Below, one piece after another: positions 1-45,671 of a stretch of DNA of 45,671 nt. The stretch lies in the IMG/VR virus record IMGVR_UViG_3300042691_034131, positions 1-45,671 of that record, one strand, 5' to 3'. Under the pieces are notes generated by a model. The model was not told where the DNA came from and did no database searches. It saw nothing but the letters and a program-made list of their open reading frames with translations. The number at the start of each line of letters is the position of its first letter. Position 1 is the stretch's first letter. This DNA comes from a virus. The translations under genes and the position numbers were made by a program.

Positions 1-1153
1 CATCAGTGATTTCGCCAGAAAGAACTGCTCCTTGAATAGCTGCTCCGATAGCTACAACTTCATCTGGGTTAACAGACTTGTTAGCTTTTTTACCGAAGAA
101 CTTTTCCACTGCTTCTTGTACCGCCGGAACCCTTGTAGAACCACCAACCAGAATAACTTCATCGATATCAGTAGTTTTAAGTTTAGCATTTTTAAGTGCT
201 GACTTACAACAATCAATTGTTTTATCAATGTGTTTAGCAATCATTGATTCAAACTTAGCTTTGGTAAGTGTTTTAACGAAGTGTTGTGGTACTCCATCGA
301 TAGCTGTGATGTATGGAAGATTAATCTCGGACTGAGCAGAAGATGAAAGTTCAATCTTTGCCTTTTCAGCTGCGTCTTTCAAACGTTGAAGAGCCATTGG
401 ATCTTTTGAAAGGTCCATATTGTTATCTGTTTTGAACTCTTCCACCATCCAATTGATGATGGCGTTATCAAAGTCATCACCACCTAGGTGTGTATCACCA
501 TCTGTGGATTTAACTTCAAACACACCATCACCAATTTCAAGAACAGAAATATCGAATGTACCACCACCAAGGTCATAAACGATAATTTTCTGATCTGATC
601 CTTTCTTGTCAAGTCCATAAGCAAGTGCGGCAGCAGTTGGTTCGTTGATAATTCTCTCAACTTCTAGACCTGCGATTTTACCGGCTTCGATAGTAGCAGT
701 TCTCTCTGCATCTCCGAAGTAAGCTGGTACTGTGATAACAGCCTTTTTTACTTCTTGACCGAGATAATCTTCAGCAGTTTTCTTTAACTTTTGGAGGACC
801 ATTGCAGAAATTTCTTGAGGAGTATAATTACGATCGTCGATCGCTACTCCGGGTACGCCATTACCAGAATTTACTACTTTATATGGTACTCTTTTAATTT
901 CATCAGTACAAGTACTGAAATCTTTACCAATAAACCTTTTGATTGAATAAACGGTTTTGGTTGGATTTGTCACTGCCTGACGTTTTGCTGGATCACCTAC
1001 TTTTCTATCGTTATCAGTAAAACCAACGATGGATGGGGTTGTCCTTCTTCCTTCAGCGTTTGGGATTACGACTGGGTCGCCTGATTGTACGACTGCTAGG
1101 GCTGAGTTAGTTGTTCCTAGGTCGATTCCGATTACATATTCTTTTTTTGCCAT
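1..1153 (-). CDS. dnaK: Hsp70 chaperone DnaK, C-terminus cut by window edge
   Basis: ATP-dependent Hsp70 chaperone that binds unfolded polypeptides in the cytoplasm. The visible 384 residues cover the nucleotide-binding domain. Phosphate loop 1 DLGTTNS is at residues 11-17, phosphate loop 2 DLGGGTFD at 194-201, and the adenosine motif [10 protein letters not shown] at 334-343. The reading frame is open to the window edge, so the substrate-binding domain should lie to the left. The start ATG at 1153 gives the standard N-terminus. The sequence is very like DnaK of Bacteroidota (for example [16 protein letters not shown] at 53-68 and [15 protein letters not shown] at 361-375). This points to acquisition from a host rather than old divergence. 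No grpE or J-domain gene is visible in the window. It follows the minus-strand gene ending at 1280, with a 126-base gap holding a palindrome and a late-like motif. The family call is near certain; its role in infection is inference. Confidence 0.96.
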
Positions 1154-1203
1154 AATTAAATTATTTTTTATTTTAATACTTTACAATTTGTATACCACAA
1201 AAA

Positions 1204-1228
1204 AATATATGACATAGTGTCATATATT
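1204..1228. promoter_or_regulatory. Perfect palindrome upstream of dnaK
   Basis: Arms 1204-1214 and 1218-1228 are exact inverted complements of 11 bases (core ATATGACA / TGTCATAT) around the 3-base spacer TAG. It is AT-rich and lacks a T-run on either strand, so an operator for a dimeric regulator fits better than a terminator. It lies 51 bases upstream of the dnaK start codon. Confidence 0.5.
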
Positions 1229-1240
1229 AGATTTTGGTTA

Positions 1241-1254
1241 AGTAATATATTGTC
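1241..1254 (-). promoter_or_regulatory. Late-like promoter motif for dnaK (weak)
   Basis: Minus-strand reading GACAATATATTACT, a variant of the TAATATATAA motif found ahead of many units here. It is about 88 bases upstream of the dnaK start, farther than usual, so the link to dnaK is tentative. Confidence 0.3.
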
Positions 1255-1279
1255 AGAAATGAAAAAGTTTAGAAAAAAA

Positions 1280-2566
1280 TTAAACAGGATCTCTTGAACC
1301 TTCAGTATCTCTCAATTCATAACTGGCACCTATCGCTTCTGGGTTGTTGGAAAGAACTCCCGATGCATCTCTTGAATCGATTTCATTTAGTCTTAAATAA
1401 GATAGTGTATCTACGTAGGGGTAATATTCATGGTCTGCCCAATTCAAATCGACTGTGTAAGTTGGGTCTTTGTAAGAGGAACCTTTTTGGGCAGTGAAAC
1501 TTGAAGAGGAATTTTGTACTTTCTTACACCACCAACCATTCTTTTCAGCAAATTGTTTGAATAGTTCTACATCCGAATCGTTATTTGTATAGATTCTATC
1601 CATAAACATATCACCTTGATTAGTTTTCCAAAGTAGTGCTCTACCTTTAATAACACTACTTTTATATTTTCCGTCTTTTATAGTACCTTCTCTATCGGCA
1701 TAGAGAATTACAAGTTTTACAACATCAGAGTTTTCTGTGTAAATACCAAAGTAGTTTTCACACTCTTCATAACGCATACAAGATCCACCTAATGTTGAAT
1801 CATCTGTGTCATATGTACCCTCATAATACCACTTAACAATATCATAACCACTTACAATATCAAATTTCAAGAATGCATCATTCATCATATCCCAAGCTGA
1901 TTTATAAGCATTTGTAAACTGTTCGACCTCAGTGGGTGTAACTTTCTTCCCCACCGATGTCATAAGTGAATTGACTAGTCTCCCTATTCTGATTGGGTTT
2001 CTATTTGATGAGTAAAGTTTTTGAGGTGCCTCTGAATGTTGATCAATAGCATCTTTATTGATTACTATAAGTTTGTCATTACCATATTGATCAAACCATT
2101 TGAACAATACATATGTTCTACCAGATTTTTCTGAAACAGTCTCTGATAATATCTCACCTTTGAAGCCAGGTCCTGGCACCGGATGATAATCTTTGTGTGG
2201 TTCTTGTGGTTCGAAGCCTAAAGCGTCGAATAATTTCTTATTATTATATTCACCATTGGAATCCTTATTAAAAGTTAAGAACTTGGAGTTTGGCAAATGA
2301 CTGTTTGTTACCCATATCGGTTGATTATCCGAAATAATTTGTTGAGCTCTCCTATCTTGAATAAATGTGACTTCGTCTTTATTATCTGATATGTCAATGT
2401 AATTTTGACTGACATTTATATCAGCCCCTTGCATACCCAATAAGTAGTTTTTTATTTCATTATCCTTAGGCATCAAGGATAAAACTTTTTTGAATTTATC
2501 TGAAAATTCAAATTTACTCTCCAAAATCAATGATTCTAGTACAAACTCAGAAAAATTATTTAACAT
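1280..2566 (-). CDS. Conserved phage protein of unknown function (428 aa)
   Basis: I do not recognise a named family. The protein starts MLNNFSEFVLES, an FxxFxxE-type N-terminus like the capsid-targeting leaders of T4 internal proteins. The middle and C-terminal half contain a compact, probably folded core: GGSCMRYEECENYFGIY at about residues 264-280, then VIKGRALLWKTNQGDMFMDR at about 305-324, and an EKNGWWCKK segment. The conserved-looking Cys, Arg and aromatic residues suggest an enzyme or binding domain rather than a simple structural rod. The late-like motif at 2569-2580 ends four bases upstream of the start codon. It lies downstream of two other minus-strand genes, with dnaK after it. 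The late promoter and leader suggest a virion-associated or late protein, but this is inference. Confidence 0.85.
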   Translation of the reverse strand: MLNNFSEFVLESLILESKFEFSDKFKKVLSLMPKDNEIKNYLLGMQGADINVSQNYIDISDNKDEVTFIQDRRAQQIISDNQPIWVTNSHLPNSKFLTFNKDSNGEYNNKKLFDALGFEPQEPHKDYHPVPGPGFKGEILSETVSEKSGRTYVLFKWFDQYGNDKLIVINKDAIDQHSEAPQKLYSSNRNPIRIGRLVNSLMTSVGKKVTPTEVEQFTNAYKSAWDMMNDAFLKFDIVSGYDIVKWYYEGTYDTDDSTLGGSCMRYEECENYFGIYTENSDVVKLVILYADREGTIKDGKYKSSVIKGRALLWKTNQGDMFMDRIYTNNDSDVELFKQFAEKNGWWCKKVQNSSSSFTAQKGSSYKDPTYTVDLNWADHEYYPYVDTLSYLRLNEIDSRDASGVLSNNPEAIGASYELRDTEGSRDPV

Positions 2567-2568
2567 AT

Positions 2569-2580
2569 GTTATATATTAA
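2569..2580 (-). promoter_or_regulatory. Late-like promoter motif
   Basis: Minus-strand TTAATATATAAC immediately upstream of the start codon at 2566. Confidence 0.5.
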
Positions 2581-2588
2581 AAAACAGT

Positions 2589-3119
2589 TTAAATTTTCAT
2601 ACGGTCCTGATTCTTCTTATCAATGTAAGCTTTCAAATCTTCATAACTCACAGCACCAGGATTTGAAAAGATTTTCGTTGGGTCACCAACAGGTTTTGTT
2701 TTATTGAGAGCTTCTTCTTCTGCTTTTTTCTTTTCTTCTTTTGCTTTTTGAATCCGTTCTTCGTATTCGGTCTCTATTTTTTTGATACAACCACCCAAAA
2801 ATGAATCAACTCCCTTTGCTTTTACTTTTAATTCGTCCCAGTCAAAAATAAATTCCTCTCTATCATAATAAAAAATCAACACATTGTCTTTTATTTGATG
2901 ATCTGTATAAAATTTTATATTGCCTATAAAACCTTGTGATAGAACTTGGGACTTATAGTATTGACTGTAGACAAAAGCAAATTGGTCATCTCGATTTGGT
3001 TGTCTATCACCCGCTTGATCAATCTTTGTAGTAGCTAAACCAAGTTGCACTGTGTAAAACTTACTACCGTATTTTATCTTTTGATTTAAATTATAATTAG
3101 TTACTATGTTATATTCCAT
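2589..3119 (-). CDS. Hypothetical phage protein (176 aa)
   Basis: Not recognised. The N-terminal two thirds look like a mixed alpha/beta fold (KFYTVQLGLATTKI, then FIGNIKFYTDHQ, then VLIFYYDREEFIFDWDEL). This is followed by a charged helix rich in Lys and Glu (EERIQKAKEEKKKAEEEA, about residues 118-135) that should form a coiled coil. The start ATG at 3119 sits 8 bases after the stop of the 3128-3715 gene, so the two are probably co-transcribed from the motif at 3717-3730. No signal peptide or membrane segment. It could be a small structural or assembly component. Confidence 0.75.
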   Translation of the reverse strand: MEYNIVTNYNLNQKIKYGSKFYTVQLGLATTKIDQAGDRQPNRDDQFAFVYSQYYKSQVLSQGFIGNIKFYTDHQIKDNVLIFYYDREEFIFDWDELKVKAKGVDSFLGGCIKKIETEYEERIQKAKEEKKKAEEEALNKTKPVGDPTKIFSNPGAVSYEDLKAYIDKKNQDRMKI

Positions 3120-3127
3120 AGAACTAT

Positions 3128-3715
3128 TTATTCTGGCTTTTCTTCTTCCTCCTCGGTTTCTTCTTCTGTTTCGATTTCGAATTCCTCTTCTTCCTCTCCG
3201 TATTCTTTGTCGATTTCTAACTTTAACTCAACCAATTGATCCTCATCAATGTCCTTTATATTAGCGGTTTTTATTATTTCACCTACTAAATTGAATGTAT
3301 CTATGTCATACTTTTTGAACTTCAACTGACAAGTTTCAATATCATCATCGGTAAAATCTTTAGATGGATCTTGCGGAACGGCATCCTTCAAATCAATTGT
3401 TATTAATAAGTCATAAAGATATCTTTCATCATTGAACTTAATTCTTAAATTATCAAATATCTTAGAATACTTCGAAAACTCACAACTTTGTAATTCCAAG
3501 TTGAAATCCTTTAATGATACTTTATCCTTTTTCTCTTCCTCTTTAGAAATTTCACCAAACTTTTTTACCTCCCCATCTTCAACAGAATCAAAGGCAAACA
3601 TTTTTTCAAACTTCGTCTTCAATTTCCTCAAGACGTTCTCTACGTACTTCTCTGGGACGTCGTTGATAGTTTCTTTTATGTAATCATAAAATTTATAAAC
3701 TTTATCTTGTTTCAT
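3128..3715 (-). CDS. Hypothetical protein with glutamate-rich tail (195 aa)
   Basis: Not recognised. The body is helical and highly charged (Lys and Asp/Glu throughout). The last 25 or so residues are almost entirely acidic, with runs such as EEETEEEEEKPE. The start reads MKQDKVYKFYDYIKET, which has a loose F-x-x-Y/F-x-x-E pattern like other leaders in the window. Such tails occur in scaffold-like phage proteins and in proteins that mimic DNA. The sequence alone does not separate these. A late-like motif lies two bases upstream of the start codon, which favours a late or assembly role. Confidence 0.75.
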   Translation of the reverse strand: MKQDKVYKFYDYIKETINDVPEKYVENVLRKLKTKFEKMFAFDSVEDGEVKKFGEISKEEEKKDKVSLKDFNLELQSCEFSKYSKIFDNLRIKFNDERYLYDLLITIDLKDAVPQDPSKDFTDDDIETCQLKFKKYDIDTFNLVGEIIKTANIKDIDEDQLVELKLEIDKEYGEEEEEFEIETEEETEEEEEKPE

Positions 3716-3716
3716 A

Positions 3717-3730
3717 GTTTATATATTAAA
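3717..3730 (-). promoter_or_regulatory. Late-like promoter motif
   Basis: Minus-strand TTTAATATATAAAC just ahead of the start at 3715. It lies back to back with the plus-strand TATATTTG element of the UV endonuclease gene, so this 36-base gap serves two divergent units. Confidence 0.5.
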
Positions 3731-3739
3731 AATTAGTTT

Positions 3740-3747
3740 TATATTTG
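3740..3747 (+). promoter_or_regulatory. Host-like -7 element TATATTTG
   Basis: Matches TAnnTTTG of Bacteroidota promoters and ends five bases before the ATG at 3752. No clear TTG lies 17-20 bases upstream. If active, the mRNA would have almost no leader. Confidence 0.4.
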
Positions 3748-3751
3748 TAAA

Positions 3752-4663
3752 ATGAATAATGTAGGTTACTGTTGTATATGTTTGGGTATCAACGAGGGAA
3801 TGAAGAAGAAGGATCATATTACAGTCAACCGTTCAATGATCAAAAAGACTTTTGAGACAAAGGGGTTATCATATGTCTCTGAACTAATCATACCAAACTT
3901 AGAGGATACCTTGAAAGTATTAAAGTATAATATAAAAAATGGTATAAAAGTATATCGCATGTCCTCCGATTCATTTCCTTGGATGAGTCATTACAAATTC
4001 TCCGACTTACCAAACTTTACCAAAATACAAAGATTATTAACTCAGATTGGCAACTTAGTAAAAGAAAATAATATTAGGGTCTCTTATCATCCGGGCCCAT
4101 TCAATATATTGGGTAGTGAAAAAGAAAGTGTGGTACTAAAAACCATTGATGAATTGGATAAACACGCGGAACTTATGGATTTGATGGGATTGGATCAAAC
4201 AACTTATTATCCCATCAATATACACTTGAATGTTACCACACCAACACACCAAGAGGCTGCAAAAAGATTTTGTGATAATTTTCTTAGATTGAAACCATCA
4301 ACTAAATCCAGATTGACAATTGAGAATGATGATAAACCATCACAGTATTCAGTAAAGATGCTTTATGATTTGGTCCATAGTAGGATTGGGATTCCGATTG
4401 TAGTTGATAGTTTACACTATAGTTGTCATACTGATAATATGTCTTGGGAAGATACTTTGAAACTTGGTTTATCTACTTGGAAAGTCAGACCACTTTGTCA
4501 TCACTCTTCATCAAAAAAATTACATGAAGATGAAAAAGTTATTTTGTCAGCACATGCGGATTTTTTATACGAAACATTCGATTCTTGTGGTTTTGACATA
4601 GATATTGAGTTGGAATGTAAACAAAAAGATTTAGCTGTAGTAAAATACTTGAAGGACTTTTAA
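3752..4663 (+). CDS. uvsE: UV damage endonuclease UvdE (UvsE family)
   Basis: Nicks DNA on the 5' side of UV photoproducts and starts excision repair. It is a TIM-barrel, metal-dependent enzyme, and 303 residues is the usual family length. Family signatures are in order: GYCCICLGIN near the N-terminus (5-14), SYHPGPFNILGS (111-122, metal-ligand His113), TIENDD (189-194, Glu191), VVDSLHYSCH (217-226, Asp219 and nearby His), SAHAD (266-270) and DIELECK (284-290). All expected acidic and His ligands appear present, so it should be active. T4 solves the same problem with the unrelated DenV glycosylase. It stands alone on the plus strand, headed by a host-like -7 element, which suggests early or middle expression. 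Confidence 0.92.
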   Translation: MNNVGYCCICLGINEGMKKKDHITVNRSMIKKTFETKGLSYVSELIIPNLEDTLKVLKYNIKNGIKVYRMSSDSFPWMSHYKFSDLPNFTKIQRLLTQIGNLVKENNIRVSYHPGPFNILGSEKESVVLKTIDELDKHAELMDLMGLDQTTYYPINIHLNVTTPTHQEAAKRFCDNFLRLKPSTKSRLTIENDDKPSQYSVKMLYDLVHSRIGIPIVVDSLHYSCHTDNMSWEDTLKLGLSTWKVRPLCHHSSSKKLHEDEKVILSAHADFLYETFDSCGFDIDIELECKQKDLAVVKYLKDF

Positions 4664-4672
4664 ATATATAAA
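4660..4672 (+). promoter_or_regulatory. Late-like promoter motif
   Basis: TTAAATATATAAA overlapping the uvsE stop codon and about 36 bases ahead of the lipoprotein nuclease start. Confidence 0.45.
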
Positions 4673-4707
4673 GTCAACCAGTATTGGTCAAAAAAAAATC
4701 TTAATCT

Positions 4708-5607
4708 ATGTTAAAAAACTTTATTAACAAACAGATTTTAATCTTGTTTGGAGTATTCGCTATGCTTTCTTGTAAAAAACAGGAACCAATCTTACCACAA
4801 GATAGTCATGTTCATACTCAAGAAGAAATAAATTCTATGGCTAGACTAGCCACAGAAAATCTTACTATGGGAAACCCTAGTAATGCTGTAACAAGCACAA
4901 CTTCACCAACCAACTACCTTCTCAGTAAATTTACTTGGGCTGCTAGTTATAATCGTGATAGAGGTATTCCAAACTGGGTATCTTGGCATTTAGACCCTAC
5001 TTGGGTTGGATCAGCTTCCCGTTGTGATTGTTTTGCTTCTGATGCTACACTTCCTAGTGGATGGTATCGTGTTGGTTCCTCATCTTACACCAACTCTGGC
5101 TTCGATCGTGGGCATATGTGTCCATCGGCTGATAGAACATTCTCATCAACTGATAACAGAGAAACGTTTCTAATGACTAATATGATTCCACAAGCACCAA
5201 ATAATAATCAAAGAACTTGGGTTGGTCTCGAAAATTATGAGAGGACTCTTGTGAACCAAGGTAATGAATGTTACATAATCTGTGGAGCTTACGGTATCGG
5301 TGGAACTGGCTCAAAAGGTGGTACTACCAACACTATTGACGCTGGGAGGGTTACTGTACCAAGACAAATTTGGAAAGTCTTAATATCTATCCCACAGGGC
5401 ACGAACGATGTTGCTAGAGTAACAACATCCTCAAGAATAATTGCCATTAACACACCAAACGTGAATAATCTAAATACGAATTGGGGTGTTTATAGAACAT
5501 CAGTTGATGCCATTGAAGCTGCTACTGGTTATGATTTATTCTCAGCCTTACCCGACGATATCGAGGCGGTATTGGAGGCTAGAATTGACAATGGTCCTAC
5601 ACAATAG
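4708..5607 (+). CDS. Lipoprotein DNA/RNA non-specific endonuclease (NUC family)
   Basis: Predicted exported, lipid-anchored nuclease that would cut DNA and RNA outside the cytoplasm. The N-terminus has Lys residues, a hydrophobic stretch (about 10-20) and an LSC lipobox with Cys22, typical of Bacteroidota signal peptidase II substrates. The NUC domain spans about 70-290. The catalytic DRGHM motif is at 133-137 (general-base His136), followed by the metal-site region TNMIPQAPNNNQ (157-168). Both catalytic elements are intact. The C-terminus overlaps the convergent thioesterase gene by 11 bases. A lipoprotein nuclease is unusual in a lytic-type phage genome. It may scavenge nucleotides, destroy competing DNA at the cell surface, or be a captured host gene. 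Activity is well supported; purpose is not. Confidence 0.9.
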   Translation: MLKNFINKQILILFGVFAMLSCKKQEPILPQDSHVHTQEEINSMARLATENLTMGNPSNAVTSTTSPTNYLLSKFTWAASYNRDRGIPNWVSWHLDPTWVGSASRCDCFASDATLPSGWYRVGSSSYTNSGFDRGHMCPSADRTFSSTDNRETFLMTNMIPQAPNNNQRTWVGLENYERTLVNQGNECYIICGAYGIGGTGSKGGTTNTIDAGRVTVPRQIWKVLISIPQGTNDVARVTTSSRIIAINTPNVNNLNTNWGVYRTSVDAIEAATGYDLFSALPDDIEAVLEARIDNGPTQ

Positions 5608-6040
5608 TTAATTTTTCATCAATAGATAGAAGCCCCTTTCCATATTTGCCGAGTCTTTGATAGTATCTATCTTTAACTCGGTCAGATATGGACAAGGGGT
5701 TTCCTTCTTCATCTATCCTTACGAATTTTATTTGAGTGTGGGTAACGATTTCTTGATTACCTGTATAAACATTGTGTTTTCTTACCTCGATATAAAGTGT
5801 TATGGAAGTTGTACCAAATTCCTTTACTTCACCGTATATTTTTATTAAGTTTCCGACTTTTACTGGCTTTTTGAAAACCAGTTGGTCAATCATTACAGTG
5901 ACCATTCTTGGTGTATCACAAAGTTGCATAGCATAAACGACTGCTGATTCGTCTATTAGACTTAACATATGTCCACCGAACATATTACTGTGGAGGCCAG
6001 TCTCAGAGGCTTTGCAAATATGTGTTGAAATTAGTTCCAT
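5597..6040 (-). CDS. Acyl-CoA thioesterase, hotdog fold
   Basis: Predicted to hydrolyse acyl-CoA to free fatty acid and CoA in the cytoplasm. The 147-residue length and motifs fit the YciA/ACOT hotdog family. The signature SNMFGGHMLSLIDESA at 18-33 carries the probable catalytic Asp30. It is followed by PRMVTVMIDQLVFKKPVKVG (44-63) and a final strand TQIKFVRIDEEGNP. The start ATG at 6040 lies two bases before the stop of the methyltransferase gene (6042), so it is co-transcribed with it. It overlaps the end of the plus-strand nuclease. Thioesterases are rare in phages, and this one could alter host lipid or acyl-CoA pools. The substrate cannot be read from sequence. Confidence 0.87.
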   Translation of the reverse strand: MELISTHICKASETGLHSNMFGGHMLSLIDESAVVYAMQLCDTPRMVTVMIDQLVFKKPVKVGNLIKIYGEVKEFGTTSITLYIEVRKHNVYTGNQEIVTHTQIKFVRIDEEGNPLSISDRVKDRYYQRLGKYGKGLLSIDEKLTIV

Positions 6041-6041
6041 T

Positions 6042-6704
6042 TTAATTTAATTTTCTACAAAAAACATCACCGAACTCAATTTTGAAATCATTTACCGATG
6101 AAAGATAATTTTTAATTTCTTCCTTAGTGATCCAATTGCTAAACTTGAAATGATCATTCACAGTGTATTGATAATTGAATTCAGTTTTACCACTATTTAA
6201 ATCATCAATAAAATCAATCGTTTTGAGTGTTTCTTGACAAAGTTCCGCGTTGAATTCAATCGAAATCAAATCTATAGGAGTATGTAGACCAGAAATAACA
6301 TTATACTCATAACCTTCAACATCGATTTTTATGTAGTTTGGTTTACCATATTTCTCGATCATATTGTCAAGTGTATCAACATTGATAATTCTTTCATTGT
6401 TCCAATTGAACTCTGTGAATCTTTCTTTTTTTGTTTCTCTTATGAATTTTTCACTCATAGATGAAATTGTGTGATAGCTTGCTATGAATATTTTTTCGGT
6501 ACCAACTTTATTGTCCAAAGCCACATTTTCCGCAACAAAATTATTATTATTGGAGAATCTACTGACTGAATAGTTGTAACATTCTATCTGAGGTTCGAAT
6601 CCTACAACTTTGGCACCCAAACTTAAAAATACTTCCGATTTATCACCAATGTTCAAACCAACATCGAATACTAAATCACCAGGTTTTACTAAATTTCTTA
6701 TCAT
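6042..6704 (-). CDS. FkbM-family SAM-dependent methyltransferase
   Basis: Predicted Rossmann-fold methyltransferase using S-adenosylmethionine, usually on a sugar or other hydroxyl. Motif I is VFDVGLNIGDKSE at 12-24, followed by the acidic end of strand 2 at VVGFEP (33-38). The FkbM hallmark YIKIDVEGYEYNVISGL lies around 122-138. The 220-residue length is slightly short but complete. It sits between dCMP deaminase upstream (36-base gap) and thioesterase downstream in the minus-strand run. Such enzymes in phages and bacteria often decorate glycans or exopolysaccharides. It could also act on a small molecule made with the neighbouring enzymes, which is speculation. Confidence 0.85.
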   Translation of the reverse strand: MIRNLVKPGDLVFDVGLNIGDKSEVFLSLGAKVVGFEPQIECYNYSVSRFSNNNNFVAENVALDNKVGTEKIFIASYHTISSMSEKFIRETKKERFTEFNWNNERIINVDTLDNMIEKYGKPNYIKIDVEGYEYNVISGLHTPIDLISIEFNAELCQETLKTIDFIDDLNSGKTEFNYQYTVNDHFKFSNWITKEEIKNYLSSVNDFKIEFGDVFCRKLN

Positions 6705-6739
6705 TTTAATTTTAATATTTTTTTTATCTTTGAATTTTA

Positions 6740-7255
6740 TTATTCAAGATTATCGTTTAGGTAAATAACTTCTAACCCAGATTTTTTCAAAAAATTAATT
6801 CCTTCATTATCTCTGTAGTTTTTATTATATACTAACCTTATTATTCCAGATTGATAAATCATCTTTGCACATTCTTTACAAGGAGAGTGTGTCAAGTAAA
6901 CAGTAGCTCCAACACAAGAGGAACCATTCTTTGCACATTTCAATATAGCATTAGCTTCTGAATGTAAAACATACCAATAGGTCTCATTGTTACAGTCCTC
7001 ACAATCATTATCGAAACCAGTAGGAGATCCATTGAAACCATCTGAAATTATCATATCATCTTTGACAATCAAGGTTCCAACTTTGGCCCTTTTGCAGTGA
7101 GATAACTTAGCCCACTCGAGGGCCATCCTCATATATGCTTTATCGTATCTTTCTTTTTTAATATTCAAAATATTATCGATCTTTTGATTTCTGTCATTAG
7201 AAAGGTGTTTGCCTTTGACAACATAATCGAAAAACATTCTAGCTAGACCAGTCAT
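6740..7255 (-). CDS. cd: dCMP deaminase
   Basis: Deaminates dCMP to dUMP, feeding thymidylate synthesis for phage DNA. The zinc-dependent cytidine deaminase fold starts near residue 37 (RYDKAYMRMALEWAKLS). The zinc and catalytic motif HSEANAI is at 98-104 and the second zinc motif PCKEC at 125-129. GFNGSPTGFDNDCEDC (73-88) matches the usual substrate loop. Total length is 171, with about 30 extra residues at the N-terminus. A later start cannot be excluded, since an internal Met lies at residue 7. The gene starts one base before the nusG stop region and is co-transcribed with it. The pairing with replication genes is as in T4. Confidence 0.92.
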   Translation of the reverse strand: MTGLARMFFDYVVKGKHLSNDRNQKIDNILNIKKERYDKAYMRMALEWAKLSHCKRAKVGTLIVKDDMIISDGFNGSPTGFDNDCEDCNNETYWYVLHSEANAILKCAKNGSSCVGATVYLTHSPCKECAKMIYQSGIIRLVYNKNYRDNEGINFLKKSGLEVIYLNDNLE

Positions 7256-7256
7256 A

Positions 7257-7784
7257 TTATTTAGAAATATCGTTAGTAGTTAGGTCAATAATTGTAGATC
7301 TTCCGAAAATAAAAACTTCTAATTTTACTTTATCTTTTTCGAAATCAATAATTTGAATCTTTCCTTTGAAATTTGAGAATGGACCATTTTTGACAGTAAC
7401 TTCTTCACCTACCATAAAAAGATCTTTACTTTTACGATTAACTTCTTCAACAACACCTGTCATTTTTTCAATTTCAGACTGCCTCATGATGATCGGGTTA
7501 CCAGCTGTATCTTTCAAAACACCACTCATACCATTTATGATTTTTACAAAATGTAAAACTTTATCGACTGATGCTGTTTCAACAAAGATATAACCTGGAT
7601 ACATGATCTGTTCTTTGTGTTTGATTTTACCTGATTTCACAGTTGAAATAGTTTTTGTCGGAATCAAAACATTAAGTTCTTCGTTAAAGTCTCTAACCAT
7701 TTCTGTTTTGAGTTTTTCCGAAACGCTTCTTTCTCTATTATTTTGTACTTTTACAGTGTACCATCTTTTTTCTAATGTTTCCAT
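7257..7784 (-). CDS. nusG: NusG-like transcription elongation factor
   Basis: Binds RNA polymerase at the clamp and controls pausing, antitermination and coupling to translation. The NGN domain (about 1-115) has the usual start KRWYTVKVQNNRE (6-18) and MYPGYIFVE (61-69). The KOW motif VGEEVTVKNGPFSNFKGKI is at 125-143, and the family end GRSTIIDL at 161-168. The 175-residue length equals bacterial NusG. It resembles housekeeping NusG more than a specialised paralogue such as RfaH, judging by eye. It has its own late-like motif at 7786-7797, so it probably heads the run nusG, dCMP deaminase, FkbM and thioesterase. A phage NusG could redirect host polymerase to phage units. Confidence 0.93.
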   Translation of the reverse strand: METLEKRWYTVKVQNNRERSVSEKLKTEMVRDFNEELNVLIPTKTISTVKSGKIKHKEQIMYPGYIFVETASVDKVLHFVKIINGMSGVLKDTAGNPIIMRQSEIEKMTGVVEEVNRKSKDLFMVGEEVTVKNGPFSNFKGKIQIIDFEKDKVKLEVFIFGRSTIIDLTTNDISK

Positions 7785-7785
7785 A

Positions 7786-7797
7786 AGATATATTATT
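7786..7797 (-). promoter_or_regulatory. Late-like promoter motif
   Basis: Minus-strand AATAATATATCT ending just before the nusG start codon at 7784. Confidence 0.4.
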
Positions 7798-8191
7798 TAG
7801 TTAATTTTTTTAAGTATTGAAGTTCTTCTATTATTTCATCGTGATGATGTTTTAATAAAAAATTTAATTCTTGTTCGCCAACATCAAGATGTTCTCGTAA
7901 GTTGTTAAAATCTTTATCGGTCAAGTCTTCGTCATTTTGTTTTTTTGGACTCTTAGACCAAAACCATTGAGGATATGGTTTATTCTTGAAATATTCATAC
8001 CATAAATCCATTCCAACAGTTTTGTTTACTGATTTGTCATTTAATAAGAAACTTTTATCTGAATGCTTTTTCGAGAAATATCTATTGAAAATAAAAAAGA
8101 ACTGTTCTTTTTGTGAGTCTGTAACCTTGACCCAATCTTTTTTATCCTTGAACATTTTGTTCGAAATTGCTAATATATTGTTTTCAATCAT
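7793..8191 (-). CDS. Small replication-region protein, unknown (132 aa)
   Basis: Not firmly recognised. The sequence has a striking aromatic core: QFFFIFNRYFSKK near 30-42, MDLWYEYFKNKPYPQWFWSK at about 60-79, then a charged helical tail. The N-R-x-x-S-K and K-P-x-x-W pattern is loosely like small clamp-loader subunits of T4-type phages (gp62), but I cannot confirm that by eye. The start overlaps the stop of the FEN nuclease gene by four bases, so translation is probably coupled. This position among replication genes supports a replication role. Confidence 0.75.
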   Translation of the reverse strand: MIENNILAISNKMFKDKKDWVKVTDSQKEQFFFIFNRYFSKKHSDKSFLLNDKSVNKTVGMDLWYEYFKNKPYPQWFWSKSPKKQNDEDLTDKDFNNLREHLDVGEQELNFLLKHHHDEIIEELQYLKKLTK

Positions 8192-9162
8192 ACTTCTTGA
8201 TAGATATCATTCATTTTTGAAACTACTTCACTTGGCATATATTGTGTGTTGAGTAATATCAATTTCATGTTACTCTCAATATTTGTTTTTATATCATGTA
8301 TTGATGTCTTGGATAATTTCTTCTTTTCACAAATAAGGTCAGCTATATTTTCAGTCAAATCTGGATCTTCCAAGTTTGGCTCACCAAAGTTTACAAGGTA
8401 ATCATCGAATATAGACTTGGCACCTCTTTCAGCTATACCTCTCTTCTTTCCATTCTTGGTCACAGACCAAGCTGATGAAATGTTATCACTTATATCACCA
8501 GATATTAATTTTATAATCAATGTTTCCATAGGATCAACTTCAAAAGTTTCACATCTTTCAATGAAGAAAGTTATTAGTTTGAGAAAATCATTATTATCGT
8601 TCAAATTGAAAATGTCCTCTTCATTATTATTTTTCAATGAGGATATGAAAATTTGATAGTTCCTCGGTAGAAAAAGCTTTTGCCTAGAATGCATTTCATT
8701 GGACATGATGTTTATCGTAGGTGGTGTGAGGTCAAACTTGATTAATTGTTTGATATCATGATCATTTGTAACAACAATGGTTGATCTAGATTTTGAATTA
8801 GATTTTTCGATTAAAAATGAAATCCAATCATCACCCTCAATATTTGGAGCTTCCAGAACTTTGATACCCTTGTTTTTGATAGAATTTTTGAATTCATTAT
8901 AAGTTTGGAACACAAATTCCCAATCGATATCATTATCCCTTTTTCTGTTAGATTTGTATTTAGTATTGATTTTCTTTCTCCATGATTTCTCTTTAGAATC
9001 AGAGACCAGATAGATGTTTGCGAAAGGGTACCATTTTCTATAATTATTGACTGCCGTTTCTAAACTTTTATATAGAGCTCCAAATAAAAGATTATTCTTA
9101 TGAAGTGTGAAAACCATTTTACTGAGAAGATAATTCCCGTCAATAAGTAAATCACATAACAT
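8188..9162 (-). CDS. rnh: FEN-family 5'-3' exonuclease / RNase H (T4 Rnh-like)
   Basis: Removes RNA primers and 5' flaps from lagging-strand fragments. The PIN/FEN active-site acids appear in order: Asp8 in LLIDGNYL, Asp55 in LVSDSKEK, the basic arch KYKSNRKRD (69-76), EGDDWISF with Glu109, Asp111 and Asp112, TNDHDIKQL with Asp134 and Asp136, and SGDISDN near 230. The helix-hairpin-type region with KRGIAERGAKSIFDDYL follows. The 324-residue length is close to T4 RNase H (305). It is first in a minus-strand run with the 132-residue protein, nusG and others. No clear promoter was seen between its start and the divergent gene at 9214. Confidence 0.88.
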   Translation of the reverse strand: MLCDLLIDGNYLLSKMVFTLHKNNLLFGALYKSLETAVNNYRKWYPFANIYLVSDSKEKSWRKKINTKYKSNRKRDNDIDWEFVFQTYNEFKNSIKNKGIKVLEAPNIEGDDWISFLIEKSNSKSRSTIVVTNDHDIKQLIKFDLTPPTINIMSNEMHSRQKLFLPRNYQIFISSLKNNNEEDIFNLNDNNDFLKLITFFIERCETFEVDPMETLIIKLISGDISDNISSAWSVTKNGKKRGIAERGAKSIFDDYLVNFGEPNLEDPDLTENIADLICEKKKLSKTSIHDIKTNIESNMKLILLNTQYMPSEVVSKMNDIYQEV

Positions 9163-9199
9163 ATTTGATAATTTATTTTTTAGTTATACATGTAAATAT

Positions 9200-9207
9200 T
9201 ATCTTTG
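9200..9207 (+). promoter_or_regulatory. Host-like -7 element TATCTTTG
   Basis: Matches TAnnTTTG and ends six bases before the ATG at 9214. No good TTG at 17-base spacing, so moderate to weak. If used, the transcript is nearly leaderless. Confidence 0.4.
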
Positions 9208-9213
9208 TTTTTT

Positions 9214-9531
9214 ATGAGAGGTAGAATGTGGAGAAGATATAAACAAGACTGCTATCACCTCAGACGCATCAAAAGGTGGTCTGGATTATACTGGTATAAA
9301 TTTACAGATGTAAATAAAATTACCATAAGCAAACCCTTGTGGATCGATGTTTTAGGTTTACAACACATTTCTTTACTCAGAGAGACAAGAACAAGGGTTT
9401 GGGACTCAAGGAACAAAAGAAAATGGGGTAAGAAAGGAAAGAAACACTATGATTATAGTAGTGACTACTACACTAGGATAAAAGATAAGGTCAGATTTCG
9501 CAAAGAACTAAGAGAAGAGTATGGATATTGA
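9214..9531 (+). CDS. Small basic hypothetical protein (105 aa)
   Basis: Not recognised. The protein is very rich in Arg, Lys, Trp and Tyr (MRGRMWRRYKQD at the start, and RNKRKWGKKGKKHYDYS in the middle), so it probably binds nucleic acid. I chose ATG 9214 over the TTG at 9205 because the TTG lies inside the -7 promoter element. It overlaps the next gene (start 9521) by 11 bases, so the two are coupled. Its position ahead of topoisomerase genes and its host-like promoter suggest an early function such as host takeover, but this is only inference. Confidence 0.7.
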   Translation: MRGRMWRRYKQDCYHLRRIKRWSGLYWYKFTDVNKITISKPLWIDVLGLQHISLLRETRTRVWDSRNKRKWGKKGKKHYDYSSDYYTRIKDKVRFRKELREEYGY

Positions 9532-10057
9532 AAATCTCATACCGGAAAATACCAACAAATGGTATGTCAAACACAATACACTCTATTTTACCAAATATGG
9601 TGCAATACCCATTCTCAAAAAAATAGATGGTCTTTTTTATGTATCCCTTGATTTGCGGGTCACTAAAAAAGTTATCAAAGTGATCCAATATCTAACTAAG
9701 TTAGACATTACATTTTATCTCTGTGACAGAATAACTATATCAGAGAAACATATTTATTCTGAAAACAAAGGTGATATAATCAGAAATTACCTTTTAGCTT
9801 TGAGTGACGAAGTTTTTTTTAAATTTGTTCAAAATTCAGATTTCGATTATATCAGAAATATTACTGGTTTTCTTAATCTATATGATTGTCACACTACATT
9901 CAAAAATATTTATGATACATTAAAAGCTAATCATTTTGAAAAAGTTTGGATGGACTGGTACACTAGAAAAGAGTATTATGCAGTGAAAAATGAAGAAATA
10001 AGGTACTTCTATTCCATCCTAGAAAGACAAATAAAACTTAATTTATTCTTCGATTAG
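9521..10057 (+). CDS. Hypothetical protein (178 aa)
   Basis: Not recognised. The protein is soluble, Tyr- and Phe-rich, and has no membrane segment or signal peptide. The N-terminal half looks beta-rich (NKWYVKHNTLYFTKYGAIP, then LFYVSLDLRV); the C-terminal half looks helical (IRNYLLALSDEVFFKFVQ, then KVWMDWYTRKEYYAVKNEEI). The start overlaps the previous gene by 11 bases. Its stop codon overlaps the convergent topoisomerase stop by two bases, with no terminator between. Probably an early accessory protein. Confidence 0.7.
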   Translation: MDIENLIPENTNKWYVKHNTLYFTKYGAIPILKKIDGLFYVSLDLRVTKKVIKVIQYLTKLDITFYLCDRITISEKHIYSENKGDIIRNYLLALSDEVFFKFVQNSDFDYIRNITGFLNLYDCHTTFKNIYDTLKANHFEKVWMDWYTRKEYYAVKNEEIRYFYSILERQIKLNLFFD

Positions 10058-11889
10058 GAGAGTAACTCACTTTTTCTCAAATCAGAGTCTTTACCAAACC
10101 AAACGTTTAGATATTTCTGTGATAACTCGTCAGACGTTATCTGTGTTAATCGAGGGTTGTTTATAATATCTTTGTACTCGTCATCCACCAAGGCACCCAA
10201 ACCTTTTTTATATTCTATTTCCCAATCTTTGGAGTTATTAGACTCTAACCAACCGTTATAATCATCTTGATTATAAAAAGAGATTTTCTTTTTAGTCTTG
10301 TGATTCTTAACCACAACTATGGGTGTTTCTGCCTTGAATACTATAGGATTGTCGAAAAGTTCTGGCCAATACTTATATAAGAAATTCAAAAGTAGACCAA
10401 CAATTGAACTCCCATCATGATCGGCGTCACAGTAAAGAAGTATTCTACCATATCTAAGTGTACCAGGTACTACCTTTTGTCCCAACTTTAAACCTAGAGC
10501 TCCCATCAAGTTTATTACTTCATTGTTCGATGCTAATTTTTGGTTTGTAATTTCCATAGCATTTATGAATTTACCCCTTAATGAAAAAGCACCCTGTGTT
10601 TGTGGGTCACGATATTTTCTAAAAGCAGATGAAGCAGAATCACCCTCAAAAAGTGCGAGTGAACACTTCCATCTTTCCTTACCCTTGGCGTCTATTAGCT
10701 TTTCAACCTTGATCTTTGAAAGGTTCTTATTCAATTCACGTGCTAATTTACTCTCATCAGCGTTCTTTTTTTGTTGAATCCAATCGAGGACAGAATTAAC
10801 TATCTCAGATTTGAGTATGGATTTTATAAGTTTTTCAGAAACTTCAAATGTAAAACCCATGTCTTTGATTTCTGTTATTAGTTTCTCCTTGGTCTGTGAT
10901 GAAAACGATGGGTTTATTACGGTGGAAGATAAAAATATTTGAATGTGGTTTTTTAATTCGGATGGTTTAACGTCGACTTTATGTTTCTTTTGAAAATATT
11001 CTCTCAGATGTGAAATTATCTGATTCAAAATATAATCAACGTGATTACCGCCATCATATGTTTCAGTAGAATTAACGAAAGAAACTTGATTGAAACCATC
11101 TGTTGAGTGTGCGACCCCCAAGCTCCAAGATTTATCTTTATTTGTTTCGAAAAAGTAGTCATCCCTATAGAATTTTATGTAATCTTCAAATGTCTTGATT
11201 TTTATTAGTTCATCATTCAATAGTATCTTCAAGGTGGGATTACAACCAGCAATGTCCACAACACGTTTTTTTAGCATCATCAAGTTGGAATCGTCCAAAT
11301 GATCTAATCCGAATTTTTCATAGTCAGGAATAAAAGTAATACAAGTATGATTTTCTTTCTTTCTTTTGATAACGGGTTCAGATCTTTCCCTCATATTATT
11401 TTTGAAAGTTTGAAGGAATGAATTCTTCCCATCACAGGTTGAGATCGTAAATTCTTTTGAAAAAATATTTGTCAAACTAGACCCCACACCGTTCGTACCT
11501 GCCCAAGTTCTTCCTTCAGAATCATCAAAATTAGAACCAGCTTTCAAATTCGAAAATATCATTTCTGGTATCCACTCATTTTCATCTTTATGTTTAACAA
11601 CTGGTATCCCACCATTATCCCATACCTCAATTTTATTATTAGATATTGTGACCTTGATGGTGTCTAACTTTGATTCAGGTCTTTTGTGCTCATCGACTGA
11701 GTTGGTTATGATTTCATCAAAAATCTTCAAGAGTCCGGGATTGTAAGTTAGTTCACGAACTACCATTTTATCATCTATAAAAACATTCTTTTTTGCAGTA
11801 TGTGGTTTTATTGAACCAATATACATTGATGGTCTCTGAAGTACGTGAGTTATATCGTCTAACTTTTTGAATCTTTTTTCAATCGACAT
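10054..11889 (-). CDS. 39: DNA topoisomerase II large subunit (T4 gp39/gp60-like)
   Basis: ATPase and metal-binding half of a type IIA topoisomerase that relieves supercoils during phage replication. The N-terminal GHKL ATPase shows DEIITNSVDEH (58-68), DNGGIPV (91-97) and the lid loop GRTWAGTNGVGSSLTN (126-141). A transducer domain follows, then a TOPRIM domain with FEGDSASSAFRKYRD (Glu at about residue 407) and LLYCDADHDGS. The ATPase and TOPRIM parts are in one chain, unlike T4 where gp39 and gp60 are split. I chose ATG 11889 (MSIEKRFKK); the frame is open to 11922, but that stretch holds the late-like motif. It is divergent from the medium subunit, with only 60 bases between. Confidence 0.95.
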   Translation of the reverse strand: MSIEKRFKKLDDITHVLQRPSMYIGSIKPHTAKKNVFIDDKMVVRELTYNPGLLKIFDEIITNSVDEHKRPESKLDTIKVTISNNKIEVWDNGGIPVVKHKDENEWIPEMIFSNLKAGSNFDDSEGRTWAGTNGVGSSLTNIFSKEFTISTCDGKNSFLQTFKNNMRERSEPVIKRKKENHTCITFIPDYEKFGLDHLDDSNLMMLKKRVVDIAGCNPTLKILLNDELIKIKTFEDYIKFYRDDYFFETNKDKSWSLGVAHSTDGFNQVSFVNSTETYDGGNHVDYILNQIISHLREYFQKKHKVDVKPSELKNHIQIFLSSTVINPSFSSQTKEKLITEIKDMGFTFEVSEKLIKSILKSEIVNSVLDWIQQKKNADESKLARELNKNLSKIKVEKLIDAKGKERWKCSLALFEGDSASSAFRKYRDPQTQGAFSLRGKFINAMEITNQKLASNNEVINLMGALGLKLGQKVVPGTLRYGRILLYCDADHDGSSIVGLLLNFLYKYWPELFDNPIVFKAETPIVVVKNHKTKKKISFYNQDDYNGWLESNNSKDWEIEYKKGLGALVDDEYKDIINNPRLTQITSDELSQKYLNVWFGKDSDLRKSELLS

Positions 11890-11906
11890 ATTGTGTGAAA
11901 TTTTCA

Positions 11907-11918
11907 GTTTATATATAC
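11907..11918 (-). promoter_or_regulatory. Late-like promoter motif
   Basis: Minus-strand GTATATATAAAC, about 18 bases upstream of the topoisomerase large-subunit start at 11889. It supports 11889 over an upstream start at 11922. Confidence 0.5.
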
Positions 11919-11949
11919 CCACTGATAACTTTTGTTTAAAAACCCATAT

Positions 11950-13302
11950 ATGAACAGTATGTTGACCTCGAAAACAATATCAGAGTTCTTGTCTCAAGAA
12001 TATAAAGACTTTTCACTTTACACCATTGAAAATCGCGCCATTCCGTCAGTAATTGACGGTTTCAAGCCCACACATAGGAAAATAATATTTATATCAAATC
12101 AGATATGGAAGAGTGGTAATGAAAAACCACTGAAGGTGTTCCAGTTAGCTGGAAAAGTAGCATCAGACGCATTTTATCATCATGGGAACTCATCTCTCGA
12201 AAGCGCAATAATAACACTAGCTCAGAGTTTTAAAAACAATTTACCACTCTTAGATGAAATCGGGCAATTTGGTTCACTTAGATCTCCGGATCCAGCCGCA
12301 GCAAGATACATTGGTACGAGATTGAATAAAAATTTTAATTTGTTATATAAGGACTTTGAACTACTCAGATATAAAGAAGAAGAGGGTGAATCCATCGAAC
12401 CTTATTATTTCTTACCTATAGTTCCCACAGTCCTCATAAATGGATCTTCAGGTATCGCTGTTGGTTTTTCTTCCAACATATTGAATAGAAATCCATTAGA
12501 AATTATCTCATCTTGTGAAAATTTACTTAAAGGAAAAAAAGTTCTAGAACTGAAACCCTATAATAAGTTCTACACTGGTGAGTGTGTCAGAGATAGCGAA
12601 AATCCAAAGAAATGGTATTTACGCGGAACTTTGAAAATTGTAAACACTTCGACTATTAAGATAACCGAACTACCACCATCTATGACTTTCGAGAAATACG
12701 AGAGTATATTGGATTCATTGGTTGAAAATAAGACTATCGTATCCTATGAGGATAACTGTAAGGATTCAATTGACTACACAATAAAGATGACTAGAGAAAG
12801 TCTATCATTACTGAATGAAGAAAAGCTTATTAAAATTCTCAAGCTCGAAGAGACTGAAACTGAGATATTTACAACATTGGATGAAAAAGGAAAACTCAAG
12901 ATTTTCGAAAGAGATTCCGACATCATCACATATTTTGTTGATTTCAGATTGAAATACTATCACAAAAGAAAAGATTTCCTTATTAATAAACTGAAAGATG
13001 AACTCAAAACTCTTTCCAACAAGGGTAGATTTATCAAATCTATACTTGATAATAAACTGGAAGTTAGAAATGTGCCAAAAAATAAAATAATCGAATCGAT
13101 AGAGACTTTGGGTTTAGATAAGATTGATGATTCCTATGATTACTTACTCCGTATGCCAATTTGGTCATTGACCTTGGAAGTTTTCGAAAAACTAAAAGAG
13201 GAATATAAATCAAAAAAAGAAAAACTATCTGAACTTGAAAAGGTTGATCCTAAAGATATGTACCTACAAGATTTGTCTGAACTCAAAAAGAAATTGAAGT
13301 GA
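11950..13302 (+). CDS. 52: DNA topoisomerase II medium subunit (T4 gp52-like)
   Basis: DNA-cleaving half of the phage type IIA topoisomerase. ENRAIPSVIDGFKPTHRKI at 27-45 is the family start. AFYHHGNSSLESAI (74-87) and the cleavage region follow, with catalytic Tyr120 in AAARYIGTRL (116-125). IPTVLINGSSGIAVGFS is conserved after it. Length is about 450, as in T4 gp52 (442), and the GyrA beta-propeller C-terminal domain is absent, as expected for T4-type enzymes. A basic coiled-coil end replaces it. ATG 11950 is preferred to the TTG at 11932. The gene ends four bases before the convergent 13306 gene. No good promoter was seen in front of it. Confidence 0.95.
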   Translation: MNSMLTSKTISEFLSQEYKDFSLYTIENRAIPSVIDGFKPTHRKIIFISNQIWKSGNEKPLKVFQLAGKVASDAFYHHGNSSLESAIITLAQSFKNNLPLLDEIGQFGSLRSPDPAAARYIGTRLNKNFNLLYKDFELLRYKEEEGESIEPYYFLPIVPTVLINGSSGIAVGFSSNILNRNPLEIISSCENLLKGKKVLELKPYNKFYTGECVRDSENPKKWYLRGTLKIVNTSTIKITELPPSMTFEKYESILDSLVENKTIVSYEDNCKDSIDYTIKMTRESLSLLNEEKLIKILKLEETETEIFTTLDEKGKLKIFERDSDIITYFVDFRLKYYHKRKDFLINKLKDELKTLSNKGRFIKSILDNKLEVRNVPKNKIIESIETLGLDKIDDSYDYLLRMPIWSLTLEVFEKLKEEYKSKKEKLSELEKVDPKDMYLQDLSELKKKLK

Positions 13303-13305
13303 TGA

Positions 13306-14052
13306 TTAAATTTCACCCATAATGGATTTGAAGAAACTCATGTCAAAACCTTTTGCTTCGTATTCGCCTATCTTAGCAGAAATGTCAGCTCTGGCAACAA
13401 ATGCCGAAAGATTATTTTCTTTATATTCTATGTAACTTTCTTTTTCATTGACATTTTTTTCTCTTTGTTCTATTGATTGTAGAATTGAATTTATCTCTGT
13501 CTCTCTTTGATTCAAGTTTTTTTCTTTTTCAATCACTGCCTTTTCCTTATTGAGGAACTCTAATTCTTTGATATTAGTTTCTTCAATCTCTTTGTCTAAT
13601 TGTTTTTCCTTAAGTTCGAGTTTCTTAATCTTGTTTTCGAGTTCAATACTTAGTGATTGGTCACTTACTATTTTTTCTACGATTACTTCTTTTTCGACTA
13701 TTTTGGGTTTTTCAATTACAACTTCTTTTACTACCTCCTTTTCTATGACTGTCTCTCTCACAGGTGAAATATTTTCCGACATGAGGGTCTCAATGAATGG
13801 TACTAACTTTTTAGTTATTACGGCGGGTTGTGGAATTTTATTTGTTTTCAAATAACCCTGTAATTCCTCTTTCCAATCGATGAATGAAAAATACTCTGGA
13901 TTATTTTTTATTATCTCAGCAGAAACCACTACAAAGTCAGTCTTTGTTTTGAATTTATAATCTTCTATGATTGTTTTAGCTTTCAGTATCAATATTTTTT
14001 TATCGTCAGTTAATAATTGAAAGTCTTTCAAAACTTTGTGTTTGGTTGCCAT
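13306..14052 (-). CDS. Coiled-coil hypothetical phage protein (248 aa)
   Basis: Not recognised by function. The N-terminal 90 residues look globular (MATKHKVLKDFQLLTDDKKI, then NNPEYFSFIDWKEEL and IPQPAVITKKLVPFIE). The middle has a Val/Glu/Lys repeat (VIEKEVVKEVVIEKPK and VEKEVIVEKIV), and about 125-225 form a long coiled coil. The C-terminus ends with a short globular piece (AKIGEYEAKGFDMSFFKSIM). The arrangement suggests an extended oligomer, perhaps a structural or tether protein. It is a single-gene minus-strand unit with a late-like motif 17 bases upstream. It converges on topoisomerase subunit 52. Confidence 0.8.
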   Translation of the reverse strand: MATKHKVLKDFQLLTDDKKILILKAKTIIEDYKFKTKTDFVVVSAEIIKNNPEYFSFIDWKEELQGYLKTNKIPQPAVITKKLVPFIETLMSENISPVRETVIEKEVVKEVVIEKPKIVEKEVIVEKIVSDQSLSIELENKIKKLELKEKQLDKEIEETNIKELEFLNKEKAVIEKEKNLNQRETEINSILQSIEQREKNVNEKESYIEYKENNLSAFVARADISAKIGEYEAKGFDMSFFKSIMGEI

Positions 14053-14068
14053 TAAAATAGTTCTTTTG

Positions 14069-14081
14069 ATTTATATATTAC
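14069..14081 (-). promoter_or_regulatory. Late-like promoter motif
   Basis: Minus-strand GTAATATATAAAT, 17 bases upstream of the 14052 start. Confidence 0.5.
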
Positions 14082-14127
14082 TAAGTCAAAATTCTGTACA
14101 ATATTTTTTTGAATCAATAAATTATCC

Positions 14128-14135
14128 TATATTTG
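14128..14135 (+). promoter_or_regulatory. Host-like -7 element TATATTTG
   Basis: Matches TAnnTTTG; the nearest TTG is 16 bases upstream (14109-14111, within a T-run). The ATG at 14145 follows after nine bases. Confidence 0.45.
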
Positions 14136-14144
14136 TACCAAGTT

Positions 14145-15338
14145 ATGAAAACAAAGAAAACCAAGAAAAAAACCACTGGCGATTTTACTTCCAAAATCAA
14201 ATTTATAGAATTTGTAGGTGGAAAAGGATTCGTCAACTTCATTTCAAATGAAGCCACAATTGAGGGCAAGTATCTGTCCGGTCTACATTACAATGATCTA
14301 GTATTCAAACTAAAGATTTATGATGATGGAACCGTTGACCTTGATGAAGTGGACACGAATCAGACCACACCAGATGAAAGAAAACGTCTATTGGATATAA
14401 TAGAAGAACAAACCTTGACACCTTACAGAAATCGTACTGTGGTGAATGAACTACAATTCACATCGATTGAAAAATTAAAAGATAAGCATGTCCCACTATA
14501 TTTAGCTATAGATTATGCAAAACCAATAGAAAAACTCACATCACTTTTTGATGATTCACCAGATATTTCAGAAGATGCCATGAATAATTTGGATAGTTTG
14601 ATTAACTCATGGTTTGATGAAGAAGATTTTGTGGAAGAAATTGAATATACTACTGAGGATCCAAGTGGATTGGATATCTATGAAAGCTCAAAAAGAATGA
14701 ATGACTATATGTCAAGTTTGGAGGACTCTTTTACCAAAATGAGAGAGGAAAAGTTAGAAGAACTTAAAGATAAAAGGGAAAAAATTGAAAAAGAAATAAA
14801 CAAGTTAGAATTCCAATTATCAACTACACAAAAATCCTTAGAAGAAAATAAAAGTGAATTGAAGTTAGTTGAGTCGAGAATTGATGATATCCAACCTCTA
14901 GATGAACCCAACGGTTTTTACTTTTTTGTTTCTGAAAGATGTAATGAAGTAATTACATTCGAACCTGAGATCGAAAAAGTAATTCGTGAAAAAGTTTCAA
15001 CAGTAAAAAGTATTAACCTAGATAATTTTATGAAGTTATTCACTACTGGCGAGTATCACATAAAGATTGCAAAAGTAAAAGATGATTCCTTTGAAACTGT
15101 TACAGATTTCGAAACTTTATCAGATGAAATTATAGAAAAATTATCCAAACTCGGAATTATTTCAGAAGAAGATAACCTTACTTACAGAGGCGAAATGGTT
15201 TGGGGTGAGATTGTAAATAAAATGATCAAAAACGGTTTTCTTCAGAGCCCAGAGTTCGATAAACATTGTGGGTCCAACTCATATGTCTCACAAGATCTCG
15301 ATAAAAAAAATATAAAAAATATTAAAGCAGAATTTTAA
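14145..15338 (+). CDS. Coiled-coil hypothetical protein (397 aa)
   Basis: Not recognised. It starts with a very basic tail (MKTKKTKKKTTGDF), then a beta-rich segment with GGKGFVNFISNEATIEGKYL. An acidic stretch follows (DDSPDISEDAMNN and DEEDFVEEIEYTTEDPS), then a coiled coil at about 190-240. The C-terminal domain includes FYFFVSERCNEVITFEPEIE and a probable winged-helix-like end. I chose ATG 14145 because the upstream TTG at 14133 lies inside the -7 element. It heads a plus-strand unit with the next gene one base downstream (15340). Its early-type promoter suggests a regulatory or replication function, unproven. Confidence 0.75.
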   Translation: MKTKKTKKKTTGDFTSKIKFIEFVGGKGFVNFISNEATIEGKYLSGLHYNDLVFKLKIYDDGTVDLDEVDTNQTTPDERKRLLDIIEEQTLTPYRNRTVVNELQFTSIEKLKDKHVPLYLAIDYAKPIEKLTSLFDDSPDISEDAMNNLDSLINSWFDEEDFVEEIEYTTEDPSGLDIYESSKRMNDYMSSLEDSFTKMREEKLEELKDKREKIEKEINKLEFQLSTTQKSLEENKSELKLVESRIDDIQPLDEPNGFYFFVSERCNEVITFEPEIEKVIREKVSTVKSINLDNFMKLFTTGEYHIKIAKVKDDSFETVTDFETLSDEIIEKLSKLGIISEEDNLTYRGEMVWGEIVNKMIKNGFLQSPEFDKHCGSNSYVSQDLDKKNIKNIKAEF

Positions 15339-15339
15339 A

Positions 15340-15819
15340 ATGAATCGTTATAAAAGGAATATACTCAGAGGTTATATAAATTTCAAATGGTACTTTTCAA
15401 GGGTCAAATCAAAATTCGAGACTCAAGAATTGCCAGACAATAGACCAATACAAATAAAATCATTTAGGTTATGGAAACTATTGCTCAAGGACCAAGATAG
15501 TGTTATATCTTGTTCTATGGTCAACAAAACACGTCAGATCGAAAGGGACAACATGCTGTTGATTTTGACACCGATGAACGAAGTTGATCATCTTATGACG
15601 ATTATGGATGTTGATGATCACAAAAGTTGTTTGTATGAAATAAGATTCAGTAACAAATCATCACAAAATCTAATAGAGTTGTTCGATACCGAGAATGAAA
15701 AAAGGATGCAAGATGGTCAATCCGAAAAAAGAAACTCTATACATAATGATCTAGATAAACTCTTGAAACAACAAGAAGATGTGTTGAAAAAACAAAAAAG
15801 GAATCAACTTTCGAGTTGA
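15340..15819 (+). CDS. Hypothetical protein (159 aa)
   Basis: Not recognised. A basic N-terminus (MNRYKRNILRGYINFKWYFS) leads into a beta-rich middle (SFRLWKLLLKDQDSVISCSM and MLLILTPMNEVDHLMTIMDV). The charged helical C-terminus is likely coiled. It starts one base after the 14145 gene ends, so it is translated with it. Its stop codon lies inside the terminator stem at 15802-15821, which marks the end of the unit. No membrane or export signal. Confidence 0.75.
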   Translation: MNRYKRNILRGYINFKWYFSRVKSKFETQELPDNRPIQIKSFRLWKLLLKDQDSVISCSMVNKTRQIERDNMLLILTPMNEVDHLMTIMDVDDHKSCLYEIRFSNKSSQNLIELFDTENEKRMQDGQSEKRNSIHNDLDKLLKQQEDVLKKQKRNQLSS

Positions 15820-15827
15820 TTTTTTTA
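15802..15827 (+). terminator. Intrinsic terminator with TTCG tetraloop
   Basis: Stem AATCAACT (15802-15809) pairs with AGTTGATT (15814-15821) around loop TTCG, followed by a T-run. The stop codon of the 15340 gene lies in the right arm. Confidence 0.85.
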
Positions 15828-15835
15828 TTTAGGGG

Positions 15836-15850
15836 TTTAATATATAAATA
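15836..15850 (+). promoter_or_regulatory. Late-like promoter motif
   Basis: TTTAATATATAAATA directly after the terminator, about 26 bases before the ATG at 15876. Confidence 0.5.
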
Positions 15851-15875
15851 TATAAAAGATAAAAATAAATCTAGA

Positions 15876-16556
15876 ATGATGATTAATCCAGAGATAAAAT
15901 CAAGAATAAATAAAATAGATTTCGAACTGAAGCAGTTTTTCGAAAATGTTTACATAAAAGATAAATATTACAAGACTGGTTATTTTGAAATTTCAGCAAA
16001 TACAGTTGGTTTTGTCTATGAAAGTCAAGACTACAAAAGACTCGAAGTGAAAGTTATAATCAATCAGCCAGATTTACTACAAGATAAAATAAAGTGGTCT
16101 TATTCAACAAACCCGTTGAATGAAAATGCCCTTTGGTTAGATAGGTTCTCAACTTTGGAAACGATTTCTCTTGATATAATCAATATAATCAAAGAAAAAA
16201 GATTGAGTGAGGACTACATTTTCAACTTGGAATCAATTGTTGAGACTATAAACGAATCCAAAACCTACGGAGAAGAGGTAGAAATCGAAAATGAACCCTT
16301 GAACATCACGGAACAAGTTATAAGTTTATTGGAATATTATAACATAAATGTTGAAAAGCACGATGAAGAAATATCAGTCAATGAAAATTCATTCATTAGT
16401 TCCTCCGATAGAATAGCTAAACTTTATCACAAATCTGACATCAAATTCAGTGATAAATTCCGTATAGAATCTTCTATCAAAACTTTCGAAGAAGTAAATT
16501 GGGTTTTGTTCAAGGAGGGATTTATCGAAGTTTCTTGGACACCAACTATGGATTAA
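15876..16556 (+). CDS. Hypothetical protein (226 aa)
   Basis: Not recognised. I chose ATG 15876 (or the adjacent ATG 15879) because the open frame before it crosses the terminator and promoter. The N-terminal half looks like an alpha/beta domain with strands YFEISANTVGFVYES and LEVKVIINQPDL. A helical linker and an acidic patch (YGEEVEIENEPLN) follow. The C-terminal domain ends VNWVLFKEGFIEVSWTPTMD. No catalytic motif is evident. It is a single-gene unit between a terminator and the host-like promoter of the VWA gene, with a late-like motif. Possibly a structural or assembly protein. Confidence 0.7.
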   Translation: MMINPEIKSRINKIDFELKQFFENVYIKDKYYKTGYFEISANTVGFVYESQDYKRLEVKVIINQPDLLQDKIKWSYSTNPLNENALWLDRFSTLETISLDIINIIKEKRLSEDYIFNLESIVETINESKTYGEEVEIENEPLNITEQVISLLEYYNINVEKHDEEISVNENSFISSSDRIAKLYHKSDIKFSDKFRIESSIKTFEEVNWVLFKEGFIEVSWTPTMD

Positions 16557-16593
16557 TTTTTCAAAATTATTTTTCTGTTCCAAATTTTTTCCC

Positions 16594-16601
16594 TACATTT
16601 G
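16594..16601 (+). promoter_or_regulatory. Host-like -7 element TACATTTG
   Basis: Matches TAnnTTTG, 20 bases ahead of the ATG at 16622. The -35 region is T-rich without a clean TTG. Confidence 0.5.
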
Positions 16602-16621
16602 TATTCTAATAAAAATAGAAT

Positions 16622-18028
16622 ATGCAGATAAAGAACATACACGAAAAACTAATGGAATCAATTCAAACTATGTTGATTGATACCAAAGTGAATCTACCTT
16701 ATTACGGCAACTTCAATCTCTTTGTGAGTTTCCACGAAAGGAAAGACATGCCAACTTGTGCTGTAAATATGACAGCTAAAGGTATGAACTTCTATTATAA
16801 CACTGAGTTTCTGCAAAATCTGACTCAGAAAGAAGTAAACTTCATCACATTACATGAAGATTTCCACCTACTTTGGAACCACCCTAAACGTACAATCACT
16901 GGTCAGTATGATCCAAAATTGGCAAATATAGCCCAAGATATGATTATTAATCACATCATTTGGGAAGATATTCCTCACTCTTTTGTGGAAATTCCAAAGG
17001 ACAAAGATGGTAAAAATATGGCTTTGTTTGTTCCAAAAGAATACACAGGTAAACTTATCTTTGAAGAAATCTACGAGTGGCTTCGTGATGAAAAAGAAAA
17101 GCGTGAGAAACAACAAAAGAAGGATGGTCAGTGTCAGACTTGTCAAGGCAGTGGACAGAAACAAGATGGTAAAGGGCAATCTCAAGATCAACAAGATGGT
17201 GATAGTGGAGAACCTTGTGATGATTGTGATGGAAGTGGAAACCAACCAGGTAAAGACTCAGCAGGTAATGACTCCTATGGCCCTTATGGCAAAAACCCAA
17301 GGAATGAAAATGAAACAATTGATACTTGGTCTCTAGATCAAATTCTTGATAATCTTGATAAAAATCAAGGACAATATCTCGATCATCATTTGGGTGATGA
17401 AATCCCAGAAGAGATGCGTGACTCTGTTATCAAAGATGCTATGGAGAGGCTTCAAGCTCGTGGTCTACAGGCAGGTAATATCGAACAAACCTTGGGAAAA
17501 CTACGTAAACAAAGGAAAGATTATCTCAAATACATCAAACGTACTGTGTCCAATGTGATGTTTGGTACAACAAAAACAAAAACAATCACACGTCCTAATC
17601 GTAGAGGAATTCTTGGTCTGAAAGGAAACAAAAAGATTAAGAACAAAATCAATTGTATCCTTGATACATCCGGTTCTATGGGTGGTACATTCGAAAGGGT
17701 TCTGTCATATATTTATCGTAATGATATTGAAGTAAACCTTATCGAAGCTGACACCGAAGTAAAGTGGGTTGAGAACATCAAGTCTAAGAAGAAACTCGAG
17801 AGTGTAAGGATCGCAGGTCTTGGTGGAACAATGTTGATGCCGGCAGTGAAGTATGTAGAAAAAAACTTCAATGATTATAATACTCTTATTATCACAGATG
17901 GTTATTGTGACAGTCTTGATTTATCAAGTCTACAAGGAAATGTTCTCCTAATAACTATTGGTGTTGAAGTTCCTATTTCAAAATCCAATGGTAAAGTGAA
18001 GCAAATCAAAGTTAGTGTTGATGATTAA
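16622..18028 (+). CDS. Metallopeptidase-like/VWA protein with DnaJ-type zinc motifs
   Basis: Looks like the VWA partner of MoxR AAA+ ATPases (DUF2201 type). Residues 1-120 form a zinc-metallopeptidase-like domain with HEDFH at 78-82 (an HExxH motif) and a nearby His87. Residues 165-230 are a hydrophilic insert with two DnaJ-type CxxCxGxG motifs: CQTCQGSG (171-178) and CDDCDGSG (199-206). The C-terminal VWA domain has the MIDAS motif DTSGSMGG (348-355), the conserved Thr in GGTMLMPA (401-408) and ITDGYCD (424-430). It ends in a strong terminator. Arg codons are nearly all CGN or AGG, unlike AGA-rich neighbours, as in the MoxR gene. Likely role: remodelling or maturation of a protein complex with MoxR; the substrate is unknown. 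Confidence 0.9.
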   Translation: MQIKNIHEKLMESIQTMLIDTKVNLPYYGNFNLFVSFHERKDMPTCAVNMTAKGMNFYYNTEFLQNLTQKEVNFITLHEDFHLLWNHPKRTITGQYDPKLANIAQDMIINHIIWEDIPHSFVEIPKDKDGKNMALFVPKEYTGKLIFEEIYEWLRDEKEKREKQQKKDGQCQTCQGSGQKQDGKGQSQDQQDGDSGEPCDDCDGSGNQPGKDSAGNDSYGPYGKNPRNENETIDTWSLDQILDNLDKNQGQYLDHHLGDEIPEEMRDSVIKDAMERLQARGLQAGNIEQTLGKLRKQRKDYLKYIKRTVSNVMFGTTKTKTITRPNRRGILGLKGNKKIKNKINCILDTSGSMGGTFERVLSYIYRNDIEVNLIEADTEVKWVENIKSKKKLESVRIAGLGGTMLMPAVKYVEKNFNDYNTLIITDGYCDSLDLSSLQGNVLLITIGVEVPISKSNGKVKQIKVSVDD

Positions 18029-18561
18029 AAATGGGGGGAATGTCCCCCATTTTTTCTTGTATCATATGAACTAACATCCGAATCTAGAAAATTGAATCGA
18101 TCTCTTGTTAGTCGAAAACCAAACCTATTGAAAAACCCCATCAATTCGGTTATTGATTTTTCAGTGAATGCAAATTTATAGTCCGAGTCGAATTTGGAAT
18201 TTTGACCGTTATATACGAAAACATCTACATTATTCCACTTACTTATTTTAAACTCAAACATCATAGCGTCACCATAAGTAATTTCAACATTTATTTCATG
18301 ATTATTGTCGACCTTTAAGAAATTCAAATCTATACATAGGTAGTCCGGTTCTCCATCAGAAAGAACGTCACCAGTTTTTTCTGGTGTTGAATGATGATAT
18401 GAAATATAAATTTTGGGTAGATTTACAATATAATCTGATAAGTTCAACGTAAATTTACCATTCGATGTTTCTATATCGATTTTTTGTGGTAATAGTTTTT
18501 TAGATTCTTGATCAAAAACTGGTATAGAAACTTTTTCGTAAAACGAAGCTATGTATTTCAT
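18025..18561 (-). CDS. Hypothetical protein (178 aa)
   Basis: Not recognised. The fold appears beta-rich, with regular strands (KYIASFYEKVSIPVFD, FTLNLSDYIVNLPKIYISYH, HEINVEITYGDAMMFEFKIS). It resembles an Ig-like or jelly-roll domain, though this is a guess. The last ten residues are encoded by the terminator hairpin of the convergent VWA gene, so its C-terminus may be functionally loose. The start overlaps the stop of the 82-residue gene upstream by four bases, so the pair is translated together from the late-like motif at 18807-18820. Confidence 0.7.
   Translation of the reverse strand: MKYIASFYEKVSIPVFDQESKKLLPQKIDIETSNGKFTLNLSDYIVNLPKIYISYHHSTPEKTGDVLSDGEPDYLCIDLNFLKVDNNHEINVEITYGDAMMFEFKISKWNNVDVFVYNGQNSKFDSDYKFAFTEKSITELMGFFNRFGFRLTRDRFNFLDSDVSSYDTRKNGGHSPHF
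18027..18056. terminator. Strong terminator at end of VWA gene
   Basis: Eleven-pair stem, left 18027-18037 and right 18044-18054, with a GC core of five G-C pairs and A/T flanks giving T-runs on either strand. It can work in both directions. The minus-strand gene 18025-18561 runs through it. Confidence 0.88.
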
Positions 18562-18806
18562 TCCTCATTATAATCTATTTTATCGACATCTTTCAAATCA
18601 ACTTGATACATTTCTCCATCGAGTTCAATAGTTATATTACCATCATCATCAACCGAAATAGGTTTCAAAGCTTTTTTTGGATTGTTATTTGGAAGTTCTT
18701 TTACTATCATCGAATATACAAAACCATCGTTTTGAATACATCTAATCACATCATCGATTTTGTATTTTGAACCTGAAAAATCATCGAATAATCTCAACCA
18801 TTTCAT
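18558..18806 (-). CDS. Small hypothetical protein (82 aa)
   Basis: Not recognised. It begins MKWLRLFDDFSG, a short aromatic leader like others in the window. An SH3-like beta segment follows (SKYKIDDVIRCIQNDGFVYS), then an acidic strand-rich end (DDDGNITIELDGEMYQVDLK). It lies first in a two-gene minus-strand unit with the 178-residue protein. The late-like motif lies one base upstream of the start codon. Could be a small structural or chaperone-like protein. Confidence 0.68.
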   Translation of the reverse strand: MKWLRLFDDFSGSKYKIDDVIRCIQNDGFVYSMIVKELPNNNPKKALKPISVDDDGNITIELDGEMYQVDLKDVDKIDYNEE

Positions 18807-18820
18807 AATTTATATATTAA
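18807..18820 (-). promoter_or_regulatory. Late-like promoter motif
   Basis: Minus-strand TTAATATATAAATT adjoining the start at 18806; back to back with the plus-strand motif at 18837-18850. Confidence 0.5.
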
Positions 18821-18836
18821 TAAATTATTATTCAAT

Positions 18837-18850
18837 AATAATATATATTC
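18837..18850 (+). promoter_or_regulatory. Late-like promoter motif
   Basis: AATAATATATATTC ending two bases before the ATG at 18853. Confidence 0.45.
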
Positions 18851-18852
18851 CG

Positions 18853-19596
18853 ATGAAACATAATATTACATATCTAAAAGACACTTTGGGAACAAACTAC
18901 CTAGGTGTGAAGATTCAAAATACAGAAGTAGAACCTTTCTTGGGTCAATTAAAAGACTTGCTTGGTGAACAATATAATGAATATGTTTCCAACCAACAGA
19001 ATAGAGATGGTGGATACCACATAACCGTTTTGAATGTAATCGATTATAATAAACTTTCGAAAGAAATGGGTATCGATAAGTTTATAAACTCTTTAGACCC
19101 AATCTTGAAAGCTGACATAGACGATATAAAATTAATCGGATTGGGATCAGCAAAGAAGAATGAGAATAATTGTTACTTTGTTGTTGTTAAATCTGACTTA
19201 TTACAAGAAGTACTAAGAAAGTATGACTTACCAGAAAAGGATTTTCACATAACTCTCGGTTTCAAACATAAAGACGTACACGGAGTCAGAAAGAACGAAG
19301 TATTGAAACTCACTGATCCATTTCTAGCGAGATTGAAGAAAGAATACTATAAAGAGGGAGAAACATTCGAATTTGTCAAGGGAATTAAGAATTTCGATTT
19401 CGATTTTTTCAAACTTATTGAACCGATTAGCATAAATGATACCACAGCAACTTTTAGATGTGGTGATAATGACTATTTTACTGTATCATTAATTGATAAT
19501 CAATTTTATATTACGGCGAAATGGCAAGACTCAGAAAGAAAACCAATACTATCTGATGTTTTGATAAATAAAAAATTTAAAGAAAATGTTAAGTAG
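18853..19596 (+). CDS. 2H phosphoesterase-like protein (247 aa)
   Basis: The two His-x-Thr motifs of the 2H (LigT-like) phosphoesterase superfamily are present: GGYHITVLNV with His56 and Thr58, and DFHITLGFKHKDVHGVRK with His132 and Thr134. These enzymes open cyclic phosphates or cut 2'-5' or 3'-5' bonds in RNA and signalling nucleotides. Strand spacing fits one bilobed domain over residues 10-160. The remaining 90 residues form an extra domain. I chose ATG 18853; the open frame before it covers the divergent promoters. It overlaps the 19586 gene by 11 bases. Candidate roles are RNA repair or degradation of a defence signal; the substrate cannot be read. Confidence 0.8.
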   Translation: MKHNITYLKDTLGTNYLGVKIQNTEVEPFLGQLKDLLGEQYNEYVSNQQNRDGGYHITVLNVIDYNKLSKEMGIDKFINSLDPILKADIDDIKLIGLGSAKKNENNCYFVVVKSDLLQEVLRKYDLPEKDFHITLGFKHKDVHGVRKNEVLKLTDPFLARLKKEYYKEGETFEFVKGIKNFDFDFFKLIEPISINDTTATFRCGDNDYFTVSLIDNQFYITAKWQDSERKPILSDVLINKKFKENVK

Positions 19597-19876
19597 ATAC
19601 TATAGTTTAGATGAATGTTACGATAGAAATATCGTATTAGACCACTTGGAAGATTTACAAAATGAAAGTCTGATTGTTTATGAATTTTCTGAGTCAGACG
19701 TAATCAAAATAAAAGATATCGGACTATCAGAAAAACAAACTAGGGAATTGATAAATTTCTTCCATGATAATGATGTAATAGACTATCCAGATTATGAACC
19801 GTATTCCGACTATGAGGATGACGATGAGGATGATTACCCGGATGATGACTATTATGACAGAGACGGTTTTTTTTAA
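19586..19876 (+). CDS. Small acidic hypothetical protein (96 aa)
   Basis: Not recognised. The N-terminal 60 residues look helical (CYDRNIVLDHLEDLQNESL and LSEKQTRELINFFHD). The C-terminal 30 are almost all Asp, Tyr and Glu (for example YSDYEDDDEDDYPDDDYYD). This is the most acidic stretch in the window. It starts within the 2H phosphoesterase gene (11-base overlap), so it is translationally coupled. Acidic, Tyr-rich tails of this sort can mimic DNA or cover a basic partner; no direct evidence here. It ends 20 bases before the TTGACA of the next promoter. Confidence 0.7.
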   Translation: MLSRYYSLDECYDRNIVLDHLEDLQNESLIVYEFSESDVIKIKDIGLSEKQTRELINFFHDNDVIDYPDYEPYSDYEDDDEDDYPDDDYYDRDGFF

Positions 19877-19896
19877 TTAAAAAAAAACATTTTTTC

Positions 19897-19927
19897 TTGA
19901 CATTTTGTAAAGATTGATATATCTTTG
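19897..19927 (+). promoter_or_regulatory. Strong host-like promoter
   Basis: TTGACA (19897-19902), 17-base spacer, TATCTTTG (19920-19927). This is the Bacteroidota consensus form, with a 23-base leader to the ATG at 19951. Confidence 0.8.
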
Positions 19928-19950
19928 TATCACAATACAACAACAGAGAT

Positions 19951-20565
19951 ATGGCAAACTTATTCAATAAAGCAAAAACAACAGCACCTAAGACGGCAGC
20001 TAAAAAAGATGACAAAGTACGGGTAAATTTGAATGACCCTGAGTTTTTCACCAAGGTTTACAAATTGGAAATCTTACAAGACCGTATGAAGTCTGATAAG
20101 GCTCAGGCAGATCTATTGGCTGACGAGATCAAAGATCTTTCTAAAGAAGAGTGGGTTAGACTCTACGAGAAGTCGGGTAGAAATCCAGGTTCTATATTTG
20201 TTGAGTCTATCGTTAATGAGCAGACAGCACAAGTAATGTTTGTACCTTCAGACAAGTATATTACAGTTAATGCTGATAAAGCTGACGTTCTTATAGAAAA
20301 GTATGGTCAAGACATTGTCGAAGAAAAAACAACATTCTCTTTTGATAACGATATGATTGAAAAATATGGTGAAGTTTTGTCAAACTTAATTATGAACTGT
20401 AATGATATTTCCGATTCCGATAAGGAGAAAATTATTAAAGCTTCTACCTCCTACTCAATTGCTAAGGGAACTATTGATAAGATGAAGTTCTACGGGCCGA
20501 TAGCAGAGATTATGGAAGAAGTTAAACCAGTTGTCTCTCTCAAAAATGTTGAGGTAGTAAAATAA
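19951..20565 (+). CDS. Conserved-looking phage protein, strongly expressed (204 aa)
   Basis: Function not recognised. It starts MANLFNKAKTTAPKTAAKKD, a flexible Ala/Lys-rich tail. A helical region follows (FFTKVYKLEILQDRMKSDKAQ), then a strand-rich region around SIFVESIVNEQTAQVMFVP and a helical C-terminal half. Its own strong promoter and strong terminator make it a single-gene unit of probably high output. It is soluble, without export signal. The early-type promoter suggests a DNA-metabolism or host-takeover protein. This is inference from context only. Confidence 0.8.
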   Translation: MANLFNKAKTTAPKTAAKKDDKVRVNLNDPEFFTKVYKLEILQDRMKSDKAQADLLADEIKDLSKEEWVRLYEKSGRNPGSIFVESIVNEQTAQVMFVPSDKYITVNADKADVLIEKYGQDIVEEKTTFSFDNDMIEKYGEVLSNLIMNCNDISDSDKEKIIKASTSYSIAKGTIDKMKFYGPIAEIMEEVKPVVSLKNVEVVK

Positions 20566-20596
20566 AAAAAACCCACCGATTTGGTGGGTTTTTTAT
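20565..20596. terminator. Bidirectional terminator
   Basis: ACCCACC (20571-20577) pairs with GGTGGGT (20583-20589) around GATTT, flanked by A-run and T-run. It separates the convergent genes 19951-20565 and 20597-22735. Confidence 0.9.
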
Positions 20597-22735
20597 TTAT
20601 TGTTTGACTACACGGTATCTATCTCGAATTATACCATAAGAATCTTTTATCAACAGATAATAAACTCCGGTCAATATTCGCAAATTTACATTATTGTCTA
20701 TTTGTTGAAGTTCACCGTTTTTTATTTTTTTACCATTCACATTTAAGATTTCAAAATAAAGCTTTTGACCGGTGATGTTCCTTATATTCAACAAATCGTT
20801 CACAGGGTTGGGGTATACTTTTAGTTCAGTAAATATTGGATCATTTGTATTTGTAGTTGAATCCATCAAGTCCAAATTATTCCTTGGTAAAAGTTTCATA
20901 TTTGAAAAACTGTATGTCAAAATTCCTTGTATTTTAGTGAATTCTTGACCTGGTGAAACTATTATCACGGGCACATTCATAGTACCATCTGTTGTCGCCC
21001 AAATGGGAGAATTAACATAACTAACATTCAAAGAGGAAAATGTACTCGAACCTTGTCTACCAGTCAAAACTCTACAACCTGAACTCGGATCGTTGACATC
21101 ATTTCCAACTCTCCACTCACCATTATTCCTACTCTGTGCTGCGTCAGCATTTGTATCAACTACGAATAAGTTTCCTACTGGGTTTACAAGTGATACCAAC
21201 ATACTCTCATACTTTTCACAAGTAGCAAAATCATAGACAGAGAATATATTCGGGTTCAAAGTTACAGGACTCGGTACCGGTTGTTGTGTTTGTATTACTT
21301 GAACATTTGAAATATTGCTTAATCTAGTGAGTCCGAAATACTCTTCAACAACACCGGTAACGGCAACTCTGTCACCCACAACAAGGTTTGTGATAAGACT
21401 ACCACCATTGACCCAGATACCAGACCAAGCAACATCACCATCTTGTTGAATGTAAACAAAACCTAAGTTATTATTTTCAGCAGAAGCGGTAACAATTCCT
21501 CTCAAAGTTACGGTATCACCAACATAACCAGATCTTCCAATGGCATATGGTGTATATTGTATATCCCTTATTGTGCAACCAATATTACTAACTGTATAAA
21601 ACAAAGGTGTGGATTGACCAGGAACGTTAGGTAGTACTGTAGTATTGTTCACATTATCTTTAGCTCTAAAATAATATCTAACTAAAGTACCTACTTGTTG
21701 TGGGGGTATTGCAGCTGAATACCTTGTACCAGCTGGTTGAGCGGCTACAGCGGTGTAAGTGGTCCCATCGATTGAATATAAAACTTCAGCGGAAGTTACC
21801 AAGCTATCATCTGTTATGTCAGCTGATACGATTAAAGGATTTAATGAGTTCGGACAAGGTTGACTTTTTTTCATATTCCCAATTGAGGGTGAAGAAGCTC
21901 CCTTAGTATAATGAGTCAAACTAAATGGGTTAATATTATAACCTCTATTATTTGGAGACGTATTTCCACAACCATTTTTCCAACCTTCGATAACACCTTT
22001 TACTTTTGTATATTGATCACCGACGTTTGGAGCGACAAAACCATTTGTTGTTCGTTGTGTCCTGAATCTATCATAAATCCAAATGTGATTATCATTTGCA
22101 TCTTTTACTAGAATTCTACATCTATCCCCAGTAAGTGTTACATTGACCACAGTCACATTTGAAATCTCAACGAAGTTACCTTCAAGTGGTTCTCCAGTGA
22201 GAATATGATTCAATGGCTGACCATCGGAATTTAGATTACCGTTTAGTTGCCCAACCGAAACAGGTAAAGCCTCAGGAGCCGGACCGGGACTAAAACTCAA
22301 AAGTTCCACACCACCATCTACTGGTGTTAATTGTGTTTCACCATTATTTGCACCATTGGAACCTAGAAACTCGGTAACAGTTCCAACCACTTCGATAGTG
22401 TCACCTGATACTAATGTATTGATGTCAGTTGGGGTAGTGGCGGCGGAAGCTCTAACTGTAATGTTTCCGAATGGGGTTGAAGGACTTGCAGTTACATCCC
22501 TAACCCAAATCCAACGGGTTTGTCCAGTAGTTTCATTTAGACCACCAGGAGTGATAACTACCGCTTTGATTTTTACGACTTGATTGAGATATAATGGATT
22601 GGGACCATCAGTGCAGGAATCTGGTTGAAATTGACCAGGCCAACCTTGTATTTCTTGTATGGTTACATTTGGAATTTGTGAATAACCAGAAAGAAAAACA
22701 GTTAAGAAAGAAAAGATAAGTAATAATTTTTTCAT
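20597..22735 (-). CDS. Exported OB-fold protein with T9SS C-terminal sorting domain
   Basis: Predicted to be secreted by the host type IX secretion system. The N-terminal 20 residues (MKKLLLIFSFLTVFLSGYSQ) are a clear Sec signal peptide. Three OB-fold-like modules follow: LYLNQVVKIKAVVITPGG with TIEVVGTVTEF, then the 180-260 region, and later GYVGDTVTLRGIVTASAE with RVAVTGVVEEYFG. An Ig-like module lies between them (about 300-375). The last 75 or so residues match the type A T9SS sorting domain: LKVYPNPVNDLLNIRN, then ILNVNGKKI, and TGVYYLLIKDSYG near the end. I see no catalytic domain. It is a lone minus-strand gene between a bidirectional terminator and a divergent promoter, the layout of a late-acquired cargo gene. 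Function could be surface binding or nuclease support. Confidence 0.9.
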   Translation of the reverse strand: MKKLLLIFSFLTVFLSGYSQIPNVTIQEIQGWPGQFQPDSCTDGPNPLYLNQVVKIKAVVITPGGLNETTGQTRWIWVRDVTASPSTPFGNITVRASAATTPTDINTLVSGDTIEVVGTVTEFLGSNGANNGETQLTPVDGGVELLSFSPGPAPEALPVSVGQLNGNLNSDGQPLNHILTGEPLEGNFVEISNVTVVNVTLTGDRCRILVKDANDNHIWIYDRFRTQRTTNGFVAPNVGDQYTKVKGVIEGWKNGCGNTSPNNRGYNINPFSLTHYTKGASSPSIGNMKKSQPCPNSLNPLIVSADITDDSLVTSAEVLYSIDGTTYTAVAAQPAGTRYSAAIPPQQVGTLVRYYFRAKDNVNNTTVLPNVPGQSTPLFYTVSNIGCTIRDIQYTPYAIGRSGYVGDTVTLRGIVTASAENNNLGFVYIQQDGDVAWSGIWVNGGSLITNLVVGDRVAVTGVVEEYFGLTRLSNISNVQVIQTQQPVPSPVTLNPNIFSVYDFATCEKYESMLVSLVNPVGNLFVVDTNADAAQSRNNGEWRVGNDVNDPSSGCRVLTGRQGSSTFSSLNVSYVNSPIWATTDGTMNVPVIIVSPGQEFTKIQGILTYSFSNMKLLPRNNLDLMDSTTNTNDPIFTELKVYPNPVNDLLNIRNITGQKLYFEILNVNGKKIKNGELQQIDNNVNLRILTGVYYLLIKDSYGIIRDRYRVVKQ

Positions 22736-22753
22736 TTAAATGTTTTTTTTTAT

Positions 22754-22767
22754 GTTTTATATTACTA
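22754..22767 (-). promoter_or_regulatory. Late-like promoter motif for the T9SS-tailed gene
   Basis: Minus-strand TAGTAATATAAAAC about 18 bases upstream of the start at 22735; weaker match than most. Confidence 0.35.
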
Positions 22768-22822
22768 TATTTGAACATTGTTTCAGTCGAAAAAACCGAA
22801 AGAGAAAAAGTTAAAAAAAATC

Positions 22823-22853
22823 TTGACAAGAATAAATAAAAGTGTTACCTTTG
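22823..22853 (+). promoter_or_regulatory. Strong host-like promoter for the MoxR gene
   Basis: TTGACA (22823-22828), 17-base spacer, TACCTTTG (22846-22853), 23 bases before the ATG at 22877. Same geometry as the promoter at 19897. Confidence 0.82.
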
Positions 22854-22876
22854 TAAAACAAAATCAAATAAGAAAT

Positions 22877-24040
22877 ATGACAAACTTCGTAAATACCTCC
22901 ACCCCCTCACAGACCAACGTAATGTCTCAAGAGCTTCGTGATCGAATTTCTACTCTCACACCTCGCGAACGTAAGTATTTTATGACAATGTGGCCAAAGT
23001 CTGGTGTACTTTACATCACCTCTAAACCAGGTATCGCAAAGTCGGCAATCGCTCGTACTATCGCTGACAAAATGGGTTTCCGATATATGGACATGCGACT
23101 CTCGATGAACGATGAAAGTGATTTCAAATTTCCGTATCTTCGTGAAGAAAACTTCGATGGCAAAGATCTAAAAGTTAGTGGTACTGCTGTACCAGAGTGG
23201 GCATACGAAGCGAACCAACGTCCAACAATAATCCACTTTGAGGAGTTGAATCGGGCACCACAGTTTGTTCGTAATGCAGCTCTTCAGATTCTCCTTGAAC
23301 GTCAAATCGGTGATTTCAAGTTCAACGATGGTGTCCTTATGTTAGCATCTGGTAACCTCGGTGATGAAGATGGTACTGACGTAGAAGAGTTTGATAACGC
23401 ACTCAATAACCGTCTAATTCACTTTTCACACACACTGAGTACAGACGAGTGGATCGATGGTTACGCGAAGGATAATATTCACGGTGTCATTGTATCCTAT
23501 ATCAAAGCTTACCCAGAGAAACTTTATCAGAATCCAACCGAAAATACAAAAGCATATGCTACTCCTAGGTCTTGGACTTTTCTGAGTGATTTTATCACAA
23601 AGAATTTCGGTAAAGATGCTTCTCCGAGGGAATTTTTACCTTATGTTCAAGAGGTTGCACACGGTTACATCGGCAACTCCGCACAAAGGTTCTTACAATA
23701 TTGTCAAGAAATGGTAAATATCACTATTCAAGACATTATCGACCGTTACGATAAAATCGAAAAGGAACTCGATAAGTACAATCGTGATAAGAATTCTGAA
23801 CTTATCAACTCACTTAAAGAGTATGATATCAAGAAAATGTCAGACAAACAATTGGCTAATGTAACCAAGTTCCTCAATCGAGTTGGTGAAGATGAACTGA
23901 CGGCATATCTTCTTCACATCTTGGACAACGTACCAGATGTAAGTGACCCAAAGGTTAAGAAGTTTATGCAAAGTTTCCGTGATGTGTTGATTAACATCAA
24001 ACGGATCAATAAACCTACAGACAAAAAGTCCTCTAAATGA
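22877..24040 (+). CDS. MoxR-family AAA+ ATPase (387 aa)
   Basis: Hexameric ATPase of the MoxR branch, which with VWA partners remodels or matures protein complexes. Walker A is SKPGIAKS (49-56), the MoxR form of the P-loop. Walker B is IIHFEELNRAP (118-128), sensor 1 lies at LMLASGN (Asn160), and an Arg near NNRLIHF (Arg179) follows. The C-terminal lid and a coiled segment extend to residue 387. ATG 22877 is chosen because the open frame to 22778 crosses a strong promoter. It ends in a strong terminator. I saw no AGA among its Arg codons, a pattern shared with the VWA gene at 16622. The two genes are not adjacent but probably act together. Confidence 0.93.
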   Translation: MTNFVNTSTPSQTNVMSQELRDRISTLTPRERKYFMTMWPKSGVLYITSKPGIAKSAIARTIADKMGFRYMDMRLSMNDESDFKFPYLREENFDGKDLKVSGTAVPEWAYEANQRPTIIHFEELNRAPQFVRNAALQILLERQIGDFKFNDGVLMLASGNLGDEDGTDVEEFDNALNNRLIHFSHTLSTDEWIDGYAKDNIHGVIVSYIKAYPEKLYQNPTENTKAYATPRSWTFLSDFITKNFGKDASPREFLPYVQEVAHGYIGNSAQRFLQYCQEMVNITIQDIIDRYDKIEKELDKYNRDKNSELINSLKEYDIKKMSDKQLANVTKFLNRVGEDELTAYLLHILDNVPDVSDPKVKKFMQSFRDVLINIKRINKPTDKKSSK

Positions 24041-24050
24041 GGACTTTTTT
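24023..24050 (+). terminator. Terminator of the MoxR gene
   Basis: AAAAAGTCCTC (24023-24033) pairs with GAGGACTTTTT (24039-24049) around TAAAT. The MoxR stop codon lies in the loop and right arm. Confidence 0.88.
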
Positions 24051-24076
24051 AAACTTCGATATTAAGTTTATTAAAA

Positions 24077-24085
24077 GTATATACT
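24077..24085 (+). promoter_or_regulatory. Late-like motif GTATATACT
   Basis: Directly abuts the ATG at 24086. If it is a -10 element, transcription would start inside the gene, so its role is uncertain. Confidence 0.3.
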
Positions 24086-24310
24086 ATGACAATCAACATT
24101 ATCATCAAGACAAAATATGGTGACTACAAGTCCAAGGATATCATAATTGAAGAAGAAGATTATGATAAAATACTAGACTTCAGTAAAAATTTTTATATGA
24201 TGGGTTATGAAATGGAAACCGATACAGGCTTTATAGTAATACCACCAGATGTAATTAAAGATTCAATATTATTAATAGAAAGAAATGAAACCACTCAAGG
24301 AGAGATTTAA
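24086..24310 (+). CDS. Small hypothetical protein (74 aa)
   Basis: Not recognised. A compact beta-alpha-beta fold is likely: MTINIIIKTKYGDY as strands, EEEDYDKILDFSKNFYM as helix, then DTGFIVIPPDVI as strands. It is acidic and soluble. It overlaps the YkuK-like gene by 26 bases, so the two are probably coupled. It comes after the MoxR terminator and starts a new plus-strand unit. Confidence 0.68.
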   Translation: MTINIIIKTKYGDYKSKDIIIEEEDYDKILDFSKNFYMMGYEMETDTGFIVIPPDVIKDSILLIERNETTQGEI

Positions 24311-24944
24311 AAAATTTGGAGGGGAATTTATACCTGACATCGTAGAATATTTGAGAAGTTATATAACTTCTAATCCAAATGTCACGATAAGCATCGGTTG
24401 TGATTCGGTACAAAAAAGACGTAAAACAATCTATGCTGTTACGATAATGTTATATAATGTTGATTTCAAAAACGGTGCTCATTTAGTATTTTTCAGACAG
24501 AATATACAAAAGGTCAGAGATAATTTTGATAGACTGCAAAAGGAAGTCGAAATTCTTCAAGAGGTTGCTGAGTTTTTACAAACGGAACTCGAACCTTTTT
24601 ATAAACGTTCTGACCTAACTCTGATGGAACGAAGAAAATATAAATTTCACCTTAATAAGTGCAACGGTGATTATAGTCACTTACCCAACATGAATGAATA
24701 TGACTTCATAAAGAATCTCAGTCTGAATGATCATGAAACAGTTCAAGATTTCAAACTTGTTGACATCCACATTGACTTCAACCCATTCGAGGGTGGATCA
24801 AATTCAAGAGGTCACGCTACTAATAGATCATACCTTTCCTATAAGAGCTTTGTTCCTTGGCTTCGTGGAATGGGGTACAGAGTTTGGGCAAAACCGCTCA
24901 GCTTTGCTAGTACAAGTGCTGCAGATCTACTCTTACAAAATTAA
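24285..24944 (+). CDS. YkuK-like (DUF458) RNase H-fold protein
   Basis: Resembles the DUF458/YkuK family, predicted RNase H-like proteins of unknown substrate. The family start TISIGCDSVQKRRKTIYAVTI (34-54) includes the Asp40 that would sit in the active site. Near the C-terminus, LVDIHIDFNPFEGGSNS carries further acids, and GYRVWAKPLSFASTSAAD matches the family end. The length of 219 exceeds YkuK (about 170) because of a helical insert around 75-150. It overlaps the previous gene and is followed by the homing endonuclease. Nuclease activity is plausible, not proven. Confidence 0.78.
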   Translation: MKPLKERFKKFGGEFIPDIVEYLRSYITSNPNVTISIGCDSVQKRRKTIYAVTIMLYNVDFKNGAHLVFFRQNIQKVRDNFDRLQKEVEILQEVAEFLQTELEPFYKRSDLTLMERRKYKFHLNKCNGDYSHLPNMNEYDFIKNLSLNDHETVQDFKLVDIHIDFNPFEGGSNSRGHATNRSYLSYKSFVPWLRGMGYRVWAKPLSFASTSAADLLLQN

Positions 24945-24973
24945 AGAATTTCATCTGCAGGGGAGGAGGATTC

Positions 24974-24984
24974 CAATATATACT
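24974..24984 (+). promoter_or_regulatory. Late-like motif before homing endonuclease
   Basis: CAATATATACT ends two bases before the ATG at 24987; like the site at 24077, it is too close for an ordinary leader. Confidence 0.35.
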
Positions 24985-24986
24985 AT

Positions 24987-25748
24987 ATGGAAACATACTT
25001 TATATTATATAAAACGACTAATTTAATTAATGGCAAGAGTTATATAGGTATACATAAAACTAATAATCTGAACGATGGATATTTAGGTAGTGGTTTTGCT
25101 ATAACGGAAGCAATTGAAAAATATGGGAAAGATAATTTTAAAAGAGAAATTTTAGAATTTTGTGACTCATATGATGAATTATTGGAACTTGAAAAGATAT
25201 ATGTTGATAAAAATTGGGTAAAAGATAAATCCAATTATAACTTAAAAACTGGTGGACAAAGTTTTGGTATTTTATCAGAAGAATCTAGAAATAAGATATC
25301 TGAAACCTTGAAAAGAAAATATAAAGATGGTGAAATTGTTATTAATAGAAGATATGGATTTGAACCTTGGAATAAAGGATTAAATGGGGTTTACAGCGAA
25401 GAATACAAACTTAAAATATCAGAAGGTTTAAAAGGCAGAAAACCTTGGAACAAAGGAGAAAAAGAATTACAAATAGCTTGGAATAAAGGATTACAATTGG
25501 GACCTATGACAGAAGAAGAGAAAGAGAAGAGATCAAAAACTTTGAAAGAAAGATATAAAAATATAGAACACCACTGTAAAGGCAAAGAGCCTTGGAACAA
25601 AGGTAAATGTGGAGTTCAGCAAGCTTGGAATAAGGGTATTGAAATGGAAAAAATCGAATGCCCTCATTGTGGTAAATACTGTGACAAGTTGAATGCTAAA
25701 AAATGGCATTTCGATAATTGTAAAAAAAGAGGGGAAGAAGTTATTTAG
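24987..25748 (+). CDS. GIY-YIG homing endonuclease with WNKG repeats
   Basis: A free-standing homing endonuclease of the Seg/I-TevI type that cuts DNA to spread its own gene. The GIY-YIG domain is at 1-95: ILYKTTNLINGKSYIG (6-21) and GYLGSG (31-36), with Glu70 as a probable catalytic acid. The usual GIY is replaced by ILY. DNA-binding NUMOD3-like segments follow, such as LSEESRNKISETLKRKYKDG and YSEEYKLKISEGLKG. Five WNKG repeats occur with Trp at 128, 154, 165, 203 and 214. A C-terminal zinc finger has Cys225, Cys228, His241 and Cys245. Its gene lies between YkuK-like and BFN genes without disrupting either. No intron boundary is seen, so it is probably intergenic. Confidence 0.9.
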   Translation: METYFILYKTTNLINGKSYIGIHKTNNLNDGYLGSGFAITEAIEKYGKDNFKREILEFCDSYDELLELEKIYVDKNWVKDKSNYNLKTGGQSFGILSEESRNKISETLKRKYKDGEIVINRRYGFEPWNKGLNGVYSEEYKLKISEGLKGRKPWNKGEKELQIAWNKGLQLGPMTEEEKEKRSKTLKERYKNIEHHCKGKEPWNKGKCGVQQAWNKGIEMEKIECPHCGKYCDKLNAKKWHFDNCKKRGEEVI

Positions 25749-25755
25749 TAAATTA

Positions 25756-25786
25756 TTGTAAATTAGAAAAACTTTTGTTATATTTG
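25756..25786 (+). promoter_or_regulatory. Strong host-like promoter for the BFN gene
   Basis: TTGTAA (25756-25761), 17-base spacer, TATATTTG (25779-25786), 29 bases ahead of the ATG at 25816. Confidence 0.75.
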
Positions 25787-25815
25787 TGTATAATAATCAT
25801 TGAAATTAAAAAAAT

Positions 25816-26409
25816 ATGAAACTCAAAGAACTCAAAATAGTGGGATTGTCTTATTCACAGACTCAAGTTGGTTCGTATGTATTGGTGATGTCAGAAAAAA
25901 GAGGAAAAAAGAAACTCCCCATAATAATAAATCAAGATACTGCTCAATATATTGCTTTGAAACTAGAAAGTGTCAAGGTAAAAAGACCACTCACTTTCGA
26001 TTTATTCAAAAACCTGACAGATAGACTCGGTGCTGACTTGTATCAAATTCATATTACAAACATCCTTGAAGGAGTTTTTTATGTTAAATTGGTATTTCAC
26101 AATATGGTAGAAGAGTTCGAAATCGAATCATCTATCTCGGATGCTGTTTGTTTATCTGTAGCATATAAATGTCCTGTATTTTGTTCAAAAGAAGTTCTTG
26201 ATATCGCGGGTATTCTTATGGATGATGATGGTTCGATGTCAGAAGAACAGTATGAAGAGAACCACAAGAAAAGAGATTATTCTTCTATCATCAGTATAGA
26301 AAACCTCGAAAAAATGCTAGATAAAGCTATCGAAAATGAAGAGTATGAAATCGCTTCCCAACTGAGGGACAGAATTGTCGAACTAAAAGAAAAATCAAAA
26401 TCAAAATAA
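25816..26409 (+). CDS. BFN-UVR protein (bifunctional nuclease family)
   Basis: Matches the Bacteroidota form of the bifunctional nuclease family (DUF151), about 200 residues with a UVR tail. The BFN domain covers 1-140 with RPLTFDLF (57-64), a beta-rich middle VFYVKLVFHNMVEEFEIESS and SDAVCLSVAYKCPVF (108-122). The UVR motif at 162-192 (LEKMLDKAIENEEYEIAS) is a helical hairpin used for protein contacts in UvrB/UvrC. This looks like a captured host gene. Its stop overlaps the Dam start (26409), so the two are translated together. It could support DNA repair or degradation of host DNA; biochemical activity in this family is poorly defined. Confidence 0.9.
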   Translation: MKLKELKIVGLSYSQTQVGSYVLVMSEKRGKKKLPIIINQDTAQYIALKLESVKVKRPLTFDLFKNLTDRLGADLYQIHITNILEGVFYVKLVFHNMVEEFEIESSISDAVCLSVAYKCPVFCSKEVLDIAGILMDDDGSMSEEQYEENHKKRDYSSIISIENLEKMLDKAIENEEYEIASQLRDRIVELKEKSKSK

Positions 26410-27227
26410 TGCCGGTAAGTTATATAGGTGGAAAATCAAAGATCGGAAAATGGATAAGAAATTATATTCCAAATGACATAGAAACATATGTTGAGTGTTT
26501 CGGTGGGATGTACTGGACTTTTTTTTGTCTCGAACTACCTAAGTTCAAAAATTTAAAGACTGTTGTTTATAACGATTTCAATCCATTAAATGTTAATGTT
26601 TTCAATTGTCTGAGGAATCATAAAGAGTTTCTAAAAGTTATTAACACTTATCAGTCTCAAGATAAAGAATTATTCAATAAATTTCAGAAAGAATTGTTCG
26701 ATCCAAACTTCAAACTTGATCTCTCAGAACCTGATTATCATTCTGCTTCGAAGTATCTTTATTTGTTAACTCAAGTTTGGTCGGGTACTAATCCAGAAAG
26801 ATCAAAATTTATTGACTTGAAGGGAAAATACAAATCGAAATTCGACTCTTTCAAAGACAAACTAAAAAATCCAAAATGGCAAGCACTTTTTGAAAAGATT
26901 ACTGTTGTTGAAAATCTAGACTTCGAAGATGTCATAAAAAAATATGATAGTTCTAATACTTATTTTTATTGTGATCCACCTTACTATAAAACTGAAAATT
27001 ATTACGCGAATCATGAGTTTGGACTCTCCACTCATGAAAGACTTGCAAACTGTTTGAAATCTACACAAGGTAAATTTTCACTTAGTTATTATTATTTCGA
27101 CAATTTGAGTGAATGGTTCCCTGAAGATAAATTTACTTGGACAAATAGACAATTTGCTAAAGCTGCTATGGCTACCGCTGGTAAAACACAAAATAAAGCT
27201 ACTGAGCTTCTAATAATGAATTATTAA
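26409..27227 (+). CDS. dam: D12-class N6-adenine DNA methyltransferase
   Basis: Transfers methyl from S-adenosylmethionine to adenine in DNA. It shows the Dam-type order: YIGGKSKIGKWI (5-16, motif X), VECFGGMYW (28-36, motif I), YNDFNPLN (54-61, motif II) and the catalytic YCDPPYY (187-193, motif IV). The 272 length is normal. Motif I lacks one Gly of the common FxGxG, but the DPPY motif is intact. The target site cannot be read. No restriction endonuclease is adjacent, so it is probably an orphan methylase that protects phage DNA. It is coupled to BFN upstream (overlap of one base) and 27229 downstream. Confidence 0.92.
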   Translation: MPVSYIGGKSKIGKWIRNYIPNDIETYVECFGGMYWTFFCLELPKFKNLKTVVYNDFNPLNVNVFNCLRNHKEFLKVINTYQSQDKELFNKFQKELFDPNFKLDLSEPDYHSASKYLYLLTQVWSGTNPERSKFIDLKGKYKSKFDSFKDKLKNPKWQALFEKITVVENLDFEDVIKKYDSSNTYFYCDPPYYKTENYYANHEFGLSTHERLANCLKSTQGKFSLSYYYFDNLSEWFPEDKFTWTNRQFAKAAMATAGKTQNKATELLIMNY

Positions 27228-27228
27228 T

Positions 27229-27615
27229 ATGTGGGTGGTGATCGCAAAAAAAGGTTTGGATGTACATAGGGATGAATTAATTTCAGATTTACTCGGAGAA
27301 GAAAAACAAGATTTACCCGAATTTTTTGTTGTTAAACCATCATCATCTTATCGATATAACGTAAGTTCAAATCTCTCGAGTGCTAAAGTTTATAAACAAA
27401 AGGCTTCCTGTGAAAGATTAGTCAAAAAGTTTAACAATGCACTTAAAGATATGAACAGAAGTCCATTCTATTGGATCAAAGATTATAAACTTTCTGTCAG
27501 AAAAGTAACACATGAGGAATGGAATATTATGTGTGATCAAGAACAATCGAGGTTAGAAAGGAGTTATCTTTACCAAAAACAAAAAATTGAAGAAAAGAGA
27601 AGATCATTCAAATGA
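27229..27615 (+). CDS. Hypothetical protein (128 aa)
   Basis: Not recognised. It starts with a beta strand and helix (MWVVIAKKGLDVHRDEL), and the middle carries a basic helix (YKQKASCERLVKKFNNALKD). It ends with a charged helix rich in Arg, Gln and Lys. It starts one base after the methylase stop and overlaps the next gene by four bases. It therefore belongs to the BFN-dam operon. Perhaps a small nucleic-acid-binding accessory protein. Confidence 0.68.
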   Translation: MWVVIAKKGLDVHRDELISDLLGEEKQDLPEFFVVKPSSSYRYNVSSNLSSAKVYKQKASCERLVKKFNNALKDMNRSPFYWIKDYKLSVRKVTHEEWNIMCDQEQSRLERSYLYQKQKIEEKRRSFK

Positions 27616-27890
27616 TTAAATCCAAGACTTGGGTAAAAGATAGATATTTTGAATACAGACCAGGTGACTTGGTTAAATTGGTCCGAAAGAAAGAAAATGG
27701 GCACCCAAGAGCTCTTCAATTGGGGGTGATTTACTTAGTGATAAAAGTTGAAAATGATGATTTATTCTTGAGGAATCAACGATCATCAGAGGGTACTGAT
27801 TTTTCGATTATTAAGGTAAATAAGAATTATTTCGTACCAATTGAGAAAATGAGAGATGAAATGATAAAAGATATATTGGGACATGATTAA
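27612..27890 (+). CDS. Small SH3-like hypothetical protein (92 aa)
   Basis: Not recognised by name. The pattern YRPGDLVKLVRKKENGHP, then GVIYLVIKVENDDLFLRN, looks like a small SH3-like beta barrel, similar in kind to the next gene. It overlaps both neighbours by a few bases (27612 and 27883 starts), so the three small genes are read as a coupled string after dam. Confidence 0.65.
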   Translation: MIKSKTWVKDRYFEYRPGDLVKLVRKKENGHPRALQLGVIYLVIKVENDDLFLRNQRSSEGTDFSIIKVNKNYFVPIEKMRDEMIKDILGHD

Positions 27891-28095
27891 GGTAGGTGAT
27901 TTAGTTATAAAAAATACTGGTGGAAACAAAATGAAAGTTGTTTCGATTAGTAATGGATTTGCTGAATGTGTTTGGTTTACTGAATGTTTCAATCAGGAAT
28001 ATTTCGATATAAAAAATTTAGTCGGCGTATCGGATTATCCCGCTCTACTTAAGAACTACTATCGACAAGATAAAATAAATAAAATTTTGAATTAG
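27883..28095 (+). CDS. DUF2158-like small protein (70 aa)
   Basis: Resembles the DUF2158 (YodC-type) family. VGDLVIKNTGGNKMKVVSIS is followed by AECVWFTECFNQEYF, matching that family's GDxVxLKSGG...M...V, then C-x-WF layout. Function of the family is unknown; size and fold suggest a small beta barrel. It is the last gene of the BFN-dam string, overlapping the previous gene by eight bases. No terminator was seen before the structural gene at 28154. Confidence 0.68.
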   Translation: MIKVGDLVIKNTGGNKMKVVSISNGFAECVWFTECFNQEYFDIKNLVGVSDYPALLKNYYRQDKINKILN

Positions 28096-28117
28096 GTATT
28101 TCTGAGAAATGGGTATA

Positions 28118-28130
28118 AGTTATATATACT
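28118..28130 (+). promoter_or_regulatory. Late-like promoter motif
   Basis: AGTTATATATACT, 23 bases ahead of the first large structural gene at 28154. Best-placed example of the motif relative to a start codon. Confidence 0.55.
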
Positions 28131-28153
28131 CAAGAAAAATATAACTAATAGTA

Positions 28154-30313
28154 ATGGCTAGAATTGCCGTAGATCAAACCGCTACCGGACCAACTACACT
28201 TATTAACTCATATGACCAAACAAAATGGAGCTTGGGTTCAATAATAAAGCAATACACTGGTTCACAATCAACTGATAATTTCATCGGTCCGATGAAAATA
28301 GCACAAGCCAGACCACTTGAGGAGTCTGGTTCCGCTCAACTAAGTTTCATTGATGGATTTGCTTGGTCCTCAAGGTACGATTGGATTTTTGGTATTCAAA
28401 ATACAACCGTTGGCACAACAAGAGCTATTGTGGCCTATCTCTATGATAGGGTTCTTAGTGTTTACACATGGAGGGGTTTCGTAACTATTACACTCAATAC
28501 AGCTGCCACACATACTAATAGTGGTTTTTCTGTACAATATTACACCCACACCACTGGCACCGTTGCCGTTTCAGGAAACGTTGTTACTGGAACTGATACA
28601 CAGTTCACATCAGAAAGGATTGCAGTTGGTGCTAGAATAGGATTTGGTTCAACCGATCCAACTCTCATAACTGCTTGGTACGTCATTTCCGGTATAGGTA
28701 GTAATACATCCATAACCCTTTCACAAGTTTTAACATCCAATGTATCCGCAGGCACATCTTATGTGATTGAGGAGATAAGAATCGCTATTGTCACCACCAA
28801 TTCAACACTCGCCAATGGTGGATTATTTGTTGCTAAAGGTATTAACTGGGATGATTTCAGTCCGGGCGGTACAACAATATCGGCATCAGCAGCATCAACC
28901 GATAACTTAAAGTTGACATATTGGTTAGCTGATAGAACAACGATACAAAATACTACAGCTAGATGTGCAGCAGTTGATGGAACCACACAATCGAATTTCA
29001 ATGGACTCACACATAGTTTATACGTTATTGATTCCACTGGCGCGAAAGTTTTTGCTTATAATTTACGAGCTAATGATACCATAACGAGTGGTAAAATGGC
29101 GCTTACTGCTAGTAATATTATTTTTACGTTCACACAGTCATTTACAGGAACCGTAGGACAAGCTAACAATGGAGTAATTGTAAGTGCTAGTCATTCAGTC
29201 GGATCCGGTGTCAAATCTTTATATTTCACAACAACCACAAGATTTTATAGAGCAGACTTGTCGAATATCACACAAGGTAATACATCGTGGCAATCGGATA
29301 ACAGAGCAGAGACAACACCTGGTGGTTCTAATACTATGGGTGTAACATCAGTTATGAACACAATAGACTACGACTCAGAAACTGATAGATTTATTTTATT
29401 GACAACTGGTGGTAGTAGTTTGAGATCATATTACACACGATACCCCGCAAACTCTGGTGACCAATTTGATTATGGATTCCTAAACAACTTTCAGAATCTT
29501 GATGGTTCAACGGCTGATCCGAGGGCGGTCTCCTTACCCTATAATACACAGGCTTCTAATACGTTCTCGAAAACTATTAACGGCATAACTCACTTGGTGA
29601 GACTAGGTACTTCCGCCACTCTTGGACTACACGCAATATTCGCTATACCCGTATCAGCTCACTGGGATTTTGCTTCATACACAAATGAAGTTGCTATTTC
29701 TCCTGTGATCAATACATTCAATATACATAAGTTTCATAGACTTATAATAAACCAAGTTCGTACACTCGGACAAGATCCCTTTACAGTGCCAACGAATGCA
29801 ATAAGGGCTTATTACCGAACTTCTGGAATTAGCGATAATAGTGGTTCATGGACATTGATTGGATCCACCGGTGATTTATCATTGGTGACTGGTACGAGTG
29901 AGATACAGTTTAAGTTTGAGTTTCAAATGCTTGGCAATAGTTTCGGGATACCAGCAAGATTACTTGGATTTACTCTTATTTATGATGACCTTTCCACTGA
30001 TTCACACTATGAACCATCGGTAACATATTCTGACATAAACAGCAAAAGATTTGCTTGGAGATTTGCAATACCTTTTGGAACAACTGTACCTGCATTGAGA
30101 ATTAGATTATATGATGCTAGTACAAATGGTAATTTGTTAGATGATACTTCTACCTCCCAATCATATGGTACATTTCAAACTTCCACTGATGGTGGTTCAA
30201 CTTGGGGAACTTATAGTACTTCAGATAAGACAAATGAAGATACCTATATAAGATATACCCCCACAAGCTTGGCGGATAATATAAGAGTCAGGTCTTTACT
30301 AACTTTGAATTGA
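28154..30313 (+). CDS. Large structural protein, tandem copy 1 (719 aa)
   Basis: A probable virion or tail protein, first of three related genes in a row. The shared layout is: an N-terminal block with DQTKWSLGSIIKQYT (21-35); a DWIFG block near 76-80; THTTGTVAVSGNVVTG then RIAVGARIGFG (131-165); TSYVIEEIRI; a beta-rich middle with KSLYFTTTTRFYRADLS; and ISPVI. The C-terminal block carries IQFKFEFQMLGNSFGIP and ends with the DKTNEDTYIRYTP segment. The whole looks beta-rich, without signal peptide or catalytic motif. The related genes start four and one bases after each stop, so all three are one unit. They could be baseplate, fibre or decoration proteins; collagen-like fibres lie nearby. Confidence 0.85.
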   Translation: MARIAVDQTATGPTTLINSYDQTKWSLGSIIKQYTGSQSTDNFIGPMKIAQARPLEESGSAQLSFIDGFAWSSRYDWIFGIQNTTVGTTRAIVAYLYDRVLSVYTWRGFVTITLNTAATHTNSGFSVQYYTHTTGTVAVSGNVVTGTDTQFTSERIAVGARIGFGSTDPTLITAWYVISGIGSNTSITLSQVLTSNVSAGTSYVIEEIRIAIVTTNSTLANGGLFVAKGINWDDFSPGGTTISASAASTDNLKLTYWLADRTTIQNTTARCAAVDGTTQSNFNGLTHSLYVIDSTGAKVFAYNLRANDTITSGKMALTASNIIFTFTQSFTGTVGQANNGVIVSASHSVGSGVKSLYFTTTTRFYRADLSNITQGNTSWQSDNRAETTPGGSNTMGVTSVMNTIDYDSETDRFILLTTGGSSLRSYYTRYPANSGDQFDYGFLNNFQNLDGSTADPRAVSLPYNTQASNTFSKTINGITHLVRLGTSATLGLHAIFAIPVSAHWDFASYTNEVAISPVINTFNIHKFHRLIINQVRTLGQDPFTVPTNAIRAYYRTSGISDNSGSWTLIGSTGDLSLVTGTSEIQFKFEFQMLGNSFGIPARLLGFTLIYDDLSTDSHYEPSVTYSDINSKRFAWRFAIPFGTTVPALRIRLYDASTNGNLLDDTSTSQSYGTFQTSTDGGSTWGTYSTSDKTNEDTYIRYTPTSLADNIRVRSLLTLN

Positions 30314-30317
30314 TACT

Positions 30318-32567
30318 ATGTTATATAAAGCGATAGAACAATTATGTACCGGTTCGGTAAGCTCGATAAGTTCTTACACATCATCCAATTGGGTTTTGGG
30401 CACAAATATAAGAATGTATCAAAAAGAGCCACTAACCATACTAACACCAACTTCAAACTTTATAGGACCAAATGTCAATTCAAAAGTAGGTATGGCGGAA
30501 CAATCAACAGCTATAAATGGTGTGCTCTCTTGTGGTTTGACCTGGTCAAGTACTATTGATTGGATTTTTATTATCGAAGCAGTAGGGACAATCACAAAAA
30601 GGGTTAATTTGTACGTATACGATAGAATTACTGGTCTTTATGGATATCGCGGGTTTATCACATTCACAAGACCAGTTGCTATAGCCAGTGCCGCGGTGAA
30701 TAGGGGATTTATTGTTGCTTACTATACCCACACTACTGGTACAGTAGGTGTTAGTGCTGATACCGTTACGGGATCAGGAACACTTTTTGTCACTCAAAGA
30801 ATAGCAGTGGGTGCTAGAATCGGTTTCGGGACCACTGATCCAACAAGGGTCACAAGATGGTATTACATTCGTAGTATAGATAGTGACACTTCTATCAGAC
30901 TAACATTTAATGTGTCCGACACAATAGGATCAGGCACTTCTTATGTGATTGAAGAGCTAAGAATTATCTTACTCGATGCTGTTCTTTCTGTACAATATAA
31001 CTCACCACTTTCTGGTTTATTCATTGCTAAAGGTGTAAACTTTGACGATTTTTCATTAGGTGGTACAACAATACCCGCCTCAAATGGTGGAATAGATAAT
31101 CTTAAACTGTGTTATCAATTAACTGATAGCTATAGAACTAATGGTACATTTAGTCAAGCTGGTACGGTTTCAAATCAGAATCCCGAAAGTGCTGATTTGG
31201 ATGGGCCGAGAAAAACAGATTTCGATGGTCTTACACATTCTTTGTATGTCATAGATAATAGTCAGCTTTTCAGCACTACCTATAGGTTGTATGTTTATAA
31301 CGTAAGAGCAAACGATACAATAACATCTGGAAGGATGGCATTAACTTCAAGTAATGTGCAAATAACTGGTCCACTCACATTGACTGGTGCTCTATCCACC
31401 GTCAATACCATTGGAAATGTTGCTTGCATAGCTACTACCAAACATGGCCCCGGTTCTGGTTCAAAATCTTTATATTTTTGCACACCCACAAGATTTTACA
31501 GAGTCGATCTGTCTAACATTTATCATGGTAAACCAAATTGGATTTCCAATGTCAGAGCAGAAATACCAACGGGTACCACAAATACGGTGCCCATAAGTTC
31601 AAATATGTGGGCGATAAGTTATGATGAAGAGTCAGATAGATTTATCATACATACCATTTCAAGTGCGGTTGGGTTCAAATATTATTATACTAGATATGGA
31701 GAACAAACATCAGATAGGTTTGATTACTCCCTCGGACTTCCCTTAAATTACGCTGATGGTTCCACATCAGATCCAAGATCTATTCCGATTGTATCCAATA
31801 TGACCACTACGCACAATTGGATAGCAATGATTTCTTTAAATGGATTGACACATGTAGTCAAATGGGGACAAAATCTAGTAGGTTACGCTAATATATTTTC
31901 AGTCCCATACGCTAGTCATTGGGAATACTCCACATCAACAGGAGAAGTGGCAATATCACCAGTCATAAATATAAGCAACCTTGATAAATTCCTTAGAATA
32001 TCAATTATGGATTTGACTTATTTGGGTATAGACCCATTTGTCACAGTAATAAATAGGTTGAGAACTTATTGTAGAACCTCGGGCATAGATGACAATAGTG
32101 GAAGTTGGGTTTATATAGATGATAGTGGGGATTTATCTAATATAGACCAATCTAATCAAATACAATTCAAGTTTGAGTTTCAGATACTTGGTATGAACTT
32201 CAATATTCCACCACGATTCATAGGGTTTAATCTGATTTATAAAGAACTTGTAACGGACGAACATTATCAATTATCTGTAGGTAAATCGGACGAGGACACC
32301 AAAAGATTCGTTTGGAGATTTTCGACAGCATTCGGTGTCACTGTATCCACCTTGAGAGTAAGGATATATGATAATTACACCGACAATCTTTTAGTGGATG
32401 ACAACACATCTAATCCAACTGGCACTTTTCAAAAATCTGTAGATAATGGGTTTTCTTGGGCGACTTATAGCTCGGAGGATAAAACTAATGAAACTACCTA
32501 TATAAGATATAAACCATTAAGATTATCTGATACGGTTGATGTCAGACCAATACTAACTTTATTATAA
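30318..32567 (+). CDS. Large structural protein, tandem copy 2 (749 aa)
   Basis: Paralogue of the flanking genes, the longest and most diverged copy. It shares YYTHTTGTVGVSADTVTG, RIAVGARIGFGTTDPT and TSYVIEELRI with copy 1. The C-terminal block IQFKFEFQILGMNFNIPPRF is also kept, and the end DKTNETTYIRYKP. Differences lie mostly in the N-terminal 100 residues and the middle, where extra segments occur. If these proteins assemble, the copies may form a heteromer or recognise different targets. It starts four bases after copy 1 ends. Start ATG 30318; no other start is better. Confidence 0.85.
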   Translation: MLYKAIEQLCTGSVSSISSYTSSNWVLGTNIRMYQKEPLTILTPTSNFIGPNVNSKVGMAEQSTAINGVLSCGLTWSSTIDWIFIIEAVGTITKRVNLYVYDRITGLYGYRGFITFTRPVAIASAAVNRGFIVAYYTHTTGTVGVSADTVTGSGTLFVTQRIAVGARIGFGTTDPTRVTRWYYIRSIDSDTSIRLTFNVSDTIGSGTSYVIEELRIILLDAVLSVQYNSPLSGLFIAKGVNFDDFSLGGTTIPASNGGIDNLKLCYQLTDSYRTNGTFSQAGTVSNQNPESADLDGPRKTDFDGLTHSLYVIDNSQLFSTTYRLYVYNVRANDTITSGRMALTSSNVQITGPLTLTGALSTVNTIGNVACIATTKHGPGSGSKSLYFCTPTRFYRVDLSNIYHGKPNWISNVRAEIPTGTTNTVPISSNMWAISYDEESDRFIIHTISSAVGFKYYYTRYGEQTSDRFDYSLGLPLNYADGSTSDPRSIPIVSNMTTTHNWIAMISLNGLTHVVKWGQNLVGYANIFSVPYASHWEYSTSTGEVAISPVINISNLDKFLRISIMDLTYLGIDPFVTVINRLRTYCRTSGIDDNSGSWVYIDDSGDLSNIDQSNQIQFKFEFQILGMNFNIPPRFIGFNLIYKELVTDEHYQLSVGKSDEDTKRFVWRFSTAFGVTVSTLRVRIYDNYTDNLLVDDNTSNPTGTFQKSVDNGFSWATYSSEDKTNETTYIRYKPLRLSDTVDVRPILTLL

Positions 32568-32568
32568 A

Positions 32569-34707
32569 ATGTCGAGAATAGGAATAGATTATCTTTGCAC
32601 TGGTACATATACATCTCTTGATTCATATGATTCAGGTAAATGGAGTTTAGGTAGTCTGATAAAACAATATACAAATGAAGGATTTATCGGACCACAAAAA
32701 ATTTCAGTATCCTATCCTTTGGTGGATAATCCATCATTTTCACCTGTTTCCATCGACGGATTTTCGTGGTCATCAAGTACTGATTGGATTTTCGGTGCTT
32801 ATGTTACTGGTAGAACATTTGTTGTTACAATGTATATTTATAATAGAGATGTTCCATCCTATACTTATAATAACTATATGATTATTGTAGGTTCAAATGG
32901 CTCTGGTAACTTTACACTTAGGGGTTTTAGATCACTTTATTATACATATACGGGTACAGCTAGTTCAACATTTGCTAAGGGTATCAATGGAAGCGGATTT
33001 GTGAATAGAAAAATCGCTGTTGGCTCTAGAATTGGCCTTGGCACAACAGATCCAACTAAGGTTACTACTTGGTACACTATATCTAACATAATCTCAAATA
33101 CTCAATTGAATACCATCGAAACATTACCCCCCCAAGCAATAGATGAGGAAACGGGACAGCCAATAATAACAAGTTATGTAATTGAAGAATTAAGGTTTGC
33201 TTTCACTGTAACACACGCAACTAATACTCAGGGTGGTTTATTTCTAACAAAGGGTGTAAGATATACCGATTTTGATGCTTCACCTGTGACAATCTCAAGC
33301 AACACGGCTTCTACCGATAATCTAAGATCGACATACTGGTTGGTGGATGCAGTTACTGTATCAAATACGGCAGCTTCTGGATTAGCAATAGATGGGAATA
33401 GAAGAACAGATCACGATGGTAGTACACATTCGGCATTCGTTATAGACACCACATCAAGTAGAGCTTATATGTATAATCTTTGTGCTAGTGATACCATCAC
33501 AGCCAATACTGGAAGAATGATATTAACACAATCAAACATCCAAGTAACTGCGGCACAAACCATTACAAACTTGGTTCAATCATACAATGGTGTCATAGAA
33601 ACCACAAGACACGGAACTGGACTAAATGATAAATCTTTATATTTCTTAACTAGTACTAGATTGATAAGGGCAAGTGTATCTGAAATAACAAACAACAGAA
33701 CAAACTGGCACAAAGATATGATACCTGAGATACCATCAGGATCTACCACCACAAACACCGCGACAAGTTTATTGAATAATATAGACTATGATGCGATTTC
33801 GGATAGATTTATCATATTTAGTAGTGGAACTGGCGGTGTGAGATCTTACGTGACTAAATTTTTGGATCGAAATGATAGATTCGAAAATATTTTTATGTTT
33901 GTTGCTGCTACTGTAGATGGGGCTTCTGCAACAAGTAGTTATGTACCATTACCTTTTAACAGCGGTGCTGGTACGATTTATTCTAATACGGTTGGTGGAG
34001 TTTCTCATGTGTTGAGGATATCCGGTAGTAGTACAAGTACATTGTACGCTATACCCATAGGCACACACTGGGGATATACAAAGGAATCGAATCAAATTGC
34101 AATAAGTCCAGTAATACCAACACCAAATAATAAAAAGCTTATTAAAATGGTGATGAAGACCATAGAAAATCTTGGATCTGATCCATATGTTACACCTTTG
34201 AATGACGTAAGAGCGTATTTTAGACTTGAGGGTTTTGAGAACAATACCGGTTTGTGGTATGCGTTAGGTTATGATGGAGATTTATCTGGATACAGTAATT
34301 GTAGGAAAATTCAATTCAAGTTTGAGTTTCAGATGCTTGGAAACTGTTGGGGAATACCAGGTCGACTTGTTGGTTTTGCTGTTGTATATGATGACATAGA
34401 TATCCAACAAAATCATCAGCCTTCCGTAGTCTTCTCAACCGACAAAACATTTGCTTGGAGACTATCTGCTACTTATAGTTCTACACTACCCGATTTACGA
34501 GTAAGACTTTACAATGCGGAGACAAATGAGATACTCTCCGATGACAATACTTCGAGTCCAATAGGAACATTCGAAAAAACAACAGATGGTTCGACATGGG
34601 GATCGTGGGATAATTCGGACAAAACTAATGAAACTACATATATAAGATATACACCATTATCGTTGTACGATGGGGTAAAAATAAGAGCTACATTGACTAC
34701 ACTTTGA
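32569..34707 (+). CDS. Large structural protein, tandem copy 3 (712 aa)
   Basis: Third paralogue. It keeps the N-terminal block (DSGKWSLGSLIKQYTNEGF), DWIFGAYVTG, a changed GSGFVNRKIAVGSRIGLGTTDP, TSYVIEELRF, the C-terminal IQFKFEFQMLGNCWGIPGR and DKTNETTYIRYTP. It is closer to copy 1 than to copy 2 at the N-terminus (GKWSLGSLIKQYT against TKWSLGSIIKQYT). The region after residue 110 replaces the THTTGTV motif with YTYTGTASSTFAKG, so this site is the most variable across copies. It starts two bases after copy 2 ends and is followed at once by two tiny genes. Confidence 0.85.
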   Translation: MSRIGIDYLCTGTYTSLDSYDSGKWSLGSLIKQYTNEGFIGPQKISVSYPLVDNPSFSPVSIDGFSWSSSTDWIFGAYVTGRTFVVTMYIYNRDVPSYTYNNYMIIVGSNGSGNFTLRGFRSLYYTYTGTASSTFAKGINGSGFVNRKIAVGSRIGLGTTDPTKVTTWYTISNIISNTQLNTIETLPPQAIDEETGQPIITSYVIEELRFAFTVTHATNTQGGLFLTKGVRYTDFDASPVTISSNTASTDNLRSTYWLVDAVTVSNTAASGLAIDGNRRTDHDGSTHSAFVIDTTSSRAYMYNLCASDTITANTGRMILTQSNIQVTAAQTITNLVQSYNGVIETTRHGTGLNDKSLYFLTSTRLIRASVSEITNNRTNWHKDMIPEIPSGSTTTNTATSLLNNIDYDAISDRFIIFSSGTGGVRSYVTKFLDRNDRFENIFMFVAATVDGASATSSYVPLPFNSGAGTIYSNTVGGVSHVLRISGSSTSTLYAIPIGTHWGYTKESNQIAISPVIPTPNNKKLIKMVMKTIENLGSDPYVTPLNDVRAYFRLEGFENNTGLWYALGYDGDLSGYSNCRKIQFKFEFQMLGNCWGIPGRLVGFAVVYDDIDIQQNHQPSVVFSTDKTFAWRLSATYSSTLPDLRVRLYNAETNEILSDDNTSSPIGTFEKTTDGSTWGSWDNSDKTNETTYIRYTPLSLYDGVKIRATLTTL

Positions 34708-34708
34708 T

Positions 34709-34900
34709 ATGATTTATGAAATTACAAAAGATACTATCGTAGATGAAAGTTACGGAGTACTATATGGTGGAACTTATTCAGAATATGAATTGGTAACTTG
34801 TTATATACTGAGTCAACCCGATGAACCCTACTGCAAGTTTGAAGCAAGGTATGTTTTGTTCGGACCAGAAACATATATCAATGGATATGGCGTTGACTGA
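34709..34900 (+). CDS. Tiny structural-region protein (63 aa)
   Basis: Not recognised. Acidic, beta-rich (ITKDTIVDESYGVLYGGTYS and YCKFEARYVLFGPETY). It starts one base after copy 3 ends and belongs to its operon. Too small for an enzyme; may be a chaperone or decoration piece for the large proteins. Confidence 0.6.
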   Translation: MIYEITKDTIVDESYGVLYGGTYSEYELVTCYILSQPDEPYCKFEARYVLFGPETYINGYGVD

Positions 34901-35078
34901 TATAGTATTTACCACAGGAGAACAAATTGGATTTGTGCAATATGTCAATAGAGGTGATATTGGTACAGTTTCAGAAGTTTTATCAGAAACTGACTCAAGT
35001 TTCGGTGTTTTATTGAATGAAATACCACAAGTTACTGGTGGTTCAGTCAGTGAGTTTTCTTATATTTTTGTTAGCTAG
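34881..35078 (+). CDS. Tiny structural-region protein (65 aa)
   Basis: Not recognised. I chose the ATG at 34881 (or 34887) rather than 34821, because 34821 lies deep inside the previous gene in another frame. The protein reads MDMALTDIVFTTGEQIGFVQ, then DIGTVSEVLSETDSSFGV, and looks beta-rich. The 20-base overlap with the 63-residue gene suggests coupling. It converges on the collagen-like fibre gene, with an eight-base overlap at the ends (35071-35078) and no terminator. Confidence 0.55.
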   Translation: MDMALTDIVFTTGEQIGFVQYVNRGDIGTVSEVLSETDSSFGVLLNEIPQVTGGSVSEFSYIFVS

Positions 35079-37335
35079 TTTTTGTAGTTCTTATAACTAA
35101 GTTGACCCTAGAAACAGATGAAACCGAATCAACAACAAACTCATAAATATCCGTAGCACTGAAAGTTAAATTCCAGCCTGTCAAAGTTGAATCTGTATTT
35201 TTTTGTTGTGAAGTTAAGTTTATGTAGTTACCATTCGTTACTGATGTGGTCGTAGGGAAACCTGCAAATGTTGATATTTTCAAGTCAATTGATATTGAAC
35301 CAGATTGGTTACCCAAAACATCCCAACCAGTTATATTTCCACCATAAGGCATCGTTACATAACCCTTACTACCAGTGGTAATACCAACATTCCCACCATC
35401 TAAGGTTATACCAAATGAACCTTTTGTAATCCCACTTGGACCCGTAGGACCTTGTGGACCACTATTTCCCTGTGGACCAGTAATACCCTGAAGACCAGTT
35501 ATTCCTTGGGGACCAGTTTCACCTTGGGGACCGGTTGAACCTTGAACTCCTTGAACACCTTGAGGACCCGTTTCACCCTGTGGACCAGTTAAACCTTGCA
35601 CTCCTTGAACTCCTTGAGGACCAGTTTCACCCTGTGGACCAGACTGCCCCTGCAAACCAATGCTACCTTGTGGACCAGTAACACCCCCAGCAAATATGAA
35701 TAATGCTAAATGTTGACCTGATAAAAAGTTTGTGGTTCCAGTCCCACTCGATGTTAGAAATCCAACTGGTACCTCCACATATGAATTTGGAATTATTAAA
35801 GTTGGACCATTTACTATAAACTTCTGATAATTATTTGAATCATCTTGATCTTGAATTATCAATGAATCGTTCAACTTTATCAAATTCAAAAAAACATCCA
35901 CATCAACGAAGTTCTTATCTATGTGTGAGATGTTGATTTGTGTTGCACCTATTTGTGTACTGTTATTCCAGAGTAAAAATGATGGTGTGGGATTACCAGA
36001 TAAAGAAGCGGTAGCATAATATTGAAAATAATTTGATGACTGACCTGGTGAACCTTGGGGACCAGAAAACCCCTGATATCCTTGTACACCTTGAACTCCT
36101 TGAGGACCAGTTTCACCTTGGGACCCAGTATTTCCTTGTGGACCACTTGCACCTTGTGGACCACTTACACCTTGATTACCAGTGGACCCTTGAGGACCAG
36201 TGTTACCTTGGATGCCAGTATTACCCTGTGGACCACTTACACCTTGATTACCAGTGGACCCTTGAGGACCAGTGTTGCCCTGAACACCGGTCTCACCTTG
36301 TGGACCACTTACACCTTGATTACCAGTTATTCCACTAGGTCCAGTAGGACCTTGTACCCCACTTAATCCTTGAGGACCGGAAAATCCTTGAGAACCTATT
36401 GGTCCAGCACCACCACCATATAGTATCGTACCTGTTGTTACTGTGGCAAATATAAGTTGAAATGAATTATTTGAAAAATGAATTATTGAATCCGGAACGA
36501 ATATATTACCTGTATTATCAAATACTTGAATGAAAGGATATTGACCTGTGTTGTGATTAATAGTACTAGAAGTTACAGAAGAAAATGTAACAGCAATCAG
36601 AGGATCTGACATCGGACCTTGCGGACCAGTATTTCCCTGTGGACCAGTATTACCTTGTACACCCGTAGATCCTATATAACCTTGTGGACCAGTTTCACCT
36701 TGATAACCTTGTGGACCAGTATTACCTTGTAGACCGGTATTACCTTGCACACCAGTTTGTCCTTGTGGACCGGATGTGCCAATTATTGTTAATTGTACCC
36801 AAGCCCCAGCGACTTGGTCAGGTGGGTTACTACCGATGGGTTGATATTGATAATTAATATACAATAATCCATTATACAGAACATAGTCAAGTGGTGAATA
36901 TGAATTGTTGGTATCCCAATTACCTTTATAATCAAGAGATGAACCTGTTGCACCTTGAGGACCAGTATTACCTAAGAAACCCTGAGGACCTGTTTCTCCT
37001 TGGAAGCCTTGTGGACCTGTTTCACCTTGAAACCCTTGTGGACCTGTTTCACCTTGCAAACCGGTACTACCACCACCAGCACCTTGAAACCCTTGTGGAC
37101 CTGTTTCACCTTGCAAACCAGTGCTACCACCACCAGCACCTTGGAACCCTTGTGGACCAGTTGGACCTTGATTACCAGAACCAGAACCACCTCCACTGCC
37201 AATTCCTTGTGGTCCTTGTGGTCCAGATGACTGAATGTTTACAGCATCCCAGGCAAACCCATTGAATATCCAATCTTTACCATTGATTGAATATGTTTGT
37301 CCAGTAGAAGGATTTAAGGGGAAATTTAGTGCCAT
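35071..37335 (-). CDS. Collagen-like tail fibre protein (754 aa)
   Basis: A likely receptor-binding or fibre protein. Residues 1-33 (MALNFPLNPSTGQTYSINGK and the following tryptophans) form the short beta N-terminus common to phage fibre proteins. Long Gly-X-Y runs (mostly GPQG, GETG and GLQG triplets) follow in three blocks, separated by two non-collagen beta domains. One includes NTGQYPFIQVFDNTGNIF, which matches a domain in the neighbouring fibre gene. A C-terminal knob starts near 670 (ITLDGGNVGITTGSKGYVTM). Two tandem 19-residue units ([19 protein letters not shown]) are seen near the N-terminus. It has its own late-like motif and is on the opposite strand from the structural triplet. 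Confidence 0.93.
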   Translation of the reverse strand: MALNFPLNPSTGQTYSINGKDWIFNGFAWDAVNIQSSGPQGPQGIGSGGGSGSGNQGPTGPQGFQGAGGGSTGLQGETGPQGFQGAGGGSTGLQGETGPQGFQGETGPQGFQGETGPQGFLGNTGPQGATGSSLDYKGNWDTNNSYSPLDYVLYNGLLYINYQYQPIGSNPPDQVAGAWVQLTIIGTSGPQGQTGVQGNTGLQGNTGPQGYQGETGPQGYIGSTGVQGNTGPQGNTGPQGPMSDPLIAVTFSSVTSSTINHNTGQYPFIQVFDNTGNIFVPDSIIHFSNNSFQLIFATVTTGTILYGGGAGPIGSQGFSGPQGLSGVQGPTGPSGITGNQGVSGPQGETGVQGNTGPQGSTGNQGVSGPQGNTGIQGNTGPQGSTGNQGVSGPQGASGPQGNTGSQGETGPQGVQGVQGYQGFSGPQGSPGQSSNYFQYYATASLSGNPTPSFLLWNNSTQIGATQINISHIDKNFVDVDVFLNLIKLNDSLIIQDQDDSNNYQKFIVNGPTLIIPNSYVEVPVGFLTSSGTGTTNFLSGQHLALFIFAGGVTGPQGSIGLQGQSGPQGETGPQGVQGVQGLTGPQGETGPQGVQGVQGSTGPQGETGPQGITGLQGITGPQGNSGPQGPTGPSGITKGSFGITLDGGNVGITTGSKGYVTMPYGGNITGWDVLGNQSGSISIDLKISTFAGFPTTTSVTNGNYINLTSQQKNTDSTLTGWNLTFSATDIYEFVVDSVSSVSRVNLVIRTTKTS
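37029..37150. repeat. 57-bp tandem repeat in the fibre gene
   Basis: Two near-identical 57-base units (period from 37029 to 37086 to 37143), encoding 19 residues each, in frame. The units differ by a few third-base changes, so they may be old or under selection. Confidence 0.7.
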
Positions 37336-37337
37336 TT

Positions 37338-37351
37338 AGTTATATATACTC
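37338..37351 (-). promoter_or_regulatory. Late-like promoter motif
   Basis: Minus-strand GAGTATATATAACT just ahead of the fibre gene start at 37335. Confidence 0.5.
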
Positions 37352-37363
37352 ATTTTTTTATTT

Positions 37364-38530
37364 TTATATAATCCACCAGTTATTATTTCTTCTTAAAACA
37401 GTTAAAGATCCATAATCAATGGTGACTTGTGCTTCATTCTGATTATCTATACTTTCACCAACATTCGGTACTATGTGGATAGCATTAATCGAAGCTCTTC
37501 CACTCTCATCTTTAACTGTTATGGTTTTACCAATAACTACATTTGTAGGTAAATATACATAAGATGTTGTACTTGAAGAAACACCAAAATATTCGGGTCC
37601 ATATTGTGAATATAATGTTATGGAGTAACTGGCAACATTAATTTCACTAGTGTAATGATTCAAACTACCAGCAATTGTACTTGTAGGTTGTACCCATTGC
37701 AGTGAATCACCATCATCTATGTATATGTATTCGACTCCTGTATCTGAGTGAAACCACCTAGAACCCGCTGTTAAGGAACCGCTAACTGGTGGGGTATTAC
37801 TGTAATAGAACGGTAGAGAAGGTCCAGTTGGTCCTTGTATGCCAGTGTGTCCCTGTGGACCGGTGATTCCTTGAGCGCCGGTAAAACCTTGTGGACCAGT
37901 TAAACCTTGTGGACCCGTGATACCCTGTGGACCCGTGATACCTTGTGGACCTGTTTCACCTTGTAAACCTGTTAATCCTTGTGGTCCGGTATTACCTTGA
38001 AGACCTGTAAGACCCTGTGGACCTGTGAGTCCTTGGGGACCTGTTTCACCTTGTAAACCTGTTAATCCTTGAGGGCCAGTATTGCCACTCAAACCGGTAG
38101 GTCCATTGGCACCAGTCAGCCCTCTGAGTCCTTGTGGACCAGCACCACCACCAATAATATAAGTTCCAGTGGAAGGTGTAGAGAAAGTGACTGAAATTGA
38201 AGCAGTTGATGTGTGCTGAACGTAAGTTGGTGAAATTAAATTGCCATTTTCATCAATAAATTGGATCAAAGGGTATACTCCACTGCTGTGTGTTATTGTT
38301 AGAAATAAACTATTACTAAATGTGGCATTGAAAGCGGGATTACCAACTGGTCCTTGTGGACCTGTTTCACCTTGAAGTCCAGTAGGTCCTTGTGGACCAG
38401 ATATTCCTTGCGCGCCTTGACCTATGTTAAGTGGATTACCAAAACCATCGTAAAATTCAGTAGAGTTAATAACTTGCACCAGTCGTCCGTATGTAGACGA
38501 CACAGTCAGTCCCGTGAAACTATATGTCAT
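37364..38530 (-). CDS. Collagen-like fibre protein (388 aa)
   Basis: Second fibre gene of the same type. The N-terminal part ([20 protein letters not shown]) is followed by a short Gly-X-Y run. A beta domain contains [18 protein letters not shown] and [13 protein letters not shown], related to a domain of the 754-residue fibre. A long Gly-X-Y block spans about 140-230. The C-terminal domain contains [20 protein letters not shown] and ends NNNWWII, typical of phage fibre tips. I chose ATG 38530 over the TTG at 38536. A late-like motif overlaps the region just upstream, and the gene is divergent from 38588. Confidence 0.9.
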
Positions 38531-38534
38531 GACC

Positions 38535-38548
38535 AAATATATATTAAC
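38535..38548 (-). promoter_or_regulatory. Late-like promoter motif
   Basis: Minus-strand GTTAATATATATTT immediately before the fibre start at 38530; also reads as TATATTTG. Paired back to back with the plus-strand motif at 38571-38584. Confidence 0.45.
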
Positions 38549-38570
38549 CTACACAGGCTTAAAAGGCATT

Positions 38571-38584
38571 TATAAATATATACT
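38571..38584 (+). promoter_or_regulatory. Late-like promoter motif
   Basis: TATAAATATATACT, containing the exact T4 late -10 core TATAAATA, three bases before the ATG at 38588. Confidence 0.55.
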
Positions 38585-38587
38585 CGA

Positions 38588-38923
38588 ATGACTACTAAAG
38601 TTTTTTTAGAGTGGGAAAACGTTAACTTCACTTGGGATAATCTCGATATGCTGTGGGAAGATGTTGCTATACTGATTGAGGTTGGTGAAGTTATACGGAG
38701 AGGAGGTGGCGCATCATCTTATGTCAGAGGAAACCCTTGGGAAAAGACCAGAAAGGAATTAGGAGAAGAAAAAACAAATAAATTCATTAGAATTTTATGC
38801 AGAGTCAATAATCTCGAATATGAAGATGTTATTGATCCAGACCCAAAAATAAAAGTTACTGTCCAGCACATAGAAAAAACAATGAATGAATCAATAAAAG
38901 TTGGAGTAAAAATAGATTTTTAG
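38588..38923 (+). CDS. Hypothetical structural protein (111 aa)
   Basis: Not recognised. The N-terminal third is rich in Trp and acidic residues (VFLEWENVNFTWDNLDMLWE). The middle is Gly/Arg-rich (IRRGGGASSYVRGNPWEKTR). The C-terminus is mixed, with VQHIEKTMNESIKVGVKIDF. Position after the fibre genes, behind a late-like motif, suggests a virion or assembly part. Start ATG 38588; it is followed by the 38940 gene with its own motif. Confidence 0.7.
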   Translation: MTTKVFLEWENVNFTWDNLDMLWEDVAILIEVGEVIRRGGGASSYVRGNPWEKTRKELGEEKTNKFIRILCRVNNLEYEDVIDPDPKIKVTVQHIEKTMNESIKVGVKIDF

Positions 38924-38924
38924 A

Positions 38925-38937
38925 AATAATATATAGT
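38925..38937 (+). promoter_or_regulatory. Late-like promoter motif
   Basis: AATAATATATAGT, two bases before the ATG at 38940. Confidence 0.4.
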
Positions 38938-38939
38938 TT

Positions 38940-39623
38940 ATGGAAAACAATGATATAGTCAATTTTTCAAGCTTTTTCGAAAGAAAAACTGATAAAAAGC
39001 TTTCAGAATTCAAAAAAGAAGACTTTAGTGACTTTTTTGTAATGGAGTCTGAAGATTCTGAACCTGCTTTAGATACTACAAAAGAAATTGAAAAGAAGGA
39101 GAAATCTGTTGAACCAGAACCAGCTTTTGATCCACCAGTTCAACCAGAAGATTTCGTAATCGATGATGAAGAACCTAAAGAATTAGAAGTTGAGGACTCG
39201 CTGAGATCGTTTCAGAATAAAAATAATTTTCTGAAAGTTCAAGAGGAAGTTGATAATTATTATGAAGTATATAAAGATAAATCTGAAAATTTTTCCTGTG
39301 ATGTATTAGTCGAAGGAGCTAAGATTTCGGATACACAAGCTAGACTCATTTTGGAATCCGATGATTGGACTTTGATGTTCGAGGGTGAAATCGATAGAAA
39401 TGGTAAATGTAATATACCTATTAGAAAATTGAATATTTTCGAAGAAGGTACTATTGGTAAAATTAGATTGGAAGTAATTGCTGAAAATAGTATATTTATA
39501 CCTTGGGAAGATGATTTTAAAGTAAGAATGAGTAAAAAAGTTCTGGTACAAATTCATGAAAGTAGATCAACCCCCAAGAAAGTTTCTACTAATTCCAACG
39601 TCAGAGTTAATGTTAAGAGATAA
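38940..39623 (+). CDS. Hypothetical protein with acidic linker (227 aa)
   Basis: Not recognised. It starts MENNDIVNFSSFFERKTDKK, an FxxFxxx leader-like pattern. An acidic, Pro-rich low-complexity linker spans about 30-90 (VEPEPAFDPPVQPEDFVIDD). A beta-rich domain follows (about 115-215), including ARLILESDDWTLMFEGEIDR and GKIRLEVIAENSIFIPWEDD. The domain looks like a beta sandwich. It overlaps the next gene by one base (39623), so they are translated together. Likely a prohead or tail-associated protein. Confidence 0.72.
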   Translation: MENNDIVNFSSFFERKTDKKLSEFKKEDFSDFFVMESEDSEPALDTTKEIEKKEKSVEPEPAFDPPVQPEDFVIDDEEPKELEVEDSLRSFQNKNNFLKVQEEVDNYYEVYKDKSENFSCDVLVEGAKISDTQARLILESDDWTLMFEGEIDRNGKCNIPIRKLNIFEEGTIGKIRLEVIAENSIFIPWEDDFKVRMSKKVLVQIHESRSTPKKVSTNSNVRVNVKR

Positions 39624-39868
39624 TGAAACACCTGTATACTTTTGATCAACTAAATGAAAATTTACCCAGACAATCTACTGTGAATCAACTTAAAAAGTTG
39701 AGAAAGATTACAAAAGGTACCGATATAGGTGATCGAATTTCCGATATGAACAAACAAGGTGCCAATATTCACTATATTTCCAATCCCATAGATACTGGTA
39801 TTGAGTCGATCGAACACTACTGGAAACATAACGATCCAGTGCAACCAGTTAAGACTAAATCCAAATGA
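39623..39868 (+). CDS. Small hypothetical protein (81 aa)
   Basis: Not recognised. It begins MKHLYTFDQLNENLPRQSTV, another F-x-x-L-N-E leader-like start, then a basic helix (LKKLRKITKGTDIGDRISDM). It overlaps both neighbours by one to four bases. Its size and leader suggest a possible capsid-packaged peptide or scaffold piece. Weak evidence only. Confidence 0.62.
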   Translation: MKHLYTFDQLNENLPRQSTVNQLKKLRKITKGTDIGDRISDMNKQGANIHYISNPIDTGIESIEHYWKHNDPVQPVKTKSK

Positions 39869-40419
39869 TAAGATTGAAAACATATTCCCAATTCAATTCA
39901 ATCTTAGAAGATAAATCTGGGAGTATGTATGAATATGGGTGTTTGATGATCTATATCGATTTTCCAAAATGGAGAGATATATTGAGCAAAATCGATAAAA
40001 GGATTTTATTCGAACCTTCCAATGAAAGATACGGTTTGGAAACGGAACCACATATAACAATATTGTATGGAATACATTCTGATGTAGATGATGATCAAGT
40101 CAAAAACCTTTTTTCAAATGTTAAAAAAACCGATTTCGATATCACTGTAAATGGTATAAATTGTTTCTTCAATAAAGATTACGATGTTTTGAAAATGGAT
40201 GTACAATCTAATAAACTGAATGAATTGAATGAACTATCGAAATCTTTACCACATACTTCTACTTATCCTGATTACAAACCACATTTAACAATGGCTTATC
40301 TATTGAAAGGTAACGGTAATAAATATATTAATCCAACATTCAAAATGAAAATTGATAATATAAATAAAATCGTTTACTCAAAGACAAATGGTGAAAAGAT
40401 TGACATCTTACTTAAATAA
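39865..40419 (+). CDS. Acb1-like 2H phosphoesterase (184 aa)
   Basis: Carries two His-x-Thr motifs: EPHITILYG with His63 and Thr65, and KPHLTMAYLL with His140 and Thr142. The start of the domain, MYEYGCLMIYIDFPKW (21-36), and YGLETEPHITILYG resemble, from memory, T4 gp57B and other Acb1 proteins. Those hydrolyse cyclic di- and trinucleotides made by CBASS defence. The length also fits with about 20 extra residues at the N-terminus: MIRLKTYSQFNSILEDKSGS, similar to the T4 capsid-targeting leader MKTYQEFIAE. The CDS overlaps the 81-residue gene by four bases. Function as an anti-CBASS enzyme is inferred from family likeness; the phosphoesterase fold itself is firmer. Confidence 0.82.
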   Translation: MIRLKTYSQFNSILEDKSGSMYEYGCLMIYIDFPKWRDILSKIDKRILFEPSNERYGLETEPHITILYGIHSDVDDDQVKNLFSNVKKTDFDITVNGINCFFNKDYDVLKMDVQSNKLNELNELSKSLPHTSTYPDYKPHLTMAYLLKGNGNKYINPTFKMKIDNINKIVYSKTNGEKIDILLK

Positions 40420-40430
40420 TAATATATTCC
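40418..40430 (+). promoter_or_regulatory. Late-like motif
   Basis: AATAATATATTCC just after the stop of the Acb1-like gene, 154 bases before the gp32-like start. Confidence 0.35.
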
Positions 40431-40516
40431 CTATTATTAACGTTTACAAACTCTATAAAAAGTATTCTGATAACCGTATTGAGGTCAGAAAAAACTGGTA
40501 AACTTTTCAATAACTA

Positions 40517-40530
40517 CTAATATAAATATT
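40517..40530 (+). promoter_or_regulatory. Late-like promoter motif for the gp32-like gene
   Basis: CTAATATAAATATT contains TATAAATA and lies 54 bases before the ATG at 40584, directly before the hairpin at 40532-40551. Confidence 0.5.
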
Positions 40531-40531
40531 A

Positions 40532-40551
40532 ACCACATCGAGTGATGTGGT
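40532..40551 (+). promoter_or_regulatory. Hairpin upstream of the gp32-like gene
   Basis: ACCACATC (40532-40539) pairs perfectly with GATGTGGT (40544-40551) around GAGT. No T-run follows, so it is not a normal terminator. It could be a regulatory hairpin in the leader or a protein-binding site; T4 gene 32 has an autoregulatory leader structure, which makes this a natural comparison. Confidence 0.5.
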
Positions 40552-40583
40552 ATAAAATAAACTTAAAAAAATAAAAAGCAATT

Positions 40584-41543
40584 ATGGCAGAATTAGATGA
40601 TTTATTTGGAGGCAATTTGGACAGTAAAATGGACTTCCTAAACGACAAAAAAACAACTAACTCGGATGGTATTTACCGAGTAGACCTTTCAAAAGTAAAA
40701 GACAAGAAAAAGGGTTATCGCTCAGTGATTCGTTTCCTCCCCAACCTAACAAAAGAGGGTAAAGTAGGACAAATGGCGATTGAAAAGATCACACACTATG
40801 TGGACATCAAAAATCAAAAAGAACTTTCTGGATGGTTCGACTCACCGAAGAACTTCAATGAAAAATGTCCATTGACAGATCTTTACTACACAATGCAGAA
40901 TTCGAAGAATGCAATTCTTCAAGAGAGGTCTAAATCTTTGAAGTATTCTAAGAAATATTTTTCTTATGTACTTGTACTCGAAGATGAACAGCAACCAGAG
41001 TGTGTCGGTAAGATTATGATTTTCCAATATGGAAAAACTATCAAAGATAAGATTCAAGCTGAAAAGAATGGTGAAATCACCGGTATTCCTTGTAACATCT
41101 TTGATTTAGCAGCTGGCAAAGATTTTGTTATGTTGGTCAAAGAAATCTCAACTGGTGATGAAAACTACCCAGACTACAAGAACTCAATGTTCCGACCTGA
41201 AGTTACATCTCTACCAATCTATTTCGAAGATAAAGGTGAATTCAAAAATGTACCAGTTGCTGATGGTAAAGTGGATCCAAAAGCTCAACAGAAAGTTAAA
41301 GACTTCCTTATGAAAAGGGAACATGAACTTGAAGAATACGCACCCAAGAAATTAACAGAAGAACAGCAAGCTAAAATCAATGAGATTACAAACTTTTTGA
41401 CAGGTAAGGCTTCAAACTCTTTCAATGCTAGTAAAGAATCTAAACCAACAAGTGATGATTTCGAACTGGATGGTCTGGTTTCATCAAGCAGTTCTGTAGC
41501 TGTAAGTACAGATGAAGATGATTTCTTTTCAGACTTTGCTTAA
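40584..41543 (+). CDS. 32: Single-stranded DNA-binding protein, T4 gp32-like
   Basis: Coats single-stranded DNA during replication and recombination. The OB-fold core shows YRSVIRFLP (45-53), then SYVLVLEDEQQPECVGKIMIF (127-147) and QYGKTIKDKIQ, matching gp32's IRFLP and VKDPAAPENEGKVFKY regions. The C-terminus ends in an acidic, flexible tail (SSSSSVAVSTDEDDFFSDFA), the usual partner-binding tail. The zinc site of T4 gp32 is not complete: only one Cys (Cys95) and His71 lie in the right area. It is a single-gene unit between the hairpin at 40532 and a strong terminator. Arg codons are CGN or AGG with no AGA seen, like the MoxR and VWA genes, suggesting high expression. Confidence 0.88.
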   Translation: MAELDDLFGGNLDSKMDFLNDKKTTNSDGIYRVDLSKVKDKKKGYRSVIRFLPNLTKEGKVGQMAIEKITHYVDIKNQKELSGWFDSPKNFNEKCPLTDLYYTMQNSKNAILQERSKSLKYSKKYFSYVLVLEDEQQPECVGKIMIFQYGKTIKDKIQAEKNGEITGIPCNIFDLAAGKDFVMLVKEISTGDENYPDYKNSMFRPEVTSLPIYFEDKGEFKNVPVADGKVDPKAQQKVKDFLMKREHELEEYAPKKLTEEQQAKINEITNFLTGKASNSFNASKESKPTSDDFELDGLVSSSSSVAVSTDEDDFFSDFA

Positions 41544-41560
41544 AAAATAAAAAAAAATTA

Positions 41561-41592
41561 AGGGCAGTTCAAAACGAACTGCCCTTTTTTTA
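41561..41592 (+). terminator. Strong terminator of the gp32-like gene
   Basis: AGGGCAGTTC (41561-41570) pairs with GAACTGCCCT (41576-41585) around AAAAC, followed by a run of T. Confidence 0.9.
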
Positions 41593-41600
41593 TATAAAAC
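41589..41600 (+). promoter_or_regulatory. Late-like motif after terminator
   Basis: TTTATATAAAAC, two bases before the ATG at 41603; partly formed by the terminator T-run, so uncertain. Confidence 0.3.
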
Positions 41601-41602
41601 GT

Positions 41603-42505
41603 ATGTCAATTTATAAAAATAAAAAGTTTACTGATTTGTCAACAGGTAGAGTCGTGCAAGTGACCGACCACTTTGAAGACATTGTTATCTTAGATAACAG
41701 ATCTAAAGTGAAATTGAACAACTTATTAGATAATAGACTTTATGATGAGTATATTGACCCAATGAACTTTTTTCGTAACGAAGGTCTTGTCAATGCATTC
41801 ACCGAAAAAATCAGACAATTGCCAAACGATGTACCACAAGACAAAGGTTATGACTCACCGAAACAATTATTGAACAATTATGGGAATCCTTATGATTATA
41901 TAGATCAAACTCCAGCGGTTTTACCATACGATCCTGAAGAAGAAAAACAACAGTTGATCGAAAAAGCCAAGAGAATGTTTAATAATAACAATGTTCAGAA
42001 CACTATGGATTCTTTCAAAGATTTGATAGGTGAGGATACCTTAGAAGATTTGGATGATGATGTATTACCTCCCCCACTACCTCAAAAAACAGAGGTTAAT
42101 CAAAGACCAATCAATGAAAGTTTATCAAAACCATCATCACCACAAATGAATGACCAAATATTAAATCAACAATTAATCCAACAACAATCAGTAGATCCGA
42201 TTATCCAAATGTTTCGGAATGTGAAGAGGAATACTGATTTCAACATCAAATTTGAAATCAATAATAAGATACCAAGACTTGATTTCATCGAAATGATGGA
42301 AGAATCTTATAACACAAGTATCATAGACTTTTTAGCAGAAGAATTTACTAATCAAATTTTATTAAATCCAAATATACTCAAGAGTAAAATCAAAGATCAA
42401 ATAAATTTGATGCTCCACAAAAAAGCAAACTCTAATATCGTCGAAAAAGTGCCACAAACTCCCAAAACATCGTCAAGAAAAAAAATAATTCCAAAAAATG
42501 ATTGA
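41603..42505 (+). CDS. Hypothetical phage protein (300 aa)
   Basis: Not recognised. The N-terminal 60 residues look like an SH3-like beta domain (KFTDLSTGRVVQVTDHFEDI, then VILDNRSKVKLNNLLD). A disordered, Asn/Gln/Pro-rich linker spans about 125-205. A helical domain near 210-280 follows (IIQMFRNVKRNTDFNIKFEI and PRLDFIEMMEESYNTSIIDF). It overlaps the next gene by eight bases. The layout suggests an assembly or tail protein in a late unit. Confidence 0.72.
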   Translation: MSIYKNKKFTDLSTGRVVQVTDHFEDIVILDNRSKVKLNNLLDNRLYDEYIDPMNFFRNEGLVNAFTEKIRQLPNDVPQDKGYDSPKQLLNNYGNPYDYIDQTPAVLPYDPEEEKQQLIEKAKRMFNNNNVQNTMDSFKDLIGEDTLEDLDDDVLPPPLPQKTEVNQRPINESLSKPSSPQMNDQILNQQLIQQQSVDPIIQMFRNVKRNTDFNIKFEINNKIPRLDFIEMMEESYNTSIIDFLAEEFTNQILLNPNILKSKIKDQINLMLHKKANSNIVEKVPQTPKTSSRKKIIPKND

Positions 42506-42896
42506 TCAACAGTTATTATCAAGCGCAAGAGAAATTAGGAAAAAGTATCTTTCCATAATGAGTGATTTGAGTGATTATGAAAAGGAAATTAAGAAATTAT
42601 CTGATTTTCTTCTCGAAAAAGCTGAAGTATTCAAAAAAATAGAAGAAAAAGATTTAAATACTAAAGGATCAAAAGAGGAATTACTCAGAATTACTTCGAA
42701 AATAGTCAATGAAATTCAGGAAATCGAAGATGAGGAAATTAAAATTTCTAAGAGAATCGAACAATTAAATGAAGGTCTTAATAAACTTCAAAAAGAAGAA
42801 GACATCCTATACACCACTATAAAGACACGATATCCAAATATGACTGATGAAGAAATAAAAAGTCAAATTCATAGTGTCATAAAAGACCTCAACTGA
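42498..42896 (+). CDS. Coiled-coil hypothetical protein (132 aa)
   Basis: Almost entirely helical, with heptad-like Leu and Ile spacing and high Glu/Lys content (SDYEKEIKKLSDFLLEKAEV, then KRIEQLNEGLNKLQKEEDIL). Probably a short coiled coil. It overlaps the previous gene by eight bases and precedes the next late-like motif by 13 bases. May be a prohead or tail chaperone; no specific evidence. Confidence 0.7.
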   Translation: MIDQQLLSSAREIRKKYLSIMSDLSDYEKEIKKLSDFLLEKAEVFKKIEEKDLNTKGSKEELLRITSKIVNEIQEIEDEEIKISKRIEQLNEGLNKLQKEEDILYTTIKTRYPNMTDEEIKSQIHSVIKDLN

Positions 42897-42909
42897 AGAT
42901 AATCCTTTT

Positions 42910-42923
42910 TTAATATATAATCC
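42910..42923 (+). promoter_or_regulatory. Late-like promoter motif
   Basis: TTAATATATAATCC, 16 bases ahead of the ATG at 42940. Confidence 0.55.
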
Positions 42924-42939
42924 AAAATCTATTGTGTAG

Positions 42940-45671
42940 ATGAGGGTTTCAAAATTTATAAAGGTTAACAAGAATATCTTATTAGAATACATTTACAATG
43001 ATGACAATAACATTGGAAATGCATATAAAATACTCCTTAATAGTAAAGACAACATAGCTAACTATAGCTATATAGCCGGAACTGGTAGTGTCACTAATAA
43101 TATTTTAGAAAACCAACTCTTCAAAATAGATTCCATTAGTAATAATTATGGACTCATAAATACCAATAATTATTCCTTTTTACAATTAAAAGATTATTCA
43201 GAGGGATTTCCAGCTAGACATGATACAATAAAGATACATTTACCAGTAAATTACACATTTGGTGAATATATTGGTTGTTACATAAAAGTATTTACTTTTG
43301 ATTACAATAATAAAAAGACTTATGAATTAACTAATTTCTTTTTCGATGTAAGTGATACTAATCAAGGCTACTTGATGAATCTATCAAACCCAGCCTTGAT
43401 ATTTCAAGAAAAACTATGGGGTAAATATGTCGAGGTTTCAATACCTTCTATTAGATACTTATCTGGTCTGAGGACTGGTTTATCAGCAAAGGAAAATACA
43501 ATAAATTATAACCTGACAAATGGTGTGGGTCTCAGTACAACATCACCTATTTTCATAGATTTTCATTTTATAAACAGTAGGAAGACAGTAAACAAAGTAA
43601 CCACCTATTATCTCACATCGAAGACAACACTAAATTTACCACAAGCACCAGACTTCGAAAAAATTGGTTTAAAGATTGAACACTCTAAATCAGGTGATTT
43701 TTTTGAAATATTTGGTACTTACAATGGAACTATATCGGAGTTCAATACCTTTATGAAAAACTCTCTTTCGATCGGTAAAAGATATTATGTTGAGTTCACA
43801 GTGACCATGTTCGAACAAAATATTCGTGGTAAATCTGTGAAGTTCACTGTGCAAGAGAATTTCAATGAGAAAGTTGAATTCAGACCGATTATTAAATATA
43901 GTACCACGACCGCGATTATTGATGTACAGATGGATCTAATCGATTTGGTTGATAATTCTTCGATACAACGTAGAGCTTCCTATGGTATGTTACAGGATGA
44001 AGTTGCGAAATATAGTTTGAATCTCACAAAAATAAATTTAGCTAAAGCTTCAAAACCAAAAATTTATAATATTAAATCACCAGAAGGAGCTGGTATATTT
44101 GGAAACTTGAATGGTTCTGCTTATTCTGATGGTAGACTTTACGGCTCTGCTGGTGGTAGTTTATTCTCCAATAATACAACTAAGAATCTCGCTGGAACTG
44201 GTGCGAATGCTGGTCTCAGTTTATTTGCTGCTAGTAAACAGAGAAATCTCTTTAGTAGGGCAGGTGGTAGAGGTGGTTTCGGAGGAGCCGCTGGTGTGGG
44301 TGGTGGTGATTCCATACTGGGTGGTAATGGTGGACAAGTTGTCATCGGTGGCATACCCGTTGACAATCAGTCTGGTATAGCTCAGATAGCAGATTCTACC
44401 AAGACACAAGTTGTATTGCAACCATATCCTGTAAATTACACTGTGCTCGCTGACAGATACAATGTTTTGGCAAAAAGTGAAAATGTAAGAGTTGGTAAAA
44501 AGAATTTTTACGGTATTGGTAGACTAAAGTTGATGATTCAACCATTCGATCAATTGATTCAATTTATAATTGCTCAAGATGTGAGTGAGGACCAAATAAT
44601 CAGAAATAATGGTAATGGTTCAAGTCTTGAATATGCTTTAGCACCAAAGTACATGGATTTGAGTGGTATGGGTGAAATAAAACTTGTTTTCAAAAACACT
44701 AAAAAAACTGTCGACTTCAAAATCTATACGCAAACTCAACAAAATGATTTAACTAAAGGTCAAATAGTTTTCAGAATATCTGAGAACAAGATAAATGAAA
44801 TAAGAGAAATAGCTAATTCTGGTATAAATGTCTTTTATATAACATCATCTATAAATACAGTAAATAGTGTTGTTTACTCGGGTCTATTTACTCTATTTGA
44901 TAATCAAGATAATGTTAACCAAATGAATACAGATCAGAAAGAGCAAGAAGCTGAAACAGGTGACAAACAAGAACCGAGTATTATTTCAGTGGTCGAGGAA
45001 CCAGAAAGAGGTACTGCTATAGTAACTAGGAGATTGATAAGGGATCCTGAGGGAGATATCACTGCTGGTGGTGCGGGCACTGAAACAGGTGATGGAGGTA
45101 CTGGTGCTGGCACTGGTGGTAATCAAAATACTGACACACAACCAGTGTTGACCAATTCTTCAGTTCCATCCGCTATCAAAATTGCTGGTATAACTTATGA
45201 AATCGACTCATCATCTAATATTAAGATCGATGGTTACACATGGACATCTGGTGACTTGAAGAAAGCCTTAGGGTTGACCGAATTACCTCTTGGTCTGAGT
45301 ATCAAAGATGATGCTTTATATACCAAAGAACAAATCCTTGATAAATTGTCTGTAATAAAAACTAAGTTGGAAAGCTTATTAACAACAAAAGAAGAAAAGG
45401 ATAAATATAGTCAAACACAAAAACAAACAAGAAAAGAAATTGGTTCAGATCAGGAATTTTCTTATTATAACTTGGAGTTTGGTCTGAGTGGGGTTGCGAC
45501 AACGAATACTCAACAAGTGCTACCTACGGACTACAAAATCATCGATACCTTGACCGGTCAATTGATTACATCTATACCGAAGCAACAAGGTGAAGAGACC
45601 GTTGTAGGAACTTTAATACGAATCTTGGGTAAAAAATATATGGTAAAAGAGAATGATGCAACTCTCAGAGA
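42940..45671 (+). CDS. Large structural protein, C-terminus cut by window edge
   Basis: The open frame runs from ATG 42940 to the window end, at least 910 residues. It starts MRVSKFIKVNKNILLEYIYN and consists of repeated beta-rich domains, for example DTIKIHLPVNYTFGEYIGCY and YVEVSIPSIRYLSGLR. A Gly-rich flexible stretch lies at about 440-470 (RAGGRGGFGGAAGVGGG), and a second Gly/Thr-rich linker near 705-730. The later domain includes SAIKIAGITYEIDSSSNIKI. The size, beta content and late-like motif suggest a baseplate or tail protein. No enzyme motif was seen. Confidence 0.82.
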   Translation, partial: MRVSKFIKVNKNILLEYIYNDDNNIGNAYKILLNSKDNIANYSYIAGTGSVTNNILENQLFKIDSISNNYGLINTNNYSFLQLKDYSEGFPARHDTIKIHLPVNYTFGEYIGCYIKVFTFDYNNKKTYELTNFFFDVSDTNQGYLMNLSNPALIFQEKLWGKYVEVSIPSIRYLSGLRTGLSAKENTINYNLTNGVGLSTTSPIFIDFHFINSRKTVNKVTTYYLTSKTTLNLPQAPDFEKIGLKIEHSKSGDFFEIFGTYNGTISEFNTFMKNSLSIGKRYYVEFTVTMFEQNIRGKSVKFTVQENFNEKVEFRPIIKYSTTTAIIDVQMDLIDLVDNSSIQRRASYGMLQDEVAKYSLNLTKINLAKASKPKIYNIKSPEGAGIFGNLNGSAYSDGRLYGSAGGSLFSNNTTKNLAGTGANAGLSLFAASKQRNLFSRAGGRGGFGGAAGVGGGDSILGGNGGQVVIGGIPVDNQSGIAQIADSTKTQVVLQPYPVNYTVLADRYNVLAKSENVRVGKKNFYGIGRLKLMIQPFDQLIQFIIAQDVSEDQIIRNNGNGSSLEYALAPKYMDLSGMGEIKLVFKNTKKTVDFKIYTQTQQNDLTKGQIVFRISENKINEIREIANSGINVFYITSSINTVNSVVYSGLFTLFDNQDNVNQMNTDQKEQEAETGDKQEPSIISVVEEPERGTAIVTRRLIRDPEGDITAGGAGTETGDGGTGAGTGGNQNTDTQPVLTNSSVPSAIKIAGITYEIDSSSNIKIDGYTWTSGDLKKALGLTELPLGLSIKDDALYTKEQILDKLSVIKTKLESLLTTKEEKDKYSQTQKQTRKEIGSDQEFSYYNLEFGLSGVATTNTQQVLPTDYKIIDTLTGQLITSIPKQQGEETVVGTLIRILGKKYMVKENDATLR

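Follow-up and report, generated by a model that had tools for sequence, protein, structure and literature searches.

The type IX secretion system (T9SS) is confined to the Bacteroidota group and its relatives. Phage-borne cargo for this system is, as such, already known. It was reported in 2020 for Cryophage, a Bacteroidota phage with accessory genes that bear the type A sorting tag and for which use of the host export machine was proposed (Nat Commun 2020, PMC7468147). T9SS sorting domains on phage proteins were also described near the crAss-BACON genes of gut phages (Viruses 2019, PMC6949934).

Here, we followed up a gene in a stretch of 45,671 nucleotides (the window), which is the whole of the IMG/VR virus record IMGVR_UViG_3300042691_034131. 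The gene is a 712-aa reading frame, as first described, and its product carries a T9SS tag (Table 1). What is new, as far as the literature consulted shows, is that a phage holds a conserved orthologue of a single gene from a conserved host surface operon, and that T9SS cargo is frequent in related huge phages. The virus probably uses this gene to alter the surface of the cell it infects.

Phage context and insertion site

Among the gene products of the record are a single-strand binding protein of the T4 gp32 type, phage topoisomerase II subunits, and a phage MoxR-type ATPase; it further has a tail-fibre match and collagen-like fibres. In the central block (DUF2201, 2H phosphoesterase, 204-aa gene, MoxR, RNase H-like, BFN, and D12 methylase), synteny is seen with LR745206 (634,780 bp) and, in part, with LR756502 (642,428 bp), at identities mostly of 50-72%. 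The sizes of these two sequences fit those of Mahaphage genomes (634 and 642 kb), which belong to Bacteroidota phages. Because of this synteny, we consider that the 45.7-kb window most likely represents part of the genome of a phage related to the 634-642 kb Mahaphages. Using tblastn at 1e-5, we found no named isolate phage or plasmid with the T9SS gene. The ancestry of its genes probably links the phage to Bacteroidota, with gene donors that are T9SS-bearing.

Other genes of the window were annotated on the way. The 2H-phosphoesterase protein (39865-40419, plus strand) matches the anti-CBASS Acb1 family (PF23474, 30.7 bits; cut-off 27). A GIY-YIG homing-type endonuclease (24987-25748, plus strand) lies between the RNase H-like and BFN genes and is present in some relatives only, and the bifunctional nuclease (BFN) domain protein (25816-26409, plus strand) has a UvrB/UvrC motif and is conserved in the huge-phage group. 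Two collagen-repeat proteins (35071-38536, minus strand) are probably fibres.

The sequence-only reading had described the T9SS gene as a lone accessory unit on the minus strand, and this held. The gene is flanked by a 204-aa gene on one side and by a MoxR-type AAA gene on the other, at a site that is empty in related phages: in one of them (L079), the 204-aa gene stops 61 bp before MoxR, and in LR745206 fewer than 400 bp separate the two. In L078, the closest relative by DUF2201 (93%), both the 204-aa gene and the T9SS gene are missing from the site. A second contig from another metagenome, IMGVR_UViG_3300008459_011050 (L001; 178 kb), carries a copy of the T9SS gene that is 78% identical and has the same position and orientation. 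Upstream of MoxR, L001 and L078 carry an A-type iron-sulphur carrier (IscA-like by eye; 10982-11311 and near 11259-11585, respectively) that is missing at the matching place in the window.

Regarding the flanking signals, a terminator and a divergent promoter had been proposed. The bidirectional terminator stood; the canonical Bacteroidota promoter (TTG..TAnnTTTG, 22823-22853) faces the MoxR gene and not the T9SS gene. The candidate promoter of the T9SS gene is instead a box shared by both phages, CAAATRTARTAATATAA, with no other occurrence in the window or in other loci. Since this motif was derived post hoc from both phage sequences, its rarity is no independent test.

The presence of a bacterial-type gene on a phage contig could come from an assembly chimera that joined host DNA into it, and the nearest non-phage relatives of the protein are indeed bacterial. 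This is ruled out, and we leave it practically no probability: contigs of two metagenomes, 78% identical in the gene, agree in gene, site, and orientation, the flanking genes diverge in step with the T9SS gene, and the GC of the gene (0.37) is near that of the phage vs. 0.40-0.45 in the host orthologues. The claim that it is a genuine phage gene was thus upheld.

Between the two phages, the body of the protein presents 87% amino-acid identity (pS 0.70, pN 0.096, dN/dS 0.05), with synonymous sites near saturation; the flanking MoxR gene gives pS 0.71, pN 0.081, and dN/dS 0.04. Such near-saturated synonymous divergence at a dN/dS of 0.05 indicates that the T9SS gene is under selection through long phage evolution. 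The same values speak against a passive hitch-hiker, a host gene acquired accidentally and unused, as do the retention of both tags and the upstream box common to both phages. Its patchy presence would suit that explanation (L079, LR745206, and L078 are all without the gene), which we judge very improbable.

Sorting signals and modules of the protein

The T9SS tag of the phage protein is real. A Sec signal peptide and a type A C-terminal domain (CTD) had been read from the sequence, and both were recovered. For the CTD, PF18962 matched residues 640-699 at 32.9 bits (cut-off 27), and the TIGR04183 check matched residues 640-711 at 28.9 bits (cut-off 23). TIGR04131 (type B) gave no match up to E=1 in the 712-aa protein. 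A sorting-domain search of the window's own whole record scored 34.5 bits; among the control genomes, two of 14 matched at all and one of 14 above the cut-off. The L001 copy reaches 26.0-28.9 bits with TIGR04183, over the cut-off, and stays under that of PF18962. At the other end of the protein, the N-terminus MKKLLLIFSFLTVFLSGYSQ reads as Sec type I without a lipobox (by eye), and a signal peptide is also present in L001 and the host orthologues. Because tag and signal peptide occur together, the host T9SS would likely export the phage protein, given expression in a suitable host.

At the structural level, the CTD modelled alone (residues 625-712, with five orthologues) is a 7-strand sandwich with a pLDDT of 82. 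Among its top matches in the PDB are the mirolase CTD (8QB1, rank 1), PorZ (5M11), RemA-CTD (8GL6), and NucA (8GLK), at TM-scores of ~0.6-0.7 and modest E-values of 1e-3 to 3e-2. The RemA and NucA structures are of CTDs captured in the T9SS translocon. Moreover, a 16-sequence profile of the whole family matches the T9SS CTD chains 8GLJ_D and 8GLK_D at 4e-9.

The CTD is 26% identical between the two phages vs. 87% for the body. A replacement of the CTD between them is possible rather than established, because in the host orthologues this domain drifts fast as well (22-38% identity vs. roughly 50-75% for the body).

The OB-fold-like modules proposed between signal peptide and CTD stood at the level of profiles: residues 412-530 match the ExeM/NucH model NF033681 (model positions 2-124) at 1.5e-15, and residues 409-468 match PF01336 at 5.3e-5, under its gathering cut-off. 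The whole-protein model was too poor to prove OB folds (AlphaFold full-length, 6 rows; pLDDT 53, pTM 0.36). Its top PDB matches, which are tandem-OB DNA-binding proteins, are suggestive, and the whole-protein viral fold matches are hints only. Searching the PDB with the single sequence gave no direct relative, and neither did the two-phage profile; relatives of the CTD and OB parts were found there only with the 16-row profile that includes host homologues. For the Ig-like module, a Big_7 match (0.0025) in one host homologue (L004) gives further support.

In L001, the NF033681 match covers model positions 2-214 (residues 412-621; 5.8e-17). We also considered the phage protein as an ExeM nuclease and rejected it, because it scores 57.1 bits against a cut-off of 300 for NF033681 and shows no match to the C-terminal EEP domain.

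Table 1. Features of the T9SS gene, its insertion site, and the lipoprotein nuclease in the window
Feature	Coordinates	Strand	Evidence or remark
Lipoprotein DNA/RNA non-specific endonuclease, DRGH motif	4708..5607	+	PF01223 2.1e-52; lipobox LSC-KKQEP
204-aa phage gene, left border of insertion site	19951..20565	+	80% in L001, 46-67% in other related phages
Bidirectional terminator, common with 204-aa gene	20566..20594	.	equivalent hairpin in L001
Phage B, orthologue of host operon gene B, with T9SS surface tag	20597..22735	-	712 aa
T9SS type A sorting domain, residues 636-712	20600..20830	-	TIGR04183 and PF18962 over cut-off; CTD model
OB-fold module, homologous to ExeM/NucH N-terminal half, residues ~401-530	21146..21535	-	NF033681, PF01336, PDB 9SF8 7e-5
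Ig-like module, residues ~295-382	21590..21853	-	profile vs. peptidylarginine deiminase C-terminal part, 2.5e-4
Beta module 2, residues ~186-280	21896..22180	-	low-confidence model
Beta module 1, OB-like, residues ~48-147	22295..22594	-	low-confidence model; 36-90% identity across homologues
Signal peptide, residues 1-20	22676..22735	-	sequence; helix 2-16 in model
17-bp box CAAATRTARTAATATAA, also in phage L001	22757..22773	-	candidate promoter, 20-21 bp upstream of start
MoxR-type AAA ATPase, right border of insertion site	22877..24040	+	phrog_1297 4.4e-58; 65% to LR756502

Host operon and possible role during infection

Full-length orthologues at 60-63% identity were found in four MAG contigs (L002-L005) labelled Cytophagaceae or Spirosoma fluviale. 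There, the gene belongs to an operon of A (~742 aa), B (the orthologue of the phage protein), C (a lipoprotein), D (a TonB-dependent receptor with a carboxypeptidase-regulatory domain), and E (PorV/PorQ family, 128 bits; cut-off 90). Among 391 genomes of one bacterial order, further full-length homologues of B down to ~33% identity mostly keep this gene order, within contig reach. Upstream of A, the deeper operons add a symporter of the sodium-solute type (by eye) and a secreted EEP nuclease, the tail of which is weakly T9SS-like; downstream, they add a lipoprotein that matches NHL. The phage loci hold B alone, with A, C, D, and E absent.

The tree places the phages in a single clade, nested among the host B proteins of L002-L005 (6-row clade 100/99) and sister to L002/L003 with moderate support (88/89). 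All five nearest gene-donor genomes (G002-G005, G128) encode the T9SS translocon protein SprA; none was found in the phage records examined. The sequence-only reading had foreseen neither the orthology of the protein to a member of this conserved host operon nor the recurrence of tagged proteins in the related huge phages.

Phage B keeps 44 of the 45 residues that are invariant in 15 host B proteins, and this conservation is what one would expect if it works as an orthologue and is not a decoy. We looked for a decoy signature, with phage changes clustered in one module, and saw none; divergence is even along the body.

From its profile matches, the host operon resembles an ExeM/NucH that has been split and joined to an uptake receptor, since B matches the N-terminal half of NF033681 and the neighbouring nuclease its C-terminal half (positions 266-544). 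In Vibrio cholerae Xds, the corresponding region has been described as an OB fold preceding the EEP domain (PMC6746945). The operon is widely conserved and apparently uncharacterised, and it may handle extracellular nucleic acid.

Our preferred explanation, which we hold tentatively and somewhat short of an even chance, is that the phage has long kept a functional copy of gene B from a freshwater Cytophagaceae-type surface operon, and that the product is exported by the T9SS and supports nucleic-acid capture and breakdown at the surface. During infection, phage B would be expressed and secreted by Sec, and its signal peptide removed. The host PorV/SprA machine would then recognise the type A CTD and bring phage B to the cell surface, where it would serve, as host B does, as an OB-fold binding partner of the ExeM/NucH-like nuclease and TonB-receptor complex. 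Capture and breakdown of extracellular nucleic acid would be raised or maintained in this way during the replication of a very large phage genome.

The steps of this explanation differ in strength. Based on orthology and residue conservation, phage B is somewhat more apt to join the host complex than to stay outside it. That nucleic acid is the ligand, with a nutritional or nuclease-linked benefit, has less than one half of our confidence. Besides nucleic acids, OB folds have proteins or sugars as possible ligands. Moreover, the donor-like genomes have a homologue of the EEP nuclease, but elsewhere and not adjoining A-B, which counts against the explanation.

The phage also encodes a nuclease of its own. 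In a crude scan of the window's real genes, the only clear exported proteins were the T9SS protein and a lipoprotein nuclease, which has homologues in L001 (77%) and in the 464 kb phage G399 (64%). The predicted mature protein starts with CKKQEP in the window, which comes close to the export signal of Bacteroidota surface lipoproteins, and with CEKDE in G399, which fits the C-X-K-(D/E)2 signal defined in Capnocytophaga (PMC5080379). This nuclease is a possible functional partner of phage B, and in the preferred explanation the two would probably act together. A UV-endonuclease gene, UvdE (3752-4663, plus strand; PF03851 3.9e-45), adjoins the lipoprotein nuclease gene.

That B is carried alone could also be explained by a receptor-blocking role. 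The main rival is superinfection exclusion: the exported phage B would occupy or remodel the TonB receptor/lipoprotein complex used as phage receptor, and infected cells and lysis debris would stop binding this phage or its competitors. The operon of B has a TonB receptor, a lipoprotein, and a PorV-family protein, and only B was taken. A precedent exists in Llp of phage T5, a phage protein that jams the TonB-dependent FhuA (PMC9586334), and surface changes of this kind were proposed in the huge-phage and Cryophage papers (PMC7162821, PMC7468147). However, the conserved residues and the even body divergence described above point to a working orthologue and not to a jammed or decoy form, and the host already makes its own B. 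We regard superinfection exclusion as rather unlikely. The sequence-only reading had suggested the blocking of other phages, DNA binding, or adhesion as the purpose of the protein; the operon context favours work with nucleic acid or in the uptake complex.

Phage B could also leave the cell, as a released public good or a virion-linked factor that binds DNA, glycans, or surfaces outside, for example in biofilm matrix or particle adhesion. T9SS cargo can be anchored or set free into the medium (PMC10202324), and passengers found in related phages, such as subtilases and an F5/8C domain, are consistent with action outside the cell on matrix or surface. Against this role, which we consider distinctly unlikely, the gene, with a terminator and an upstream box of its own, adjoins MoxR and nuclease-type genes and not structural genes, and its host orthologue is placed among outer-membrane receptor genes.

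The gene offers a concrete and testable case of a phage that would use the T9SS to place its own version of a subunit of a host surface complex on the infected cell. The gene is also a pointer to the host operon itself, with its surface nuclease, OB protein, TonB receptor, and PorV-family protein.

T9SS cargo in related phages and comparison with known systems

A survey of other phages for T9SS-tailed proteins had been suggested, and such proteins turned up: 11 of 22 related IMG/VR records had at least one match over the cut-off. This frequency is rough and applies to the related group rather than to phages generally, the records being mostly fragments gathered via two genes. We used profile searches of whole records for this survey; tblastn with the CTD retrieved only the Mahaphage pair among the phage records and was too insensitive. 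G399 has four sorting-domain matches over the cut-off, and T9SS-tagged proteins were present in all three Mahaphages of 634-642 kb that were tested. In BFVD, too, one viral protein takes its name from the sorting domain. Thus, T9SS-tagged cargo is frequent in Mahaphage-like huge phages and not a one-phage curiosity.

Among the passengers in related phages are S8 subtilases, a protein with F5/8C, one with propeller repeats, and a small protein family of ~190 aa. The tagged S8 subtilases of three related huge phages (L114, L116, L123) are apparently proteases addressed to the host surface. The ~190-aa secreted proteins come from three other huge phages (L071, L072, L112), and in two of the three the gene lies directly beside a DnaJ-like gene. 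One protein of G399 (P0002, L125) matches the OB module of B weakly (hhalign probability 40%).

A broader proposal is that huge Bacteroidota phages routinely remodel the host surface via the T9SS with an exchangeable set of tagged proteins, and that in the present lineage a phage copy replaces or supplements one subunit of the host TonB/PorV nucleic-acid-uptake complex during infection. The set would comprise the OB-fold operon component, the subtilases, and the F5/8C and propeller proteins. We consider this proposal somewhat less likely than not.

Compared with Cryophage, phage B shares the type A tag and the accessory position. However, in Cryophage the tags sit on an endoglucanase, a GH39 enzyme, and a PA14 protein, all highly variable between variants, whereas phage B is a strongly conserved, near full-length orthologue from a host TonB/PorV operon and belongs to a huge-phage lineage. 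The crAss-BACON gut phages also have T9SS sorting domains on phage proteins, but their passengers are BACON repeats near head genes, without orthology to a host operon.

With ExeM/NucH (Xds), the likeness is the OB module, which matches the N-terminal half of NF033681 in both phages. Unlike ExeM/NucH, the phage protein has no EEP domain, and the nuclease of the host is separate, often adjacent, and has the weak T9SS-like tail. T5 Llp is also a phage-made envelope protein, and phage B may likewise act on a TonB-dependent receptor; Llp is a small periplasmic lipoprotein, whereas phage B is a large, surface-tagged orthologue of a host component.

Finally, the closest counterpart is host B itself, in L002-L005 and in deeper homologues, which has the same modules and the same tag, with the nearest clade similar over the whole length. 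The phage copy differs in standing alone, without A, C, D, and E and in opposite orientation to its neighbours, and in its strongly diverged CTD.
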